Source: Clostridiales bacterium (GTDB lineage: Bacteria > Bacillota > Clostridia > Christensenellales > Aristaeellaceae). From it: a DNA stretch of 64,000 bases. The translations under genes and the position numbers were made by a program. The number at the start of each line of letters is the position of its first letter. The stretch's first letter is position 1. The notes below the pieces were generated by a model, which was given only the letters and a program-made list of their open reading frames with translations, did no database searches and was not told the origin of the DNA. Below are positions 1-64,000 of this stretch, one piece after another. Where the stretch lies: the NCBI GenBank assembly GCA_012523405.1, contig JAAYIN010000083.1, forward strand, positions 1-64,000. The letters are read 5' to 3'.

Positions 1-1893
1 AAAATCATCACTTCTCATGGCGGTTGGAAATCATCATTAACGGCAATGTTCGGAAGTTCGGCGTTCTGGGGTATCGCTGCTGGTGCTGGCATTTTGCTTT
101 TGATTTCATATTTGGACAGTATACCCACCAAACTTGAAAACATCATAACAAGTGCCGCAAGCATTCCATTAACGTTTGATCAGGAAAGCGTAACCCAAGC
201 ACTTGATCAGATTGCACAAGTTCAATCAGGACTTGACTTATTGAATGGAAATGAACAAACCCAAGAAGCGGCGAATGCAAGTCAAGCGGTGAAAATGGGT
301 TACGGCACACAAAACATGTACAATAGTGCGCTTGCCTATGAAAGCGCTTCTGTAAATGCAGAAATAGAAAAAATCATCACAGATTATTCATCACTAATTC
401 ATGAAGCTGAAATTGAGATTTCAAGAGCCGCCACGGATGCGGAACGTAACACTTGGTTGACTACTGCCCAAAGTCTTGAAGGTCAAATGAATTCTGAAGT
501 TTCCGCTGCGCGTGAAAGGTATTCAACCACGATTAGTGAGTTATTCAATGGTATGGCTGCACAATTTCCCGAAAGTGCCGCCGCCCTAGAAAAAGCCGCT
601 AAACAGTATGATTTCATGAGCTTGATGCAAAATGTATCGAACTTCGAGTGGGGCGATAATGATGCGGCTGATACAATAGCATGGAATAACATGATGAAGA
701 ACATGTATGGCAAGGCGTTTGATCTGGGTTATATGAGTGATTCGGGTTTAACGTTAGAGCAGGTAGAAGGTCAAATAGACTTTGGTATGATGCCAAACGC
801 TGGCTGGATAATGGATTTTGAAACTGCGGTATCAGATGATTTAAAAACATCGGTACAGAATCTTTCAGATAACCCAATGCTTTCAACGTTACTTCAAACT
901 ATTCTACAATCCGACACTGTAACGGAAAATCTCGATCTGACCGCTGTTCAAGGTGCGCTTGATGGTATGGTTGGAACGTTGGACTTTGCCCAAGCTGCAC
1001 AGAAAGCCGTTGAAAGCGGTGAACCTGCTAAATTTGGTGAATATCTAGTCCTAGGTTTAGCGGATGGCGTAACAAACAACGCAGGTTTAATTGAACCAAG
1101 TTTTGCATCGGTTCGGGATGCTGCTCTTGCTGCTCTAGCTTCCGCATTCATGATGCACAGTCCATCACAACTGATGGCCGAACAGGGAATATACATTCCT
1201 GAAGGTCTTGCGCTTGGTATTTTAAATGGTGTTCCCGTTGTTTCCGCTGCGATCATGTCTTTGGGTACAGTTGTGGTGGGTAATATTGTTACTATATCAA
1301 ATCAAGCGGTTCAAAATGCATCGTCCATTCTTAGTTATTCCCAAGGTCATTCAATCGGAAGTCAAATCGCTGCTGGTATGGCTGGCGGTATTCGAAGTGG
1401 TTCGGGTGCGGTTGCTGCTGCTGCTCGTGCATTGGCTGCTTCAGCCGTTGCCGCAACTAGAAGTTCACTAGGGATTCATTCGCCGTCAACGGTGTATTAT
1501 GACTTGGCCACCATGACTGGCAAAGGCTACATCAACGGACAATATGACATGAGGGGCGAAATTGAAAAGTCAACCTATGGTATGTTATCCGTTGCCAATA
1601 GTGCCATGAATGAAGGCGTTTGGTCTAATATCGGCATGTTTGCAGACCTTGAAAATCAAAAGTTCCTTGCGGATGATAAAACAAAAGTCAAAATATCCGA
1701 TACAGACATTAAAAAGATTCGTGATCTTGCGGAACGCGAATCAATTAATCAATATACTACGGCAGAACTTCACATTGATTTTACTGCAAATAATAAAATT
1801 GATTCGAATCTTGATCTTGATGGTGTCGTTACTTATCTTCAAGACAAGGTTGCAGAACGCCTTGAAATGGTTGCGGAAGGAGTGTATGAGTAA
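1..1893 (+). CDS. Phage tail tape measure protein, C-terminal part (5' end outside window)
   Basis: The reading frame is open to base 1, so this is the 3' part (630 codons) of a longer gene; the ATG at 46 is internal. Tape measure proteins set tail length and are packed inside the tail tube. The visible part has a hydrophobic stretch near its start (FWGIAAGAGILLLISYL) and long helical, Gln/Asn/Ala-rich segments. It also carries two copies of the HSPS-x-G-x-GL/GY motif (around MHSPSQL and IHSPSTV) that recurs in the C-terminal half of Gram-positive tape measures. It occupies the XkdO position directly before the XkdP-like gene and shares one base with it (TAATG). The family call is firm from motif and context; the exact subfamily is not. 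Confidence 0.85.
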   Translation, partial: KIITSHGGWKSSLTAMFGSSAFWGIAAGAGILLLISYLDSIPTKLENIITSAASIPLTFDQESVTQALDQIAQVQSGLDLLNGNEQTQEAANASQAVKMGYGTQNMYNSALAYESASVNAEIEKIITDYSSLIHEAEIEISRAATDAERNTWLTTAQSLEGQMNSEVSAARERYSTTISELFNGMAAQFPESAAALEKAAKQYDFMSLMQNVSNFEWGDNDAADTIAWNNMMKNMYGKAFDLGYMSDSGLTLEQVEGQIDFGMMPNAGWIMDFETAVSDDLKTSVQNLSDNPMLSTLLQTILQSDTVTENLDLTAVQGALDGMVGTLDFAQAAQKAVESGEPAKFGEYLVLGLADGVTNNAGLIEPSFASVRDAALAALASAFMMHSPSQLMAEQGIYIPEGLALGILNGVPVVSAAIMSLGTVVVGNIVTISNQAVQNASSILSYSQGHSIGSQIAAGMAGGIRSGSGAVAAAARALAASAVAATRSSLGIHSPSTVYYDLATMTGKGYINGQYDMRGEIEKSTYGMLSVANSAMNEGVWSNIGMFADLENQKFLADDKTKVKISDTDIKKIRDLAERESINQYTTAELHIDFTANNKIDSNLDLDGVVTYLQDKVAERLEMVAEGVYE

Positions 1894-2771
1894 TGGCGTA
1901 TGACATGTATTTGGGAAAGATGCTGATGCCCGTCACCCCTTCCAAAATTCAAATGTCGATTAATAATAAAAATCAAACTGTAACCCTCATCAATGAAGGT
2001 GAAGTGAATCTTTTAAAATCCGCTGGGTTGACAGATGTTCGTTTTACTCTTTTAATCCCACAAGTCAGTTATCCTTTTGCAAACTATAACGGTAAGTTTA
2101 TCAACGCAAGTGAATATTTGGATTACTTCGAACAGTTAAAAATCAGTAAGCAATCATTTTCATTCATTGTTTCCCGGTGTTTACCCACCGGGAAACTTCT
2201 ATTCGACACCAACATTTCAGCATCATTGGAAAGTTATAGCATTATCGAAGAAGCTAAAAACGGATTTGATCTGAATGTTGAAATTGTATTGAAACAATAT
2301 AGAGCGTATTCCACTAAAACGATTACTATTGAAGTGCCGTCACCTACTGCCCCTGTGATAGTCAATGAAACACGTCCCATTGTGGAAAATCCGAAACCAA
2401 CAACCAGTTCGTCAAGTTCATCAAGTTCATCGAGTTCCAAAAGTAGTTCAACGAAAAAAACCACAACCACGACCAAAGCAACCAAGGTGACTTCAATAGG
2501 TGCGGCGGTTGGTGCTGTTGTTGGTGCGGTCGTTGGAGCAGCTACAAAAGGGACAGCTTCGGCTGTGGTTAAAGGCGCAGCCGTGGGCGCTGTAGTAGGT
2601 GCTACTGTCAGTAAAGTTGCATCGGCTATTAAAAACACAGTTTCTTCAACGATTAAAAAGGTGACATCGACCACAAAGAAAACCACAACTACCGTTGCAA
2701 AAAAAGTTACCCCGGTCAAAAAATCTGTCGCTAGTTCAAGCAAATCGAAAGTAGTTGCCTGTTTGCGATAG
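1893..2771 (+). CDS. XkdP-like tail protein with unusual low-complexity C-terminus instead of LysM
   Basis: 292 residues. The first about 145 residues match the conserved N-terminal domain of XkdP/LysM-type tail proteins: a start like MAYDMYLGKMLMPVTPSKI, then EGEVNLLKSAGLTDV, and a segment about a D-Y-F-E-Q-L motif and FDTNISASLE. This protein sits between tape measure and hub and is thought to link the tail tube to the baseplate. XkdP relatives normally end in a LysM domain. Here residues about 165-292 are instead a Ser run, Lys/Thr-rich blocks and a Gly/Ala/Val-rich stretch with repeated AVVGAVVGA units resembling a glycine zipper. The gene begins one base inside the upstream stop codon. 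Function of the odd tail is unknown. Confidence 0.75.
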   Translation: MAYDMYLGKMLMPVTPSKIQMSINNKNQTVTLINEGEVNLLKSAGLTDVRFTLLIPQVSYPFANYNGKFINASEYLDYFEQLKISKQSFSFIVSRCLPTGKLLFDTNISASLESYSIIEEAKNGFDLNVEIVLKQYRAYSTKTITIEVPSPTAPVIVNETRPIVENPKPTTSSSSSSSSSSSKSSSTKKTTTTTKATKVTSIGAAVGAVVGAVVGAATKGTASAVVKGAAVGAVVGATVSKVASAIKNTVSSTIKKVTSTTKKTTTTVAKKVTPVKKSVASSSKSKVVACLR

Positions 2772-2783
2772 GGAGGGTGTGAA

Positions 2784-3743
2784 ATGAAAATTGAGCTGAT
2801 GATTCAAAATGATTCAACGCTGATCACCCCTTGTGTCGAAGTGGGGATCGAATGGTACACAGAACGTAAAGGTTCGCCCGGAAAACTGACTTTTTCCGTG
2901 TTGCGGGATGATCTGTTAAATATTGAAGAAGGAAACCCCGTGAAGCTTCGTGTGGATGGGATTGATGTTTTTTATGGGTTCATCTTCCGCTTTGCTAGGG
3001 ATAAAAACCCTATTGTGAAGGTGACAGCATATGACCAGATGCGATACTTGAAAAACAAAGATACGTACGTTTTCGAAAAATCTACGGCTTCCGATATCAT
3101 TAAGATGATTTCTGACGATTACGGAATCAGACTTGGTAACATTGAGAACACAGGTTATGTAATCCCTTCTAGGGTGGAAGAAAACAGCACCTTACTTGAT
3201 ATGATGCAAACAGTCCTTAATATCACACTGACGAACACGAAACGTTTATATGTCTTATATGACAACGCTGGACTGTTGACATTAGCAAGTGCTGATACGC
3301 TACGGGTTGGATTGATTATTGATGTTGAAACGGGTGAAAATTATAATTATGTTTCGACTATTGACGATTCTACTTATAATCGAATTAAACTTGTTTACGA
3401 AGATGAAAAATCCGGCAAACGACAAATTTTTACTGCCCAAGACCGCGAAACAATGGGAAAATGGGGAACGCTTCAATATTACGAAGATATAAGCGACACT
3501 CTAAACGCTCAAAATAAAGCTGATTCACTACTTGTGTTATACAATGCTAAAACAAAGACCTTGAAAATCACGGGTGCATTTGGCGATTTGCGGATAAGAG
3601 CAGGAAAGATGATAATAGTTCGCTTGAATTTAGGTGATACCGTTCTGAATCATTTTATGATGGTGGAACATTGCAAACACTATTTTAATAACGATGAACA
3701 TTCTATGGATTTAACATTGAGGGGCGGTGAATTTATTGGCTAG
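2784..3743 (+). CDS. XkdQ-like phage tail hub / late control D-type protein
   Basis: 319 residues with the beta-rich start of XkdQ/gpD hub proteins (KIELMIQNDSTLITPCVEVG, then WYTERKGSPGKLTFSVLRDD). The segment YDQMRYLKNKDTYVFEKSTA is also typical of the family. These proteins form the hub beneath the tail tube to which the spike and wedges attach. A strong AGGGAGGGTG ribosome site precedes the ATG. The end overlaps the next gene by 17 bases, consistent with translational coupling in the baseplate operon. Assignment rests on motif recall and gene order; no catalytic residues are expected. Confidence 0.8.
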   Translation: MKIELMIQNDSTLITPCVEVGIEWYTERKGSPGKLTFSVLRDDLLNIEEGNPVKLRVDGIDVFYGFIFRFARDKNPIVKVTAYDQMRYLKNKDTYVFEKSTASDIIKMISDDYGIRLGNIENTGYVIPSRVEENSTLLDMMQTVLNITLTNTKRLYVLYDNAGLLTLASADTLRVGLIIDVETGENYNYVSTIDDSTYNRIKLVYEDEKSGKRQIFTAQDRETMGKWGTLQYYEDISDTLNAQNKADSLLVLYNAKTKTLKITGAFGDLRIRAGKMIIVRLNLGDTVLNHFMMVEHCKHYFNNDEHSMDLTLRGGEFIG

Positions 3744-4197
3744 TCCTGATTTGGTGGATAGCATAAAGAAGGCAGCTGTTGAAGCCGTTGATGCGTCAAA
3801 GCCTGTAAGTGTACTATTTGGAAAGGTGATTTCAATTAATCCTTTACAAATTACAGTTGAACAAAAGTTGACGTTAGGAAAAGAACAACTTGTTTTAACA
3901 AGAAACGTAACGGATTACTCAATTGATGTTAGCGTACAATGGGAAACCGTTACCGCTTTAAAAACTCACAGACATAAAATCGAAGCATTTTCTACTCTAA
4001 ACGCTGGCGACCCCTCACATGCACACGCTGTTGAAGAACTGTTTACGGAATATTCATCTTCTCTAGCCCACATACACAATATAAGTGGTAAAAAAAACAT
4101 GACCGTTCATTCCGCTCTAAAAGTTGGGGATGAAGTTCTTCTTCTTCGCATGATCGGCGGTCAAAAATTTATAGTCATGGATAGGGTGATTGCATGA
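3727..4197 (+). CDS. DUF2577 (XkdR-like) baseplate spike-associated protein
   Basis: 156 residues. The pattern of an N-terminal helix (SPDLVDSIKKAAVEAVDASK), then VLFGKVISINPLQI, then the late VGDEVLLLRMIGGQKFIVMDRV strand is that of DUF2577/XkdR proteins. Those lie between hub and XkdS in PBSX-type tails. An internal His-rich section (KTHRHK, SHAHAVE, AHIHN) may bind metal, as tail-spike tips often do; that is inference. The GTG at 3727 is used because it keeps the full helix; TTG at 3736 is an alternative. It overlaps both neighbours. Confidence 0.72.
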   Translation: MNLLASPDLVDSIKKAAVEAVDASKPVSVLFGKVISINPLQITVEQKLTLGKEQLVLTRNVTDYSIDVSVQWETVTALKTHRHKIEAFSTLNAGDPSHAHAVEELFTEYSSSLAHIHNISGKKNMTVHSALKVGDEVLLLRMIGGQKFIVMDRVIA

Positions 4198-4595
4198 TTC
4201 CTAATGACGATACTTTTATGGCAACCACATACGAAGCGGCAATTTTCCCAAGTAAAACCTACAATATGGATATTACCAACGGACGTATTCGAGGATATAC
4301 CGATAATGTTGCATCTATGAAACAGGCGATATTTAAGATTCTGAATACTGAACGATTTGAATATGCGGCGTATTCAAATAATTATGGAGTTGAAACGACT
4401 GAACTGTTAGGTATGCCCATTTCTTACGTACTACCCGAAATTAAACGTATTATCAGTGAAGCTTTAACGTGGGATAGTAGAATTGATAGTGTTGACAACT
4501 TTGATTTTGAAGTGGACATGGGAAAAGTACATTGCACTTTCACGGTTCACACTATTTATGGCGACATTGACGCGGAAAAGGCGGTGGAAATTTAA
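4194..4595 (+). CDS. DUF2634 (XkdS-like) baseplate wedge protein, gp25-type
   Basis: 133 residues. The order of a PSKTYNMD strand, a GYTDNVASMKQAIFKILNTERFEYAAYSNN-type core (split here by position, residues about 37-66) and TELLGMPISYVLPEIKRI matches the XkdS/DUF2634 relatives of the T4 gp25 baseplate wedge protein. It should seed sheath or baseplate assembly. ATG overlaps the preceding TGA (ATGA), and its own TAA overlaps the next ATG, so translation is coupled through XkdR-XkdS-XkdT. Confidence 0.8.
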   Translation: MIPNDDTFMATTYEAAIFPSKTYNMDITNGRIRGYTDNVASMKQAIFKILNTERFEYAAYSNNYGVETTELLGMPISYVLPEIKRIISEALTWDSRIDSVDNFDFEVDMGKVHCTFTVHTIYGDIDAEKAVEI

Positions 4596-5662
4596 TGTTT
4601 GAAGCAATGACTTATGATAATCTCATGGCGAGAATGCTTGATCGAATTCCTGATGATATGGATAAGCGCGAAGGTTCTGTCATTTGGGATGCACTTTCAC
4701 CCGCTGCGCTTGAACTCGAATTGGCATATATCAGCTTGGAATATACCCTGCTTGAAGGGTTTGCCGATACGCAAGAACGGGAATATCTAGTTCGGCGCTG
4801 CGCTGAACGTGGGCTTGTCCCCTACGAAGCCACCAATGCTATTTTAAAAGGAGTTTTCACCCCATCGAATGTGGAAGTATTGGGAAAGCGATTTAGTTTA
4901 GATAAATTAAACTATACTGTTCTTTCACCCATCGAAGGTGAACCGGGAGCATATCAAATTCAATGTGAAAACTCTGGCATTGAAGGCGGTCAATATATGG
5001 GGAGTTTAGTTCCCATTGAATATGTTGACAATCTTGAAACCGCCAATGCAGTTGAAGTTCTAATTCCCGGTGAGGATGAAGAAGAAACTGAAGCATTACG
5101 CGAACGATACTTCAGCAATTTCCGAAATAAAAGCTATGGTGGAAATGTTCATGATTATCTTGAAAAAACCAACGCTATTGAAGGCGTTGGCGCAACCAAG
5201 GTTATTCCCATATGGGCTGGCGCTGGGACAGTCAAATTAACTATTCTCAATAGTGATTTTGATAAAGCATCGGCGTTGTTAATTGGGAATGTTCAAGACG
5301 AAATTGATCCCCTTCAGGATGGAAAAGGAAGTGGAATTGCCCCCATAGGACATATTGTCACCGTTGACACGGTAACAGAAGAAAAGATAAACGTAAGCAC
5401 TAGCATTGAATGTGACGTTGGTTACGCTTGGCAAAACGTAGAAAATATGATCGTTCAAGTGATTTCTGAATATCTTTTGGAACTTCGGAAGAATTGGGGT
5501 AATGTTCAAAGTTCGGTCGTTCGTATAGCACAAATCGAAACCCGACTGTTAAATATTCAAGGAATCGTTGATGTTTGGCGAACAAGCATTAATGGAAAAA
5601 CTGAAAATCTCACGCTTGATTCGGCTTCAATCCCAATTATGGGGGTGGTGTCGAATGAATAG
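4595..5662 (+). CDS. Baseplate J-like wedge protein (XkdT-like)
   Basis: 355 residues. The start (MLDRIPDDMDKREGSVIWDA) and central VLIPGEDEEETEALRERYF with NKSYGGNVHDY are hallmark stretches of the baseplate J/gp47-like family (XkdT in PBSX). Length is typical. The protein forms the baseplate wedge together with the XkdU-like product. It starts inside the previous stop codon (TAATG) and ends after the next start, whose ATG is at 5655. This is one of the most secure identifications in the tail module. Confidence 0.9.
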   Translation: MFEAMTYDNLMARMLDRIPDDMDKREGSVIWDALSPAALELELAYISLEYTLLEGFADTQEREYLVRRCAERGLVPYEATNAILKGVFTPSNVEVLGKRFSLDKLNYTVLSPIEGEPGAYQIQCENSGIEGGQYMGSLVPIEYVDNLETANAVEVLIPGEDEEETEALRERYFSNFRNKSYGGNVHDYLEKTNAIEGVGATKVIPIWAGAGTVKLTILNSDFDKASALLIGNVQDEIDPLQDGKGSGIAPIGHIVTVDTVTEEKINVSTSIECDVGYAWQNVENMIVQVISEYLLELRKNWGNVQSSVVRIAQIETRLLNIQGIVDVWRTSINGKTENLTLDSASIPIMGVVSNE

Positions 5663-6443
5663 AACAATTGATTTATGGCTTTTCCTACCTCCGTACTTGA
5701 AGAATTTTCACGAAATGTGCGCATTGCTTGCGGGTGAAAATCCAGAATTTCAAATGCTGGCTGATGAATGTACAAAGCTTATTGATGAACTGTTCATTCA
5801 AACCGCTTCAGAAGTTGGACTTTCCAAATTTGAAAAAGTTCTTGGCATTTCACACGTTCCCGGTGAAGCACTCGATGAACGAAGAAGCGCGATTATGACC
5901 CGTTGGAATGATGTTTCACCATATACAATGACTACATTGAAAAATCGCATAATTGCTATTCAAGGAAACGATCAAATTGAAGTCTATATGCTTCCCGGTC
6001 GCCCATATGAAATAGCTATTGTCACTCACCTTGAAAAAGCGGGTCAAGTTGAAAACTTGGATTATGTGCTTCAATCAATGATTCCGTGCAATTTAATAGT
6101 ACATTCCGCGAACATGATTCAGGGTAAAAGTACGGTCAGAATGTTCTATTCGATCGGCGCTGGTATCACGGGAAATTTTTTATTGACGAATGATTTAAAT
6201 GAGATTGTAAAAAGTGAAATTTCGCAAGGTGTTGCATTTGGTCAAAACATCACTAATACGCTGTTTTTGACTAATGATCTAGTTGAAATTGTAAAAGGTG
6301 CAATTCCGCAAGGGGTTGCATTCAGTCAAAATATCACTGACACGTTGTTTTTGACAAACGATTTAATTGAATCATCTACTGTTGCAATGACGGAATACAT
6401 CGGAACGGTGAACGTCATCACCAACATTATAGAAATCAACTGA
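5655..6443 (+). CDS. DUF2313 (XkdU/YmfQ-like) baseplate protein with C-terminal 28-residue repeats
   Basis: 262 residues from the ATG at 5655, which follows a GGGGGTGGTG ribosome site inside the end of the baseplate J gene. The N-terminal region (IDLWLFLPPYLKNF; ECTKLIDELFIQTASEVGLSKFEKVLGI, given here as residues about 36-63) is typical of XkdU/DUF2313. The C-terminal third is unusual. A block reading FLTNDL-x-EIVK-x-x-I-x-QGVAF-x-QNIT is present twice in tandem, with a partial third copy, at an exact 84-base period from 6177. The repeats may lengthen the fibre-attachment arm. The following fibre gene starts 15 bases downstream. Confidence 0.82.
   Translation: MNRTIDLWLFLPPYLKNFHEMCALLAGENPEFQMLADECTKLIDELFIQTASEVGLSKFEKVLGISHVPGEALDERRSAIMTRWNDVSPYTMTTLKNRIIAIQGNDQIEVYMLPGRPYEIAIVTHLEKAGQVENLDYVLQSMIPCNLIVHSANMIQGKSTVRMFYSIGAGITGNFLLTNDLNEIVKSEISQGVAFGQNITNTLFLTNDLVEIVKGAIPQGVAFSQNITDTLFLTNDLIESSTVAMTEYIGTVNVITNIIEIN
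6177..6371 (+). repeat. 84-bp in-frame tandem repeat inside the XkdU-like gene
   Basis: Two full units (6177-6260 and 6261-6344) and a truncated third (6345-6371) encode the same FLTNDL...QGVAF...QNIT block. The units differ by scattered substitutions, many synonymous, so the duplication is not fresh. Confidence 0.85.
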
Positions 6444-6458
6444 CGAAAGGGAAATAAT

Positions 6459-8252
6459 ATGGAATTTTCTACATTTGTTATCACTAATAAAGGTCAAGCA
6501 TTAATGGCGAAATTGATGCAGGGGAACGGAACTTGTAATTTTACCGCGATTAAACTATCAGCGCAGGAATACACTGCTGCACAGCTTCCAACGTTGACTT
6601 CGCTTTCCAATACCAAGCAAACAGCGCCAATTACCCGAAAAACAATTGTCAATACTGCTTCAATTCAGATTGAAGGGGCAATTGATAATAAAGCCTTGAC
6701 CGTGGGTTATAACATTCAATCCATTGGTATTTTCGCCAATGATCCTGACACGGGCGAAATCCTTTACGCTGTAGCAAAGGCGACCACGCCCGGTTATATG
6801 CCCCCTTATAATGGTATCACGGTTAGTGGTGGGTATTTCAAGTTTGTAATCACCGTGGGCAACGCGACAAACGTATCAATTACGGTTGACCCTGCTGGTT
6901 ATGCGTCTATTGGTGACGTGCAAAGCCTTCAAACTGAAATCAGCGATTTGAAAGGCTTCGTGGGGTACTCCGATGATGATATATACGGCGTTGAAGTTGA
7001 CTTTTCAAACAGTAAATTTTCTCGTCTTGCCGCCGCAATTGGCCGCAATTCGGGTGAAGGTTTTGACAGTGTTGAACCCTTTGGCGGGCGATATCGCTGT
7101 AATCTCACGGATGCGGGCGAAGAAATCGCGAAATATGGTGACGCTGGTTACTCTGAAACAGGAAAATTAACTCAATCAATCACGATTGGTGAAGCGGAAA
7201 ATGCGAAAACTTACCCTACCGGAACAATTGTTCAAGTCATGGTTCATCAGCCCAAGTTCTATTATAAAGTCGTGCCGTTGAAAACCGACAAAGTTGAAGG
7301 TGGTAAGGGTCATCATTTGCGCAAAGCACGATATTACATATCAGCCGCCCCGAAAACAGGCTTCAAGCTGCATCCCGCCTTCATTCATAACGGTGTAGAA
7401 AAGAATTATGTTTACATGTCGGCATATGAAGGCACTCTGTTTGATACTTCAGCAAATGCTTACATTTTGGACGATGCCCAAGTTGCTGATTTTGCAGCCG
7501 ATAAGTTATGTTCCATTGCAAATGCAAAACCAATAAGCGGCACTACCCAAAGTTTGGTTCGCCGGAATTGTGGTTTGTTGGCTGAAAAACGCGGTAAGGG
7601 CTGGTATCAAGAATATGGTGCTCTGGCGGCGTGTACACAGCTTCTTTTTCTGGTTGAATATGCAAGTTTCAACACTCAAAGCAAAATAGGCAATGGTGTT
7701 ACTGGTAAGCCTTCCATTGAAGAAAATGTGAGTTATTCGGAGAATACGGGCGCAAGCACCCCCCTTGGGAATGCTTCGGGCAGCGTCACCAATGGTAATG
7801 GCTTCAACGTTGTATCGTATCGAGGGGAAGAGAATTTCTGGGGTAACATGTGGAAGTTTGTTGATGGTCTGAATATTCAAGGGTCAGGCATTCACGAGTT
7901 ATATGTTGCCGACCATGGATTCACTGAATCGTCTATAACCGCACCCTATGAAAACGCGGGTATCACGCTTAGCAAGGAAAATGGTTATATTTCAGCAATG
8001 GCGTACAGTGAAAAATTTGACTGGTTATTCTTCCCTTCTGAAACAAATCACGGCGCGAATTCATCCGTTCCAGTGGGCGACTATTTTTATCAGAATAACG
8101 CTGCTGCACCCTTCTTTGTCACCTTTCTGGGCGGGCCTTGGACTGATGGGGGCGATGCGGGCGGTTTCTATTGGGATGTTTCTTATACGCCTTCTACTCG
8201 TAGTCGGAATATCGGCGGCCGCTTGGCGTATGTACCCGGCGTTACAGCTTAA
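6459..8252 (+). CDS. DGR-diversified tail fibre (collar-fibre N-terminus, C-type-lectin-like variable C-terminus)
   Basis: 597 residues. The N-terminus (TNKGQALMAKLMQGN; FTAIKLSAQEY; later VGYNIQSIGIFANDPDTGE) matches the phage tail-collar fibre domain that attaches to the baseplate. The C-terminal half has features of the formylglycine-enzyme/C-type-lectin-like fold used by DGR variable proteins (KGWYQEYGALAACTQLLFLVEYA; GEENFWGNMWKFVDGL). The last about 40 codons lie in the variable repeat. The template would encode FVTFIGRTWNNGSNAGSF; the gene reads FVTFLGGPWTDGGDAGGF, with changes at TR adenines. The protein is predicted to be the receptor-binding tip, with residues such as the changed Asn codons forming the binding surface. 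Ribosome site GAAAGGGAA precedes ATG 6459. Confidence 0.93.
   Translation: MEFSTFVITNKGQALMAKLMQGNGTCNFTAIKLSAQEYTAAQLPTLTSLSNTKQTAPITRKTIVNTASIQIEGAIDNKALTVGYNIQSIGIFANDPDTGEILYAVAKATTPGYMPPYNGITVSGGYFKFVITVGNATNVSITVDPAGYASIGDVQSLQTEISDLKGFVGYSDDDIYGVEVDFSNSKFSRLAAAIGRNSGEGFDSVEPFGGRYRCNLTDAGEEIAKYGDAGYSETGKLTQSITIGEAENAKTYPTGTIVQVMVHQPKFYYKVVPLKTDKVEGGKGHHLRKARYYISAAPKTGFKLHPAFIHNGVEKNYVYMSAYEGTLFDTSANAYILDDAQVADFAADKLCSIANAKPISGTTQSLVRRNCGLLAEKRGKGWYQEYGALAACTQLLFLVEYASFNTQSKIGNGVTGKPSIEENVSYSENTGASTPLGNASGSVTNGNGFNVVSYRGEENFWGNMWKFVDGLNIQGSGIHELYVADHGFTESSITAPYENAGITLSKENGYISAMAYSEKFDWLFFPSETNHGANSSVPVGDYFYQNNAAAPFFVTFLGGPWTDGGDAGGFYWDVSYTPSTRSRNIGGRLAYVPGVTA
8115..8232 (+). repeat. DGR variable repeat (VR) at the 3' end of the fibre gene
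   Basis: Aligned base by base to the template repeat at a constant offset of 211. There are 24 mismatches. In 22 the template has A and VR has G, C or T (for example VR 8127, 8143, 8151, 8181, 8182, 8184, 8197, 8229). Only two (VR 8150 and 8228, G against template T) are not at adenines. Invariant blocks such as TTTCTATTGG and TCGGAATATC flank variable codons. Seventeen amino acids differ from the template-encoded peptide. The GC-rich 3' part (8211-8232) is the likely initiation-of-homing region. Confidence 0.95.
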
Positions 8253-8325
8253 ATAGACTATATGGGCAAGTGGAAAATCCGCTTACTTATGCGGGCGTTC
8301 ACATAACCAAAAATAAAAAACTGCT

Positions 8326-8443
8326 TTTGTCACCTTTATAGGCAGGACTTGGAATAATGGTAGCAATGCAGGCAGTTTCTATTGGAATGTTAATAATACA
8401 CCTTCTAATCGTAATCGGAATATCAGCAGCCACTTAGCTAATG
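8326..8443 (+). ncRNA. DGR template repeat (TR), adenine-rich template RNA
   Basis: Non-coding copy of the fibre 3' end, 73 bases after the fibre stop. It holds 36 adenines in about 118 bases, concentrated in AAT/AGC codons of the fibre frame, so that adenine mutation yields radical amino-acid change without creating stops. This is the signature of mutagenic retrohoming templates. A small CCGC-N8-GCGG stem lies just upstream (about 8279-8294). The RNA is predicted to be transcribed through to the RT gene and reverse-transcribed with adenine-specific errors. Confidence 0.94.
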
Positions 8444-8449
8444 CACGAA

Positions 8450-8485
8450 ATAAACACCCCTGAAAAATTTTTCAGGGGTGTTTAT
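8450..8485. repeat. Perfect 18-bp inverted repeat directly after the TR
   Basis: Left arm 8450-8467 (core AAACACCCCTGAAAAA) and right arm 8468-8485 are perfect reverse complements with no loop. It begins seven bases after the TR. DGRs commonly need a hairpin or cruciform close to the repeat for homing, though in the BPP-1 model it lies by the VR. It could also act as a terminator or processing site that sets the 3' end of the template RNA. Confidence 0.85.
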
Positions 8486-8559
8486 CATAAATGTGGAATT
8501 TACTTGCCCTGCCACTTGGCAAAACATAAAAAAAAAAGAAGAATCGTATTGGTAAGGGG

Positions 8560-8582
8560 AAACCGCTGAAGATTCGGTTTTT
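8560..8582 (+). terminator. Small hairpin with T run between TR and reverse transcriptase gene
   Basis: Stem AAACCG/CGGTTT with a 9-base loop followed by further T residues, 22 bases upstream of the RT start. It is weak for a full terminator and may attenuate RT expression relative to the template RNA. Confidence 0.4.
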
Positions 8583-8604
8583 CGTGCATACGAAGGTATA
8601 CGGT

Positions 8605-9819
8605 ATGAAATTACACGGAGATTTGTTTTCAAAAATTGTATCAGATGATAATTTGAAACTTGCTCACTTTAACGCTAAAAAAGGTAAGGGCTGGTATCAA
8701 GAAGTAAAAAAAGTTAATGAAAACGTTGCAAAGGACACCGAAAACAATTTTGGTGAAATGCTGCAAAAACTTCAACAAGACTTGATTAATCATACTTATC
8801 ACACTTCAAATTATAATACGATACGGCGAAAAGAAGGGAAAAAAGTTCGTGACCTGTATAAACTTCCATATTATCCCGACCGAATCGCACAATGGGCAGT
8901 TATTCAAGTAATCGAACCGATTTTAATACGACACCTGATTTTTGATACATATTCTGCGCTTCCAAATCGAGGAATACATTTAGGACTTGAACGTGTTCAA
9001 CACGTCATGCGTCACGATGTTCCCGGTTGTCAATATTGTCTTAAAATAGACGCAAAGCATTACTATCAATCTATAAACCATGAAATTTTGAAAGATAAGT
9101 TTAGACGATTGTTTAAAGATAATGAACTGCTTTGGTTTATTGATGAAGTGATCGGAAGCGTTGAAACCGCTGATGAAAGCGACAAAGAACGATTGTCCAC
9201 CATTGAAGAATTATCAACTGAAGTGCTATCCAGGTACATTTGGGGGCGAAAAGAAACACCTGAAGAAAGAAAACTTCGATATGAAAATTCCGGTATTGGT
9301 TTACCCATTGGTAATTATTTTTCGCAATATGGCGGCAATTTCTATTTTTCGGAATTTGACCATTTCATGAAAGAAAACATTCGCGTAAAATATTATTTTC
9401 GTTACATGGATGATATCGTGATATTCGGTTCAAACAAAGAATATTTGCACAAACTTTGCTGGCAAATAAACCATTATTTTCAGACGAATTTACGAATCAC
9501 AATGAAAGAAAATTATCAAGTGTTTCCCACTTACGTCCGGGGCGTGGATTATTTAGGGTTTCGTTCTTTTTTGAATTACACCTTATTGAGAAAATCCACC
9601 TGTCAATCTTATAAACACAAAATGCTTTTAATCGCCAAAAAAGTGAAACGAGGGGCAGAAATAAGCTATTCGGATTATTGTTCTTTTAATTCTTACAAAG
9701 GATGGTTGTTACCGTGTGACCATTACCGTCTATATGAAAAATATGGCGTGCCGCTTGAAAAATATGTGGACGCTTATTATGTCAAAAACATTCAATCAAG
9801 AAAGGGTGTTAGCTCATGA
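8605..9819 (+). CDS. DGR reverse transcriptase
   Basis: 404 residues from the ATG at 8605, chosen over an upstream in-frame ATG (8584) because GAAGG lies 8 bases before it. It copies the template RNA and mutates at adenines. Visible RT motifs: KIDAKHYYQSI (about residues 147-157), the catalytic YMDD box (267-270) in FRYMDDIVIFG, and the GLPIGNYFSQ motif (232-241). The SQ ending of that last motif is characteristic of DGR enzymes, where group II introns and retrons usually have QG-x-x-x-SP. There is no maturase or endonuclease domain. The end overlaps the next tail gene (ATGA), so the RT is built into the structural operon. Its 21-base match to the fibre gene at 7593-7613 is noted separately. 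Confidence 0.95.
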   Translation: MKLHGDLFSKIVSDDNLKLAHFNAKKGKGWYQEVKKVNENVAKDTENNFGEMLQKLQQDLINHTYHTSNYNTIRRKEGKKVRDLYKLPYYPDRIAQWAVIQVIEPILIRHLIFDTYSALPNRGIHLGLERVQHVMRHDVPGCQYCLKIDAKHYYQSINHEILKDKFRRLFKDNELLWFIDEVIGSVETADESDKERLSTIEELSTEVLSRYIWGRKETPEERKLRYENSGIGLPIGNYFSQYGGNFYFSEFDHFMKENIRVKYYFRYMDDIVIFGSNKEYLHKLCWQINHYFQTNLRITMKENYQVFPTYVRGVDYLGFRSFLNYTLLRKSTCQSYKHKMLLIAKKVKRGAEISYSDYCSFNSYKGWLLPCDHYRLYEKYGVPLEKYVDAYYVKNIQSRKGVSS

Positions 9820-10085
9820 TTCTACATGGAATCGTACGTGGTACGGAAGTTCCCGAACCTGTAATAGTAGATGAATTCAGCGTATGGGTTTCGGAAAACA
9901 TTCAAGAAGTCGTTGTTCAGGACGAACAGGGGGAAAGATCAGAAATCGAATTTACTTTAACCCAATACGAAAAAGACGAATATATCAAATCACTGATCGA
10001 AGCCAATCAAGAATTCGAATTGGATATTACAAACACACAGTTGGCGCTATGTGACGTTTATGAATTGCTGACCGCTACCGTATAG
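9816..10085 (+). CDS. Small phage tail-region protein, unknown function
   Basis: 89 residues, acidic, with an N-terminal beta segment (GIVRGTEVPEPVIV) and a C-terminal helix (ANQEFELDITNTQLALCDVYELL) likely to be coiled. Proteins of this size and helix pattern occupy the XkdW/XkdX position after fibre genes in Gram-positive phages. It starts in the RT stop codon (ATGA). It is too short and lacks the four-helix composition expected of an Avd accessory protein, so I do not call it one. Confidence 0.6.
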   Translation: MILHGIVRGTEVPEPVIVDEFSVWVSENIQEVVVQDEQGERSEIEFTLTQYEKDEYIKSLIEANQEFELDITNTQLALCDVYELLTATV

Positions 10086-10101
10086 AAAAGGGGTGATTTT
10101 T

Positions 10102-10209
10102 GTGCCTAAAATTTATGCAAATTTGATTCGGAAGGGATTGAAAACACTTGAAGATGTTCCTGTTTCGCTACGTGAAACCGTGGCTAAACTTCTGGACGCT
10201 GATATTTGA
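10102..10209 (+). CDS. Very small CD1375-like phage protein
   Basis: 35 residues from GTG at 10102, preceded by AAAAGGGGTG. Translation runs PKIYANLIRKGLKTLEDVP, then SLRETVAKLL, the pattern of the CD1375/XkdX-like microproteins that follow tail-fibre genes. Its relation to the next gene (A-x-LI-KG-K-x-x-DVPE-x-L) shows they are paralogues. Function unknown. Confidence 0.7.
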   Translation: MPKIYANLIRKGLKTLEDVPVSLRETVAKLLDADI

Positions 10210-10249
10210 TTTCACGTTCCAAATAATCTTTCGAAAGGGGGTGAATGAT

Positions 10250-10375
10250 GTGGCAATTGTTTACGCTACGTTGATCGTAAAGGGTAAAAAGAATTATTCG
10301 GATGTCCCGGAACGCTTGATGGTGCAGGTCAAAGAAATTTTGATTGCGCTGGATTGCGGCGAAATGGCTGAATAA
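10250..10375 (+). CDS. Second CD1375-like phage microprotein
   Basis: 41 residues from GTG at 10250, 8 bases after GAAAGGGGG. Begins AIVYATLIVKGKKNYSDVPE and continues RLMVQVKEILIALDC. It is a paralogue of the 35-residue product just upstream, sharing the YA-x-LI-x-KG...DVP core. A longer in-frame ATG at 10148 exists but overlaps the first microgene and lacks a ribosome site. Function unknown; likely a minor tail or baseplate chaperone by position only. Confidence 0.68.
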   Translation: MAIVYATLIVKGKKNYSDVPERLMVQVKEILIALDCGEMAE

Positions 10376-10415
10376 GCCGTTTCGAAAGTAAGATGGGGAA
10401 ACCATCAACCCGTCA

Positions 10416-10466
10416 ATCAAAACCCCTATATGAGCTTTATATAAGACCGTATAGGGGGTTTTTGAT
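10416..10466 (+). terminator. Rho-independent terminator after the tail genes
   Basis: Fifteen-base arms, ATCAAAACCCCTATA and its near-exact complement TATAGGGGGTTTTTGAT, with a 19-base loop. The right arm carries its own T run. It separates the tail operon from the lysis genes. Confidence 0.85.
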
Positions 10467-10494
10467 TAAACCAATTGAAAGCAGGAACTAGAAC

Positions 10495-10797
10495 GTGACG
10501 ATTTATCAAATCTTATGCTTGATCGGTGTACCCTCATTTATAGCCGGGCTAATTGGGTACATCCTGAAAAAGTTAAAAGACAATAGCAAAGAAACGGAAG
10601 CGGTGAGATTAGGGGTTCAGGCTCTTTTACGTGCCCAAATGATTGCAGACTGGATTCATTATTCGGAAAAAGGAGATGCCCCCATATATGCACGTGACAA
10701 TTTTGAAAACTGCTGGAAGCAATATCATGGTTTAGGACAAAACGGCGTAATGGACAGTATTCACACTAAATTTATGGCACTTCCAACCGATTCATGA
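10495..10797 (+). CDS. Single-TM phage protein of the lysis region (holin-associated)
   Basis: 100 residues from GTG 10495. One N-terminal membrane helix (YQILCLIGVPSFIAGLIGYI) is followed by a charged linker and a conserved cytoplasmic part (LGVQALLRAQMI; APIYARDNFENCWKQYHGLG; GVMDSIHTKFMALP). I recognise this as a common protein in clostridial prophages just before the holin, often annotated only as phage protein or holin-like. It could be an antiholin or membrane anchor; that is inference from its position. Confidence 0.65.
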   Translation: MTIYQILCLIGVPSFIAGLIGYILKKLKDNSKETEAVRLGVQALLRAQMIADWIHYSEKGDAPIYARDNFENCWKQYHGLGQNGVMDSIHTKFMALPTDS

Positions 10798-10860
10798 AAA
10801 GGCAAAAAAAATGAACTATGGAAATACTCCGATGCTTCTACACTTGAAAGGATTGATTAT

Positions 10861-11079
10861 ATGAATATCAATTGGAAACAGAAATTGACTTCCCGCAAAT
10901 TTTGGGCGGCTATCACTGGTTTTATTACCGCTTTGCTCGTAACGTTTGGCGTTGACAACATGACCACGGAACAGGTGGTTGGCGTTGTTACAGCAGCGGC
11001 CACTTTAATTGCATACATCATTGGCGAAGGCATGGTGGATGCTGCAAGGGGGAACGGTGACGAAAGCGGGAATGAGTAA
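10861..11079 (+). CDS. Phage holin
   Basis: 72 residues. A short basic start (NINWKQKLTSRKFW) is followed by one strong membrane helix (AAITGFITALLVTFGV), a short turn, a second helix (VVGVVTAAATLIAYIIGEGMV) and a polar C-terminus. Size, two-helix topology and its overlap with the endolysin start (TAATG at 11077-11081) fit a small phage holin that forms the lesion releasing or activating the endolysin. Confidence 0.85.
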   Translation: MNINWKQKLTSRKFWAAITGFITALLVTFGVDNMTTEQVVGVVTAAATLIAYIIGEGMVDAARGNGDESGNE

Positions 11080-12071
11080 TGTTTAAAGCGTCCGAACTGG
11101 TAGCGTTTGCATCATCTATGATCGGAATGCCCTATTGGTATGGGACTTGTGTATATCGTTGTACAAAAGATTTGCGTCAACGAAAAGCGATTCAATATCC
11201 TTCACATTATGGGGCTTCACGCACGTCAATGTATAATCAGCATATTGCTGCAAAATCAATTTGCATGGATTGTGTGGGCTTGATTAAGGGTTTCTTTTGG
11301 ACGAACGGTGGCGAAGGCGTTGTTGATGCTATCGGCACAAATAACACGTTTTCCAGCAAGTATGGTTCTAACGGTTGCCCGGACAAAGGCGCAAACGGAT
11401 TACTTGATTGGTGTAAATCAAAAAAATGCACATGGGGCAGCATTTCAACCTTGCCCGATGTACCGGGTATCCTTTTGTTTTCTTCTGGACATGTTGGTGT
11501 ATATGTTGGTGACGGTTATGCGGTTGAAGCTCGCGGATTCGCTTACGGTGTGGTAAAAACAAAGATTACAAGTCGATCATGGAAAACGTGGTCATATCTT
11601 CCGGCTACCCTTCTTCAATATGACGGTTCTCAAAGTATTGATATTCCTGAAACACCCGTTGCAGAATACAAGCTAGGCGAAAGAACGTTGGAGAACGTTT
11701 CCCCTTATATGACGGGCGCAGACGTAACAGAACTACAAACTCGCTTGAACGCACTTGGCTTTGAATGCGGTAAAATTGATAGTAAATTTGGCGCAAGCAC
11801 TGAAAAAGGTGTTAGAGCTTTTCAAACGTCAGTAGACATTGACGTTGACGGAAAGTTTGGAAGCGAATCATTCAAAGCATTGGAAACCTTCAACGCTCAA
11901 AGCGACCCCCTCACTTTCACCGAATACACAGTTCAGCGGGGTGACACACTATGGAAGATTGCAAAAAAGCTTCTGGGTAAGGGTGGCAGATATGTTGAAA
12001 TTAAAACTTTGAATGATATGACCTCCGACATGATCAGAACGGGAAAAATTCTGAAAATCCCCAATAAATAG
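11079..12071 (+). CDS. Phage endolysin: NlpC/P60 peptidase + PG-binding + LysM
   Basis: 330 residues, no signal peptide, so export depends on the holin. Residues about 1-170 form an NlpC/P60-type cysteine peptidase with catalytic Cys65 (in MDCVGLIKG), His138 (in SSGHVGVYVGDG) and a polar third residue nearby (VEARG). Residues about 205-270 form a peptidoglycan-binding type 1 domain (VTELQTRLNALGFECG; TEKGVRAFQ; VDGKFGSES). Residues about 284-330 form a LysM domain (YTVQRGDTLWKIAKKLLG to GKILKIP). It should cut stem-peptide bonds in host peptidoglycan at lysis. Having both binding modules on one lysin is a common clostridial phage layout. Confidence 0.92.
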   Translation: MFKASELVAFASSMIGMPYWYGTCVYRCTKDLRQRKAIQYPSHYGASRTSMYNQHIAAKSICMDCVGLIKGFFWTNGGEGVVDAIGTNNTFSSKYGSNGCPDKGANGLLDWCKSKKCTWGSISTLPDVPGILLFSSGHVGVYVGDGYAVEARGFAYGVVKTKITSRSWKTWSYLPATLLQYDGSQSIDIPETPVAEYKLGERTLENVSPYMTGADVTELQTRLNALGFECGKIDSKFGASTEKGVRAFQTSVDIDVDGKFGSESFKALETFNAQSDPLTFTEYTVQRGDTLWKIAKKLLGKGGRYVEIKTLNDMTSDMIRTGKILKIPNK

Positions 12072-12163
12072 TGTTACTAACCCGTCACTAACGAATACGA
12101 TTTCACATGTTTTTCGAGTGCTTAACAGTTCAAAGAACGTTGAAAACACAGTGTTTGCGCGGG

Positions 12164-12192
12164 TTGTAGATTGAACAAAATCATGGTATACT
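12164..12192 (+). promoter_or_regulatory. Candidate sigma-A promoter for the 12233 two-component operon
   Basis: TTGTAG, 17-base spacer, TATACT; the -10 ends 40 bases before the response regulator ATG, which has a GAGGGGTG ribosome site. It probably marks the first chromosomal promoter after the prophage. Confidence 0.55.
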
Positions 12193-12232
12193 CAATATCA
12201 CAAACAGGCAAATAGAAGAGGGGTGAATCGCG

Positions 12233-12913
12233 ATGCGTCTGCTAATGATCGAGGATGATATCGCCTTATCTACTGCGACGAAAATCTCTTTGGAACGCGC
12301 AGGATATCAGGTCGATTTGTCTCCAGACGGATCAGAAGGTTTGGAGCTTGCGCTGACGGGCGCATATGATCTATTGCTCGTTGATCGCATGTTACCTGGG
12401 CTGAACGGGACGGCAGTTGTTTCGGCGATTAGGATGCGTGAGATGACAACCCCCATCATCATATTAACGGCATTGGACGGTATCAATGACCGCGTGGAAG
12501 GGCTTGATGCAGGTGCTGATGATTATCTGACCAAGCCCTTTGCAACCCAAGAATTATTGGCGAGATTACGTGCACTTAGCCGCCGCCCAAGCGGTTGGCA
12601 GCATGGTAAAATCATCGATTGGCATGACCTCTCGCTTATGCCATGGGCGAATGAACTGCATGGTCCTGCGGGGAAATGCTCGATATCAAAGCATGAATGC
12701 GATCTGCTCGAAACATTTCTCAAAGCAGGAGGGCAAACGCTCCCGCGCGCCATGCTTTTTGCTCGTATTTGGGGTGCGTATGCAGATATAGAGGACGGAA
12801 ACCTTGATCGCTATGTGCATTTTCTTCGGCGCAGACTCAAAACGGTTGGAAGCAGCGTGACGCTTAAAACAGTGTATGGTGTTGGCTATCGATTAGAGGT
12901 GGGGGCATGCTAA
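12233..12913 (+). CDS. OmpR-family response regulator
   Basis: 226 residues. The receiver domain has acidic residues D8/D9, phospho-acceptor D51 (in LLLVDRMLPG), a switch Thr in ILTALDG and the conserved Lys in YLTKPFA. A winged-helix DNA-binding domain follows (about 130-224, KHECDLLETFLK ... DRYVHFLRRRL ... TVYGVGYRLE). It controls transcription in response to the kinase whose ATG lies 7 bases inside its 3' end. It resembles the pair at 38513-40634. Target genes are not evident; the nearest downstream operon has its own YesN/YesM pair. Confidence 0.92.
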   Translation: MRLLMIEDDIALSTATKISLERAGYQVDLSPDGSEGLELALTGAYDLLLVDRMLPGLNGTAVVSAIRMREMTTPIIILTALDGINDRVEGLDAGADDYLTKPFATQELLARLRALSRRPSGWQHGKIIDWHDLSLMPWANELHGPAGKCSISKHECDLLETFLKAGGQTLPRAMLFARIWGAYADIEDGNLDRYVHFLRRRLKTVGSSVTLKTVYGVGYRLEVGAC

Positions 12914-14190
12914 AGGCACTGCGCTACAAGCTAGCCATTGCTTATACGCTGCTTGCGGGTCTTGTGCTGGTGGCGGTATCGTTTGCGGTGCAATACACGG
13001 CTGAAAGTCAGCTTGAAGCGGCATTGCTTAGCTCGTTTAAAAGCGGCGTGAATGCGATCATCTACAAGTTGCAAGGCGAAGCCATGCTGTCCCATACATG
13101 GCTGTCGCAAACCGAAGTAGGCTCACGCCAAATCATTTCCATTGAAGAAAACGATGTGCCGCTGTCATTCATGGGCGCTTGGACCCCGACCACGGCGCGT
13201 AAAACGCTCATTGAGAGTGCACTTGCAAATGATGAGGCAGCGGCACTCATGCAGCCGCTTGGGTCGCTTGAACCCTGCACGGTGACCTTCTCCCTTTTGG
13301 GAGAGAGAAACGAGCCTTATTTAGCTGCTGTCACACTGCTGTCACAAGCAGATCATGCCATACGGCTTGTCGTGATCAAGGATGTCAAACCTGAACATGA
13401 GCAAATGATTAGGCAAAGAGTGATTGTCATGCTGGTCGTTTGTGCGGGGTTGGCGCTGATCATCATTTCGGGCTGGCTGTATTCGGGTCATGCGATCAAG
13501 CCTGCGCAAATCAGCAATCAAAAACAAATCGAGTTTGTATCCCTTGCATCCCATGAGCTGAAAGCACCGCTGGCGGTGATCACGGCAAGCGTGGATGCGA
13601 TAGAGCGTCATGAGGATGATCTGTTGCTCAAGAACATCAAGACGGAAAGCACGCGCATGGCACGCTTGGTGAACGATCTTTTGCTATTATCCAGGGCTGA
13701 TGCAAGGACTTGGAGTCTGCAAAAAAGAGCAGTGGATATGGATACGGTTATGATCGAATGCTACGAAGCGTTCTATCCGATTGCCAAAGCAAAAAAAATT
13801 TCACTGCTGCTTTCATTGCCTGATGAGCGATTGCCTCGGGTTTTAGGAGACAGCGAACGAATCGCGCAGATCCTATCAATTCTACTGGACAATGCAATCG
13901 CCTATACGCCTCCGATGGGTAACGTTCAATTTGCGGTGATTGCCAGTGACCGCTATTTATCTGTGACCGTTTCCGATGATGGACAGGGCATCGCGGCGGA
14001 ATTCAAAGAGCGCGTCTTTGAACGCTTCTTTCGGGTGGAATCATCGCACTCAGACAAGTCGCATGCCGGCTTGGGTCTCCCCATCGCAAGAGAGCTCATG
14101 AGGCTTCACAATGGACGTATCAATATGGAAGAGATCACGCCGCATGGTACTAAATTCGTATTGGAATTTCCGATTGATGCTGGAAGGTGA
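12907..14190 (+). CDS. Sensor histidine kinase
   Basis: 427 residues. Membrane helices near 8-30 and 172-195 enclose an extracytoplasmic sensor region. The HisKA H-box is ASHELKAPLAV with phospho-acceptor His216, followed by an N-box (ILLDNAIAYTPP) and G-boxes (VSDDGQGI; HAGLGLPIA) of the HATPase domain. There is no clear HAMP domain. It is cotranscribed and translationally coupled with the response regulator before it. The signal sensed cannot be told from sequence. Confidence 0.9.
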   Translation: MLKALRYKLAIAYTLLAGLVLVAVSFAVQYTAESQLEAALLSSFKSGVNAIIYKLQGEAMLSHTWLSQTEVGSRQIISIEENDVPLSFMGAWTPTTARKTLIESALANDEAAALMQPLGSLEPCTVTFSLLGERNEPYLAAVTLLSQADHAIRLVVIKDVKPEHEQMIRQRVIVMLVVCAGLALIIISGWLYSGHAIKPAQISNQKQIEFVSLASHELKAPLAVITASVDAIERHEDDLLLKNIKTESTRMARLVNDLLLLSRADARTWSLQKRAVDMDTVMIECYEAFYPIAKAKKISLLLSLPDERLPRVLGDSERIAQILSILLDNAIAYTPPMGNVQFAVIASDRYLSVTVSDDGQGIAAEFKERVFERFFRVESSHSDKSHAGLGLPIARELMRLHNGRINMEEITPHGTKFVLEFPIDAGR

Positions 14191-14420
14191 AGCGCTTTGA
14201 CAAGAAGCGGATGGTTATGGCCTTTGAGATTGGTCGCTGGAACTCAGGGCGGAATATTCGCGGGAGACAGTGCCTAAGGTCAAAGCAATTCTGGAAGGTG
14301 ATGGGCAAACTCATAGAAAAAGGGATTAAGCGGCAGCTTGTCGAAAAAGGGTGGTAAGCAATAAAACAAAAATCATAGCTTATGCAGATAGGCAGCATCA
14401 ACTCAAGGGAGGGACTGCAA

Positions 14421-15446
14421 TTGAAACTGATGATCGTTGATGATGAATCTACGACGATGAACGGTCTGAAACGGCATGTCAACTGGCAGCGCTGCGGCGT
14501 TGATGATTTGCATGCGGAGGGGAATCCCTATGTTGCAGTTGAGGCCTGCGAAGCCTTTCGCCCTGACATTATCCTGTCTGATATTCGGATGACGGGTATG
14601 AACGGCATCGAAATGTGCTCGTTAATCCGTCAGCAATTGCCGGATGTGCAATTGGTATTCCTCAGCGGCTACTCCGATAAGGAATATCTAAAGGCAGCGA
14701 TTTCGCTTTTGGCGGTTGAATATGTAGAAAAACCTGTGAATATCCCCGAGCTTGAAGCAGCGATCATCAAGGCGGTAGCGAGAGTCCGTATGCTAAAGGA
14801 AACAACGGGTATCAGCGAGGAAGAAACATTGCTGGCGCGGTTTCAAAAGGCACTTGGACAGCGTGACCTTCAGCAGATGCGTGAGCTGGCGGATGCTGTT
14901 TTGGACTACCTTGAAAAACATCCTTCGACATCTAGGGCGCGGAAAATTTACTACCGTTTCGGATGTTTGCTGACAAGTGCGCTAAGACCGGAGGATTCGC
15001 CCCATAAGCGTAGCGAAACGGTGATGGCTGCGCTGCAAAGCGAAGTCACATTGGAGGGCATGGCAAGCTGGTTTTCAGACACTGTCGAAATGCTATACGC
15101 GCCTGCGGAGAGCTCGGATTACAGCACACCTGTAGCGCAGGTATTGCAACTGGTGTCCGAGCATATTACAACTGAAAATTTGTCAGTGCAATGGCTTGCG
15201 GAGCGGATTTACCTGACGCCTGCATACCTCTCCACATTGTTCAAGCAGGAAACAGGTCTGCTTCTTTCTCAGTATATTGTTGATCAACGGATGGAAATGG
15301 CTAAGCGCATATTGCTAAACCCGCGCATCACCATCGCGCAAGCCGCTCGCCGCGTGGGATATATGGATATCAAGCATTTTACCAAAGTGTTTAAAAAGGC
15401 CACAGGCGTAACGCCCAACGGGTTTCGCAGGGAGCGTACGCTATGA
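14421..15446 (+). CDS. YesN-like response regulator with AraC-type DNA-binding domain
   Basis: 341 residues from TTG 14421, 8 bases after AGGGAGGG; the upstream in-frame ATG (14382) has no ribosome site and would add residues before the conserved LMIVDDE start. The receiver domain has phospho-acceptor D54 (IILSDIRMTG) and Lys in VEKPVN. The C-terminal about 100 residues form two AraC helix-turn-helices (LSVQWLAERIYLTPAYLSTLF; TIAQAARRVGYMDIKHFTKVF). It overlaps the YesM-like kinase by 4 bases and lies just upstream of an LplABC-type importer. It is most likely the activator of that sugar operon. Confidence 0.9.
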   Translation: MKLMIVDDESTTMNGLKRHVNWQRCGVDDLHAEGNPYVAVEACEAFRPDIILSDIRMTGMNGIEMCSLIRQQLPDVQLVFLSGYSDKEYLKAAISLLAVEYVEKPVNIPELEAAIIKAVARVRMLKETTGISEEETLLARFQKALGQRDLQQMRELADAVLDYLEKHPSTSRARKIYYRFGCLLTSALRPEDSPHKRSETVMAALQSEVTLEGMASWFSDTVEMLYAPAESSDYSTPVAQVLQLVSEHITTENLSVQWLAERIYLTPAYLSTLFKQETGLLLSQYIVDQRMEMAKRILLNPRITIAQAARRVGYMDIKHFTKVFKKATGVTPNGFRRERTL

Positions 15447-17236
15447 AAAAGAAAAGCCCGTTGACTTGGTTTTCGGCTATGCTCTTGCAGCGCAAAATGA
15501 TGCTGATGTTTTCATCCGTATTCCTTGCGATGCTCCTTGTATTTATTATGGTGGCGCATATTTCAATTGCCGGCAACAGCCGCGATCAGCTGCTGTATTC
15601 TGCACGCCAGTCTTTTTCGCAAGCCCAGACATTTGTTTCTAACAAGATTAACCTGTCACTTTTTGTTTCGGATACTGTGTATTACGATATTAATATCCAT
15701 AATCTGATGAAGCGCGCATTGGATGCGAAAATGGATTTGGGGGATGAATACCGCGAGGTTTTCACGGTGTGGAACAACCTGAAAAGCATGCAGTCGGATG
15801 CCATTTGCAATGTGCGGCTATACCTTGGCAATCAAAGCACCTATGCTCAGCAGGGGCTTAATTTTGATAGTTTGCCGCAGCTTATGCAGACCGAGCAGTA
15901 TCATCAAATACTGGATGCTCAGCATCAAGCCTTGTGGTTTTCGCCGCAGCAACAAATCAGAAGAACAGGGACTACCCCAGTGCGTGTGGTGACGTATACG
16001 CGCCTGATTCGCGCACTCGATGATTATGCGCAGGTGGTTGGTGCGGTTGCGGTCAGCTTGGAGGCGGATCGATTGGATGAAATTCTGCACAACGCGAATA
16101 CGGTGCAGAGCAGCCAAACCTATATTCTCAATAGCAAAGGCGAAATGATTGCATCCTCTGATGCGGCATTATTGCAGAATTTTCAATCGCATGGAGAGCT
16201 GACAGCACCCATTGGCATGGCAATGGACTGTGAACTGTTGATTGTTAACGGAGAACGATATATCTGCTTAAATACAGCGGTTGTAGGTACAGACTGGGAA
16301 CTGACAACATTGATTGACGCCAACCAAATTCAACTGGCAGGATGGACTGCGGTTCGACTGCTGCTGCTATGCAGCATTCCGATTCTGCTTGTCGGTCTGC
16401 TATTGATCTACTATTTAGCGCGCTCCATTGCGAGGCGTGTGCGCGTACTTTCCACACATATGGAGGCTGTGCAAAGCAACAACCTAAATGTGACAGTGCC
16501 TGAGGAACCCGCGGATGAGCTGGGGCAGCTTGGGAAGTCGTTTAACTATATGCTAGACGAAATTCGTCTGCTGATGCACCAACAATACGAAAATGGTAAA
16601 TTTTTGCAGCAAGCTGAGCTTAAGGCATTACAGGCGCAAATCAACCCCCATTTCCTGTATAACACCCTTGATTTGATCAACTGGAAGGCGATGGATGTAG
16701 GCGCGGATGAAATCGCGGAAATCACCCAGATCATGGCGCGCTACTATAAGCTGAGCCTTGGGAAGGGCTTGGATTTTGTATCGATTCGAGATGAGCTTGA
16801 ACATCTCACGCTCTATGTACGCATTCAGAACTTCCGCTTTGGCGGACGTATCAAAATGGAAACCAATGTGCCAGAGGAATTGCTTGATCACGAAATCCTG
16901 AAGCTGATATTGCAGCCCCTCGTGGAAAACGCTGTTATGCATGGCATGAACCGCGGGCATCAGGGTTTGGAAGGTGAACTGCGCGTTGATGGCAGCCTGG
17001 AGGAGGGAGATATTCTGCTGCATGTACGCGATAATGGTATCGGCATCACGAACGAAACCATCGCACAGGTAATGCAGAGCCAACCAACGCAGGATACAAA
17101 GGGCTATGGGCTGCGCAATATCCACCAGCGGTTGCGCCTTTGCTACGGCGCGCGATATGGGCTTTCCTTTGAAAATGGGGGAACGACAACGGTCACGGTA
17201 CGTATCCCATGGCATCCATCCCAAATTATTGAGTGA
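15443..17236 (+). CDS. YesM-like sensor histidine kinase
   Basis: 597 residues. One N-terminal membrane helix, a large extracellular sensing domain and a second helix (AVRLLLLCSIPILLVGLLLIYYL, residues about 293-315) precede a HAMP domain. The His_kinase domain has the QINPHFLYNTLD box (His403), and the HATPase domain has LQPLVENAVMHG and DNGIGI followed by GYGLRNIHQRL. This is the lytT/YesM class typically paired with YesN regulators and sugar importers. ATG overlaps the regulator stop (ATGA). It probably senses an oligosaccharide or the binding protein at the membrane. Confidence 0.92.
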   Translation: MKKKSPLTWFSAMLLQRKMMLMFSSVFLAMLLVFIMVAHISIAGNSRDQLLYSARQSFSQAQTFVSNKINLSLFVSDTVYYDINIHNLMKRALDAKMDLGDEYREVFTVWNNLKSMQSDAICNVRLYLGNQSTYAQQGLNFDSLPQLMQTEQYHQILDAQHQALWFSPQQQIRRTGTTPVRVVTYTRLIRALDDYAQVVGAVAVSLEADRLDEILHNANTVQSSQTYILNSKGEMIASSDAALLQNFQSHGELTAPIGMAMDCELLIVNGERYICLNTAVVGTDWELTTLIDANQIQLAGWTAVRLLLLCSIPILLVGLLLIYYLARSIARRVRVLSTHMEAVQSNNLNVTVPEEPADELGQLGKSFNYMLDEIRLLMHQQYENGKFLQQAELKALQAQINPHFLYNTLDLINWKAMDVGADEIAEITQIMARYYKLSLGKGLDFVSIRDELEHLTLYVRIQNFRFGGRIKMETNVPEELLDHEILKLILQPLVENAVMHGMNRGHQGLEGELRVDGSLEEGDILLHVRDNGIGITNETIAQVMQSQPTQDTKGYGLRNIHQRLRLCYGARYGLSFENGGTTTVTVRIPWHPSQIIE

Positions 17237-17317
17237 TTTGCACAAATAAAATTGCTTTTTATACGACCAATTGAATATCTTTCGAGATTTACACCCCATA
17301 TCCGAGAATCCCACCCC

Positions 17318-17346
17318 TTACGCTTGTAAGCAAATGCCGTTATACT
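17318..17346 (+). promoter_or_regulatory. Candidate promoter of the LplB-LplC-LplA-GH42-GH30 operon
   Basis: TTACGC, 17-base spacer, TATACT, 61 bases before the LplB-like start. A weak -35 fits an activator-dependent promoter, as expected for YesN control; this link is inference. Confidence 0.45.
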
Positions 17347-17406
17347 TAAACAAGAGAAAGATAGTGGCAATTGCTATACAAATTAATGGAAAGGGGTGGG
17401 TTTTTC

Positions 17407-18345
17407 ATGTCCGCACAAGAACCGCGAGCCCTCACGCGGGAGCTTAGACGCAACTGGCAGTTGTTTTTGATGGTAGCACCTGCGGTGATATTGGTGTTGC
17501 TGCTCAGCTATATCCCCATGTCTGGACTTCTGGTCGCATTCAAGGATTATCGTTATAATTTAGGCATTTTCGGAAGTGATTGGGCGAGTCATGGGGGATT
17601 GAACAATTTCAGGTTTCTCTTCCTCTCGGGGAAGGGCTGGAGCATCACGCGTAACACAATCCTGTATAATCTGGCGAATCTGATTACCTCCCAGTTACTG
17701 GCATTGATGGTAGCAATCGCGATTACAGAAATGCGCGGTAGAATGTTTAAAAAGATCAGCCAATCGATCATCTTCCTGCCCTATTTTATTAGCTGGATTG
17801 TGGTCGGCACATTCGTTTACAATATCTTTAACTATGAGTACGGCACGCTCAACACCATATTGACTTCGCTGGGGCTTGACAAGGTAAATATGTACGCGAT
17901 CCCCACGGCGTGGGTGTTCATCATCATGTTTTTCAATGCATGGAAGTGGGTGGGCTATAATTCCGTTGTATATATTGCAGCGATCACGGGTGTGGACGCG
18001 GAATGCTACGAGGCGGCTGATATTGACGGCGCGAATATCTGGCAACGCATCTGGTATGTCACCTTCCCATCGATCAAGCCAACGATTATCGTGATTCTGC
18101 TGCTCAATGTCGGGCGCATCTTGCGCGGCGATTTCCAGATGTTCTACCAGATCGTCGGGCTCAACGGGCAGCTCTATGATATGACGGACGTGATTGATAC
18201 CTACGTATTCCGCGCATTGATCACAGGCGGTGACGTGGGCATGACAGCAGCCGCAACGCTGTATCAATCGGTGCTTTGCTTCTTGATCATCACGGTAGTC
18301 AATGCAATCGTGAAAAAAATCGACGCTGACTACGCGCTGTTTTAG
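17407..18345 (+). CDS. lplB: Sugar ABC transporter permease, LplB type
   Basis: 312 residues from ATG 17407 after GGAAAGGGGTGGG. Six membrane helices are predicted, starting with FLMVAPAVILVLLLSYIPM. The cytoplasmic EAA loop is clear (YEAADIDGANIWQRIWYVTFP), which docks the shared ATPase. The pattern SGLLVAFKDYRYNLGIFGSDW is typical of the LplB/YtcP-type oligosaccharide permeases. It pairs with the next gene and the binding protein at 19326. No ATPase is encoded here, so a shared MsmX-type ATPase elsewhere is presumed. Confidence 0.88.
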   Translation: MSAQEPRALTRELRRNWQLFLMVAPAVILVLLLSYIPMSGLLVAFKDYRYNLGIFGSDWASHGGLNNFRFLFLSGKGWSITRNTILYNLANLITSQLLALMVAIAITEMRGRMFKKISQSIIFLPYFISWIVVGTFVYNIFNYEYGTLNTILTSLGLDKVNMYAIPTAWVFIIMFFNAWKWVGYNSVVYIAAITGVDAECYEAADIDGANIWQRIWYVTFPSIKPTIIVILLLNVGRILRGDFQMFYQIVGLNGQLYDMTDVIDTYVFRALITGGDVGMTAAATLYQSVLCFLIITVVNAIVKKIDADYALF

Positions 18346-18356
18346 GGGGTGGCGAG

Positions 18357-19283
18357 ATGAAAGCAATTCAAAACCCAATGGCAATTACCCCAAAGAACCG
18401 CATTCGCCAGCCAATCAGTGCCAGAATATTCAGGTTTCTTGGCGCATCGTTGGTTGTGATAGTCGCAATTACCTGCTTGGTACCGTTTCTGATGCTGATC
18501 TCCGCATCCTTTACGCAGGAAGCAGAGATCATGCGCCACGGCTATGCGCTATGGCCTAAGGAGTTTTCTACCGAAGCCTACCAGACGCTGTTTCGCAATC
18601 CCGAGGATATCTTCCGCGCCTATGGCGTAACGATCTTTATTACGATTGTGGGTACCTTCTGCGGGCTTTTCATCATATCGATGACCGCTTACGTACTCAG
18701 CCGTAAGGACTTCAAATATCGCAATAAGCTCACCTTCTTCTTCTACTTCACTACGCTCTTTAATGGTGGTATGATTTCGACCTACATCTTCTTCATTCGC
18801 TACCTAGGGCTCAAGGACAATCTACTCGCGCTGATCCTTCCGCTCATGTTCAATGTGTTCTATCTGTTGATCATGCGCACGTTTATCTCAGGCATTCCCG
18901 CCTCGATTGTGGAATCAGCGAAGATTGACGGTGCGGGGGAGTTCCGCATCTACGGGCAATTGATTTTGCCCCTGGCTAAGCCCGGACTTGCCACCATCGG
19001 ACTTTTCATCGCGCTGGAATACTGGAATGACTGGTATAATGCAATGCTGTACCTGAACAATAGTGAGCTGTTCCCGCTCCAATATCTCCTGTATCGCACC
19101 CTTTCCGCTTCCCAAGCGCTAGCGAGAATCGCCTCGCAAACGGGCATTAGGGTCGCCAATCTTCCCAGCCAATCTCTGCGCATGGCCATGGCAGTCGTAG
19201 CGATTGGTCCTATTCTGCTGGTATATCCCTTCGTGCAGAAGTACTTTGTCAAGGGCATCACCATTGGCGCGGTTAAAGGCTAA
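18357..19283 (+). CDS. lplC: Sugar ABC transporter permease, LplC/YtcP type
   Basis: 308 residues, ATG after AGGGGGTGG, 11 bases after the LplB-like stop. Six membrane helices; EAA loop VESAKIDGAGEFRIYGQLILP. The C-terminus KYFVKGITIGAVKG is the classic ending of this permease subfamily. It forms the heterodimeric channel with the gene upstream. Confidence 0.88.
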   Translation: MKAIQNPMAITPKNRIRQPISARIFRFLGASLVVIVAITCLVPFLMLISASFTQEAEIMRHGYALWPKEFSTEAYQTLFRNPEDIFRAYGVTIFITIVGTFCGLFIISMTAYVLSRKDFKYRNKLTFFFYFTTLFNGGMISTYIFFIRYLGLKDNLLALILPLMFNVFYLLIMRTFISGIPASIVESAKIDGAGEFRIYGQLILPLAKPGLATIGLFIALEYWNDWYNAMLYLNNSELFPLQYLLYRTLSASQALARIASQTGIRVANLPSQSLRMAMAVVAIGPILLVYPFVQKYFVKGITIGAVKG

Positions 19284-19325
19284 TGGACAATGGATAAAAC
19301 CCGAATAAAAAAGGAGGCAACATTC

Positions 19326-20795
19326 ATGAAAAAACTCTTTGCTCTGTTACTGGTTCTGTGCATGCTTTGCGGCATGACTAGCGCATTCGCGCAGGAAACT
19401 CAGGTTGATACATCGGAATTTGTTACACTGACGATGTACGTCGTCAGCGAAGAACCTCCACGCTACAAGGAAATGCTGGAAGAGTTCAATGCCATGGCAA
19501 AGGAAGAATTGAACTGCGAATTAGTTGTTAACTTCATTGGCTGGGGCGAATACCAGACCAAATACCCCTTACTGTTCTCATCAGGCGAAGAATTCGACTT
19601 GGTGTATGTGGCAACTTGGTTGGATTACGCCAACCTCGCACAGCGCGGCGCATTCTTGCCATTGGAAGAATTGCTTCCCGCATACTGCGCCGAGAGCATG
19701 AAGAACCAACCTGAGCAGGCATTGCTGCAGGCATCGGTCGAAGGTCATGTCTATGCCTACACCTCCAACCGTAAGACCTATAGCGCATACGGCGCAATCG
19801 TCCGCGGCGAATACATGGATAAGTATGGCATCGAGGAAATTACGGATATGGAAAGCTATGCAAAGTTTTTGCAGGCTATCGTTGATAATGAGCCCTCCTT
19901 TACCAATCCTGCAGGCGGCATGAACGATGTGCTGTATGACGAAATGTATCTATTTGCAGCTGGCTTGTATCCGCTGAGCGGCTCTACCGGCGGCGTGTAC
20001 TACTTAGACCCCGAGGATCCAGAGCACAAGGTCATTGCTGCCCACGAGTGGGAAGGCTTTAGCGCAATGTGCGATCAGCTGCAGGTTTATTCCGAGGCTG
20101 GCTATTGGCCTAAGAGCATCCTCTCTGTCACCGATGCAGGCGATGTTCTTCTCAATCAGGGAATCTCCGCTTCTCGTTTACACAACTTCGACTCTTGGGT
20201 AGGCGCACATAACACCAACCCCGATTGGGATATGCGTTGGTATAACCTACTGCCAGAAATCAACCATCTAAGCTATATGCAGGATGCAATATCCGTCCCA
20301 TCCACCTCCAAATACCCCGAGCGTGCGTTGATGCTGCTTGATAAAATCCGCAGCGATGAGCGCTACTACATGCTTCTGACCTATGGCGTTGAGGGCGTTG
20401 ATTACACTCTGGACGAGAACGACTTCATCACCAACCTCGACACTGATCTATTCCCAAGCGAGCCCGGAACTTGGGGCTTCCGCGTAGAGGAATTCTACAA
20501 GATGTCCGCTGGCGCACCTGAAAACTACTATGAGGAGCGCGACAAGCTGGAAGCAGCGGTTGTTCCCAATATCTTCCGTTCCTTCAACATGGATACATCC
20601 TCCGTTAAGAACGAATATGCAGCCATGCAAAACGTATATAGCCAGTACTACAATACCTTGGCAGCAGGCGTCACAACAGATGTTGCAAGCGATATCGAGA
20701 AGCTGAACAAGCAGGCTGAAATCGCTGGAAACGAGATAATTAAAGAAGTACTACAAGCACAGGTCGATGCATTCTTCGCGGAGTACGGCGAGTAA
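19326..20795 (+). CDS. lplA: Extracellular sugar-binding protein, LplA type
   Basis: 489 residues from ATG 19326, behind AAAGGAGGCAAC. Signal peptide LFALLLVLCMLCGMTSAFA with a type I cleavage site AFA-QE; there is no proper lipobox, so surface retention is unclear. The mature part begins with VTLTMYVVSEEP and has the GGVYYLDPEDPEHKV and WEGFSAMCDQLQVYSEAGYWP segments usual for LplA-like binding proteins of about 500 residues. It delivers oligosaccharide to the LplB-LplC pair. A very stable hairpin follows its stop. Confidence 0.85.
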   Translation: MKKLFALLLVLCMLCGMTSAFAQETQVDTSEFVTLTMYVVSEEPPRYKEMLEEFNAMAKEELNCELVVNFIGWGEYQTKYPLLFSSGEEFDLVYVATWLDYANLAQRGAFLPLEELLPAYCAESMKNQPEQALLQASVEGHVYAYTSNRKTYSAYGAIVRGEYMDKYGIEEITDMESYAKFLQAIVDNEPSFTNPAGGMNDVLYDEMYLFAAGLYPLSGSTGGVYYLDPEDPEHKVIAAHEWEGFSAMCDQLQVYSEAGYWPKSILSVTDAGDVLLNQGISASRLHNFDSWVGAHNTNPDWDMRWYNLLPEINHLSYMQDAISVPSTSKYPERALMLLDKIRSDERYYMLLTYGVEGVDYTLDENDFITNLDTDLFPSEPGTWGFRVEEFYKMSAGAPENYYEERDKLEAAVVPNIFRSFNMDTSSVKNEYAAMQNVYSQYYNTLAAGVTTDVASDIEKLNKQAEIAGNEIIKEVLQAQVDAFFAEYGE

Positions 20796-20809
20796 AATCG
20801 TTCCTACCG

Positions 20810-20849
20810 CATATACGAAAACGTGCCTTGCGGCACGTTTTCGTATATG
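20810..20849 (+). terminator. Strong 18-bp hairpin between binding protein and glycosidase genes
   Basis: Perfect 18-base arms (left arm 20810-20827) with a TTGC loop, 30 bases before the GH42 start and without a long U run. It is likely an intercistronic mRNA-stabilising hairpin or partial terminator that raises binding-protein dosage over the downstream enzymes. Confidence 0.75.
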
Positions 20850-20878
20850 TTATTATAAATTCAAAAGGAGTGACTGCT

Positions 20879-22870
20879 ATGCTTTATTATGGCGCAGCTT
20901 ATTATACGGAATACCTCCCAGCCGGACGAACGGATGCGGACATGCAGATGATGCGGGATGCGGGTCTGAATGTGATTCGCATTGCGGAATCCACATGGGC
21001 AACCTATGAGCCACGCGAGGGGGAATTTGATTTTACCCCTGTCGCGCATGTGCTGGATAAGGCGACAGAATACGGCTTGCAGGTCATCATCGGCACGCCA
21101 ACCTACGCGATCCCCGCATGGCTGCAACTCAAATGCCCAAGCGTCATGGCAGATACCCATCAGGGTCGCCGTCCCTATGGTGCGCGGCAGATCATGGATA
21201 TCACCGACCCCGATTATTTGTTTTACTCGGAACGCATCATTCGCAAACTTATGGAAGTGGTGCGCGGTTATGATTGCGTGATCGGCTTCCAGCTGGACAA
21301 CGAGACCAAGCATTACGATACCTGTAGCCAAGAGGTGCAGAAGCGCTTTGTGGCTTCGCTTAAGGAAAAGTATGGCTCGACCGATAAGCTCAACGACGCC
21401 TTTGGACTGAATTATTGGAGCAATCGCATTGGCAGTTGGGACGAATTTCCCGATGTACGCGGGACGATCAATGCCAGCCTTGGCTGCGCGTATGCAGCGT
21501 TTCAGCGTCAACTTGTGACGGAATTTCTCCAGTGGCAGGCGGACATTGTCCGCGAATATGCTAAGCCCAATCAATTTGTCACGCATAACTTTGACTTTGA
21601 ATGGCGCGGCTATTCCTTTGGTGTACAGCCCGATGTGGATCATAACAAAGCAAGCAAATGCCTCACGATGGCTGGGTGCGATATCTACCATCCCACGCAG
21701 GATCATTTAACGGGGCGTGAAATCGCATTTTGCGGAGATATCACGCGATGCCTCAAGCATGCGCCGTATCTAGTGCTGGAAACAGAGGCGCAGGGCTTCC
21801 CACAGTGGACGCCTTACCCAAATCAGCTGCGATTGCAGGCGTTTTCGCATATTGCATCGGGTGCGCGCGGCGTGATGTATTGGCATTGGCATTCGCTACA
21901 TAATGCGTTTGAAACCTATTGGAAGGGTTTGCTGAGCCACGATCTTGAGGCGAATCCCACGTACGACGAGGCAGCAACGGTTGGCGCGGATTTCGCGAAG
22001 CTATCGGATGAGATTTGCGGGCTTCAGAAGCATAACCGCGCTGCGATGCTCGTTAGCAATACGGCACTTTCCGCAGTGAATGCATTCCGCATTCCGACCT
22101 GTATGCCCTTTAGCGGCAAGAACTATAATGACATGCTGCGTCCGCTCTATGATGCCTGCTATGATCTGAACTTAGAGCTGGATATCATCTTTGAGGATGC
22201 GGATTTATCAGCCTATGAGCTGCTTATTGTCCCATGCCTATATGCCGCAGCGGATGAACTGATTGCTCGTCTGCGCGAATATGTGCAAGAGGGAGGTCAT
22301 TTGCTGGCGACGTTTAAAACGGGCTTTACGGACGAAAATGTCCGCGTGCGTGCCGAGAAACAACCCGCTGGTTTGACGGATGTATTTGGCTGCACCTATT
22401 CGCAGTTCACTATACCGGAAGGCGTGACGCTCTGCGGAGGCAGCGTGGTGTCTGATTGGATGGAGCTGCTTGAAGCGGATACCGCAGAGGCGGTTGAAAA
22501 TTATCAGCATCCGCAATGGGGGAACTATGCTGCCGTAACGCGCAATGCCTTTGGACAAGGAACGGCAACCTATCTTGGCTGTATGCCTGATGCATCATAC
22601 CTGCGTGATTTGATCACTTACGAAGCGAAATCAGCTGGCTTGGATTTACCCGAGTATGCATTCCCGCTGGTTTGCAAGCGCGGCATTCAGGGCGGCAAGC
22701 GAGTGACCTTCCTGCTGAATTATTCCCAGAAGGCACAGCAGCTGAACTGGGATGGCGGCGATGGAACGGAGCTATTGAGTGATGCTGCTATCTTATCAGG
22801 AGCGGCGCTTGAAATCGCACCATGGGACTTTATCATTATCAAGGAGGCAAATGTATGCGTTGGATTATGA
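20879..22870 (+). CDS. GH42-family beta-galactosidase
   Basis: 663 residues from ATG 20879 after AAAGGAG; no signal peptide, so it acts in the cytoplasm on imported sugar. The start LYYGAAYYTEYLP and MQMMRDAGLNVIRIAE are classic GH42. The acid/base Glu is in IGFQLDNETKHY and the likely nucleophile Glu is in YLVLETEAQGFPQW. A middle trimerisation domain (from about 390: LLIVPCLYAA ... GGHLLATFKTG) and a C-terminal beta domain follow. It ends inside the GH30 gene (16-base overlap). Specificity could be beta-galactoside or alpha-arabinopyranoside; sequence alone does not tell. Confidence 0.9.
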   Translation: MLYYGAAYYTEYLPAGRTDADMQMMRDAGLNVIRIAESTWATYEPREGEFDFTPVAHVLDKATEYGLQVIIGTPTYAIPAWLQLKCPSVMADTHQGRRPYGARQIMDITDPDYLFYSERIIRKLMEVVRGYDCVIGFQLDNETKHYDTCSQEVQKRFVASLKEKYGSTDKLNDAFGLNYWSNRIGSWDEFPDVRGTINASLGCAYAAFQRQLVTEFLQWQADIVREYAKPNQFVTHNFDFEWRGYSFGVQPDVDHNKASKCLTMAGCDIYHPTQDHLTGREIAFCGDITRCLKHAPYLVLETEAQGFPQWTPYPNQLRLQAFSHIASGARGVMYWHWHSLHNAFETYWKGLLSHDLEANPTYDEAATVGADFAKLSDEICGLQKHNRAAMLVSNTALSAVNAFRIPTCMPFSGKNYNDMLRPLYDACYDLNLELDIIFEDADLSAYELLIVPCLYAAADELIARLREYVQEGGHLLATFKTGFTDENVRVRAEKQPAGLTDVFGCTYSQFTIPEGVTLCGGSVVSDWMELLEADTAEAVENYQHPQWGNYAAVTRNAFGQGTATYLGCMPDASYLRDLITYEAKSAGLDLPEYAFPLVCKRGIQGGKRVTFLLNYSQKAQQLNWDGGDGTELLSDAAILSGAALEIAPWDFIIIKEANVCVGL

Positions 22871-24156
22871 CAACTGAGGAGCGGCCTTTTGAGGAGGTGG
22901 CTTTGAGCAATAATAACACGACCGCTATTCCGATTGACCTAGGTGAGGAAAAACAATCCATCCACGGTTTTGGTGCTTGCTTTAGCGAGCTGGGGCGAGA
23001 TGCGCTGATGAAATTGCCCCAAGAAACAAGGCTGGAAGCGATGGAAGAACTGTTTTCGCCTGAATATATGGGATTTAACTTCTGCCGCGTACCAATTGGG
23101 GCAAATGATTTTGCCAGCAGCTGGTACAGCTTAAACGAGAATGAGGGCGACCTGGCAATGGAGCATTTCTCCATTGAACGCGATAAGCAGTGCATTTTGC
23201 CCTTCATTCGTGAAGCAAAGAAATTCTCACCTGATCTGGAGCTTTTTGCTTCGCCATGGAGTCCGCCAACTTGGATGAAACAACCGCCCGTCTATAATTT
23301 CGGACGCTTGAAGAATACGGATGAAAACCTTGATGCGTATGCATTGTATTTCCAAAAGTTCTTGGAGGCATTTGCGGCGGAAGGCGCAGCTGTACAGCGC
23401 TTATGCGTACAGAACGAGGTCTTTGCTGATCAGAAATTCCCCAGCTGCCTATGGGACGGGACGCAGATGCGCGATTTCATTCGCGATCATCTTGGACCTC
23501 GCCTTGCGGAAAATGGATTGGATACCGAAATTTGGCTTGGCACGATCAATGGTCCCTTCTTTGACTTTGAGATGGGCAATTGGCACGGACAATCCTTCAA
23601 TGACTTTATCGGGACTGTGATGATGGACGAAAAGGCAGCTTCTTATATCAAGGGCTTTGCGTTGCAATGGGGCGGAAAACATATATTGAGTGAGATCGAA
23701 GCGCAGTACCCTGATGTGGAAATTATCCAGAGCGAATGCGAGTGCGGCGACGGCAGCAACGAGTATAAATCGATTTTCTATGTGTACAATCTGATGTGGA
23801 ATTACCTGCGCGCAGGGGCGACCGCCTTTGTATACTGGAACATCGCACTGGAAGCGGATGCGGTGAGTACATGGGGCTGGAAGCAGAATTCTTTGTTATC
23901 TGTAGACGCAAAAGACGGCACGCTAAAGCACAATCCGGAATTCTATATCATGAAGCATCTTTCCAGTTTTGTGAAGCCGGGTGCGCATTTGCTGACCACC
24001 AGCGGACGCTGGGCTGCAAATAGCATGGCATTTAGAAACGAGGATGGTAGCCTTGTCTACATTGTGGTCAATCCGTTTGAGGAGATCATCAATGTAACCA
24101 TAGACGGGCAGACTTTTGCTCTTGCGCCGCGCAGCCTAAGCACCATGGTGCTATAA
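22855..24156 (+). CDS. GH30-family glycosidase
   Basis: 433 residues from ATG 22855, 7 bases after AAGGAGG; an ATG 4 bases earlier is in the GH42 frame. SIHGFGACFSELGRDAL, SPWSPPTWMKQPPVYNFG and YWNIALEAD are diagnostic of GH30. The acid/base Glu is in CVQNEVFADQKFP and the nucleophile Glu is in IIQSECECGDG. There is no signal peptide. The family includes glucosylceramidases, beta-1,6-glucanases and beta-xylosidases. Given GH42 and an oligosaccharide importer in the same operon, it probably trims a beta-linked plant or host glycan inside the cell. Confidence 0.88.
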   Translation: MRWIMTTEERPFEEVALSNNNTTAIPIDLGEEKQSIHGFGACFSELGRDALMKLPQETRLEAMEELFSPEYMGFNFCRVPIGANDFASSWYSLNENEGDLAMEHFSIERDKQCILPFIREAKKFSPDLELFASPWSPPTWMKQPPVYNFGRLKNTDENLDAYALYFQKFLEAFAAEGAAVQRLCVQNEVFADQKFPSCLWDGTQMRDFIRDHLGPRLAENGLDTEIWLGTINGPFFDFEMGNWHGQSFNDFIGTVMMDEKAASYIKGFALQWGGKHILSEIEAQYPDVEIIQSECECGDGSNEYKSIFYVYNLMWNYLRAGATAFVYWNIALEADAVSTWGWKQNSLLSVDAKDGTLKHNPEFYIMKHLSSFVKPGAHLLTTSGRWAANSMAFRNEDGSLVYIVVNPFEEIINVTIDGQTFALAPRSLSTMVL

Positions 24157-24340
24157 GCGATTACAAATGACGGCATGTATACCAAGCATCCTGATCAATA
24201 TGGTTTTGGCGAATAGCTTACATGGCTTTCTACTGGGCACAATGATATAATGGTATATGTTCCGTATGCCTCCGCGAGAGGCAAGGGCATAGGCTTTTGG
24301 ATAAGCAAATGCGAAAACGGACGACAAAGGAGAACTCGTC

Positions 24341-25063
24341 ATGATGATGCTCAGCGAAATGATTCATTGCCGTAAAACAACCAGACAATTTGAAAAAACA
24401 GCGTTGGATTCAGCGGATTTAACAAAGATAGAAACCTTTGCAAGAGCGCTAACGCCTCTACTTGCACATATCAAAACCGACTTTCAAATCATTGACAGCA
24501 GCCTTGTTAAGAACATGCTGCCGTGGAAAACACCTCACTATATTGCGATATTCAGTGAGGAAAAGGAAAACTTCGGCGTGAATGTGGGGTTTATGTTTCA
24601 GCAACTGGATTTGTACGTGCAAAGTCTTGGACTGGGCTGCTATTGGTTTGGTCTTGGTAAACTAGCCTATAGGCAGGATATAGAGAACATGAAATTTGTT
24701 GTTTTGATGGGTGTGGGGCATCCCAAAAACAGCGCGATTCGCAGCACTTCGGGCTTTAGGCGTAAGCGCCTTGAGGAGATATCGGACCAGAGAGACGAAA
24801 GGCTTGAACCTGCTCGCCTTGCGCCATCGGGCAAGAATGCGCAACCATGGTTCTTCACGCATGAGGATGATGTGATTCATTGCTACTGCAAGCCTAAGGG
24901 AATGTTTAGTCAAGCAGCAAGCCCTAGTCAAATCAACCAGATTGATATCGGTTGTGCTTTAGCTCATCTGTACGTGACCAATCCAAATACCTTTCGGTTT
25001 CACATTTTCCCCAACCCTCCCAGTAAGGACGGTTGCGCGTATATTGGAAGCTTTCAAATCTAA
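24341..25063 (+). CDS. Nitroreductase family protein (TM1586-like)
   Basis: 240 residues, ATG after AAAGGAGAA. It begins MLSEMIHCRKTTRQFEKTAL, matching the RRS/RKSxRxF FMN-binding start of nitroreductases. It has the mid-region FQQLDLYVQSLGLGCYWFGLG and PARLAPSGKNAQPWFF, which is typical of the tandem-half TM1586 subfamily. Expected to bind FMN and reduce a still unknown substrate with NAD(P)H. A -10-like TATAAT lies at 24246-24251. Monocistronic: a terminator follows 18 bases after the stop. Confidence 0.82.
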   Translation: MMMLSEMIHCRKTTRQFEKTALDSADLTKIETFARALTPLLAHIKTDFQIIDSSLVKNMLPWKTPHYIAIFSEEKENFGVNVGFMFQQLDLYVQSLGLGCYWFGLGKLAYRQDIENMKFVVLMGVGHPKNSAIRSTSGFRRKRLEEISDQRDERLEPARLAPSGKNAQPWFFTHEDDVIHCYCKPKGMFSQAASPSQINQIDIGCALAHLYVTNPNTFRFHIFPNPPSKDGCAYIGSFQI

Positions 25064-25080
25064 TACAGATCGTTTGTTCA

Positions 25081-25112
25081 AAACCGCCGTGATTGTTTTC
25101 ACGGCGGTTTTT
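25081..25112 (+). terminator. Rho-independent terminator after nitroreductase
   Basis: Stem AAACCGCCGTGA / TCACGGCGGTTT, 6-base loop, followed by T residues. Confidence 0.9.
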
Positions 25113-25141
25113 GCCTCCCATAGATGTTTTATGGAGCTTGA

Positions 25142-25750
25142 TATTGCTCGCTTACAGAGCTGAAAGGGCAAAGCACCATCATTTTAAAGTATGTGCCGGA
25201 GGGGAAAATGTCGCCTGAAAAGGTTGTGGAAACAATGCATATCATGCAGGCACATATCGTTCGGCTTGAAAATTATGTGCAGAAAATGAACAGCCTTCAA
25301 AAGCTGGAGGACATTGAGATACAAAAAATGCCTGTGAGTAAAGCTGAGATTATTTCAATGCTCAAGGATAGTGCTGAAATTGTCTGTGAGGGGAAAACGC
25401 TTGTATTCAAAACGGCAGACGTTGGGACAGGTGCCGTCATGGTGGATCTGTCCCTCATGCAGCAAGTCTATGAAAACATACTGCCCAATGCGTTGCGTTA
25501 CGCAAGAAACAAGATCAATATTCATCTGACCAGCGATCCTTTTGCCATCACTATATCGGATGATGGATGCGGTTTCAGCGACGAAGACCTACGCAATGCC
25601 ACCAACCCATTCTATCGATCGGCAGGACAAAATGATGGTCAACACTTTGGTATGGGACTGAATATTTGTAAAATTCTATGCGAACGACATGGCGGCAGTC
25701 TCACGCTCTCCAATCAGCAGGGTGGCGCAACAGTCAAAGCAAAGTTCTGA
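25142..25750 (+). pseudogene. 5'-truncated sensor histidine kinase remnant
   Basis: The frame from 25142 reads YCSLTELKGQSTIILKYVP, entering a kinase just after where the H-box should be, and is closed by a stop immediately upstream (TGA about 25139). The phospho-acceptor His, membrane helices and sensor are absent. The rest is intact: an N-box-like YENILPNALRYARN, ISDDGCGFSDEDL, FGMGLNICKILCERHGG and a normal C-terminus. The usual N-box reads ENLLxNAxRYA, so catalysis would be possible if translated. GTG 25193 or ATG 25208 could serve as starts, but no free-standing ribosome site is seen. It sits behind a terminator with no partner response regulator. Most simply a deletion remnant; an orphan ATPase-only protein is the alternative. 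Confidence 0.7.
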
Positions 25751-25795
25751 CATACTTCTGGTTTGTAGATAAATAGTTGAAAAACTTATTGTATC

Positions 25796-25829
25796 ATCTC
25801 CTTGTTGCTAAGCAATGGGGAGATTTTTA
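25796..25829 (+). terminator. Terminator-like nested hairpin
   Basis: ATCTCC ... GGAGAT outer stem with an inner TTGCT-A-AGCAA stem and a TTTT tail. It lies after the kinase remnant. Confidence 0.75.
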
Positions 25830-25873
25830 TGTTCTCTTCATGATAAAACAAAATCCGAATAAGGAGTATGAAA

Positions 25874-26398
25874 ATGGAAAACACAAATAAAACCCTTTCG
25901 ATTACGATTGTGCTGAGTAAATACTCAGACTGGTTTTCTTGGCTGGCCTATTATGCTACGGGTCGAGGGTATACCCATGCTGCTTTGTCGCTGGACGATG
26001 CATCTCAGAAGTTTTATAGCTTTGGCTATCGCGGGTTTTGTGTTGATACCATGGACAAATACAGGCATCGCGGAGTCAAAAATTGCGAATACTTGCAATT
26101 ACAGGTTCCGGAAAACATGTATATCGATATCAAGGCGCAGGTGGAGGCATTTCAAGCAAACAAACGTCAGTATCACTTTAATCGACTGGGTGCAGTTTAT
26201 GCATTTACGCATGCGCCATGGCCGCTGCCATTTCATCGGCCGAATCATTACTTCTGTTCGCAGTTTGTAGCGGAATTGCTGACTGCATCAGGCGCGATCA
26301 AATTAAACAAGCATGTTTCGCTCTACATGCCAAATGCCTTTCAAGAAGATTTGATGCGATCGCCTTATTTTGTGAATGCCTGCACCGTGGCGGTATAG
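25874..26398 (+). CDS. Permuted papain-like (YiiX/NlpC-P60 superfamily) cysteine hydrolase
   Basis: 174 residues from ATG 25874, placed 7 bases after AAGGAG; the ATG at 25868 is too close to it. The order His first (GYTHAALSL) then Cys (HYFCSQFVAELL) is that of circularly permuted papain-fold enzymes such as YiiX/YycO, which act on amide or ester bonds of lipids, peptides or cell wall. There is no signal peptide or membrane helix, although the N-terminal SDWFSWLAYYATGRG is hydrophobic. No operon partner. A -10-like site is not obvious. Substrate unknown. Confidence 0.72.
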   Translation: MENTNKTLSITIVLSKYSDWFSWLAYYATGRGYTHAALSLDDASQKFYSFGYRGFCVDTMDKYRHRGVKNCEYLQLQVPENMYIDIKAQVEAFQANKRQYHFNRLGAVYAFTHAPWPLPFHRPNHYFCSQFVAELLTASGAIKLNKHVSLYMPNAFQEDLMRSPYFVNACTVAV

Positions 26399-26500
26399 CA
26401 AATGAAGGGACAGCAGGGGATGGGTTCATCTGACTATCATGGGATCTTCATGTTTCGCCATAAAAGTCCTTTGATATGGTGACGGCGAACATATAAACGG

Positions 26501-26522
26501 ACGACTCACGGAGTCGTTTTTT
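26501..26522 (+). terminator. Rho-independent terminator
   Basis: ACGACTC-ACG-GAGTCGT stem-loop followed by six T. It closes the hydrolase transcript. Confidence 0.85.
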
Positions 26523-26782
26523 GTTGCCAATAAATATGGAGGTGAGATATGTAACAATTCAAAAACATGAGAACAAGCCTGCAAATAAGAGCTTTTAGGA
26601 TTCCATTATTCAATGCTAACAGCTGGCCATAAATGATGTACCTTTTTGGAGCGTTCACAGCGATATACCCTGCAAGAGCCTTTTCAAACAGCGCGCGTGA
26701 ACTGCGAAAAATGCGGCAAAAAAGACATGGATTTCACTCGAAGCAGGGTTTCATAAAAATGAATTATCTGGATAACTATCTA

Positions 26783-26834
26783 TTGACAATACTGATTCGC
26801 CGTGTTAAGATAGCACGGGTTAGCTAAGACTAAC
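26783..26834 (+). promoter_or_regulatory. Sigma-A promoter with DtxR-like operator for siderophore uptake operon
   Basis: Perfect TTGACA (26783-26788), 17-base spacer, TAAGAT (26806-26811). Starting 8 bases after the -10, so over the probable transcription start, lies GTTAG-CTAAGA-CTAAC (26819-26834), an inverted repeat. It resembles the TTAGGTTAGSCTAACCTAA iron box bound by DtxR/IdeR-type repressors. It would give iron-dependent repression of the genes from 26868; the repressor identity is inference. Confidence 0.65.
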
Positions 26835-26867
26835 TAAAAATACACGATATATAGGAGGCACCAACCA

Positions 26868-27848
26868 ATGAAAAAGTCATATGTAGGTAAATTAACTTCC
26901 ATGCTTCTAGCATGCGCTATGTTATTCACACTTTGCGTAGGCAGCGTAGTAGCTGAAGAAGCTACCGTTGTCATCACCGATGTGAACGGCGAGGTAACCG
27001 TTCCTGTGAATCCTGAAAGAGTTATTTCTTTGGATAACAGAACCTATGAAACTTTGTCCGACTGGGGCATCAAGCTTGTAGCAGCACCCAAGGGTGTTAT
27101 GCCCGCCGCTTCTCCCTACGTTGCAGACGAGTCCGTTCTGGACATCGGCAATCACCGTGAGCCCAACCTTGAGATCATTGCAGCAGCAGATCCTCAGCTA
27201 GTCATCATTGGCCAGCGTTTTGCAGGACATGCAGATGCGATTCGCGAATTGGTTCCAAACGCAGTCGTGATCGACCTAAACTTTGACGTGTCTGAAGAAG
27301 CAGAAGCACCCGGCGAAAACCTAGTCAACGGCCTCAAGAACTCCACCCTTGCACTTGGCATGATCTTTGACAAGAATGAAGAAGCTGCAAAGCTTATCGC
27401 TGATTTCGATCAGGCTATCGCAGATGTGTCGGCAGCTTACAATGGCACCGATACCGTTATGAGCCTTGTTGTTTCCGGCGGAAACATTGGTTTCTCCGCT
27501 CCTCGCTCCGGTCGTGTTTGGGGCCCCATGTACGAAGTGTTTGGCTGGACTCCCGCACTTGACCTAAGCGATGCAACCTCCGATCATCAGGGCGATGACG
27601 TTTCTGTTGAAGCAATTGCACAGAGCAACCCTGAGTGGATCTTCGTGCTTGACCGCGATGCAGCTACCTCTTCCGCTGACGGCGCAGTTTCTGCTAAGGA
27701 CGTAATCGACGGTGCACCTGCTCTTGCAAACACCACCGCTATCACCTCCGGTCATGTTGTATATGCACCCGCAGATACCTACACCAACGAATCCATCCAG
27801 ACTTATTTGGAGCTATTCAGCGACCTAGCAGCAGCTTTGGCTGAATAA
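26868..27848 (+). CDS. yclQ: Iron-siderophore ABC transporter substrate-binding protein (YclQ/FatB type)
   Basis: 326 residues, ATG after ATAGGAGGCACC. Signal peptide MLLACAMLFTLCVGSVVA with apparent type I cleavage before EEATVVI; the Cys does not sit in a good lipobox. The mature protein has the class III binding fold (PF01497) with VPVNPERVISLDNRTYETLSDWG, LEIIAAADPQLVIIGQR and a C-terminal HVVYAPADTYTNESIQTYLELF. Class III binding proteins capture ferric siderophores, heme or B12. The accompanying permeases resemble YclN/YclO, so a catecholate or petrobactin-like siderophore is most likely. Confidence 0.82.
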   Translation: MKKSYVGKLTSMLLACAMLFTLCVGSVVAEEATVVITDVNGEVTVPVNPERVISLDNRTYETLSDWGIKLVAAPKGVMPAASPYVADESVLDIGNHREPNLEIIAAADPQLVIIGQRFAGHADAIRELVPNAVVIDLNFDVSEEAEAPGENLVNGLKNSTLALGMIFDKNEEAAKLIADFDQAIADVSAAYNGTDTVMSLVVSGGNIGFSAPRSGRVWGPMYEVFGWTPALDLSDATSDHQGDDVSVEAIAQSNPEWIFVLDRDAATSSADGAVSAKDVIDGAPALANTTAITSGHVVYAPADTYTNESIQTYLELFSDLAAALAE

Positions 27849-27869
27849 GTACATAGGAGAAAAAGTTTA

Positions 27870-28886
27870 GTGTTGAATCAATCAACGGATAAAATGCTTG
27901 GGGCTGAGAATTCTCAGCCCCAAGGGTCTAGTAAACGAAACAAAATATGGACAAAGCCTTTTATAGTAGCGGTCATTATCGTTATTGCACTAGGCGTTAT
28001 TTCTTTGTTTACGGGAGTTTATGATATTTGGGGTCAAGAGGATGGGCTGAGGATGTTTTTCATCACGCGCATCCCAAGAACAGTTGCACTTATGCTAACA
28101 GGAGCGGCCATGTCCATGTCGGGACTCGTCATGCAGCTGATCACGCAAAATCGTTTGGTTGAGCCGACTACAACAGGAACCATCGAATGGGCAGGCCTTG
28201 GGCTGCTGGTTGTTTATCTTATCGTACCTGCACCGACGCTGGTGCTTCGAATGACGGGTGCCATCATTTTTTCCTTTGCAGGAACAATGGTGTTCTTCAT
28301 GTTCCTCAAAAGAGTCAAGCTGCGGTCCTCTTTGATTGTGCCGATTATCGGTATGATGCTGGGCGCGGTTGTTTCCGCGTTTTCCACTTTCCTTGGGCTG
28401 ACTTTCCAAATGACCCAGAGCATTGAAAACTGGTTCATCGGGTCTTTTGCCTCCGTTCAAATCGGAAGATATGAATATTTGTGGCTGATCGTCATCATCG
28501 CTGTGCTCATTTATATATATGCGGACAGGTTCACGCTGGCGGGTCTGGGCGAGGATGTGGCGAAGAGCCTAGGCGCGAACTACAACCGAATCGTGATGCT
28601 GGGGACAGGCTTGATCGCGTTTGCAGTCGGCATTGTGACGGCTGTTATCGGCAATCTGCCTTTCTTAGGTCTGATCGTTCCCAATGTTATTTCGATGTAT
28701 CGGGGCGATGACCTCAGGAGTAATCTGCCTTGGGTCTGCGTGCTGGGCATGGGCGTCATCACCTTATGTGATATCATTTCGCGCACCATCATCATGCCCT
28801 TTGAAGTCCCTGTTTCTTTGATTCTTGGCACCGTCGGATCGGTTGTATTTATTATCATTCTGATGAGACAAAGGAGGCCAAGATGA
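27870..28886 (+). CDS. yclN: Iron-siderophore ABC permease (YclN-like)
   Basis: 338 residues from GTG 27870, 10 bases after AGGAGA. Eight or more membrane helices. FITRIPRTVALMLTGAAMSMSG and LITQNRLVEPTTTGTIEWAG are near-signature stretches of YclN. GLIVPNVISMYRGDD is the coupling loop of the FecCD family. Its stop overlaps the next ATG (ATGA at 28883), giving coupled translation with its permease partner. Confidence 0.88.
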   Translation: MLNQSTDKMLGAENSQPQGSSKRNKIWTKPFIVAVIIVIALGVISLFTGVYDIWGQEDGLRMFFITRIPRTVALMLTGAAMSMSGLVMQLITQNRLVEPTTTGTIEWAGLGLLVVYLIVPAPTLVLRMTGAIIFSFAGTMVFFMFLKRVKLRSSLIVPIIGMMLGAVVSAFSTFLGLTFQMTQSIENWFIGSFASVQIGRYEYLWLIVIIAVLIYIYADRFTLAGLGEDVAKSLGANYNRIVMLGTGLIAFAVGIVTAVIGNLPFLGLIVPNVISMYRGDDLRSNLPWVCVLGMGVITLCDIISRTIIMPFEVPVSLILGTVGSVVFIIILMRQRRPR

Positions 28887-29947
28887 ATAAAGCTGCGTAC
28901 GTAAGCGGAGACAATGCACAAATTGATGTGAGTCTCTCACAAGAAAACAGATCAGCGAAAGCTTTTCGATCCAAAAAAGAACATAGACGTTATTGGATTA
29001 TCCTCGTGACGTTGGTAGCGCTGGGCATCCTTGCGTCCTATGGACTTTTGGTGTACAACAACCCTGTGCCAGTCACTTCTGCTTCCTTCCTGCCGGTTGT
29101 GAAGCGCAGAATGAACGCAGTGATCGCCATGATTATCGCGGCGGTGTGCCAGAGCGTTTCCACCGTGGCGTTCCAATCGATTACCAACAACAAAATCATC
29201 ACCCCATCCCTTTTGGGCTTTGAAGCACTTTACTCGACCATTCAAACCAGTACGATTTTCTTCTTTGGCGTGAAGGCGCTGATCAGCTTCACAGGCGTTC
29301 AAGCATTTGCATTCCAGGTGTCCGCGATGGTCATCATGTGCTTAATCCTTTACGGATGGCTGCTTTCGGGCAAGTACGGCAATCTTCAGCTGATGCTACT
29401 GGTCGGCGTAATCATGGGTACGGGTCTCAAGTCGCTCTCTTCCTTTATGAGAAGGCTGCTTGCGCCCTCGGAGTTTGATATTTTGCAGGCAAGACTGTTT
29501 GGTTCTGTCAACAATGCGGATTCCTCGCTCTATCCGATTGCAATTCCTATTGTCATCGTGGTATCATTGCTGTTGCTTTTGCATTCTAAAAAGCTTAATG
29601 TGATGTCCCTTGGACAGGATAGCGCCACGACCTTGGGCGTAAACTATCGCGCCAGCATGATTTATTCGCTCATACTGGTCTCGATCTTAATGTCGATATC
29701 AACCGCTTTGGTTGGTCCGCTGACCTTCTACGGGTTCTTGGTGGCTACCCTAAGCTATCAAGCCGCGCCAACCTACGATCACAAATACATTTTCCCAATG
29801 TCGCTTGCGATCGGTTTCTTGATCATAACGGGTGCGTATTTCTTCATGTACCATGTATTTAATGCACAAGGTGTTGTTTCTGTTATCATCGAAATGTTCG
29901 GCGGAATCACATTCTTAGTGGTCATTTTAAGGAAGGGGACGCTATGA
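28883..29947 (+). CDS. yclO: Iron-siderophore ABC permease (YclO-like)
   Basis: 354 residues. A polar N-terminal extension of about 35 residues precedes the first helix (YWIILVTLVALGILASYGLLV). It has the FecCD-family features VKRRMNAVIAMIIAAVCQSVSTVAFQ-like entry (residues about 72-97), LGQDSATTLGVNYR and the coupling loop GPLTFYGFLVATLSYQ. It forms the second half of the membrane channel and overlaps the ATPase gene by four bases (ATGA). Confidence 0.87.
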   Translation: MNKAAYVSGDNAQIDVSLSQENRSAKAFRSKKEHRRYWIILVTLVALGILASYGLLVYNNPVPVTSASFLPVVKRRMNAVIAMIIAAVCQSVSTVAFQSITNNKIITPSLLGFEALYSTIQTSTIFFFGVKALISFTGVQAFAFQVSAMVIMCLILYGWLLSGKYGNLQLMLLVGVIMGTGLKSLSSFMRRLLAPSEFDILQARLFGSVNNADSSLYPIAIPIVIVVSLLLLLHSKKLNVMSLGQDSATTLGVNYRASMIYSLILVSILMSISTALVGPLTFYGFLVATLSYQAAPTYDHKYIFPMSLAIGFLIITGAYFFMYHVFNAQGVVSVIIEMFGGITFLVVILRKGTL

Positions 29948-30693
29948 TTACCATTAACAATGCCAAGAAAACATATGATAAGGTTGAAATTGGACCTTTA
30001 AATATTGAGATCCCTAAGGCTGGTCTGACCTCGCTTATCGGACCCAATGGCGCAGGAAAATCCACGACGTTGCTCATGATCGGACGGCTTTTGAGCATGG
30101 ATCAAGGGCAGATATCGGTCGCGAACATGGATGTAGCCGATTCAAAATCAGAGGATTTGGCAAAAGTTCTGACGATATTGCGTCAAGAGAATCACTTTGT
30201 CACCAGACTCACCGTCAGGCAATTGGTTGGTTTCGGGCGCTTCCCGTATTCGAAGGGTCGCCTCACCAAAGAGGACGAAATGATTATCTCTAAATACATT
30301 GATTTCCTCGAGCTATCTGATTTGGAGAACCGATATCTGGATGAGCTTTCGGGCGGACAGCGTCAGAGGGCGTACGTTGCGATGGTTTTGACCCAAGAGA
30401 CGGAATACGTGCTGCTTGACGAGCCACTGAACAACCTCGATGTCGCGCGCTCTGTCCAGATGATGAACCATCTAAAGCATGCGGCCAATGAATTTGGCAG
30501 AACGATTTTGACCGTTTTGCACGATATCAATTTTGCGGCGAAGTATTCCGATCGAATCTGCGCCATGAAGGACGGACATGTCGCTGCCTTTGGCACGGTC
30601 GATGAAATCATGAACGCGGATGTTCTCACCAATATCTTCGAAACCAAAATCGAAGTGATCGACGGCCCTTACGGCGCGATCGCGATCTATTAA
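29944..30693 (+). CDS. yclP: Iron-siderophore ABC transporter ATPase (YclP-like)
   Basis: 249 residues. Walker A GPNGAGKST (about 36-44), Q-loop in LRQENHF, ABC signature LSGGQRQRAYVAM, Walker B YVLLDEPLNNLD and switch His in VLHDINFAAK. It powers the importer made by the two permeases upstream. The order binding protein-permease-permease-ATPase matches the yclNOPQ set with the binding protein moved to the front. Confidence 0.92.
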   Translation: MITINNAKKTYDKVEIGPLNIEIPKAGLTSLIGPNGAGKSTTLLMIGRLLSMDQGQISVANMDVADSKSEDLAKVLTILRQENHFVTRLTVRQLVGFGRFPYSKGRLTKEDEMIISKYIDFLELSDLENRYLDELSGGQRQRAYVAMVLTQETEYVLLDEPLNNLDVARSVQMMNHLKHAANEFGRTILTVLHDINFAAKYSDRICAMKDGHVAAFGTVDEIMNADVLTNIFETKIEVIDGPYGAIAIY

Positions 30694-30751
30694 ATCAATA
30701 CCCACGAGTTTGTGTACCGCGTGATATGTCACGTGAGAAAGGGGTAAGATC

Positions 30752-31165
30752 ATGTGGTTTGTATTCGCTTTGGGTTCGGCGGTCTTCGCGGCAGCTACCT
30801 CTATCTTAGCTAAAATCGGCATTGAGGGTGTTAACTCCAATCTCGCCACTGCCATTCGCACAGTCGTTGTGCTGGTAATGTCATGGGGCATGGTGTTTTT
30901 AACCAACACGCAGGGCGGCATTGGCGGTATCACCAAAAGAAGCTGGCTCTTTCTGATCTTGTCAGGGCTTGCCACGGGCGCGTCATGGCTTTGCTATTAC
31001 AAGGCATTGCAGATTGGCGAGGTCTCGAAGGTTGTGCCCATCGACAAGCTAAGCGTGATCATCACATTGATTCTTGCCTTTGTCTTCCTGCATGAGAGCT
31101 TCACGTCAAAGTCCATCGTTGGGATGGTGCTGATCGCGGCGGGGACGCTTGTCATGGTACTGTAG
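30752..31165 (+). CDS. EamA-family small membrane transporter (single domain)
   Basis: 137 residues, ATG after AGAAAGGGGTAAG. About five membrane helices (WFVFALGSAVFAAATSILAKIG to VGMVLIAAGTLVMVL) and the EamA signature ALQIGEVSKVVPIDKLSVI. It is one EamA unit, half the size of full DMT transporters, so it should work as a dimer. It may be cotranscribed with the iron importer 59 bases upstream, but its substrate is unknown. Confidence 0.82.
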   Translation: MWFVFALGSAVFAAATSILAKIGIEGVNSNLATAIRTVVVLVMSWGMVFLTNTQGGIGGITKRSWLFLILSGLATGASWLCYYKALQIGEVSKVVPIDKLSVIITLILAFVFLHESFTSKSIVGMVLIAAGTLVMVL

Positions 31166-31174
31166 GGAGCAGCG

Positions 31175-31347
31175 AAAAAGCTCGCCTGCGGTGACCTTTT
31201 CCGCTGGGCTTGCACAAATCTCCTTTTCGCTTCGCTCTCGGTCGGGGATTTGCGTAGGGAATCTTCGCTTCGCAAAGTTCCGAAGTCACCGCGCATGTCG
31301 CTGATATTCGGATTAATTATCAGAGGGGTGCACCCCTCCGATACCTC
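31175..31347 (+). repeat. Dispersed structured repeat, copy A
   Basis: Non-coding block homologous to 55531-55718. Shared words include CTTTTCCG, TTCGCTTCGCTCTCGGTCGG and GTAGGGAATC. An internal long-range pair GCGGTGAC (31188-31195) / GTCACCGC (31285-31292) encloses the middle. The block ends in a GAGGGG/CCCCTC hairpin followed by CGAT-x-CCTC. Frames read through it on either strand are not convincing genes. Confidence 0.85.
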
Positions 31348-31364
31348 TTGGGTTTTAGTAGAAT

Positions 31365-31493
31365 GGGCTGTTGCGAAACAGTTGTTATCTCACAAAGTAA
31401 TAATAAATACATACAAAAATTCACCTGCGAATCAAGTAATTCAAGGTGAATTTTTGTTGCTGTTGTCTTTTGAAAAGACTTCTGCAACAGCCC
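31365..31493. mobile_element. MITE-like 129-bp element with GGGCTGTTGC terminal inverted repeats
   Basis: Starts GGGCTGTTGC (31365-31374) and ends GCAACAGCCC (31484-31493), a perfect 10-bp inverted pair. It encloses a 12-bp hairpin AAAAATTCACCT / AGGTGAATTTTT (31415-31455). There is no coding capacity. GGGCTGTTGC-like ends are known from several insertion sequence families, so this may be a non-autonomous derivative. Target duplications are not evident. Confidence 0.55.
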
Positions 31494-31517
31494 CTTTTGC
31501 TTGCGTTGGGTATATGC

Positions 31518-31523
31518 TATAAT
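31518..31523 (+). promoter_or_regulatory. Candidate -10 box for the GNAT gene
   Basis: Perfect TATAAT 35 bases before the GNAT start; the region 17 bases upstream (TTTTGC, inside the end of the preceding element) is a poor -35. Confidence 0.4.
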
Positions 31524-31551
31524 AACTAATAACGATAAAAGAAGATGGTGA

Positions 31552-32094
31552 ATGATCATGGAATTGATAAGGACGCAACGCTTGGAGTTAATACCGCTGG
31601 AGCGGAGCCATGCATCTGCGCTATTGCCCATTTGGTCTGATGAAGAAGTGGTTAAAACTACATACATACGCGATATTCGAACCGAAAAGGACTGCCAAGA
31701 CAGGATTGAACGCATGGTCAACGTTGGACTAACGAGAAAAGACATAGGACCCTATGCGATATTCCACAAGCAAAACCTAGTAGGGATTGTTGGCGCTGCA
31801 CGCGATGCTTCCTTTGAATATGGTTTGTATTATCATTTGGGTCAAAAGTATTGGGGACAGGGGTATGCGACCGAGGCGGCAAAAGCCGTTTTGGATGCTG
31901 CATTTAAAGTACCTGAGATCATGCGGGTTTCTGCTGATGCGCTCACAACAAATCCAGCAAGCGTAGGAGTTCTTGAAAAAATCGGCATGAAATATGAAGG
32001 ATGCCTGCGCACGAAATTCTATCGCGATGGCGTATATGGGGATCTTCAAGTCTATTCGATTTTGCGGCATGAGTATTGCGAACGGGGTTTGTAA
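31552..32094 (+). CDS. GNAT-family N-acetyltransferase (RimJ/RimL type)
   Basis: 180 residues; ATG 31552 or 31558. The N-terminus MELIRTQRLELIPLERSHASALL and the acetyl-CoA-binding loop QKYWGQGYATEAAKAVLDAAF, followed by NPASVGVLEKIGMKYEG, are those of the RimJ/RimL-type acetyltransferases that modify ribosomal protein N-termini or small molecules. It stands alone between the repeat block and the minus-strand hexuronate genes. Acceptor unknown. Confidence 0.85.
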   Translation: MIMELIRTQRLELIPLERSHASALLPIWSDEEVVKTTYIRDIRTEKDCQDRIERMVNVGLTRKDIGPYAIFHKQNLVGIVGAARDASFEYGLYYHLGQKYWGQGYATEAAKAVLDAAFKVPEIMRVSADALTTNPASVGVLEKIGMKYEGCLRTKFYRDGVYGDLQVYSILRHEYCERGL

Positions 32095-32215
32095 TTGGCT
32101 GTAGATACCAAAGCGTCTATCTGCACGGTGGGCGTTTTTGATTGCGCTAAAGGAGAATGAAAACAAACCGCCTTAGCAGCGGTTTGTTTTCATTCTATAA
32201 TCTTTATGCAAGCTT

Positions 32216-33814
32216 TTAGACCATTTCTAGATATTTATCAATGGTAGCGCGTATCGCGCCAACGCCTGTGCTCATTTCAGTGAACATATCCACAAGCTTT
32301 TGGGAAAGCCCATGAGCATAGAGGTCAATGACAAAGATATCTGCATTGGTGAAAAATGTACGCAAGCTTTCGGTATTGACGGGAGAGCCGAGTGAATAAC
32401 CCGTGAATAGCTGGGTTAGGACAGCGAGATTTGGATCGGGGGAAAGCTCAAAGGCATTGCCATCATCGCCGATCCCTGTCAGGTAACGGGCATAGCCTGC
32501 GCACATGAGCGGGATAAAGGTGAGGAATGAAAGATCGGTCTTTCCGCTGGCGATATAGGCCTTAAGCGTTTCGCCAAAGCGAACGGAGATTTTCTTGGAG
32601 GTGTCACAGGCGATGCGCTGGGGAGTATCGGGAACGAAGGGATTAGGCAGACGCTTTTGAACGACCTCGTCGATGAACTTCGTTGCGCTCATGATCTTGG
32701 GATCGACCACTACGGGCATCCCTTCTACATAGCCGATTTGGCAGATGAAGCGCAGGAGGGTTTCATCCTTCATTTCTTCTGAAATCTTGGTATGACCAAG
32801 CAAGCAGCCAAAGACCGCGAGGCAGGTATGCAGGGGATTGAGGCAAGTGCAGACCTTCATCTTCTCGATCTTATCCACCGTTTCACGGTCGCCGAAGATC
32901 ACGCCGACCTTCTCCAGCGGTGGTCTGCCGTTGGGGAAGTGGTTCTCAATCGCGAGATACTCGCATTCCTCTGCATTCACAATCCCTGATACATAGGTGT
33001 TCTTTGCCGTGACAACCACCTCTGCACCTTCAAAGCCGTCCTCCTGCAACAGGTCAATGACTTCCTGCGCTGGTCGGGGAGTGATCTTATCGATCATGGA
33101 CCATGTAAAGGATACCTTGGAAGGATCGGTGAGGTAGTCAATAAAGTCTTGCTTTACAATGCCGCATTCAAACCATGCCTTGGCGATGGCGAGGATGCTG
33201 TTTTGCAAAATCGTTCCGTTGTGGGAGCAGTTATCCATGGAAACCATGGCGATTGGATGGGCACCACTCCCAAAGCGAAGGTAGAGCAGACGTGCAAGAA
33301 TTGCCATGATGGAAATCGGTGCATCCATGGACTTAAAATCAGATGCACAGTATCCGAGCGGCGCGCCCGCTGCATCCGTTACTGAATAGCCTTTTTCTGT
33401 GATGGTCATGCTGACCATCTGTAGGCAGGGTGCGGTAAAGACCTCTTGGACACGAGCGAGATCGCGCGTGTAGCCAAGCGCTTCAGCTACAGATGCTACC
33501 ACGCGCTTATCAACCGTGCCATCGCTCTTTAGTGATACGGCTAGGCAAAGGTTGTCATAGGGCGCGAACGCTTTGTCAATGATCTCCTCGTCATAGCTTT
33601 CCACAACGACCATGCCGCTTTTTGCATCGCCGCTTTCAAGGAGGCGTTGGAGGAGCACACAGGGGAATGCACGCAGAATATTGCCGGCACCAAAATGAAT
33701 CCAAGTGGGCGCTTTGGCAGTTTCATCGCGCATTGCCTGAATATCGAATGTTGGAAGGATATATCCCTTCTCTTGATATGCCTTGTCTGAGATACCTGCT
33801 AGGGAGAGCTTCAT
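32216..33814 (-). CDS. uxuB: Mannitol dehydrogenase family protein, UxuB-like fructuronate reductase
   Basis: 532 residues, ATG after GGAGGAAAAACG. An N-terminal nucleotide-binding half (IHFGAGNILRAFPCVLLQRLL) is followed by MVSMDNCSHNG and the polyol-dehydrogenase active-site motif with Lys...NPLH (KVCTCLNPLHTCLAVFGC). It should interconvert fructuronate and mannonate with NAD(H). It is the last gene of a minus-strand set with mannonate dehydratase, which supports the hexuronate role. It is somewhat longer than E. coli UxuB, as in many Bacillota homologues. Confidence 0.85.
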   Translation of the reverse strand: MKLSLAGISDKAYQEKGYILPTFDIQAMRDETAKAPTWIHFGAGNILRAFPCVLLQRLLESGDAKSGMVVVESYDEEIIDKAFAPYDNLCLAVSLKSDGTVDKRVVASVAEALGYTRDLARVQEVFTAPCLQMVSMTITEKGYSVTDAAGAPLGYCASDFKSMDAPISIMAILARLLYLRFGSGAHPIAMVSMDNCSHNGTILQNSILAIAKAWFECGIVKQDFIDYLTDPSKVSFTWSMIDKITPRPAQEVIDLLQEDGFEGAEVVVTAKNTYVSGIVNAEECEYLAIENHFPNGRPPLEKVGVIFGDRETVDKIEKMKVCTCLNPLHTCLAVFGCLLGHTKISEEMKDETLLRFICQIGYVEGMPVVVDPKIMSATKFIDEVVQKRLPNPFVPDTPQRIACDTSKKISVRFGETLKAYIASGKTDLSFLTFIPLMCAGYARYLTGIGDDGNAFELSPDPNLAVLTQLFTGYSLGSPVNTESLRTFFTNADIFVIDLYAHGLSQKLVDMFTEMSTGVGAIRATIDKYLEMV

Positions 33815-33896
33815 TCGTTTTTCCTCCGTATCAAATAGTAATTCTGGCTCAACAGTTTATAAGCAGAATGCAACGTAGGCATGTGCTGCTATTTTG

Positions 33897-35036
33897 TCAA
33901 GAATTATTTGTAATGGTGGTATCTTCAAATGCTTCAATGTCACGACTTTTCTCAAAGAAATGGGGCGCATTCACGCGCCATTTACTTGTGTAGTAGTCGC
34001 TGCCCTGAGTGATGGGGAAGGTGACGTCTTTGTTTTCAATCGCGGATTGGTACACCCCTGTGATCAGTTCAATGCAGTTGCGTCCGTCAATGGCTGTTGC
34101 CAGCAGCGGCTGCTCGCCGTTGATGGCAAGAAGAAAGTTGCGAATTTGTCCTTCGTGCTTTTCACTGGTGAGTTTTGGGCGGGCTTGGAAGTCCGCTGTG
34201 ACCTGCGCTACCATCTCTTCATTCGCTATGGGGAAGCCGTTGGGACGGGCTTTGGAGGCAAATGCTTGAAAAGGAATGCCTATTCCCGCCTTTTCCATTT
34301 GGAAGGTGAGGGATTGTGGGCTGCTGTGGTCAATCAGAGAACTGGTCAGTTCGGCAATGCTGCCATCCTCATAGCGAAGGATGGAGGATGAAAAATCCTC
34401 CTCTTGGGAATTGTGGTGGTTTAGATTGGTCATAAATGAACGGATGGACGTAGGCATGCCCTTTGTCCACAAAAGAAGATCGATGTGATGAATGGACTGG
34501 TTCTGTGTGCTGCCGCCGCCCTCCACCTCCCAGCGACCTCGCCAAGCCAGATCGTAATAGCTCTCGCCGCGATACCAGCTCGAGTGTACGCGCGTATAGA
34601 GATTCTTGCCGTATGCACCGCTTTTCACCATCTCGACTACGTTGCGAATATCTGAGATGAAGCGAGACTGAACCACGACGCTGAGCAAGCGATCGTGCTT
34701 TTGTGCGGCTTGAATCATTTGGTCGCATTCTGCTAGGGATGGTGCCATCGGTTTTTCCACGAGCACATGGCAGCCATTGCGGAGCGAATCCACCACAGCG
34801 CCGCAATGCAGAGCAGGCGGTGTGCAGATACTCACCGCATCAACCAATGGTAAGGCTTCTGCGTAATCTGCCTGTGCTATGGCATTTTGCAAATTGTATT
34901 TTGCGATCAGCGTATGGGCGCGCTCAAGGTTCGGATCAACTAAATGGGTGATCGTTGCTAATTCTCCAAATTTCAAATAACCCTCAATATGTGCCGGTGC
35001 AATGCCGCCGCATCCGACAATCATCACTTTAAGCAT
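33897..35036 (-). CDS. Gfo/Idh/MocA-family oxidoreductase
   Basis: 379 residues, ATG after TATAGGAGGC. Rossmann start MLKVMIVGCGGIAPAHIEGY, the SICTPPALHC strand and the family EKP motif (VLVEKPMAPSLAECD), then WRGRWEVEGGGSTQNQSIHHIDLLLW with the conserved His pair in the C-terminal domain. NAD(P)-dependent sugar or sugar-acid dehydrogenase. Between uxuB and uxuA it probably feeds an oxidised sugar or uronate derivative into mannonate metabolism; the exact substrate is unknown. Confidence 0.85.
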   Translation of the reverse strand: MLKVMIVGCGGIAPAHIEGYLKFGELATITHLVDPNLERAHTLIAKYNLQNAIAQADYAEALPLVDAVSICTPPALHCGAVVDSLRNGCHVLVEKPMAPSLAECDQMIQAAQKHDRLLSVVVQSRFISDIRNVVEMVKSGAYGKNLYTRVHSSWYRGESYYDLAWRGRWEVEGGGSTQNQSIHHIDLLLWTKGMPTSIRSFMTNLNHHNSQEEDFSSSILRYEDGSIAELTSSLIDHSSPQSLTFQMEKAGIGIPFQAFASKARPNGFPIANEEMVAQVTADFQARPKLTSEKHEGQIRNFLLAINGEQPLLATAIDGRNCIELITGVYQSAIENKDVTFPITQGSDYYTSKWRVNAPHFFEKSRDIEAFEDTTITNNS

Positions 35037-35157
35037 AAAAGCCTCCTATAAAAGCACCTCTCATCCAAGAAACGAAGCGTCCCTCGGGGGAAATTCGTTT
35101 GGGATGAGAGGTGAACTTCATTGATACATGATCCTTATTGGGATGCGATTGGGCGTG

Positions 35158-36231
35158 TTAGGCGCGCTTGATGGCATCGTATAGCCCTAAGATATATTGG
35201 CTACCCAGTGCACGGTCATACAGACCATAGCCAGGCATGGATACCTCGTTCCAAATTGCGCGGCCGTGATCAGGGCGCACAGGACCCTCAAAACCGATAT
35301 CAACCAGTGCTTTCACGATTGCATACATGTCAAGGGAACCGTCCGATGCATAATGTGCAGCTTCTTCAAATACGCCCTTGGTGGTATGTTTGGTATTGCG
35401 AACATGCGCAAAATGAATACGCCCCTTTAGGCTGCGGATAATGTCGGGAATATCGTTGGCAGGATCAGAAGAAAGTGAGCCTGTGCAAAGCGTTACTCCG
35501 TTATGCGGATTTGGTACTGCATTCATCAGTTTGAGGATTTGCTCCTTGCAGGTGATGATGCGTGGAAGACCAAAGACGCTCCAGCAGGGATCATCGATGT
35601 GGATAGCCATATCAACATTGTATTCATCGCATACTGGCATGATAGCGTTGAGGAAGTAAACAAGGTTATCAAAGAGCTGATCTTCCGATACATGCTCATA
35701 CAGAGCAAACAGCTCCTTCACATGCGCCATGCGTTCGGGTTCCCAGCCTGGGAGCACAAAGCCATTACTGCCTGATTCTAGCTGCTTAAACATCTCACTG
35801 GGCTTGAGCAGGTCAATCTTGTTTTGATCATAAGCAAGGACGGTAGAACCGTCGGGGCGTGGTTTTGCCAAATCCGACCTCGTCCAGTCGAAAACAGGCA
35901 TAAAGTTGTAGCAGATCATGTGAATGCCTTCGCTGCCAAGCTTTGCAATCGTGTTCTTATAGTTTTGGATATAGAGGTCGCGATCGGGTGAACCAACTTT
36001 GATAGCATCGTGAATGTTGACGCTCTCGATACCGAGGAGTTCCAAACCAGCGTCAGTCACCTGCTTTTTCATTGCACGAATAGCTTCTAAATCCCATTCG
36101 TCACCGGGTTTGGTGTCATAAAGTGTAGTAATGATTCCTTGCATCCCTGGGATTTGCTTGATTTGCCAAAGCTCAACTGAGTCATGGCCTTCTCCGAACC
36201 AACGAAAGCTCATTTTCATAGAAACATTCAC
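35158..36231 (-). CDS. uxuA: Mannonate dehydratase
   Basis: 357 residues. MKMSFRWFGEGHDSVELWQIKQIPGMQGIITTLYD (residues about 5-39) is the hallmark UxuA start. Further metal and active-site regions are seen in MAIHIDDPCWSVFGLPRI, LCTGSLSSDPANDIPD, IHFAHVRN and PVRPDHGRAIW. It removes water from D-mannonate to give 2-keto-3-deoxygluconate. ATG 36231 follows AAAGGACGTG; ATG 36219 is an alternative. It is transcribed toward the Gfo/Idh and uxuB genes, forming a mannonate/fructuronate unit. No kinase or aldolase (kdgK/kdgA) is present in the window. Confidence 0.93.
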   Translation of the reverse strand: MNVSMKMSFRWFGEGHDSVELWQIKQIPGMQGIITTLYDTKPGDEWDLEAIRAMKKQVTDAGLELLGIESVNIHDAIKVGSPDRDLYIQNYKNTIAKLGSEGIHMICYNFMPVFDWTRSDLAKPRPDGSTVLAYDQNKIDLLKPSEMFKQLESGSNGFVLPGWEPERMAHVKELFALYEHVSEDQLFDNLVYFLNAIMPVCDEYNVDMAIHIDDPCWSVFGLPRIITCKEQILKLMNAVPNPHNGVTLCTGSLSSDPANDIPDIIRSLKGRIHFAHVRNTKHTTKGVFEEAAHYASDGSLDMYAIVKALVDIGFEGPVRPDHGRAIWNEVSMPGYGLYDRALGSQYILGLYDAIKRA

Positions 36232-36270
36232 GTCCTTTTCATATTAGTCTGAATGAAATGTAGAGTAGGT

Positions 36271-36280
36271 TGGGTATCCA
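36271..36280. promoter_or_regulatory. Candidate GntR operator upstream of uxuA
   Basis: TGGGTATCCA, a near-palindrome 40 bases before the uxuA start, matching the TGGTATAYYA palindromes found on both sides of the GntR start region (37214 and 37338). Confidence 0.4.
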
Positions 36281-36470
36281 TATAATGATATAAGGCATGA
36301 ATGCCGTTGCGATCATTTAGCATGACCAATCGAATGGGAGGCAGTTTTGCTGCATATATAAGAGGATGTGTTTTCAGTTGATTTATACAATCGCATACTA
36401 CCATACCAGATTACGAAAGTCAATGTTTTCCCGCTGCAACTGCGATGAAAACAGCGGTTGTATACAAAAG

Positions 36471-37187
36471 CTATTCGATATAATGCGGGTACTCGCTTTT
36501 GAGCGTGTCGATTTCTTCGAAGATACGGCGGACATGCTTGCGCAGCAATGAATGTACATCTTGCAGGTCTCGGTTGATGATATGCGCCAATAACTGTTCG
36601 TGTTGAGTGATGTTCATCTGACGGATGGATTCGTTGCTAAAGGAGGAGAGATAGCGCAGACGCTGGTAATCAAAGCTATTGCGCCAAAGGATTTGGTAGC
36701 ATAGTTCGTTGCTCGTTTCAACGTAGAAAGTCTTATGGAATGCCTCATCTTGCATCAAAAAGAGAGGGAAGTCACTGGACAGGATCGCATGTTGCTGGAG
36801 CTTGATGACATCGCGCAGATGCTGAATCGCTTCGGGGCGCTGCATGAGGACAAAGCGCTCCAGTACTGCTTGCTCTAGCGACTCGCGTAGAAAATGCTCT
36901 TGACGGACACGCTCCGTGCTGATTTTAGCAACGGCTGTACGGCGCTGAGGTGATATAATGACCATTTTTTCACGTGACAAGCGAATGAAGGCTTCGCGCA
37001 CGGGCGTACGGCTCACTTTGAATGCGTTTGCGGTTTCTTGCTCGCTCATAGTCATGCCCGGTGCTAACTGCATATTGATGATGCGCTCCCTAAGGGTGTG
37101 ATAAAGCTGACTAGCAACGGTTTGACTATCCTTCAATTGAAAATCGCCCATTTGAATTGGTTCGAAGTGATCGGGTTGTGAGGGCAT
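36471..37187 (-). CDS. GntR-family (FCD domain) transcriptional regulator of hexuronate genes
   Basis: 238 residues, ATG after AAGGAGATATATT. A winged helix-turn-helix (residues about 25-90: SEQETANAFKVSRTPVREAFIRL) is followed by an all-helical FCD ligand domain. The metal-ligand pattern is preserved (QDEAFHKTF, THEQLLAHI, LLRKHVRRI). FCD regulators sense sugar acids such as fructuronate. Position upstream of uxuA-Gfo-uxuB on the same strand makes it the likely repressor of that set. Confidence 0.88.
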   Translation of the reverse strand: MPSQPDHFEPIQMGDFQLKDSQTVASQLYHTLRERIINMQLAPGMTMSEQETANAFKVSRTPVREAFIRLSREKMVIISPQRRTAVAKISTERVRQEHFLRESLEQAVLERFVLMQRPEAIQHLRDVIKLQQHAILSSDFPLFLMQDEAFHKTFYVETSNELCYQILWRNSFDYQRLRYLSSFSNESIRQMNITQHEQLLAHIINRDLQDVHSLLRKHVRRIFEEIDTLKSEYPHYIE

Positions 37188-37492
37188 AATATATCTCCTT
37201 CATACTGTACTGCTGGTATATCAAATAAAGATTGCAAAGATGTATCTGCTTGCGCTGGATGAGAGAGGGTTCTGCTATAGATTGATACAGCATATCACTT
37301 TGCGAACAATTGAGATGAACGATTCCAAATACAATACTAGTATACCACATTTGCGAAACCTGCGCAATTCTATTCGATGTCAGCAAACCGAATATATCTT
37401 CATTTGTTTTTACACGCTTCTCCGTATATAATAGAAACATAAATGATTTGTGTTTTTGCGTGATAGTCACTCAGGGAAGGAGACAAGATCGT
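37188..37492. promoter_or_regulatory. Divergent regulatory region between GntR and LysR genes
   Basis: Holds two palindromes, TGGTATATCA (37214-37223) and TAGTATACCA (37338-37347, whose complement is TGGTATACTA), which share a TGGTATAYYA core suited to a GntR/FCD dimer. It also holds a plus-strand promoter TTGTTT-N17-TATAAT (37404-37432) for the LysR gene. No gene is seen in the 305 bases. Confidence 0.55.
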
Positions 37493-38383
37493 ATGTATAA
37501 TCCTCAGCTTGAAACATTTCTGCGCGTGGCTGATGCAGGAAGCTTTAATAAAGCAGCAATAGAATCATTCATTACACCTACGGCGGTCATTAAGCAAATC
37601 AATTTGCTAGAGGAATCTTTGGGCGTTAAGTTATTTGATAGAACCCACCGAGGTCTCACGCTGACAAAAGCAGGAGAATCGCTATATCAAGATGCGAAAT
37701 ATATCATCCGCTACAGCAATGATTCTATTTTGAGGGCAAAAAAGGCCATGCAAGAAGATACGAACGTCATTAGGATCGGAATATCGCCCATGACCCCAGC
37801 GCAGCTTCTGATGCAGCTATGGCCTAAAATTCAGAAAATCTGCCCTGAAATCAAATTCCAAATGATTCCATTTGAAAACACACCTGAAAATGCGCGCGAA
37901 ATTCTTGCAAATCTCGGTCAAAACATTGACGTGGTCGGCGGCATCTTTGACGATACGCTTTTGCAATTGCGCCATTGTACGGCTATCGAATTCACACGCG
38001 AACCGTTATGCTGCGCGGTTTCAATTCACCATCGGCTAGCGGATAAGGACGAAATGACAATAGAGGACTTATATGGTGAGAATCTGATGATCATGCGGCG
38101 GAATTGGAGTCATCATATTGATCGAATTCGAGATGACATTGTGCAAAACCATAACCCGATTCATATCATAGATTTTGATTTTTATGATGTGAGCGTGTTC
38201 AATCGCTGTGAGAACAGCAACGACGTGCTGCTTGTCATTTCGGGCTGGGCAAATGTCCATCCCCTTTTGAAGGTCATCCCTATGCAGTGGGATCACAGCA
38301 TACCCTATGGTCTCCTTCATTCAAAGCAGCCATCCGAAACAGTGGAACGCTTTCTTGCAGCAGTGCAGGAGGCAATGCAGTAA
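37493..38383 (+). CDS. LysR-family transcriptional regulator
   Basis: 296 residues from ATG 37493 after GGAAGGAGA. N-terminal winged helix (YNPQLETFLRVADAGSFNKA ... LLEESLGVKLFDRTHRGLTLT) and a C-terminal periplasmic-binding-like effector domain. It is divergent from the GntR gene and convergent with the kinase downstream. Target genes and inducer are not evident; LysR proteins often regulate a divergent gene, which here would be the GntR gene. Confidence 0.88.
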   Translation: MYNPQLETFLRVADAGSFNKAAIESFITPTAVIKQINLLEESLGVKLFDRTHRGLTLTKAGESLYQDAKYIIRYSNDSILRAKKAMQEDTNVIRIGISPMTPAQLLMQLWPKIQKICPEIKFQMIPFENTPENAREILANLGQNIDVVGGIFDDTLLQLRHCTAIEFTREPLCCAVSIHHRLADKDEMTIEDLYGENLMIMRRNWSHHIDRIRDDIVQNHNPIHIIDFDFYDVSVFNRCENSNDVLLVISGWANVHPLLKVIPMQWDHSIPYGLLHSKQPSETVERFLAAVQEAMQ

Positions 38384-38440
38384 AAATAGCGAACATTGCC
38401 ATAACAAAGCGATCTATCCATTCGATTAAAGCAAATACAG

Positions 38441-38484
38441 AAAGATGCCCCCAATGAGTTCGATTGCTCATTTGGGGCATCTTT
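38441..38484. terminator. Bidirectional terminator between convergent genes
   Basis: AAAGATGCCCC-x-AATGAG stem pairing with CTCATTTGGGGCATCTTT, 8-base loop, A run on the left and T run on the right. It serves both the LysR gene (+) and the histidine kinase gene (-). Confidence 0.88.
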
Positions 38485-38512
38485 GGTTTTATAGGGAAAC
38501 TTATGGTGAGAT

Positions 38513-39958
38513 TTACGTCTGCTTCTTCACAATCGCAAAGCAAACCTCAAATATGCTTCCGCCGCCTTCGCGATTGGAAACGCTGATGCTGCCATGCATC
38601 TGCTCTGTGAGCTGTTTGGCGATGCTAAGCCCTAGCCCTGCATTGCCATCTTGGCGGGTTCGTGCCTTTTCAGCCCTGTAGAATCGATCGAAGATTCTTG
38701 ATTTCAGTTCTGGAGCAATGCCCTCGCCGCTGTCGCTTACGCGCATGAAGGCATTGCCTTTGCTTTGACCTGTACAGAGATCGATGCTGCCGCCCGCGGG
38801 CGTATATTGGATGGCATTATCCAGTAAAATGAGCAGGATCTGCCCAAGGCGTTCGCTATCGCCCTGTATCAGCGCGGTCGATCGATTTTGAATAAGGGTG
38901 AGCTCTTTTTGCGTGGCGAGCGGTTCAACCAAATCGGCGGCACGCTTTGCCACGTCTGATAAATCGACCAGCTGCATTTCCATCGGCAACTCGCCTGCAT
39001 CAGCTCTGGCAAGCTGCATCAAATCAGCAATCAAATGGGACATGCGCAGGCTTTCCTGCGTGATGGACTGCAAATGCTTTTCATAGGTAGGGGATAGCTC
39101 GGCGTCGCTGAGCACCTCTGCATTTGCCCTGATCGCTGCAATGGGCGTGCGCAGCTCATGCGAAGCGGCTGCTACAAACTCATGCTGCTGATGGATGGAG
39201 GTTTCCACAGGCGCAATGGCGTGGCGAGAAAGTAAAACGCTTGCGCATAGTATCCCTACAAGACCTGCGCCTACAAGAAGTGCGTAGATGAGGCGTTGAC
39301 TGTTTTGGTCTTGCAGCTCTTTGGTCATATCCTGCGCGACAAGGAGTGTTTGCTCCTGATCGCCAAGGCTCAGCATGGTCGCAGCGACGCGATAAGAAAT
39401 CCCCTCTACATGGTGGACTGAGCCCATGATATTGGTAGTGATGCTGACAGGGGTACTGCCATCGCTTTGCATGGATTCATCGGTCGCGTCGCTGCCAATA
39501 ACGGTGAAATAGCTGTAGTTGGCGGTGTTGCCTAGCGCATCAAGAACCACTGTCCCGTCATCGGGAAGGGTAATATCCGTTTTGTTTACGGAGATAAACT
39601 GAGATGCTTCCATGTTAACGGCAGAGTCACTTGAGTAATATACCTGCTGCACTTGACTGAGCTCTGTCTGCGTTGCTTCCAGCAATGCAGCGATGATGGG
39701 CTGATCCTCCAGCGACATCCCGTCATAATAAACCAGATAATCCGATGGGATTTGCATCAGTACATTGCTGCCCGTTGCATCTGGACTGGCAGAGAGCACG
39801 GAGAGCAGATCAAGGGCATATGAACTCAGATCGCCTGTGTATTTCTGAGTCATGGTACGCTCGGAAACACCAAGCGCCATGAACGCCATTGCGACCAATA
39901 TCGCGCCTGATACCACCATGTTAAGCACAGTTAGGGATCGTCCGAGTTTTCGCAGCAT
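38513..39958 (-). CDS. Sensor histidine kinase
   Basis: 481 residues from the ATG at 39958 (after GAGGTGAT). Two membrane helices (LGRSLTVLNMVVSGAILVAMAFMAL at the start; LIYALLVGAGLVGILCASVLL about 230-250) flank an extracytoplasmic sensor. H-box AASHELRTPIAAI, N-box ILLDNAIQYTPAGG, G-boxes DSGEGIAPEL and NAGLGLSIAKQL. Classical EnvZ/PhoR-type kinase, partner of the response regulator ending 4 bases upstream. Downstream of the big solute-binding protein operon on the same strand, it may sense that system's state. Confidence 0.9.
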   Translation of the reverse strand: MLRKLGRSLTVLNMVVSGAILVAMAFMALGVSERTMTQKYTGDLSSYALDLLSVLSASPDATGSNVLMQIPSDYLVYYDGMSLEDQPIIAALLEATQTELSQVQQVYYSSDSAVNMEASQFISVNKTDITLPDDGTVVLDALGNTANYSYFTVIGSDATDESMQSDGSTPVSITTNIMGSVHHVEGISYRVAATMLSLGDQEQTLLVAQDMTKELQDQNSQRLIYALLVGAGLVGILCASVLLSRHAIAPVETSIHQQHEFVAAASHELRTPIAAIRANAEVLSDAELSPTYEKHLQSITQESLRMSHLIADLMQLARADAGELPMEMQLVDLSDVAKRAADLVEPLATQKELTLIQNRSTALIQGDSERLGQILLILLDNAIQYTPAGGSIDLCTGQSKGNAFMRVSDSGEGIAPELKSRIFDRFYRAEKARTRQDGNAGLGLSIAKQLTEQMHGSISVSNREGGGSIFEVCFAIVKKQT

Positions 39959-39962
39959 ACCA

Positions 39963-40634
39963 TCACCTCGTTTCCAGTCGATAGCCAACGCCGCGTACCG
40001 TGATGATACGGCAAGCGGAGTGCAGCTCAGATAAATGTTTGCGCAGAAAATGAATGTAGATTTCTAGCGTGCCTTCCTCTACGATATGCTCCTGCCAAAC
40101 CCTGTCCATCAGCACACGGCGCGGCAACAACTGTCCGTGGTTTCTCATCAGCATGTCCAGCAGCTGCCCTTCGCGCGCGGAAAGCTCTTTTTGTTGCTGC
40201 TTGCATTGCAGCTGATAGCAATCTGTATCCAGCACCAAATCCCCTGCGGCAAGGGTGTTTTCGGGCTGCCACGGTGCTTTGCGTCTGGAGAGTGCTCTAA
40301 TGCGCGCCATGAGTTCCTCCATCGCAAACGGTTTCACCAAATAATCATCCGCGCCTGCGTCCAGCCCTTGCACACGGTCGCCAATACCGTCCATGGCGGT
40401 GAGCATGAGCACAGGGGTTGGGTTTGCGGCAGATCGTAGACGCTGTAAAATCTGAATGCCGTCAGGACCGGGTAGCATGCGATCAAGGACAATCAAGTCG
40501 TAGGTTTTTTCTTCGATTGCCTCAATGGCACGATAGCCATCCTTGGCACAGACAGTCTCATATCCATTCTTTTTGAGATGATATTCTATCGCAATGCGCA
40601 GGCTTTGATCATCTTCTACAAGCAGAATTTGCAC
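39963..40634 (-). CDS. OmpR-family response regulator
   Basis: 223 residues from GTG 40634, 10 bases after AAGGAG; the in-frame GTG at 40643 is too close to that site. The receiver domain has VEDDQSL, phospho-Asp in LIVLDRMLPGPDG, the switch Thr in MLTAMDG and YLVKPFAMEEL. A winged-helix C-terminus follows (EGQLLDMLMRNHG ... EIYIHFLRKHL ... TVRGVGYRLE). Paired with the kinase that follows. Confidence 0.92.
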   Translation of the reverse strand: MQILLVEDDQSLRIAIEYHLKKNGYETVCAKDGYRAIEAIEEKTYDLIVLDRMLPGPDGIQILQRLRSAANPTPVLMLTAMDGIGDRVQGLDAGADDYLVKPFAMEELMARIRALSRRKAPWQPENTLAAGDLVLDTDCYQLQCKQQQKELSAREGQLLDMLMRNHGQLLPRRVLMDRVWQEHIVEEGTLEIYIHFLRKHLSELHSACRIITVRGVGYRLETR

Positions 40635-40677
40635 GCATATCACGCTCCTTTTGGGCTGTGCTCATTATATCACGAGA

Positions 40678-40709
40678 GAAGCCGCAATGACATATGCCAA
40701 TGCGGCTTC
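40678..40709 (-). terminator. Hairpin between solute-binding protein gene and response regulator
   Basis: GAAGCCGCA / TGCGGCTTC, 9-bp stem with a 14-base loop, 11 bases beyond the binding-protein stop. There is little U run on the minus strand, so it may be a processing or attenuating hairpin. Confidence 0.5.
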
Positions 40710-40720
40710 CCTTTGGCTTT

Positions 40721-42976
40721 TTATTCGTTGAGGTATGTCCATGCACGTTGCTGCAATGCCTGCGCTGCTTGCTCAGCGGTGAGGGTGCCGTCAAAGAATG
40801 CGGCAGTTTCCTCTATGATGAAGCCTAGCAATACGTCATCTTGGTAAACGGGCGCGGCTAAGGTGTCGCACAAGGCGCGCAGGGCGTTCCATGCATCTTC
40901 GTCAGGCTGGACGAGGTCGATATTATTTCCGTCACCAAAGGAGAGCGCGATCACCATTTCCGCCATATTGCTCTCTTCGATTTTGGAGGCAATCAGCGAA
41001 TCCATGGCGGCAGCAAGCGTGGGTAAACCCTCTGTCTGCTCAAGTGTCTGTACGTCCATGGAGTACAAGGTGCGCAAGAACTGGGCTGCGAGATCCTGTT
41101 TCTGGCTTTGGGCATTAATGCCGGCGAGAAGCGCAGGCTGATATGCCGCAGTGCTTTCATTGATAGAGGGCATGAGCAAATATGCGCTATCCTGCGCGCC
41201 GCAGATGGTATAGGCAATCGGGATGGAATTCCATGACGTGATTTGATGGTAGGCTAGCAGGCTGGCTTTGTTGACCATGCCAAGGATTTCATCCTGCGAG
41301 ATGCCAATGCCGCTTTGAATGCTGGAATCGCTGACGGGCAGGTCGCCCTGCGCGGCGTAGAGTTCAGCAAGCGTCTGTAAGAAGGCAATGAACGCTGGAG
41401 ATTCGAAGTTCAGCTGTCCCAGATCGTCGGTGAATGCCTGCCCGGAGGCGGGGAAGAACATGCGCAGCCATTCCTCATACGCTTTGGGCGTGATGATGGT
41501 TTGCCCTGTTTCTAGCGGAGTATTGAGCAAATCGCTGAGGGTCTTGATGGCGGAAACCGTGTTGCTGTTGCCCCAGAGCGTATCAAAGGTGAACTGCGCA
41601 GGCATGGCGTACAGCTTGCCGTCTGGGGCAATGCTTCCCTGCCGAATGCCGGGAAGAAAGTCGATATCTCCAAGGGTTTCGGTCAGATCGATGAGTAGCC
41701 CGCGTTGGATGTAGCGATCCATGTTCAAGCCGTCTAGAATCAGCACATCCCCGCCCTGCCCTGCAAGGAGTTGGGTGTTCAAAGTACGGATCGCGTCGTC
41801 AGTGGGATCCGTGCTATCGGCGGACAGCTGGGTGACTAAATTGACGTAGACTTCGGGGTGCAGGCGTTGGAACTCATTGACTGCCTTGCGCAGGCGAACC
41901 GAGTCGTGCAGTGCGGTGATGGTAAGCTCGTCTTTGCTGGATGCGCCTAAATTGGCGGAATAAGCATAGGTTGCGTAGGTGGTTTGAGTCTCCTCAAAGC
42001 TAAATCCAGCGATGCCTGCTGCTTGATATGCCGCGATAAACGAGCCGCCAGTCAGCACCGCTAGGCTTGTGATGCTCTGCTGTGGGTCTGATAGCATGCT
42101 GCCGCCCATTGGGTATTGCAGCGCCGGCGCATCCGCACCCTGAGCTAAGGAGAATAGACCATCGATATTGGCGAGCCATAGCGTGCCATCGCCATCAATA
42201 GCGGCGGCGGGCAGGTTGCTTGATGTAAGTGCAACATTGCTCAGCTTCTTCAATGTGCTTGGATTAAGCAATTGAATAGAGTCGCTGCTGATCAGGTATA
42301 GTGTATCCGGTGTTGCGCAAAGGCTATACTGCCCAGCCTCACCAAATCTTGCAATCTCCTTGCCCTGTGCATCATATAGGATACATGCTGCTTCATCGCT
42401 TGTGATGACGGTCGTTCCATCGGCAAGTGCGAGGGCTTTCATGCCGTATGAGCCTAAAACCGTGATTGCGCTCTGCACATCGCCTATTTCGTCAAAGCGG
42501 TATACCTTGCCCTCAAGCACGGGCATTTGGTAGACGTATTCCGTTGTCACCACTTCGCTTTCATCGGTAGCAGTTTCGTCCTCCGCAGGACTTGCATCAA
42601 CTGCATAAAGGTCTGCCATGATTGCAGCCATGCCGTCCTCATACGCTATCAGCTGACCTTCGGGGGAATAGCTGATGCCGCTAATCGTTGCGCCTGCGAA
42701 ATTGCTCAGGGGAATTAACTCGTAGTCCGCTGCGCCGATTTCATTGTAGATGATCACGACCCACATCGAAACGGGCTCGGAATACGCTGCAATGGCATAG
42801 CCGCCGCTAGGATGGCGGGTAGGCAAAGTGGCTTGCGAAAAGCCAACGGGCAATTCAAAGATGGCTTCCTGAAAACCACCTGTGCTTTGCGGAGTTTCCG
42901 CCGCGATTGCGGACATGGGGAGGATGGAAACTAGCAGTACTAAGGCAAGGAATATGGATGTCCATTTACGTTTCAT
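40721..42976 (-). CDS. Large extracellular protein: propeller-like N-terminal half + solute-binding protein C-terminal half
   Basis: 751 residues from ATG 42976 (further upstream in-frame ATG rejected). Signal peptide FLALVLLVSILPMSAIA cleaved before AETPQ. Residues about 30-340 contain repeated short blade-like strands (EGQLIAYEDGMAAIMADLY; GMKALALADGTTVITSDEA; DTLYLISSDSIQLLNPSTL; DGTLWLANIDGLFSLAQG) suggesting a beta-propeller. Residues about 365-750 read as a type I solute-binding protein (DELTITALHDSVRLRKAV ... FQRLHPEVYVNLVTQL ... KLYAMPAQFTFDTLWGN ... AQFLRTLYSMDVQTLEQTEGLPTLAAA). Such a fusion is about 1.7 times the usual binding-protein length. The start lies 11 bases inside the upstream membrane-protein gene. 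Confidence 0.78.
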   Translation of the reverse strand: MKRKWTSIFLALVLLVSILPMSAIAAETPQSTGGFQEAIFELPVGFSQATLPTRHPSGGYAIAAYSEPVSMWVVIIYNEIGAADYELIPLSNFAGATISGISYSPEGQLIAYEDGMAAIMADLYAVDASPAEDETATDESEVVTTEYVYQMPVLEGKVYRFDEIGDVQSAITVLGSYGMKALALADGTTVITSDEAACILYDAQGKEIARFGEAGQYSLCATPDTLYLISSDSIQLLNPSTLKKLSNVALTSSNLPAAAIDGDGTLWLANIDGLFSLAQGADAPALQYPMGGSMLSDPQQSITSLAVLTGGSFIAAYQAAGIAGFSFEETQTTYATYAYSANLGASSKDELTITALHDSVRLRKAVNEFQRLHPEVYVNLVTQLSADSTDPTDDAIRTLNTQLLAGQGGDVLILDGLNMDRYIQRGLLIDLTETLGDIDFLPGIRQGSIAPDGKLYAMPAQFTFDTLWGNSNTVSAIKTLSDLLNTPLETGQTIITPKAYEEWLRMFFPASGQAFTDDLGQLNFESPAFIAFLQTLAELYAAQGDLPVSDSSIQSGIGISQDEILGMVNKASLLAYHQITSWNSIPIAYTICGAQDSAYLLMPSINESTAAYQPALLAGINAQSQKQDLAAQFLRTLYSMDVQTLEQTEGLPTLAAAMDSLIASKIEESNMAEMVIALSFGDGNNIDLVQPDEDAWNALRALCDTLAAPVYQDDVLLGFIIEETAAFFDGTLTAEQAAQALQQRAWTYLNE

Positions 42977-44342
42977 AGTCAAACCTCTTTTCGTTTTGTT
43001 CACGCGATGCGTGTATATACTTGAGCCCGCACATACCCTTTGCATTGCGCAGACAGAGCATCAAAAACCAATAGTAGATGGGGAATAGAAGATAGTAGGG
43101 GAATTCCTGCGAGGCCAGACCCTGCGCGGCGGCAACAAAAATGCATAACAAATAGCCAATGCATAGGAGAATGCACCCAAGCAATTCATATTTGAAGGGA
43201 AGCGGCCGTTTTTGAAGGTGCAGTTCTCGCCGTGTTGCGAAGATGGCGGCTAGTGATCCGAGTATGAGCAGCATATGAAACGTTTGGTAGCTGCTACGCC
43301 ATAGATCGGGAAGCAAAAGCCCTTCCAAACGAGTTTGAGCGTAACTATTGCCCAGCGCTGTGAGCAGCTTTGACCAGAATGAGAAATCCGACCACCGTGT
43401 GGGGAGCAACGAGGGCGGAGGGCGAAAGGCGGGGCGCGGAAGCAGCAACACGGCGGTGAATAATGCAATCAACCCAATACATGGCAAGAACGGCTTGATC
43501 ACTGCCTCAAAAAAACTCCCGCCATCAATGCGCCATAAGCTGTAGTTGGTATGCGTTTTTTCAAAGCCCACGCGTGCTTGCAAACGAAACTTTGCAAACA
43601 AATCCAGCAGCATGAAGAACAGAAAAAGATACACAGGCAGTACGGCAAACCACTCCATCATGCTTTCGTTAGCGGATGAATCAGAGAAACTGCCGCTGCT
43701 GTCCATGCCAGCCATCGTTAGCCACTTTCTTGCGTTTTCCTGTAGTTCGGCATTGCTTATGCCATCTTGCATGAACACAAGACCGTCAATGGTGGTGCCT
43801 TGCGGTGCATAACGCACAGGGATCAGCATCATGCCATGACCTGTATCTGCGCCAAATGCTGCTAGGTGGTTTGGCAGCGCCAAGACGCCGCTAACTTGCA
43901 GCTGTCTCTCGCCTACAATCACAGAAATGCCGACAATATCGATTGATCCAAAGAGTTGCATGGCGATTTTGCTGTCCAGCACGCAGCCGCCTGTTTGTGA
44001 TCTGATGGTTTCACCGCGCAGTATTGGTAAATCCCAGCAAAGCGTTGCATCGCCATCAATATAGAGCACATCGGTTTGCATGCTGGCGGATGAATCCGCT
44101 AGCGAGACCCGCTGGGAAAGTGCCTGCGCAAAGGCGGTGACTTGCGCCTGTGAATCCTGCTCCGTGAGCTGACGCAAAACTCCCATTTGCGAGAAAGTCT
44201 GGGTGGTAGTTCTTGGCAGCTGGTATCTGAGCGCATCGCTTTGCCAGAGGTGGTTTTGTGAATCTGAACATGCGAGGGCAAGCATCCAGCAAAGTATGCC
44301 TACCAGCAAGCAAAGTAAGGCTTTGACGATTTGCTTTCCCAT
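42966..44342 (-). CDS. Membrane protein with MacB-like periplasmic domain
   Basis: 458 residues from ATG 44342 after GAGGAGTGACGTT; the GTG at 44357 overlaps the adaptor stop. An N-terminal helix (ALLCLLVGILCWMLALA) is followed by an extracytoplasmic domain of about 200 residues with MacB_PCD-like segments (WDLPILRGETIRSQTGGCVLD; IDIVGISVIVGERQLQVSGVLAL). Five further helices are predicted (VLPVYLFLFFMLLDLF; FLPCIGLIALFTAVLLL; FHMLLILGSLAAIFA; LLGCILLCIGYLLCIFVAAA; YYLLFPIYYWFLMLCL). It is not a standard four-helix FtsX permease and no ATPase is adjacent. Function unknown; it probably partners with the HlyD-like adaptor. Confidence 0.6.
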   Translation of the reverse strand: MGKQIVKALLCLLVGILCWMLALACSDSQNHLWQSDALRYQLPRTTTQTFSQMGVLRQLTEQDSQAQVTAFAQALSQRVSLADSSASMQTDVLYIDGDATLCWDLPILRGETIRSQTGGCVLDSKIAMQLFGSIDIVGISVIVGERQLQVSGVLALPNHLAAFGADTGHGMMLIPVRYAPQGTTIDGLVFMQDGISNAELQENARKWLTMAGMDSSGSFSDSSANESMMEWFAVLPVYLFLFFMLLDLFAKFRLQARVGFEKTHTNYSLWRIDGGSFFEAVIKPFLPCIGLIALFTAVLLLPRPAFRPPPSLLPTRWSDFSFWSKLLTALGNSYAQTRLEGLLLPDLWRSSYQTFHMLLILGSLAAIFATRRELHLQKRPLPFKYELLGCILLCIGYLLCIFVAAAQGLASQEFPYYLLFPIYYWFLMLCLRNAKGMCGLKYIHASREQNEKRFDYET

Positions 44343-44346
44343 AACG

Positions 44347-45687
44347 TCACTCCTCACTCAGCTTTACGCGGTCGCCTGCCTCAACAGAGCGGTCACTTCG
44401 TGCGGCGAGCTGATCTTGCTGGGTAATGCCGCCCTGTACGGCGGCGCGTGTGCTATCTTTTTTCAGTATGATAACATCTGCGCGCACAAGCGTTTGGTGC
44501 ATGCCAAGCGCGGTATCACCCTGAGAAATAATGTATACAAAATCACCGATCTCATCGCTGCGCAGAGCAGAAAGAGGAATCAGGGTCTGGTAGGTCTGCG
44601 AGCGCTTTGTATAGTACATCGTGCCGCGCATACCTGCGTCTCCGATGCTTGCTGGCAGCTGAAACTTCACAATATAGGAGCCCGGGGATTCTTCTGAAGG
44701 TACAATAGACGTGATGACGCTATCTGTCATCTGACCATTCACGACCAAGCTAGCGCTTTCGCCTACTGCCATATCCTTTGCATCGTCGTTTGAAACGGTG
44801 ATATCCAGCAAGAGCCCGTTGCTGGAATCGCTGATTTGCATCGCTGGCTGACTTGCTGAATGCGTCGCGCCAGCTGTTACGTTGACCTTCTGTACAGTGC
44901 CTGCATGGGGCGCGAGAATGGTACGCAGATACGGTTGATTTTCAGCAAACGCGGGGATCATATTATTCGTGGCGGCGCCATCCGATGCCGTGAGCAACGC
45001 TAGATAATCCGCTGCAGATTGCTCGAGCTTTTCATTTGCCTCCTGCAATGCTAACTGCTTTTCTGTATAATCCCTTGTGATGGTAGCACCGTCTATACGC
45101 TGCTTTGCTGCGTCATAAACATCCTGCGCATCCTCTGCATTGCGCTTGGCAATGCGAATGGTGTAGCTGTCATCGCCCTGCTGCGCTTGGGCTAGTTCGG
45201 ACAAATCCTCGTCCAGCTGCTTAGCAGCACTTGCCAAGGATTTGACTCTGCTTTCCATTCGTTTGATTCCGTCTTCGCCAAGATCAGCACTTGCCCAAGT
45301 GAATGCTTGCTGTGCTTTGACCTGTGAATCGCTTGCGGCGAGATATGCTTCATACAGGCGTTTTGCTTCAGTTTGATAATCCAGTACAAACAGTGCATCG
45401 CCAGTCTGAACCATAGAGCCTTCGGGTGCAGTTACTTCCTTTACTCGCACTTCGTCCGCAATGACGATGGGCGTGAGAGACGAGGCTCTTAGTGTCCCCT
45501 CGGCTGTTACTTGCTTTTCCAGTGAGCCGCGTTGGGGGCGGATCGCTTGCACGGTCGCGATCGTCATTTCTTCGAGAGCGCGACTGGTCAGCGTTAGCAA
45601 AACCATTAGCGCAAGAAAGACCACAAACGCCTTGCCAGCAAATGTTCTTGAGTTTTCTTTTTTTGGAGCTGTATTGACTTGCTGCAT
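44347..45687 (-). CDS. HlyD/MacA-like membrane-fusion (adaptor) protein
   Basis: 446 residues, ATG after GGGAGGAATCCAT. An N-terminal membrane helix (FVVFLALMVLLTLTSRAL) is followed by a barrel-sandwich half (IVIADEVRVKEVTAPEGSMVQTGDALFVLD), a long coiled-coil arm (about residues 120-220) and a second lipoyl half with LAPHAGTVQKVNVTAGATHS. Beta-barrel segments follow. Adaptors of this type work with MacB or RND pumps; in a Gram-positive they pair with MacB/YknXYZ-like exporters. Here the partner would be the MacB-like membrane protein downstream, while the upstream genes are sugar-importer permeases. Confidence 0.82.
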   Translation of the reverse strand: MQQVNTAPKKENSRTFAGKAFVVFLALMVLLTLTSRALEEMTIATVQAIRPQRGSLEKQVTAEGTLRASSLTPIVIADEVRVKEVTAPEGSMVQTGDALFVLDYQTEAKRLYEAYLAASDSQVKAQQAFTWASADLGEDGIKRMESRVKSLASAAKQLDEDLSELAQAQQGDDSYTIRIAKRNAEDAQDVYDAAKQRIDGATITRDYTEKQLALQEANEKLEQSAADYLALLTASDGAATNNMIPAFAENQPYLRTILAPHAGTVQKVNVTAGATHSASQPAMQISDSSNGLLLDITVSNDDAKDMAVGESASLVVNGQMTDSVITSIVPSEESPGSYIVKFQLPASIGDAGMRGTMYYTKRSQTYQTLIPLSALRSDEIGDFVYIISQGDTALGMHQTLVRADVIILKKDSTRAAVQGGITQQDQLAARSDRSVEAGDRVKLSEE

Positions 45688-45699
45688 ATGGATTCCTCC

Positions 45700-46548
45700 C
45701 TATTCCTTCATGCCGGACATTTGAATGCCCTTGACCAGATAGGATTCAAAGTAAAAAAACATCAGGAGCGGGGCAATGAGCGCGATCACAGAAGCCGCCA
45801 TCGCAACCTCCAAATTGCTTTCACCAATGCGCGTGAGATAGAGCGAAAGCGGCCATTTGTCCTGAGATGAAATGAAGGTCATGGGTTGCTCGATCAAATT
45901 CCAATAATCTAAAAAGCTGAGAATGCACAGTGAAGCGATCCCAGGGTGGCCAAGCGCAAGCCCGATGCTAAAGAAGATGCGCAGCTCTCCCGCGCCGTCG
46001 ATTCGTGCCGCTTCGATTAAGGACTCAGGAATCGCTATTAAAAACTGACGAAGCAGAAACACGGCAAAAGTGCTGAAGATACCCGGGAGAATGACTGCCC
46101 ATGGGGTATCCATTAGCCCTAGCCGATCCAGCACCAAGAAATTTGGCACGAGCGTGACCTGAAAAGGGAGCATCATTAGCGCAATATATAGCAAGAACAG
46201 TCCGTTGCGAAATGGGAACCGATACCGCGCAAAGCCCCATGCTGCAAGCGTTCCAATGACGACCTGACCTGCAACGATCGGCAATACCATCCCCATCAAA
46301 TTCCAAAACATATCAAGGAATTTCGGCGTATCCATCAGTAAGGATACGTACTGCACAAGCGTTGTGAGCCTTGGCAAAAGGGGCGCATTAGCCATACCGC
46401 TGCCGCCTGTCATGACAGATCCAATGTGCTCTAGCAGCTCACTTTTTTGCATCAGCGATGCTGCGAACGTCATCACAAGCGGCATCAAAACCACTGTTGC
46501 CAGCAGCCATAGGCAGGCTGCTCGAAGCCAATAATGAATCTTTTTCAT
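45700..46548 (-). CDS. Carbohydrate ABC transporter permease, MalG type
   Basis: 282 residues from ATG 46548 (upstream ATG at 46584 lies inside the previous gene without a ribosome site). Six helices; EAA loop IEAARIDGAGELRIFFSIGLA; C-terminus SYLVKGIQMSGMKE is typical of the MalG half. It pairs with the MalF-type gene upstream. No ATPase nearby. The gene is followed at 12 bases by the adaptor gene, so import and adaptor functions appear cotranscribed. Confidence 0.86.
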   Translation of the reverse strand: MKKIHYWLRAACLWLLATVVLMPLVMTFAASLMQKSELLEHIGSVMTGGSGMANAPLLPRLTTLVQYVSLLMDTPKFLDMFWNLMGMVLPIVAGQVVIGTLAAWGFARYRFPFRNGLFLLYIALMMLPFQVTLVPNFLVLDRLGLMDTPWAVILPGIFSTFAVFLLRQFLIAIPESLIEAARIDGAGELRIFFSIGLALGHPGIASLCILSFLDYWNLIEQPMTFISSQDKWPLSLYLTRIGESNLEVAMAASVIALIAPLLMFFYFESYLVKGIQMSGMKE

Positions 46549-46555
46549 AGACACC

Positions 46556-47428
46556 TCATTCGTTCGTACTGGTTGACCATGCACGGTTGAGCAGCATGAC
46601 CAATGCCAGAATCACCAGCGCAGTCACAACCGCTGCTGCGGACAGCTTTTCCATATCGAGCGTAGCGAACCAGTTGTTGAGCGTGTGCTGAATCAGGTAA
46701 ATGCTGTTATGTGGGTATTTCCCTGCTACCAGATACGCTTCGCGGTATGCCTTAAACGAATTGAGAAGTGATAACACCGTCACTGTAAATAGCATGGGGC
46801 GCAGGCTCGGGAGCGTAATATAGTGAAGCCTGGCAAAGCTGCTTGCACCGTCCACATCAGCCGCCTCGTACAAAGAGGGCGCGATATTGCTCAGTGCCGC
46901 CAGAAACATAACCATTGTATATCCGAGATTTTTCCAAACGTAGCTCAGCACCAAGCAAAATATCGCGGCATCGCTTCGCATCCAGTCGATGCCGCTAAAA
47001 CCAAAACTTTGCAAAATGCCATTGATAATGCCGTTTGCGTGGAACAATACCTGCCAAAGCAGCGCGACTGAAGCCACAGGAATCGCCATCGGCAGCAGAA
47101 ATGCCGCGCGAAGCATATTCCTGCCAATGATGGGCTTAAATAGCAGCATCGCCAGCAATAGCGAGAGCGTAATCAAAATGGGGACGCACCATGCGATGAA
47201 ACGAATGGTGTTTTGACATGCCAGCAAAAAAGATGGATTGCGAAAAATTTCTTGATAATACCGAAACCCCTCGAAACTGCCTGTTAAATTATTGGTGAAT
47301 GACCGATAAATAGCGGAGGCGAAAGGAACCAATACAAATACCAAACAACCAAGTAGGCTGGGCAATATAAAGCCAACGCCATACAGTGCTTGCTTTTGTT
47401 TTGCTTTGCCTGTGGAAACTGCAAACAT
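46556..47428 (-). CDS. Carbohydrate ABC transporter permease, MalF type
   Basis: 290 residues, ATG after GGAGGAAAAATC. Six helices (GVGFILPSLLGCLVFVLVPFASAIY first). EAA loop YEAADVDGASSFARLHYITLP. First gene of the minus-strand operon that runs through MalG-type permease, HlyD-like adaptor, MacB-like protein and the large binding protein. The divergent gene upstream is the response regulator at 47580, with about 150 bases between. Confidence 0.88.
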   Translation of the reverse strand: MFAVSTGKAKQKQALYGVGFILPSLLGCLVFVLVPFASAIYRSFTNNLTGSFEGFRYYQEIFRNPSFLLACQNTIRFIAWCVPILITLSLLLAMLLFKPIIGRNMLRAAFLLPMAIPVASVALLWQVLFHANGIINGILQSFGFSGIDWMRSDAAIFCLVLSYVWKNLGYTMVMFLAALSNIAPSLYEAADVDGASSFARLHYITLPSLRPMLFTVTVLSLLNSFKAYREAYLVAGKYPHNSIYLIQHTLNNWFATLDMEKLSAAAVVTALVILALVMLLNRAWSTSTNE

Positions 47429-47579
47429 GATTTTTCCTCCTTGCTATATCACAATAGCAAAGAAGTCTTAATTGAACCTTAATGATGAATGCTGAATATA
47501 CTTTTCATTTGAGGTTGATCCATGTATAATGAATTTTGAGTTGATAAAGCAAGTGAATGAAAAAGCACGGAGGGATCAT

Positions 47580-48242
47580 ATGCCAAGTCGAGTGCTCCTA
47601 GTGGAAGACGACCGCTTTTTGCGTGAGGGTTTATATGAATTGATGACGCGTGAGGGATACGATGCAGCTGTTGCGGCGGATGCACGGACGGCGCAATCGC
47701 TGATGGAGGATGCTGCGTTTGACTTGATTGTGCTGGATATATCGTTGCCTGATGGCGACGGCATTGCGCTTTGCCAAGGTTGGCGCTTAGGCGGGATTCA
47801 TACGCCGATTCTGTTTTTGACGGCATGCGATGAGGAATGGCAGATCGTGCGGGGGCTGGATGCAGGCGGGAATGACTATGTTGTGAAGCCCTTTCGCATG
47901 CAGGAGCTGCTAAGCCGCATCAGGGCGCAGCTTCGCCAGAATGCGACGAACTTTTATAGGCAGGGGTCTTTGGTGGTAGACATGGCACGGATGACGGCGC
48001 ATAAAGACGGCGAATTGCTGCTGCTCACGCCTACGGAATTTCGGATATTGCAAGCATTGATCAAGGGGCGCGGGCGAGTGCTGACGCGGCAATTGCTGCT
48101 GGAAAACATATGGGACATAGACGGACAATTCATTGATGATAATACGCTATCGGTGCATGTGAGCAGGCTTCGCGAGAAGCTCGGTTCGGGCTGCATTCGC
48201 ACACTTCGCGGTATCGGCTATCAGTGGGAGGAACAAGCATGA
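47580..48242 (+). CDS. OmpR-family response regulator
   Basis: 220 residues from ATG 47580 after CGGAGGGA. The receiver has LVEDDRFLREG, phospho-Asp in LIVLDISLPDGDG, the Thr in FLTACDE and YVVKPFRMQELL. The winged helix has TPTEFRILQALIKGRGRVLTRQ and VSRLREKLGS...RGIGYQWE. It overlaps the kinase gene (ATGA). The layout regulator-kinase-ATPase-FtsX permease resembles Bce/Vra or YtrA-type peptide-stress modules. Confidence 0.92.
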   Translation: MPSRVLLVEDDRFLREGLYELMTREGYDAAVAADARTAQSLMEDAAFDLIVLDISLPDGDGIALCQGWRLGGIHTPILFLTACDEEWQIVRGLDAGGNDYVVKPFRMQELLSRIRAQLRQNATNFYRQGSLVVDMARMTAHKDGELLLLTPTEFRILQALIKGRGRVLTRQLLLENIWDIDGQFIDDNTLSVHVSRLREKLGSGCIRTLRGIGYQWEEQA

Positions 48243-49144
48243 GGGGCGCGCTTGGCTGGAACTGGTTTGGCTGGGCGCTGCTGCTGATGATGCTCGTAGC
48301 TACGCTGGTTGTTTGCTTGGTACTGCTTTGGCGGCACAAGCGGGAGAGTGCTCGGCTCAGTGACGAGATCAATCAGTTTTTGAATGGCGAGATCCAGATG
48401 CCGAGATTCAGCGTGAACGATAATGCCTTTGCGCAGTTTGAAAACGCAGTGGTGGAGATTGAAACGCGCTTGCGCCAAAGCGAGGAGAACGAACGCGAGG
48501 AAGGACGGCGCACGGCGCAGCTGGTCGCGGACGTATCCCATCAGCTCAAAACGCCGCTGGCTGGGCTCAAGCTCTATGCAGAGATGGACGAATCACCGCA
48601 TCAGACTCAATCTCTGCAAATGATTGAGCATATGGAAAAATTAGTCCACTCGCTGCTAAGACTTGAAAAGCTGCATGCGGACGCGTACGAGTTTGATTTT
48701 GCGATGCACAAGCTATCGCAAATCGCAAGGGATGCAGCGGCAGAAGTGCAACCGCTATTCCCTGGTGTGACAGTGGAAATAGAAGGGAATGCCGCCATGC
48801 GCTGCGACGCGTACTGGATGGGAGAAGCACTTATGAACTTGATCAAAAACGCCTGCGAATACACAATTGCAGGTGGTGTGGTATGCGTGGCAATCTCCGA
48901 AACCGAGGGATTGACGATCTGTGAGGTGAGCGACAAGGGGGGCGGCGTATCGCCCGAGGAACTTTCGAGGATATTCGCACGTTTCTCGCGTGGCAGCAAA
49001 TCAAGCGGCGTAGGCCTTGGCCTTGCGATTGTTCGCGCAGTGGCTGAAAAGCACCACGGGACAGCCATCGCACAAAATGCAAATGGCGGGCTATGCATCA
49101 CGCTGACGCTGCCGCGGCTGCATCATTTACTAAGAGAATCCTAG
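48239..49144 (+). CDS. Small sensor histidine kinase with one membrane helix
   Basis: 301 residues. An N-terminal membrane helix (WALLLMMLVATLVVCLVLLW) with almost no extracellular loop suggests it does not sense ligand directly but through a partner, as with the BceS-type kinases that follow their ABC transporter. H-box DVSHQLKTPLAGL, N-box NLIKNACEYT, G-boxes DKGGGVSPEEL and GVGLGLAIVRAV. Cotranscribed with the regulator before it and probably sensing the ABC system after it. Confidence 0.9.
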   Translation: MRGALGWNWFGWALLLMMLVATLVVCLVLLWRHKRESARLSDEINQFLNGEIQMPRFSVNDNAFAQFENAVVEIETRLRQSEENEREEGRRTAQLVADVSHQLKTPLAGLKLYAEMDESPHQTQSLQMIEHMEKLVHSLLRLEKLHADAYEFDFAMHKLSQIARDAAAEVQPLFPGVTVEIEGNAAMRCDAYWMGEALMNLIKNACEYTIAGGVVCVAISETEGLTICEVSDKGGGVSPEELSRIFARFSRGSKSSGVGLGLAIVRAVAEKHHGTAIAQNANGGLCITLTLPRLHHLLRES

Positions 49145-49227
49145 CTTAAGAGTTCGTAAGAATACCGTCACCTAGCCGTAAGCTGGGGGCGGTATACTTG
49201 TATCATGAGATATAGGAGGTGCAATCG

Positions 49228-49917
49228 ATGGAAATCATGAGGTGTGAGGCACTTAGAAAGACCTTTGTCACAGGCGGTGGTGAGGTGCATGCGGTGGACG
49301 GGATCGATTTGTCCATTGGTAAGTGTGAATTCATCGCGGTCACAGGACCGAGCGGATCGGGCAAATCGACGCTATTGCATATGCTGGGTGGGCTGGAATA
49401 TCCAACCTCCGGCAAGATCTACTATCAGGAGGCGCTTCTGTCGGACTATAACGACAATCAGCTCTCCGTGCTGCGCCGCCGCCGTTTTGGCTTTGTATTT
49501 CAGTCGTACAATCTGGTGCGCGAACTCACAGGGCTTGAAAATATTTTGCTGCCTGTGATGCTGGACTCAAAGCGCGCGGATCAGGCGTATATCGACCGCG
49601 TGGTGGATATGCTGCAAATCGGGGATCGGGTCGAGCATCTGCCTGGGGCGATGTCGGGCGGTCAGCAGCAGCGCATTTCGATTGCACGTGCGCTCGCGAA
49701 CAAGCCCGCGATCCTCTTTGCCGACGAGCCGACAGGCAACCTTGACGGCAAGACGGGGCGCGAGGTGATTTCTCTCCTCAAGTACGTGGGCAAGGAGCTG
49801 GGCATCACGCTGGTTTTGGTGACGCATGATCTCTCCATTGCCGAGCAGGCGCAGCGCATTCTCACGCTTGAGGACGGGAAGCTTGTGCGCGATACGGCGG
49901 CGGAGGTTCAGTCATGA
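49228..49917 (+). CDS. ABC transporter ATPase, LolD/MacB/SalX type
   Basis: 229 residues from ATG 49228 after TAGGAGGTG. Walker A GPSGSGKST, Q-loop FQSYNLVRELTGLENI, signature MSGGQQQRISIARAL, Walker B ILFADEPTGNLD and switch His in VTHDLSIAEQ. It overlaps the FtsX permease by four bases. A TATACT -10 at about 49192 suggests the ABC pair has its own promoter separate from the kinase, so the two-component system can regulate it. Confidence 0.93.
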   Translation: MEIMRCEALRKTFVTGGGEVHAVDGIDLSIGKCEFIAVTGPSGSGKSTLLHMLGGLEYPTSGKIYYQEALLSDYNDNQLSVLRRRRFGFVFQSYNLVRELTGLENILLPVMLDSKRADQAYIDRVVDMLQIGDRVEHLPGAMSGGQQQRISIARALANKPAILFADEPTGNLDGKTGREVISLLKYVGKELGITLVLVTHDLSIAEQAQRILTLEDGKLVRDTAAEVQS

Positions 49918-52646
49918 AAAAGCGACTGACGATCAATCATATGGCGCTGGGCAGCCTGCGCACGCGCCGCAAGCAATATCTGTCGCTTGCAGTGGGCATT
50001 GTGCTGGCGATCTTCTTTGTATCCTCGATGATGATCATCGGGCAGAGCATGAATTATACGATGTATCAAAACTATGTACGCCGCGAAGGGACGCAGGACG
50101 CGGTGATCTGCGACGCGGAGGAGATTGACCCGCAGGAACTAATAGACCTCGGCTACGCCAAGCGCGTGGGAAATGTGACGGTGCTGGGCGAAGCGCAAGT
50201 GGAAGCATTCAATGACTACCGCTTTCTCTGCGTGGGAGAACTGGACGAGCTAACGGCGACGATGGGCGGAAGGCCGCTCATCAAAGGGCGTATGCCGGTG
50301 GCTTCAGACGAAATCGCCATGGAGCAATGGTCGCTTAGATGGATTGCGCCTGGAGCGCAGATCGGAGACGAAATCACCGTCACGCTTAAGTCGCTCAAGG
50401 TTGCCGATCAATTTCTGACGAAAACGACCGAGCGTAAGTATTCCTTGGTCGGGGTACTGGCGGATAAAGCAAGAAATCACATTTATCAAAGCTCTGCATC
50501 TTATCTGCAAATTCCGTCGATCATCGTCGCGCACCAGCCCATTGAAGTGGGCGCAAAGCCAGCCATTCACAGGTACGTGGAGCTGGAGGAGAATGTGACA
50601 CTTGCGACGCTGCAAGACTATCTGAGCAATATACATGCGCATTACGGCGGCTCGGGGCATGTACTGCCCTATGTCTATTCGTCCTTTCTGGAAATGGACG
50701 TCATTCTCGTTGCGATTGAAATCATCGGGTTGGTGCTGGTGCTGGCGGCATGCCTTGGCATTGTCAATGCATTCACGTCGCTGCTCACAGACAGGCGCAG
50801 CCAGATCGGGATGATGCGCGCAGTCGGCGCAACCCGCAAACAGATACGCCGCATCTTTGGCAAGGAGGCGTTCCTGATTGCGCTAGTTGCGACGCCCTTT
50901 GCAATTGGGCTATCGGTTCTGGCAATGTGGGGGCTTTGCACGGCCTCTGGATTATTTGAGTTTTATGTAACAATCCCCTTTATCATCGTGTGTGCGCTGG
51001 TATCGCTGATTTGCGTTATGCTGTCCGCGCTCATGCCGCTTTGGGGCGCATCGGGGATATCGCCCATGCAGGCAATTCGTGAAACATCGCTGCTTCGCGC
51101 CAAGGAAAAGCTCACAATCAAGCGGCAATTGCAGTTTGATGTGCCGTCCTTGCTTGCGAGGAGACATATCAGCCTGTATCGCAATAAGCAGGCTGGTATC
51201 TCTGCCATTGTGGCGGTGAGCCTAGTCATCCTCTCTTTGCTCTTCATAATGGTAGACTCCGTAGTTGATTTGCAAAGAAAACAAGAAGTCAAGCCTGATT
51301 ACCGGATAGGCGATACGTATTACAGTAGCGATTTTATCGACGATGAAGCGAATAAACCACGCCTGAGCGATAGTGACCGCGCACGGATTAAGGAATTGCC
51401 GCTGGTGCGGGAGGTGGTGGGGGAACGAATTATCAGCATTAATGTATTGATGCAGGAGATTACCAATTACATTTTTTCTCCGTTATCCGATGTTCCCTCG
51501 CGATATGCCTATTTGCTGGAGCCCACCGACCCGCGCGGCATGTTCGATGGCAATTTGGACTACCGCCAGCTTGCGCGTGATCGGTATCATCTCTTGCTTG
51601 AGCAACAGCCACAGGATGGCAAAGTGCTCAAGACTTGCTTATTTGTATGCGATGAGGCAATGCTCCTGCGCATGTCGGAGTATGTTTATGACGGTAGGAT
51701 CGATATAGACGCGATCAATCGGGGCGAGGAGGTCGTGGTTCATGCACCACCCGAGCAGGGATTTAGTGAACGGGATGGATATGGCGACAGCCATTATATC
51801 GATTCTGTTCACGCCAAAAGCGGCGAAAAGAGCAAAGTTACAGTGGCCAATGATATGTTCTTTGCAGGCGATTTGCTGGAGATGAACTATCTGTATCTGA
51901 CAAATCCCAGAGTGGATGCGGAATATTGGTCGGAGGTTTCCGACTTTACAGCGGACGTTGAGCGCTGGGACGGATCGGCTAGAATCGGTGCTGTAATTTC
52001 GCAGGAAAAGGAGGCCACACTATGGCTGAATCAGGGAAGTGTGATCACGACATTTGCAGGGCTTGCGGCGATGGGGATCCCAAATAATGGCTATAACTCG
52101 CTCTCTGTCTATCTATCGGAAACCCCATCTGAGGAGATGGGCGAGTATCTCTACGCGGAACTGGACAATATTTCGCAATATTTTCCCGAGGTGGCCGTTG
52201 AGGACAATATTGCAAATACGATGGATAGCCGCACATCCGCGCTCCAACTGATCGTTTGTGGCGCGGCGGTGATCATCCTGTTCTTTTCGATCTGCCTGAG
52301 CATGGTAAACAACGCTCTCACCAACCGCATGCGCTCCGAGAAGCGATCCATTGGTACAATGCGGGCAGTCGGTGCGTCGCTGGACGTGATTGCATCCTCT
52401 TACTTTAAGCAGCTGATGATTATGCTTTGCAGCGGATTTGCGATTGGGATTGTGCTGAGCGTTGCCGCGATAGGGCTGATGCTGACCGTTGGAGGCTATG
52501 GCAGCCTATCTTTGCCGATCTGGATACTGATAGGTGGTGAGCTGGCATTTGTCGCGCTGGTACTGCTGGCGAGTATGCTGAACCTGCGTTCACGGCTCAA
52601 GGGGATTATGAAATCAAGCATTGTGGATAATATCAGGGAGCTATGA
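49914..52646 (+). CDS. ABC transporter permease with two FtsX domains
   Basis: 910 residues. N-terminal helix (YLSLAVGIVLAIFFVSSMMIIG), a periplasmic-type domain, three helices with the FtsX stretch MMRAVGATRKQIRRIFGKEA, then a second helix, a long extracellular domain (about 465-760) and a repeat of the FtsX block (GTMRAVGASLDVIASSYFK). This is the size and order of MacB/LolC-double permeases that extract or expel lipids, antimicrobial peptides or lipoproteins. It works with the ATPase upstream. Direct involvement in peptide resistance is inference from the linked two-component system. Confidence 0.9.
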   Translation: MKKRLTINHMALGSLRTRRKQYLSLAVGIVLAIFFVSSMMIIGQSMNYTMYQNYVRREGTQDAVICDAEEIDPQELIDLGYAKRVGNVTVLGEAQVEAFNDYRFLCVGELDELTATMGGRPLIKGRMPVASDEIAMEQWSLRWIAPGAQIGDEITVTLKSLKVADQFLTKTTERKYSLVGVLADKARNHIYQSSASYLQIPSIIVAHQPIEVGAKPAIHRYVELEENVTLATLQDYLSNIHAHYGGSGHVLPYVYSSFLEMDVILVAIEIIGLVLVLAACLGIVNAFTSLLTDRRSQIGMMRAVGATRKQIRRIFGKEAFLIALVATPFAIGLSVLAMWGLCTASGLFEFYVTIPFIIVCALVSLICVMLSALMPLWGASGISPMQAIRETSLLRAKEKLTIKRQLQFDVPSLLARRHISLYRNKQAGISAIVAVSLVILSLLFIMVDSVVDLQRKQEVKPDYRIGDTYYSSDFIDDEANKPRLSDSDRARIKELPLVREVVGERIISINVLMQEITNYIFSPLSDVPSRYAYLLEPTDPRGMFDGNLDYRQLARDRYHLLLEQQPQDGKVLKTCLFVCDEAMLLRMSEYVYDGRIDIDAINRGEEVVVHAPPEQGFSERDGYGDSHYIDSVHAKSGEKSKVTVANDMFFAGDLLEMNYLYLTNPRVDAEYWSEVSDFTADVERWDGSARIGAVISQEKEATLWLNQGSVITTFAGLAAMGIPNNGYNSLSVYLSETPSEEMGEYLYAELDNISQYFPEVAVEDNIANTMDSRTSALQLIVCGAAVIILFFSICLSMVNNALTNRMRSEKRSIGTMRAVGASLDVIASSYFKQLMIMLCSGFAIGIVLSVAAIGLMLTVGGYGSLSLPIWILIGGELAFVALVLLASMLNLRSRLKGIMKSSIVDNIREL

Positions 52647-52656
52647 GGTGAATATC

Positions 52657-53964
52657 ATGAAAAAACGATGGATTATTCTATTGTTGTTATTAGTGTTGCC
52701 CGTTTTTGCGGCGGCGGAGGAGCTGCCCTTCCAAATTGATGAAATGCATCTATACAGGGGCATGAGCCGCAGCTACTCTCAGGGGTATGTGCCGACGGTT
52801 TCCAATGGAAGGCTGAATATCGTGCTGCCGATCTTATCGGAGGTGATAGAGGGCGATCTGACCGCCGTCATCACGCCGCATGATTTGGCAGTTGCGCCTG
52901 TGAAACTACAGGATTTTGATCGGGTGATATCCCGTAAGGACTATACCTTTGGGGACGAGGAGATATCGGCTTATCTGGTGTCGCTTGCGCTATCGATGCA
53001 TCAGGAGTTGATGATCGGGGAGTACCCTTTTACCATCACTGTCAGCGGTGTGGATGCACAGGGGAATCAAATCAGCCAAGACTTTGCGATGGAGGCGATG
53101 ATTACCAGCGGCGCGAAAAACCCTCCGCCCACGCTTGAGATCGGCAATGTCAATACCAGCGGCGATTGGCTCGTCGCGGCGGAGAGCGATATGCTTTCCT
53201 TGACCGTCACCAACCTCAGCCCGCTGCGTGCGGCGGAGGGGGTTGTGTTGGAAATGGTGGATGCGCTGGGCGATATCTTCCCTGAGGGGTCCAGCGTATT
53301 GCGTCTGGGGCGCATACCCGCGCAGGGACATTGTGATGTGGAAATTCCCTTGCGCGTGAATGCCAAGGCGCAGTCGGGGATGCATCCTGTGAGCTGTACG
53401 CTGACCTACTCCGATTCGTCTGAGGTAAGCGCGAGCTTGACGGAAAGCGTCATGCTTGATTTGCGGCAGTCCGTTCGCTTTGCGCATTCAGACCCGATAT
53501 TGCCCGCTCGCGTGACGCATGGCGACATCCCATCCTTCTCCATCACGCTCATGAATATGGGCAAGAGCGTGCTCAGCAATATGCTGCTCACCTTTGATAT
53601 CGAGGGGCTATCCAGCGGCGGCAGCGTCCTTGTCGGCACGATTGAAAGCGGCAAGAGCGCAAACGGGAATGCGAATTTCAAGGTGGATACGGAGGTCGTG
53701 GGGGACACGAGCGGCACGGTGTTGATCACCTATGAGGATGAATACGGCACCTTATATGAAGAGACATTGCCGCTGAAAACGACCATTGCACAGAAGGTCG
53801 CCTTAACGACGTTCGCAAACGGCACGCAAGGGAGCACAGAGGAAGAGCCGTCACTGATGCAGTGGATTGGTTGGGGCACGGCTGCGCTGATGCTGCTGCT
53901 GTTGATTGTCCAGTCCGTGCGGCTTACTCGCAAAATACATAAGCTTGAAGAGCGTGACCTATAA
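52657..53964 (+). CDS. Secreted, membrane-anchored CARDB/S-layer-like protein
   Basis: 435 residues from ATG 52657 after TGAGGTG. Signal peptide (WIILLLLLVLPVFAAA-EE), an extracellular part with two or three immunoglobulin-like beta domains resembling CARDB/COG1361 (LTVTNLSPLRAAEGVVLEM; PSFSITLMNMGKSVLSNMLLTF) and a C-terminal membrane helix (IGWGTAALMLLLLIVQSV) with a basic tail. It is 10 bases after the FtsX permease stop and probably acts with it, perhaps as an accessory that binds the substrate outside. No known name. Confidence 0.7.
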   Translation: MKKRWIILLLLLVLPVFAAAEELPFQIDEMHLYRGMSRSYSQGYVPTVSNGRLNIVLPILSEVIEGDLTAVITPHDLAVAPVKLQDFDRVISRKDYTFGDEEISAYLVSLALSMHQELMIGEYPFTITVSGVDAQGNQISQDFAMEAMITSGAKNPPPTLEIGNVNTSGDWLVAAESDMLSLTVTNLSPLRAAEGVVLEMVDALGDIFPEGSSVLRLGRIPAQGHCDVEIPLRVNAKAQSGMHPVSCTLTYSDSSEVSASLTESVMLDLRQSVRFAHSDPILPARVTHGDIPSFSITLMNMGKSVLSNMLLTFDIEGLSSGGSVLVGTIESGKSANGNANFKVDTEVVGDTSGTVLITYEDEYGTLYEETLPLKTTIAQKVALTTFANGTQGSTEEEPSLMQWIGWGTAALMLLLLIVQSVRLTRKIHKLEERDL

Positions 53965-54069
53965 ACCGAACGATGGTATACTGATGCTTGGAAGATGTGG
54001 GTGATTTCGCGTAGCGTGCGGCGACCAGTGCAACAAACAATACTGACATCACGCCCTACAATATAAAAT

Positions 54070-54101
54070 AAAGGTACTGCATTCATTCGTGCAGTACCTT
54101 T
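54070..54101 (+). terminator. Rho-independent terminator of the FtsX/CARDB operon
   Basis: AAAGGTACTGCA / TGCAGTACCTTT, 8-base loop, then TGTTGTT. Confidence 0.85.
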
Positions 54102-54223
54102 GTTGTTGATATGAATCATATATGTTTTAAACCAAGAAAACTCGTCCTCCTGTTTCTATCTGCGCACAATTCTGAATGTATATTCCCCTCCTGCTAACAT
54201 ACGATCATTCGAAAAAACAGCAT

Positions 54224-54260
54224 AAAAAGGTCGCCGGTGGATGATTCTCCACAGCGACCT
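54224..54260 (-). terminator. Rho-independent terminator of the epimerase gene
   Basis: On the minus strand AGGTCGC ... GCGACCT with an inner TGG/CCA step and a terminal TTTTT. Confidence 0.85.
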
Positions 54261-54288
54261 ATGTTTTGAGAGATTGAAAAGACGATGA

Positions 54289-55494
54289 TTACCTGCCGAG
54301 TAGTCCGTCGATCATTTTATCTGCCATGATCAGCATTCGGGGCAGGTGGAATGGACCTTTGAAGGTGCTGCCCTTGGTGGAGGGCAGGGTTGGCTTGCCG
54401 TCGCGGCGCAGGTAGCCGTACCATTCGCCATACTCGGGGTCGCTGAATACGCGCTTGCAATAGGCGAGGGTTTTGGTGAACCAATCGTAGTATTTTTCGT
54501 CGTTGGTATCGCAGTACGCCATTAAAGAGGCGATGAGGATTTCGTTATGCGGCCACCAGAGTTTCATGTCGTGCTCGTAGGCTTCGGTGGGCAGACCCTT
54601 GCAGTCCACGAAGTAGAGCAGTCCGTCGTACTCGTTATCCCAGCCTGCATCGATGGCGAAATCGAACACCTCGCAGGCTTTGGCAAGGAGGGCGGTGTCG
54701 CTCGTGCGCTTGGCGTACTCCATCAAGAACCAGCTGCATTCGATATCGTGCCCCGGGTTGACCACGCGGCCTGAAGTTACGTCTCCCATGAATTCGCCGT
54801 TCATGCCGACAGATTCCAACGTACACTTCATTTCGGGCTTGTGGTGGTAGGTGAAGATATCCTCCACGCATTTCTGGGAACGCTCGTCATAGAGCACGGC
54901 GTTTATTGGGTCGCAGCGCCTAAGGACGGAGGAGAGGTTCAGGTAGATCATGGGGTCGGCAAGCGCTCTGCCTGTGCGTGTCTCTGGGATGGTCTTGGGA
55001 CCCATGGCGACGGGATCGTCGATCAGACCGCTAGTCAGCTGCCAGATCAGCTCGTATGCATCCCGCGCGCGCTGCATGCGGATTTCGTCGCCCGTGATGG
55101 CGGCGTATTCGGCATTCGCGATGGCATAGAAACCCTCCGAAAAGCAGTAGCGACGCTGACGCAGGGGCTTGCCCTCTGCCGTGACGGTGAAATACATGCG
55201 ATTGCCCTTATCACGGTTAATGCAATACTTCTCCATGAAATCCAGACAGCTGCGTGACGCGTCCAGCCATTCCTCGCGCACGCCATAATTTTGGCAAAGA
55301 TAGGCGAAAATCCACGCGGCTCTGCCTTGCATCCACACGCTTTTGTCCGTAGAATAGATTTTGCCCGTTCGATCAAGGCAGGTATAGATGCCGCCATTCA
55401 CGCTGTCCATGCCGTTTTCCAGCCAGAAGGTGATGGAGCGCTCCAGCTCGCTGCGAATCCACGCTTGCTGGCTGGTGAGTTGTGCTTTGTTCAT
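54289..55494 (-). CDS. AGE-family N-acylglucosamine 2-epimerase
   Basis: 401 residues, ATG after AAGGAGGACACC. It has the (alpha/alpha)6 barrel features of AGE/renin-binding-protein enzymes: SVWMQGRAAWIFAYLCQNYG, FSEGFYAIANAEYA, VNPGHDIECSWFLMEYA and WWPHNEILIASLMAY with the catalytic His residues in those stretches. Converts N-acetylmannosamine and N-acetylglucosamine, or epimerises a related sugar. A lyase of the sialic-acid type and a sugar importer lie 1-6 kb away under a common regulator, supporting an N-acetylmannosamine role. Confidence 0.85.
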   Translation of the reverse strand: MNKAQLTSQQAWIRSELERSITFWLENGMDSVNGGIYTCLDRTGKIYSTDKSVWMQGRAAWIFAYLCQNYGVREEWLDASRSCLDFMEKYCINRDKGNRMYFTVTAEGKPLRQRRYCFSEGFYAIANAEYAAITGDEIRMQRARDAYELIWQLTSGLIDDPVAMGPKTIPETRTGRALADPMIYLNLSSVLRRCDPINAVLYDERSQKCVEDIFTYHHKPEMKCTLESVGMNGEFMGDVTSGRVVNPGHDIECSWFLMEYAKRTSDTALLAKACEVFDFAIDAGWDNEYDGLLYFVDCKGLPTEAYEHDMKLWWPHNEILIASLMAYCDTNDEKYYDWFTKTLAYCKRVFSDPEYGEWYGYLRRDGKPTLPSTKGSTFKGPFHLPRMLIMADKMIDGLLGR

Positions 55495-55530
55495 TGGGGG
55501 TGTCCTCCTTGAAATTGCTCTTCGAGCGCG

Positions 55531-55718
55531 ACAGAAAAGATCACCGTAGGTGAGCTTTTCCGTCGGGTTTGCACTGCGCCTCTGTTCGCTTCGCTCTCGG
55601 TCGGGGCTACGTGTAGGGAATCCATGCTACGCATGGTCTTGAAACCACCGAAGCTTCGCTTACTTATTGTCGCTGGTTTCGGATTGTTGATCGGAGGGGT
55701 TCGCCCCTCCGATGCCTC
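55531..55718 (+). repeat. Dispersed structured repeat, copy B
   Basis: Second copy of the 31175-31347 element, in the same orientation on the plus strand, between the epimerase and the FadR gene. It shares the TTCGCTTCGCTCTCGGTCGG and GTAGGGAATC words and ends in a perfect TCGGAGGGG-TTCG-CCCCTCCGA hairpin. It is about 15 bases longer than copy A in the region before the hairpin. Confidence 0.85.
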
Positions 55719-55764
55719 ATAAGGGTTTATCAACGCTCCGAGGGAACAATCGCTCCTCTAATAC

Positions 55765-56463
55765 TTAATACTCCTCATAAGTATTATTATTCAAATACTT
55801 GCCCGAAGCGAAGTGATTCTCCATTGCTTTGGCAAACGCCTCGTAATCGCGTGCTTCCAGCGCAATGACGATTGCTTCGTGCTTGGCGATGGTGCTGTCC
55901 ATATGCTTTTCCTTCTCCTCGATCTGGAAGCCATCATCCACAGCCCAGATCGCCTCCATGAGGGAGGTCAACACGCCGTTGCTTAGCGACTTGAACAAGG
56001 TCATGTGAAACGCCTTATCCTCGGCATGGAAAAGCTTGTGCTCGTCCCATTTCTCTTGGATATTTTGCATGCATACGCGCATTTGGCGAATGTCATCGTC
56101 CGTTAAGGCAAGGTAGGCTTGGCGCATGTAAGAAAGCTCGAGCATCTTACGAATGCCGAACATCTCTTTAATGGACTTTTCCTCCTCCTCGCCCACGGTG
56201 AAGAAGAGAACGTTTTGGAAAATGAAGTCCAAGTTGAATTCCTTGACAATCGTGCCGCGCCCGGGACAGGCCTGAATCATTCCCATGAGCTCCATGCTCT
56301 TCATCGCTTCGCGCAGTACGTTGCGGCTGATGCCCAGCATCTGGCACATCGCTGCCTCGGTGGGAAGGGGATCGCCCCCTTTTAACCCGTTTCGGATGAT
56401 ATAGCTGCGAATTTCTCGAAATGTCTGTATGTATAGTTTATCTTCTTTTTTTAGGTTTTTCAT
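55765..56463 (-). CDS. FadR-type GntR regulator (FCD domain)
   Basis: 232 residues from ATG 56463 after GAGAGGCAAAGA; the longer in-frame ATG at 56559 is rejected. A winged-helix N-terminus (IIRNGLKGGDPLPTEAAMCQMLGISRNVLREAMKSMELMG, residues about 16-55) and FCD domain with metal ligands in HAEDKAFHMTLF, AKHEAIVIAL and MENHFASG. It is divergent from the importer genes starting at 56729. Two matching palindromes, one in front of each gene, point to autoregulation and control of the importer-lyase operon. Confidence 0.9.
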   Translation of the reverse strand: MKNLKKEDKLYIQTFREIRSYIIRNGLKGGDPLPTEAAMCQMLGISRNVLREAMKSMELMGMIQACPGRGTIVKEFNLDFIFQNVLFFTVGEEEEKSIKEMFGIRKMLELSYMRQAYLALTDDDIRQMRVCMQNIQEKWDEHKLFHAEDKAFHMTLFKSLSNGVLTSLMEAIWAVDDGFQIEEKEKHMDSTIAKHEAIVIALEARDYEAFAKAMENHFASGKYLNNNTYEEY

Positions 56464-56483
56464 TCTTTGCCTCTCAGCTTGTA

Positions 56484-56498
56484 TTTGTAGGACATTAA
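56484..56498. promoter_or_regulatory. Candidate FadR-type operator, copy 1 (regulator side)
   Basis: TTTGTAGGACATTAA with the GntR core TGT-AGG-ACA (56486-56494), 23-31 bases upstream of the regulator ATG at 56463. Matches copy 2 in 13 or more of 15 positions. Confidence 0.6.
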
Positions 56499-56623
56499 TC
56501 AATACCATTGTAAAGAATCGTGATGTATTTGTCAATCTCCAATTCGAATATCGACTCAATTAATTGAGGAAAACAAGCAAATATAAGGGTTTTCATAAAA
56601 ATAAATAAATTGAAAAATACGGG

Positions 56624-56652
56624 TTGACAAAGTTTGTAGTTTGTAGTACATT
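56624..56652 (+). promoter_or_regulatory. Importer promoter overlapped by operator copy 2
   Basis: TTGACA (56624-56629), 17 bases, TACATT (56647-56652). The operator TTTGTAGTACATTTA with palindromic core TGTAGTACA (56642-56650) covers the -10, as expected for a repressor site. A preceding TTTGTAG half-site (from 56633) may extend it. The SBP ATG is 77 bases downstream with AAGGAGG. Confidence 0.7.
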
Positions 56653-56728
56653 TAACTCAAGATTTCGATCGGTTGTACCGAACGGAAGAAATCGCACCGT
56701 AATTTCATAATTTAAGGAGGAACCCAAC

Positions 56729-58009
56729 ATGAAAAAACTACTTGCTCTTCTCCTATGCATGATGATGCTCCTGCCCACCATGGCGATGGCAGAGGAAACA
56801 GTCGACATCACGCTATGGACGTACCCCATCGGCAACTGGACCAATGCGGAGACCGTTGACGGCATTATTGCAAACTTCAACGTGACCCATCCCAATGTGA
56901 ACGTAACCGTTCAGTACCTTGACTATCAGTCGGGTGATGATCAGGTAACAACCGCTATCGAAGCGGGCACCACCCCTGACATCATCATGGAAGGACCTGA
57001 GCGCTTGGTCACCAACTGGGGCGCTGCGGGCAAAATGCTGGACATCAGCGATCTATGGACCGAAGAAGCGTTGGCAGACATCGGCGCAACCAGCGAAGCT
57101 GTTGTGGCTGCTTGCCAGACCGCCGAAGGCGTATTCTACGAGTATCCTCTGTGCATGACCACGCATTGCATGGTCATTGACAAGGCTGCATTTGAAGCGG
57201 CTGACGCAATGCAGTACATCAACGAAGAGACCCACACATGGACGACAGAAGGCTTTGAAAATGCTCTACGTGCACTCGCAGCGGCTGGCGTCAACCCCAC
57301 AGGCATCGTGTACTGCGGCGGCCAGGGCGGCGACCAAGGCACTCGCGCATTGGCAATGAACCTTTATTCCGCACAGTTTGCTTCTGCTGATCATACCGCG
57401 TATACAATGAACAGCGAAGAGGGCATCAAGGGCATCCAGAAGTTGGTTGACCTTGTAAACGACGGCGTACTAACCGCTGACCCTGCAATCGTTGCAGGCG
57501 ACGAAATCGCATTGTTCTGCAATGGCACAGCGAAGATGAGCTTCTGCTGGAACGCTTCCGCTGCTGTGAGCAACAAGGCTTCCATGGCTGAGGGCATCGT
57601 TCCTTTCCCCATGGCATTCCCCTCTGATGATGAGCAGCCCGAACTTTGCGGCGGTATCTGGGGCTTCGGCTTGTTTGACAATGGCGATGATGCTCGTGCA
57701 GCAGCAGCCAAAGATTTCGTGAAATTCGTATGCGACGACGCTGAGCAAGGTCCTCAGAGCGTTTATGCAACAGGCTTCTTCCCCGTCCGCGCATCCTTTG
57801 GCGATATCTATGCAGGCACCGAGAAGGCTGAAAACGCTGATTTCGCGATCTTCATGCCCTTCCTTGGCGACTACTACAATGTAACCTCCGGTTGGGCTAC
57901 CCAGCGCACCGAGTGGTGGAACATGCTCCAGCGCGTCTTTGGCGGCGGAGATGTTGCAACCGAAGTCGGCGCTTACGTCGATGCATCCAACGCTAGCATC
58001 GTTAAGTAA
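56729..58009 (+). CDS. Extracellular sugar-binding protein of the sialic-type importer
   Basis: 426 residues, ATG after TAAGGAGGAACC. Signal peptide LLALLLCMMMLLPTMAMA cleaved before EETVDITLW; type I site, no lipobox. Cluster-1 binding-protein motifs (DIIMEGPERLVTNWGAAG; GAEVGAYVDAS-type end) are seen. It begins the operon SBP-permease-permease-lyase and should bind sialic acid, N-acetylmannosamine or a related derivative; the ligand cannot be read from sequence. A strong intercistronic hairpin follows. Confidence 0.85.
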   Translation: MKKLLALLLCMMMLLPTMAMAEETVDITLWTYPIGNWTNAETVDGIIANFNVTHPNVNVTVQYLDYQSGDDQVTTAIEAGTTPDIIMEGPERLVTNWGAAGKMLDISDLWTEEALADIGATSEAVVAACQTAEGVFYEYPLCMTTHCMVIDKAAFEAADAMQYINEETHTWTTEGFENALRALAAAGVNPTGIVYCGGQGGDQGTRALAMNLYSAQFASADHTAYTMNSEEGIKGIQKLVDLVNDGVLTADPAIVAGDEIALFCNGTAKMSFCWNASAAVSNKASMAEGIVPFPMAFPSDDEQPELCGGIWGFGLFDNGDDARAAAAKDFVKFVCDDAEQGPQSVYATGFFPVRASFGDIYAGTEKAENADFAIFMPFLGDYYNVTSGWATQRTEWWNMLQRVFGGGDVATEVGAYVDASNASIVK

Positions 58010-58036
58010 TGACCTAAAGCTAGAACCTTCAACACC

Positions 58037-58075
58037 ATTGCGCTCCCCTTGTCCCTAGCGGCGGGGGAGCGCAAT
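58037..58075 (+). terminator. Intercistronic hairpin after binding protein gene
   Basis: ATTGCGCTCCCC / GGGGAGCGCAAT, 12-bp stem without a U run, 29 bases before the permease gene. It parallels the hairpin after the other sugar-binding protein (20810) and likely stabilises that part of the message. Confidence 0.7.
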
Positions 58076-58103
58076 CTTTCAGGGAAAAAGGGGGTACACC
58101 TGC

Positions 58104-59009
58104 ATGATGCAGACGCAGAAGATCTCACGCAAGCTCAAGGCAACCCGCAGGCAGGAAAACATCGCGGGCTACCTATTCATGGCGCCGAGCCTGCTTTTCT
58201 TTGTGGGCTTTGTCGTTTTCCCCATGGCGATGTGCTTGGTGACGAGCACGTTCAACTATACCATGAGCGATTTTACCTTCGTCGGGCTTTCTAATTATGT
58301 CGAACTATTTCAAGATGCTATTTTCGGTAAATCATTGATCAATACCGTGATCATTGTCGTGGTAAGCGTACCCACGGTTTGTTTGTTCTCCTTGTGGGTG
58401 GCGTCGCTCATCTACAAGCTCAAGGATATTTACACTTCAGCCTTCCGCTGCGTGTTTTATCTGCCTGTGGTAACGGGCTCTGTTGCCGTGACCGTCGTGT
58501 GGAAGTGGATGTTCAATCCCTACTACGGTTTGCTTAATTATGTGTTTAAAGAACTGGGCATCATCACCCAGAGCGTGAACTGGCTTGGCAATGCTGATAC
58601 CGCACTTTGGTGCATCATCGTCATTTTGTTCACAACCTCCGTGGGTCAGCCCATTGTTTTATATGTGTCCGCGCTGAGTAACGTGGACCACTCGCTGGTG
58701 GAAGCGGCTGAGGTAGACGGCGCGACTGATTTGCAGGTTTTCTGGCGGATCAAATGGCCGCAGATCATGCCCACCACCCTCTACATTCTCGTCATCACCA
58801 CCATCAATTCCTTCCAGTGCTTTGCTTTGATTCAATTGCTCACATCTGGCGGGCCGATGTATTCCACCAGTACCATTATGTACTACATCTATTATGAAGC
58901 CTTTAAACTCCAGCGCTACGGCTATGGCAGCGCAATGGGCGTGATCCTTGCGGTGATTATCGCAGCGTTCAGCGCATTGCAATTCCGCCTTGCCAAAAGC
59001 GACAATTAA
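58104..59009 (+). CDS. Sugar ABC transporter permease (MalF-like)
   Basis: 301 residues, ATG after AAAAAGGGGG. Six helices; EAA loop VEAAEVDGATDLQVFWRIKWP. Second gene of the binding protein-permease-permease-lyase operon; overlaps nothing. ATPase is missing, as for the other importer operons in the window. Confidence 0.88.
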   Translation: MMQTQKISRKLKATRRQENIAGYLFMAPSLLFFVGFVVFPMAMCLVTSTFNYTMSDFTFVGLSNYVELFQDAIFGKSLINTVIIVVVSVPTVCLFSLWVASLIYKLKDIYTSAFRCVFYLPVVTGSVAVTVVWKWMFNPYYGLLNYVFKELGIITQSVNWLGNADTALWCIIVILFTTSVGQPIVLYVSALSNVDHSLVEAAEVDGATDLQVFWRIKWPQIMPTTLYILVITTINSFQCFALIQLLTSGGPMYSTSTIMYYIYYEAFKLQRYGYGSAMGVILAVIIAAFSALQFRLAKSDN

Positions 59010-59021
59010 GGAGGTGCCAAC

Positions 59022-59855
59022 ATGGATCATAGCGTTCAGAAAACAACCGCTTACAAAGTCATCTGTATACTCCTGCTGATCGTTCTTGCCATTTTGTTCA
59101 CCTTCCCGCTGTACTGGATTATTACAGGCTCGTTTAAGGATGCAAGAACCATCAATGCCGCCATTCCCACTTGGTTTCCAACCCAGCCCACGGTGGATAA
59201 CTACATGCGCCTGTTTGAAAAGCCCGCGATGCGCTGGATGCTCAACACCGTGTTCATGTGCGCGATGACGCTGCTGCTCACCTGCGTGACGGCGGCAATG
59301 GGCGGGTATGCGCTTGCGAAAAAGAACTTCACAGGGCGCAAGCTGATCTTTTCCATCTTTGTGTGTGCGATGGCGTTGCCAAAACAGGTCATATTGATAC
59401 CGTTGCTCAAGGAAATGGCGTTTCTAAAGCTTCACAACACCCTCTGGGCGGTTATATTGCCCACGGTCGGCTGGCCGTTCGGTGTGTTTCTCATGAAGCA
59501 ATTTTCCGAGAACATCCCCGATGAAATGCTGGAAGCGGCAAAAATCGACGGTGCGGGGGAAGCGCTTACCTTCACCCAGATCGTTTTTCCGATGATCAAG
59601 CCAGGCGTTGGGGCGCTCGCGATCTTCACGTTTATTACCGCTTGGAATGATTACTTTTTGCAATTGATTATGCTCAATGACACGAATGCCCTCACGATCT
59701 CCCTAGGCATCGCGAAGCTCCAATCCGAGCTGAGCACGGACTACGGGCTGATCATGGCGGGCGCAGCGCTCGGCTCGATTCCCATCGTGTTGATCTTCTT
59801 ATTGTTCCAAAAGTTCTTTACCAAAGGCATCACTATGGGCGCGGTCAAAGGCTGA
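59022..59855 (+). CDS. Sugar ABC transporter permease (MalG-like)
   Basis: 277 residues, ATG after AAGGAGGTGCC. Six helices; EAA loop LEAAKIDGAGEALTFTQIVFP; ends KFFTKGITMGAVKG. Partner of the permease 12 bases upstream; followed 31 bases on by the lyase. Confidence 0.88.
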   Translation: MDHSVQKTTAYKVICILLLIVLAILFTFPLYWIITGSFKDARTINAAIPTWFPTQPTVDNYMRLFEKPAMRWMLNTVFMCAMTLLLTCVTAAMGGYALAKKNFTGRKLIFSIFVCAMALPKQVILIPLLKEMAFLKLHNTLWAVILPTVGWPFGVFLMKQFSENIPDEMLEAAKIDGAGEALTFTQIVFPMIKPGVGALAIFTFITAWNDYFLQLIMLNDTNALTISLGIAKLQSELSTDYGLIMAGAALGSIPIVLIFLLFQKFFTKGITMGAVKG

Positions 59856-59886
59856 TCCGCCAAGCAAAGAAAGGGGTTCATTTGAT

Positions 59887-60807
59887 ATGACTTCCCGTTT
59901 TGAAAAATATCATGGCATTATTCCTGCGTTCTACGCATGCTACGAGGAGGACGGCTCAGTCAGCGCTCAGCGCACCCGCGTGTTTGCCCGCCACCTTGTG
60001 ACCAAGGGGGTCAAGGGGCTATATGTTTGCGGCTCTTCGGGCGAGTGCATCTATCTGGAAAAAGAGGAGCGGATGCAGATTCTGGAGGCGGTCATGGCAG
60101 AGGTAGGGGACGAGTGCACCGTCATCGCGCATGTCGCCTGCAACAACACAGACGAAAGCTGCCAGCTTGCCGCGCATGCCCAGTCCCTTGGCGTGGACGC
60201 GATTGCGAGCATCCCGCCCATCTATTTCCGCTTACCTGATCACGCAATTGCGGCATACTGGAATGCGATTTCTGCCGCCGCACCCAAGACTGATTTCATC
60301 ATTTACAACATCCCCCAGCTAGCGGGCGTTGCCCTCAGCCTGAATCTATTCAATGAAATGCGCAAAAACCCGCGCATCATCGGCGTCAAGAACTCCTCCA
60401 TGCCCACTCAGGACATCCAAATGTTTAAGCATTCGGGCGGCGACGATTGCGTCGTATTTAACGGCCCCGACGAGCAGTTTGTCGCAGGTCGAGCCATTGG
60501 CGCAGATGGCGGTATCGGCGGCACCTACGCCGCCATGCCCGAGCTATTCCTCAAGATGGACCAGCTAATTCGAAGCGGCGATGCCTCGGCCGCATGCGAG
60601 ATTCAATACGCCGTCAACGACATCATCGGCGCGATGTGTCAATGCAAAGGCAATCTATACGCCGTCATGAAGAAGATCCTTGAGATAAGAGAAGGGTTGC
60701 TGCTAGGCTCTGTTCGTCTGCCGCTGGCAGAACTCGCGCCCGAGGATTTGGGGCAGGTAAAAGTTTGTGCGCGGATGATCGATCAGGCGATTGCAGATTA
60801 CGTCTGA
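59887..60807 (+). CDS. nanA: N-acetylneuraminate lyase family aldolase
   Basis: 306 residues. Class I aldolase of the DapA/NanA family. GSSGE at 49-53, catalytic Tyr140 (IIYNIPQLAG), Schiff-base Lys168 (IGVKNSSMP) and the sialic-acid-type FNGPDEQF (Asp195, Glu196) with GADGGIGGTYA. Aspartate-glutamate at that place and the GADGGIG stretch match NanA rather than DapA. Gly stands where the usual NanA has Ser (GSTYN versus GGTYA). It splits N-acetylneuraminate, or a close 2-keto acid, into pyruvate and N-acetylmannosamine. Placement behind the importer supports this. No NanK, NagA or NagB is present in the window. Confidence 0.85.
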   Translation: MTSRFEKYHGIIPAFYACYEEDGSVSAQRTRVFARHLVTKGVKGLYVCGSSGECIYLEKEERMQILEAVMAEVGDECTVIAHVACNNTDESCQLAAHAQSLGVDAIASIPPIYFRLPDHAIAAYWNAISAAAPKTDFIIYNIPQLAGVALSLNLFNEMRKNPRIIGVKNSSMPTQDIQMFKHSGGDDCVVFNGPDEQFVAGRAIGADGGIGGTYAAMPELFLKMDQLIRSGDASAACEIQYAVNDIIGAMCQCKGNLYAVMKKILEIREGLLLGSVRLPLAELAPEDLGQVKVCARMIDQAIADYV

Positions 60808-60834
60808 TTGACCTATTGATTACTTGTGAATAAA

Positions 60835-60891
60835 GAAAACGGTTGTGAACTGCTTATCGCACCAGATAAGCCTTTCACAACCGTTGTTTTC
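60835..60891. terminator. Bidirectional terminator
   Basis: GAAAACGGTTGTGAA pairs with TTCACAACCGTTGTTTTC, with an inner CTTATC / GATAAG stem; U runs appear on both strands. It lies between the lyase (+) and the anti-sigma gene (-). Confidence 0.88.
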
Positions 60892-60965
60892 ATCGTTTGC
60901 TCCAAGTCAACTTGCGCTCTAGCAAAGCGTTTAGGTGAAATGAAAGGGTGATGAATCCATGCACA

Positions 60966-62084
60966 TTATGTTTCATCAACATAATCAGTCAGCGTGTGGA
61001 TTGTTTTCTGATCACCATCCCATACCCCAATATTGATATGGTCTGGCATGGTGTCAAGACTAATCATCCACATGAATACTACATCAGGGTAATTGTCAAA
61101 ATCCAGCGCACCGCTAAGGTTTATGCCTATAGGGTAATACTCACCCTCATCGTTCAGCAGCGAAGTCCTAGCATAATACATTTCGTGCAGCGCATTATCA
61201 TCACGTTCGCCGCCAATATTCAGCCGCATGGTTGCATAGATACCTGTCACCTTTTGGGTGAGTGTAACGCTTTGAATGACGCCATCGTTGATTGGGATAG
61301 GTCCATCTTTGACGGTAAAGGTTCGCACTGCAAGTGCTTGCTGTACAGGAAGGGTGAGAACATCCGTCTCGCTCAACCTTGTATTAGGCGTATCCTCGGC
61401 AGGCTCGGGAAATAATTCTTGGAAGTTATAATTATATCCGATTTTCTGTTCGAGCGTGTCTGTTTTAAGCGGAAGCTGATTGATGAGCACTAGACTTCCA
61501 TCTGGTTGATAATGATCATCCAGCATGTCATCACCCGCAATGGTACCATCTTCAACTATTTCTGGATATACGGACACACCATAAACTTTCAGCTGCTTTT
61601 CCTGTGCAGCTCTAAAAATTGTTGTGCCCTTCTCTAGGTCATAGAGCTCAAGAATGGAATCAGGCAGCGGCAGACTGCTATCTCCGAGTGCCATTGGAAA
61701 TAGGATCACGTTCTTATCCAGCGATTCTACATGCGTTGAGAAGTAGATCAGATGACCATCTGCGATGCTTTCCTGCAAAGTGAATTTCACCCTGCCCAGC
61801 GTATAGGTTTTGGTCTCGCTTTGCTCAAGTACCTCAATACCTGCTTTGGGAATGAAGGTACCCCAATTCTGTGTGAAGAAATCTTGCAGTTTCCATTGCA
61901 TTGTTGCTGCAAGTGCCACTGCGCTTATTAGTAAAACCAGCAGCGCTGTAACTAGCACCGTTCGCATTGATATCCGCTTCTTCATGGGCTGTTTGGCTTC
62001 GGTTTTTTCCAATGCTTCAGTGATACTGCGTTTGAAGCTATCAGGCGTGGACCCATACATGTCTTTTAAATTATTCGTGTTCAT
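60966..62084 (-). CDS. DUF4179 anti-sigma-factor-like membrane protein
   Basis: 372 residues. A short cytoplasmic N-terminus with an antisigma-like helix (DSFKRSITEALEKTEA), one membrane helix (TVLVTALLVLLISAVALAATM, residues about 43-63) and a large extracellular DUF4179 domain. Its ATG lies in the stop codon of the ECF sigma gene (ATGA at 62081-62084), the usual layout of a sigma factor and its membrane-bound anti-sigma. The extracellular domain should sense envelope stress. No metal or redox motif is visible. Confidence 0.82.
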   Translation of the reverse strand: MNTNNLKDMYGSTPDSFKRSITEALEKTEAKQPMKKRISMRTVLVTALLVLLISAVALAATMQWKLQDFFTQNWGTFIPKAGIEVLEQSETKTYTLGRVKFTLQESIADGHLIYFSTHVESLDKNVILFPMALGDSSLPLPDSILELYDLEKGTTIFRAAQEKQLKVYGVSVYPEIVEDGTIAGDDMLDDHYQPDGSLVLINQLPLKTDTLEQKIGYNYNFQELFPEPAEDTPNTRLSETDVLTLPVQQALAVRTFTVKDGPIPINDGVIQSVTLTQKVTGIYATMRLNIGGERDDNALHEMYYARTSLLNDEGEYYPIGINLSGALDFDNYPDVVFMWMISLDTMPDHINIGVWDGDQKTIHTLTDYVDET

Positions 62085-62557
62085 TCACAGACCTCCTCTA
62101 GGGTCACTAGGGTATCTTTTAGTAGCAACCTTCCACGATACAATCGCGATTTGAGCGTACCTTGCGGCATCTTGAGCATATGCGCCGTTTCTTTCACGGA
62201 ATATCCCTCCACATAGTAAAGCACCATGGGGAGGCGGTAGCGTTCATCAAGTGAGGTAAACAGTTGATAAACATCGGGCGCTGCATCGGGTGCGGTTTCG
62301 CGTTCGGCTATGGTATCGGTAAGCACCTCGCGTTTTCGCAACCGAAGTTGTGAATAGCATTCGTTGATTAATATACGCACAACCCACGCTTTGATGGCAT
62401 CATCATTGCGCAGAAGATGTTGCTTCTTCCATGCTTTTTCAATAGTCGCTTGTACGGCATCCTCGCGATCGCATATCTGCGATAATATCGTTGTGGACAC
62501 ACGATATAATGTATCTTGCATCGCTACAATTCGGTTTGCAAACTCATCTTGAGTCAT
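62081..62557 (-). CDS. ECF sigma factor
   Basis: 158 residues. Region 2 (TILSQICDREDAVQATIEKAW, KAWVVRILINECYSQLR) and region 4 (SLDERYRLPMVLYYVEGYSVKETAHMLKMPQGTLKSRLYRGRL) are both clear. Length is normal for the small sigma-70/RpoE type. No local target promoter was recognised. Coupled by overlap to the anti-sigma gene. Confidence 0.9.
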   Translation of the reverse strand: MTQDEFANRIVAMQDTLYRVSTTILSQICDREDAVQATIEKAWKKQHLLRNDDAIKAWVVRILINECYSQLRLRKREVLTDTIAERETAPDAAPDVYQLFTSLDERYRLPMVLYYVEGYSVKETAHMLKMPQGTLKSRLYRGRLLLKDTLVTLEEVCE

Positions 62558-62999
62558 ATCATCCCTCCGTTGATTTTGATATAAGTAATTACTCTTGCAT
62601 TATGAGGATGGTTGAGGAATAGCTCAGGTTGCGTTTTGAATGAATTATTATCATCGCCATGCTACATTATGATATATTCTTAGGCTTTTTTCAACTAATA
62701 GACATAATTTGCACTTTGTAAGAAACCTCGACTGCATGCTAATGAGTGAGCACGTTGAGGTTTTTGCTGTGTTCAACCATGTTATGAATGTCACACCTTA
62801 GAAAAATAAATAACAGCAATGCAACCTGGGGTATGTCCAAACCATCTTTGTTACGTGAAATCGATTTTACTCCAAATGCAAAAATACGCATAACGACTCG
62901 TGTTTGTATCAATCCAACTGATTTTTTTGATTTGAAGCTGCAAACACCATGGCATACGTATGTGCACAGCTGAAATACGGCTAGAAAAAGGAGTATAAA
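62558..62999. other. 442-bp intergenic region with orphan hairpin
   Basis: Between two divergently transcribed genes. It holds an orphan AAACCTCGAC / GTTGAGGTTT hairpin with T run (62723-62765), described separately. A 61-codon plus-strand frame at 62788 overlaps an 88-codon minus-strand frame; neither has a good ribosome site or recognisable domain, and I do not call them. The deacetylase has an AAAAAGGAGTATAAA ribosome site. Confidence 0.6.
62723..62765 (+). terminator. Orphan terminator-like hairpin
   Basis: Ten-base stem (one G-U pair) with a 21-base loop and TTTTT tail on the plus strand. No plus-strand gene ends upstream within the gap, so it may end a short untranslated RNA or be a leftover of deleted DNA. 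Confidence 0.45.
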
Positions 63000-63770
63000 A
63001 TGCATACAGATAACGTCACGTTTATATACAAGTTTCGTTGTTCTTATCTTTTCACTATCATGACAATATGTTTGATGCTCTGCATCTGTTCAAATGCGCG
63101 CGCAGAGGAACGATGTAAAACGGTTTTTAATGGTGATCGGTCAAATCCGCAAATAGCAATCACAGTTGATGATTGCTACAACGTAGATCATGTGAGAACA
63201 ATGGTTGATCTATGTAAGAAGTATGACATACCGATTACCTTTTTTGTCGTTGGCAGCGCTTTAAAGGCTGAGGATCAACCACTGTGGCAGGAGGCAATTG
63301 ATGCAGGCTGCGAGATTGGGAATCATACGTGGAACCATCCCAATCTTGCGGAGCTTAATAACAGCAATATCCAATTCCAGTTGGATCGCACTGAAGAAAA
63401 GTTGGATGAGGTTCTTGGATATTCATATCCGATGCAAATCATGCGCCCGCCGTATGGCACGTTGTCAACCAATCCGGATCGAATCAGTGACAGCTGGGTG
63501 CGGGATGCGATTGGGGCAGCCGGTTATCTCTATGCTGTTCGCTGGGATGTTGATGAGACTGATGCGGACAGAGCCCTTCGCAAGACTAAAAACGGCAGCA
63601 TACTCATCTATCATGCGAACCGCAAAGATGTGCGTTGTTTGGAAAAATTAATCCCAAAGCTCATTAAAAAAGGCTTTGAATGTGTGACTGTCAGCGAGAT
63701 TTTAAGCGCGGAAGCAGCGGGCACTTCAAGTGATGATGAATCCGTTTCAATAGCCATTAGTGATATTTAA
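63000..63770 (+). CDS. Secreted polysaccharide deacetylase (NodB domain)
   Basis: 256 residues, ATG after AAAAAGGAG. Signal peptide or anchor (YLFTIMTICLMLCICSNARA-EE). The NodB motifs are complete: metal-binding DD in ITVDDCYNVDHV, His pair HTWNHP, RPPYGTLS, WDVDETDAD and ILIYHANRKD. It removes acetyl groups from an exported or surface glycan such as peptidoglycan GlcNAc; the substrate is not known. The motif 1 sequence TVDDCYN is a slight variation on the usual TFDDGP. The next secreted protein follows after 21 bases. Confidence 0.9.
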   Translation: MHTDNVTFIYKFRCSYLFTIMTICLMLCICSNARAEERCKTVFNGDRSNPQIAITVDDCYNVDHVRTMVDLCKKYDIPITFFVVGSALKAEDQPLWQEAIDAGCEIGNHTWNHPNLAELNNSNIQFQLDRTEEKLDEVLGYSYPMQIMRPPYGTLSTNPDRISDSWVRDAIGAAGYLYAVRWDVDETDADRALRKTKNGSILIYHANRKDVRCLEKLIPKLIKKGFECVTVSEILSAEAAGTSSDDESVSIAISDI

Positions 63771-63791
63771 GAATATAGGGAGATGATATCA

Positions 63792-64000
63792 ATGAAAAAG
63801 TTTGTTTCGTTTTTGGCTGTGACGTTGCTATTTCTAGCATCAACAGCGCTTGGGGAGGAAACCATTCCCGCCCGCTACGTCTCGCTTTTGCAGTCATGGA
63901 ACGCTGCGACCGGCGAGGAACTGCATCTGAATATTCTCGAATACTGGACAGCGTCCGATACCGATTCCTCCGGACATTTTACGCCCGATCATATGCCGCT
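63792..64000 (+). CDS. Secreted protein, N-terminal fragment (3' end outside window)
   Basis: Only the first 69 codons are present. Signal peptide KFVSFLAVTLLFLASTALG cleaved before EETIPARY, then a polar region with no recognised domain. ATG follows TAGGGAGATGATATCA. It lies 21 bases after the deacetylase, so the two are likely one operon. Confidence 0.7.
   Translation, partial: MKKFVSFLAVTLLFLASTALGEETIPARYVSLLQSWNAATGEELHLNILEYWTASDTDSSGHFTPDHMP

What the first reader, a model, noticed from the sequence alone, without database searches (positions are those of the whole stretch)
8115..9819. Complete diversity-generating retroelement in a contractile-tail fibre locus
The fibre 3' end and an adjacent non-coding copy align over 118 bases with 24 mismatches, 22 of them at template adenines, and 17 altered residues within a C-type-lectin-like tail. 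A DGR-type RT (YMDD, and SQ in place of SP) follows in the same operon. The order VR-TR-palindrome-RT, the template in the 3' untranslated part of the target gene, and RT coupled by ATGA to the next tail gene mean the element is wired into late tail expression. Host-range switching of a phage or tailocin is the likely role.
Basis: partly seen in the sequence, partly recalled or inferred. Interest (0 to 1): 0.9.

Follow-up and report, generated by a model that had tools for sequence, protein, structure and literature searches.

The report
Tail-fibre diversifying retroelement in a prophage
A bacterial virus lodged in this bacterium's genome carries a known kind of mutation machine, a diversity-generating retroelement, whose template rewrites the tip of the virus's tail fibre; the case is clear but of a familiar type.

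Summary
The reverse transcriptase (RT) that follows has solved DGR RTs as its closest structures. In an adenine-blind repeat search of the 41 nearer loci, 38 gave a pair, and in 38 of 38 at least 75% of mismatches faced adenines of the RT-proximal copy (918 of 964). Three pairs of relatives with identical templates have VRs differing at 19, 19 and 15 sites, 19, 19 and 14 of them template adenines. It is a diversity-generating retroelement: a new member of a known kind. Additions: the RT probably starts at 8605; the TR-RT gap holds Rfam's RT-17 RNA, found there in 48 of 50 relatives, 29 above its cut-off; the ATGA-coupled next gene also occurs in loci without any RT. Not shown: C-type-lectin fold, a sheath gene in this genome, an accessory protein, present activity.

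The parts
1..1893 (+). 3' part of tail tape-measure protein, cut by the contig end
   Evidence: phrog_1204, 1686, 4372 tail/tape measure; window base 1 is base 1 of contig C55
4595..5662 (+). baseplate J-like protein
   Evidence: Pfam PF04865 E 8.9e-47; phrog_6
5568..6443 (+). Mu Gp48-like tail protein (open frame; true start probably further in)
   Evidence: Pfam PF10076 E 9.4e-20
6459..8252 (+). DGR target: tail-fibre protein, 597 aa
   Evidence: phrog_5302 tail protein E 3.4e-148; PF12571 Phage_tail_fib N-terminus E 7.9e-07
8115..8235 (+). variable repeat (VR), 3' end of the fibre gene
8326..8446 (+). template repeat (TR), non-coding, 73 bases between fibre stop and TR
8450..8485 (+). perfect 36-base palindrome directly after TR; RNA hairpin z -6.1; stem sequence differs among relatives
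8505..8593 (+). RT-17 RNA (RF03020), read here as the spacer (Sp) domain of the template RNA
   Evidence: 46.5 bits, cut-off 40.4; placement in relatives
8605..9819 (+). DGR reverse transcriptase, 404 aa from ATG 8605 (GTG 8584 is the mechanical ORF start)
   Evidence: Pfam RVT_1 7.4e-12, phrog_1423 1.1e-101, PDB 8ub7, start
9816..10085 (+). small tail-operon gene, 89 aa, ATGA overlap with RT; phrog_18126, function unknown; context, not part of the DGR
10102..10209 (+). small phage gene (phrog_1382; the name XkdX-like is recalled, from no call); context
11079..12071 (+). endolysin-like gene, last phage-like gene here; context
   Evidence: phrog_1493 endolysin E 2.8e-16

Best explanation
This is a diversity-generating retroelement of a temperate phage, probably with a contractile tail, integrated as a prophage. 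The tail-gene transcript carries, after the fibre stop codon, the TR, a hairpin and the RT-17 spacer RNA (inferred from gene order). The RT binds the spacer, starts cDNA synthesis at the 3' end of TR and misreads template adenines (inferred from BPP-1). The mutated cDNA replaces the VR; 17 residues at the fibre tip differ from the template here, and 24 template codons hold an adenine, while TR is kept. Shown: anatomy, adenine-directed divergence, RT kinship, and the same pattern in relatives that share a template. Inferred: cDNA priming, lack of a need for Avd, retrohoming and receptor switching.
For: TR/VR statistics. Identical-template pairs: L010/L011 19 of 19, L015/L016 19 of 19, L020/L024 14 of 15 VR differences at template A, in stretches 97.2, 98.4 and 95.6% identical. 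Adenine-blind repeat search of the 41 nearer loci: 38 give a pair (2 too short, 1 a TR-less fusion), 38 of 38 with at least 75% of mismatches at A of the RT-proximal copy; 918 of 964 mismatches, against 5 at A of the other copy (some loci are near-duplicates). RT: profile search best 8ub7 (DGR RT) E 9e-41, next group II 1.3e-18; AF2 model pLDDT 88, Foldseek top four all DGR RT; tree. Target: tail fibre. RT-17 RNA in the TR-RT gap. A related 48-kb contig with integrase, terminase, portal, scaffold, tape measure and sheath carries the same cassette.
Against: No reads, so present activity in this genome is not shown; L024/L025 (RT split between frames) and L051 (TR lost) show that such elements decay. 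In the 54 farther loci (L057-L110) the blind search showed the bias in only 20 of 52 with a pair (less), which I put down to two targets per locus. No Avd-size ORF between fibre and RT. No sheath hit in the held assembly. Target fold not obtained. NCBIfam names the RT only below its cut-offs, best group II.
Confidence: 0.96

Rival explanations
1. A decayed or silent DGR: the anatomy is real but the prophage is a remnant and the cassette no longer works here.
For: Contig begins inside the tape measure; no sheath and no PF20441 terminase hit in the genome; related cassettes with a split RT or lost TR exist.
Against: RT is one open frame of 404 aa with YMDD and GNYFSQ; no stop is reachable from the TR codons; a short contig, C13, carries terminase and portal genes, so head genes exist in the assembly.
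Confidence: 0.25
2. A tailocin (phage-tail-like bacteriocin) whose killing spectrum is diversified, rather than a phage.
For: The phage-like genes that I identified on this contig are tail and lysis genes; no sheath hit in the genome.
Against: The phage part is cut by the contig end; the relative L014/G021 with the same cassette has integrase, terminase, portal and scaffold; terminase and portal genes sit on contig C13, kinship to this prophage unproven.
Confidence: 0.1
3. Ordinary repeat plus an unrelated RT (group II intron, retron or defence RT) placed by chance.
For: Best NCBIfam match is group II RT, under its cut-off.
Against: p 1.8e-12 for adenine bias, 38 of 38 pairs in nearer relatives with the same bias, RT nearest to DGR RTs.
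Confidence: 0.01

Closest known systems
Bordetella phage BPP-1 DGR (mtd-avd-TR-brt)
   Same: VR at the 3' end of a tail receptor-binding gene, TR upstream of the RT on the same strand, spacer of similar length (144 bases in BPP-1 by the coordinates; 158 here from TR end to ATG 8605), a Rfam RNA filling the spacer, an endolysin gene downstream.
   Different: No avd-size gene between target and TR; the RNA family is RT-17, not Phage_DGR (RF03022); the strong hairpin follows TR here, whereas in BPP-1 one follows VR; RT 404 aa against 328.
Viral DGR clades 1, 4 and 6 of the global survey (PMC8144416, passages seen)
   Same: Virus-borne, tail-protein target, adenine bias; those clades' phages are predicted to infect Firmicutes, Bacteroidetes or Proteobacteria of the gut, and most of my nearer genome relatives are titled as Bacillota groups.
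Faecalibacterium prophage DGRs (PMC11792537, passages seen)
   Same: Temperate Bacillota phages with DGRs; the abstract reports read variation showing activity in two of them.
   Different: Targets named there include DUF6273, Ig-like and Mtd-like proteins; Pfam called only a tail-fibre N-terminus here.
Rfam RT-17 (RF03020) and RT-14 (RF02921) RNAs
   Same: RT-17 above its cut-off at 8505-8593; RT-14 below its cut-off over 8446-8584.
   Different: The output names RT-17 as an sRNA and gives no function; I read it as the DGR spacer.

Membership tests
Diversity-generating retroelement | TR/VR pair with mismatches at template adenines | tested here: met
   22 of 25 mismatches at TR A, none at VR A; relatives
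Diversity-generating retroelement | VR inside, usually at the 3' end of, a protein-coding target; TR non-coding | tested here: met
   14 bases between VR and the fibre stop codon; no ORF of 45 aa or more covers TR, one of 64 aa on the other strand touches its last 9 bases
Diversity-generating retroelement | RT of the DGR clade (YMDD, SQ in motif 4) | tested here: met
Diversity-generating retroelement | VR diversified in nature while TR is kept | tested here: met
   met in three identical-template pairs of relatives; not testable for the window's own strain
Diversity-generating retroelement | structured spacer RNA between TR and RT | tested here: met
   RF03020 46.5 bits; 48 of 50 relatives, 29 above cut-off
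BPP-1-type DGR | accessory protein Avd (or HRDC, MSL) | tested here: inconclusive
   no ORF of that size between fibre and RT; PF05635 search of 46 records, the window's genome not among them, missed the BPP-1 control; 14 of 46 matched, and in the 12 of these where I could compare contigs no match lay on the DGR's contig; HRDC and MSL not tested
BPP-1-type DGR | hairpin/cruciform directly after VR | tested here: not met
   no strong hairpin starting within 30 bases of VR here, and 1 of 37 loci; the BPP-1 hairpin is seen by folding
Target with C-type-lectin fold | CLec fold around VR | tested here: inconclusive
   AF2 pLDDT under 50 over 384-588; no PDB profile hit at E 1
Contractile-tail (myo-type) phage | tail sheath gene | tested here: inconclusive
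   not found in G000; found in 2 of 16 related viral records, among them G021 E 8e-29
Group II intron or retron RT | RT nearer to those than to DGR RTs | tested here: not met
   NCBIfam scores below cut-offs; the tree's outgroup RTs were not typed

The most novel reading that the evidence does not exclude
In this phage DGR clade the RT-17 RNA is the spacer domain of the template RNA, and the recognition hairpin has moved from the target (after VR, as in BPP-1) to the template (after TR), so that an Avd-less RT is guided by RNA structure alone, and the cassette TR-hairpin-RT-17-RT moves as a unit into and out of fibre loci.
Probability: 0.3. Interest if true: 0.5.

Novelty: new member of a known kind. 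Interest (0 to 1): 0.3.

Why it matters
The locus itself is one more phage DGR, a type already surveyed across thousands of genomes and metagenomes (title of PMC6642488). Two by-products are of use: a position-based function for the Rfam RT-17 RNA (DGR spacer), with a testable contrast to BPP-1 in where the hairpin sits and in the lack of a recognised Avd; and phage fibre loci with and without the TR-RT cassette, which mark the cassette's boundaries.

Tried and rejected
The 89-aa gene at 9816-10085 looked like a new DGR accessory gene: a homologue follows the RT in 37 of 42 loci, and a first count gave an RT in 80 of 80 viral loci found with it. That count was wrong: one query row (from L051) is a fibre-RT fusion ORF and hit fibres. 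With profile HMMs, 98 of 128 locus entries (the best 80 each, overlaps merged by locus id; some entries share a contig) have an RT adjacent and 30 have none in the fetched stretch (4 of the 30 have under 1 kb upstream). In the other 26 and two loci found by the fibre (L326, L328), the fibre stop is followed by this gene after 3-98 bases. So it is a tail gene. Among 80 fibre-seeded loci, the 55 with 2.2 kb or more downstream split: RT and gene 50, RT only 2, gene only 2, neither 1. It showed no similarity to BPP-1 Avd or Bbp4. In L032/L033 it is fused to the RT, which I take as a lost stop codon.

The first RT tree used wrong frames for several outgroup rows and was replaced. That tree has 38 of the 80 genome loci selected (37 entered, L053 skipped), 11 viral RTs, the window, BPP-1 and 8 other RTs; of 19 RT loci I tried 14 and dropped 6 for want of a usable frame. 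It still holds the L051 fusion row; outgroup branches are long and their types unknown (one search failed).

The adenine-aware scan found pairs in 14 of 16 viral and 73 of 80 genome loci; it selects for the bias (1731 of 1762 mismatches), so I rest on the blind search. The blind search on all 95 loci gave 90 pairs, of which 58 showed the bias; the 32 others all lie in L057-L110, and 30 of the 32 show two or more VR entries, so I think that the best repeat there joins two targets. I limited to the 41 nearer loci after seeing this.

PF05635 as Avd detector failed its BPP-1 control. PF20441 gave no terminase in the genome although C13 carries one by PHROGs, so that test is insensitive here. Target fold: failed. 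The 21-base repeat shared by fibre (7593-7613) and RT (8683-8703) is real, in motifs that resemble each other in relatives; unexplained.
Full report
Observation. The finding is exact. No mismatch faces a VR adenine, so the direction is unambiguous. 17 residues change. No stop can arise by A>N from any of the 24 A-containing template codons. The held genome (3.56 Mb, 130 contigs) shows no third copy of the repeat and no second relative of this RT at E 0.01.

Anatomy. The order is fibre gene with VR, stop, 73 bases, TR, perfect palindrome 8450-8485, RT-17 RNA 8505-8593, RT, small tail gene, lysis gene. The RT start is probably ATG 8605: it aligns with an MK start in 13 relatives, starts chosen by me, and 5 of the 13 have no earlier start codon in the frame. 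GTG 8584 lies inside the RT-17 match. No ORF that could be avd lies between fibre and RT. The RT is preceded by baseplate J, Gp48 and tape-measure genes; the window starts at the contig end, inside the tape measure. From about 12.2 kb on the ORFs look bacterial to me.

Relatives. The RT finds 16 viral contigs and, as an alignment, 222 genome stretches, of which the best 80 were kept. In a repeat search that knows nothing about adenines, the 41 nearer loci (window, 14 viral, 26 genome loci; L024/L025 and a few others are near-duplicates) gave 38 pairs; all 38 have at least 75% of mismatches at adenines of the RT-proximal copy, 918 of 964 in sum, where adenines make up 1423 of 4510 positions; 5 mismatches face adenines of the other copy. 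Two loci were too short, and one, L051, has its fibre fused to the RT with TR gone. In the 54 farther loci the same search gave 52 pairs, 20 with the bias (less); 30 of the 32 without it show two or more VR entries in the adenine-aware scan, so I read their best repeat as target against target. The limit between nearer and farther was set. Three pairs of relatives with identical TR differ in VR at 19, 19 and 15 places, of which 19, 19 and 14 face TR adenines. No relative of the RT at E 1e-20 was found in the 16 other genomes of the genus.

RT identity. A profile of 14 RTs matches the solved DGR RT 8ub7 at 9e-41 and group II RTs from 1.3e-18 (that 8ub7 is BPP-1's enzyme is recalled, its 328 residues equal those of Brt). 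The AF2 model (pLDDT 88) has DGR RT structures as the top four Foldseek hits, then group II, with DRTs and retrons lower. In a tree of 58 RTs, the DGR rows, BPP-1 and two YMDD/SQ RTs from related genomes are separated from six other, untyped RTs with SH-aLRT 95; the window sits in an 8-row clade with support 100 (quick method, long outgroup branches).

Spacer RNA. Rfam's RT-17 matches 8505-8593 above its cut-off. In 50 relatives, matches up to E 1 were listed for 49 records, 30 above the cut-off; the 14 control genomes gave 4 with weak matches and none above the cut-off. Mapped by coordinate and strand (contig numbers of the genome records were not matched to names), 48 of 50 have a match ending -60 to 150 bases from the RT match start, 29 above the cut-off; the misses are L051 (TR-less) and L106. 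A search of 398 genomes of the phylum, blind to RT, gave two hits at 1e-4: the window, and G277 at 35.9 bits, under the cut-off; G277 has a DGR-type RT just downstream and a repeat pair with 15 of 17 mismatches at adenines of the RT-proximal copy. In BPP-1 the same gap is filled by Rfam's Phage_DGR RNA, 104.7 bits. PMC12875486 (passages) says that the BPP-1 spacer folds, recruits bRT-Avd and primes cDNA. I therefore read RT-17 as the spacer of this clade. No held paper contains 'RT-17 RNA', 'RT-17 motif', RF03020 or RF03022, and none holds three of the terms RT-17, RT-14, RT-11, Rfam, diversity-generating; the paper that I recall as defining these RNAs is not held, so I make no priority claim.

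Hairpin. By a home-made score against 30 shuffles, a strong hairpin (z above 3) starts within 30 bases after TR in 19 of 37 loci and after VR in 1 of 37; mean z 3.76 and -0.01. Stem sequences differ among loci. In BPP-1 a hairpin follows VR, as folding shows and PMC3240598 reports (passages). L014, L015, L016 and L018 have, by eye, terminator-like hairpins further on between fibre and TR (sequences; L018's is the one VR case), so target-side hairpins are not absent everywhere. 18 of 37 loci lack a strong TR-side hairpin, so it is not universal.

Cassette boundaries. Of 128 viral locus entries with a homologue of the downstream gene, 98 have the RT next to it and 30 none. In 28 RT-less loci the fibre homologue is followed by that gene after 3-98 bases. 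TR, spacer and RT thus behave as a unit between two tail genes. I did not check whether those phages have a DGR elsewhere.

Phage or tailocin. The 48-kb relative G021 has integrase, terminase subunits, portal, scaffold, tape measure and sheath, so the cassette's lineage includes temperate contractile-tail phages. The window's genome gave no sheath hit; a 4.8-kb contig, C13, carries terminase and portal genes that may or may not belong to this prophage (TerL 32% identical to that of G021).

Verdict. A DGR by the features that define one and that I could test, with an unrecognised or absent accessory protein and a target fold that stayed unsolved. Papers were seen as passages or one section, otherwise as search listings. 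Interest is modest because the kind is well known.

Noticed in passing
window 7593-7613 and 8683-8703: A 21-base exact repeat between the fibre gene and the RT gene, encoding GKGWYQE in both; aligned relatives have mostly G[AST]GW.Q in the fibre and GKGWY.. in the RT, so a short gene conversion or chance convergence of similar motifs is possible.
   Followed up: partly
L051 about 4600-6960: Fibre gene fused in frame to the RT, with TR and spacer missing: a natural deletion derivative of the cassette.
   Followed up: partly
L032 and L033, 6001-7371: RT and the downstream tail gene form one open frame.
   Followed up: partly
L024 and L025, RT from 5028: RT gene is split between frames, while the near relative L020 is open.
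   Followed up: no
L113 (G000 contig C13, 4815 bases): Contig with terminase and portal genes in the same genome; may be part of this prophage or of another one.
   Followed up: partly
L115 (G000 contig C42): A second reverse transcriptase (YADD motif) in the same genome; type not determined.
   Followed up: no
G054 contig C163, 3730-4358 minus strand: A weak PF05635 (Avd-type) match lies about 230 bases before a weak RT-17 match on the same strand, which may be another DGR that does have Avd.
   Followed up: no
L057-L110: Many of these farther DGR loci show two or more VR entries served by one TR.
   Followed up: no
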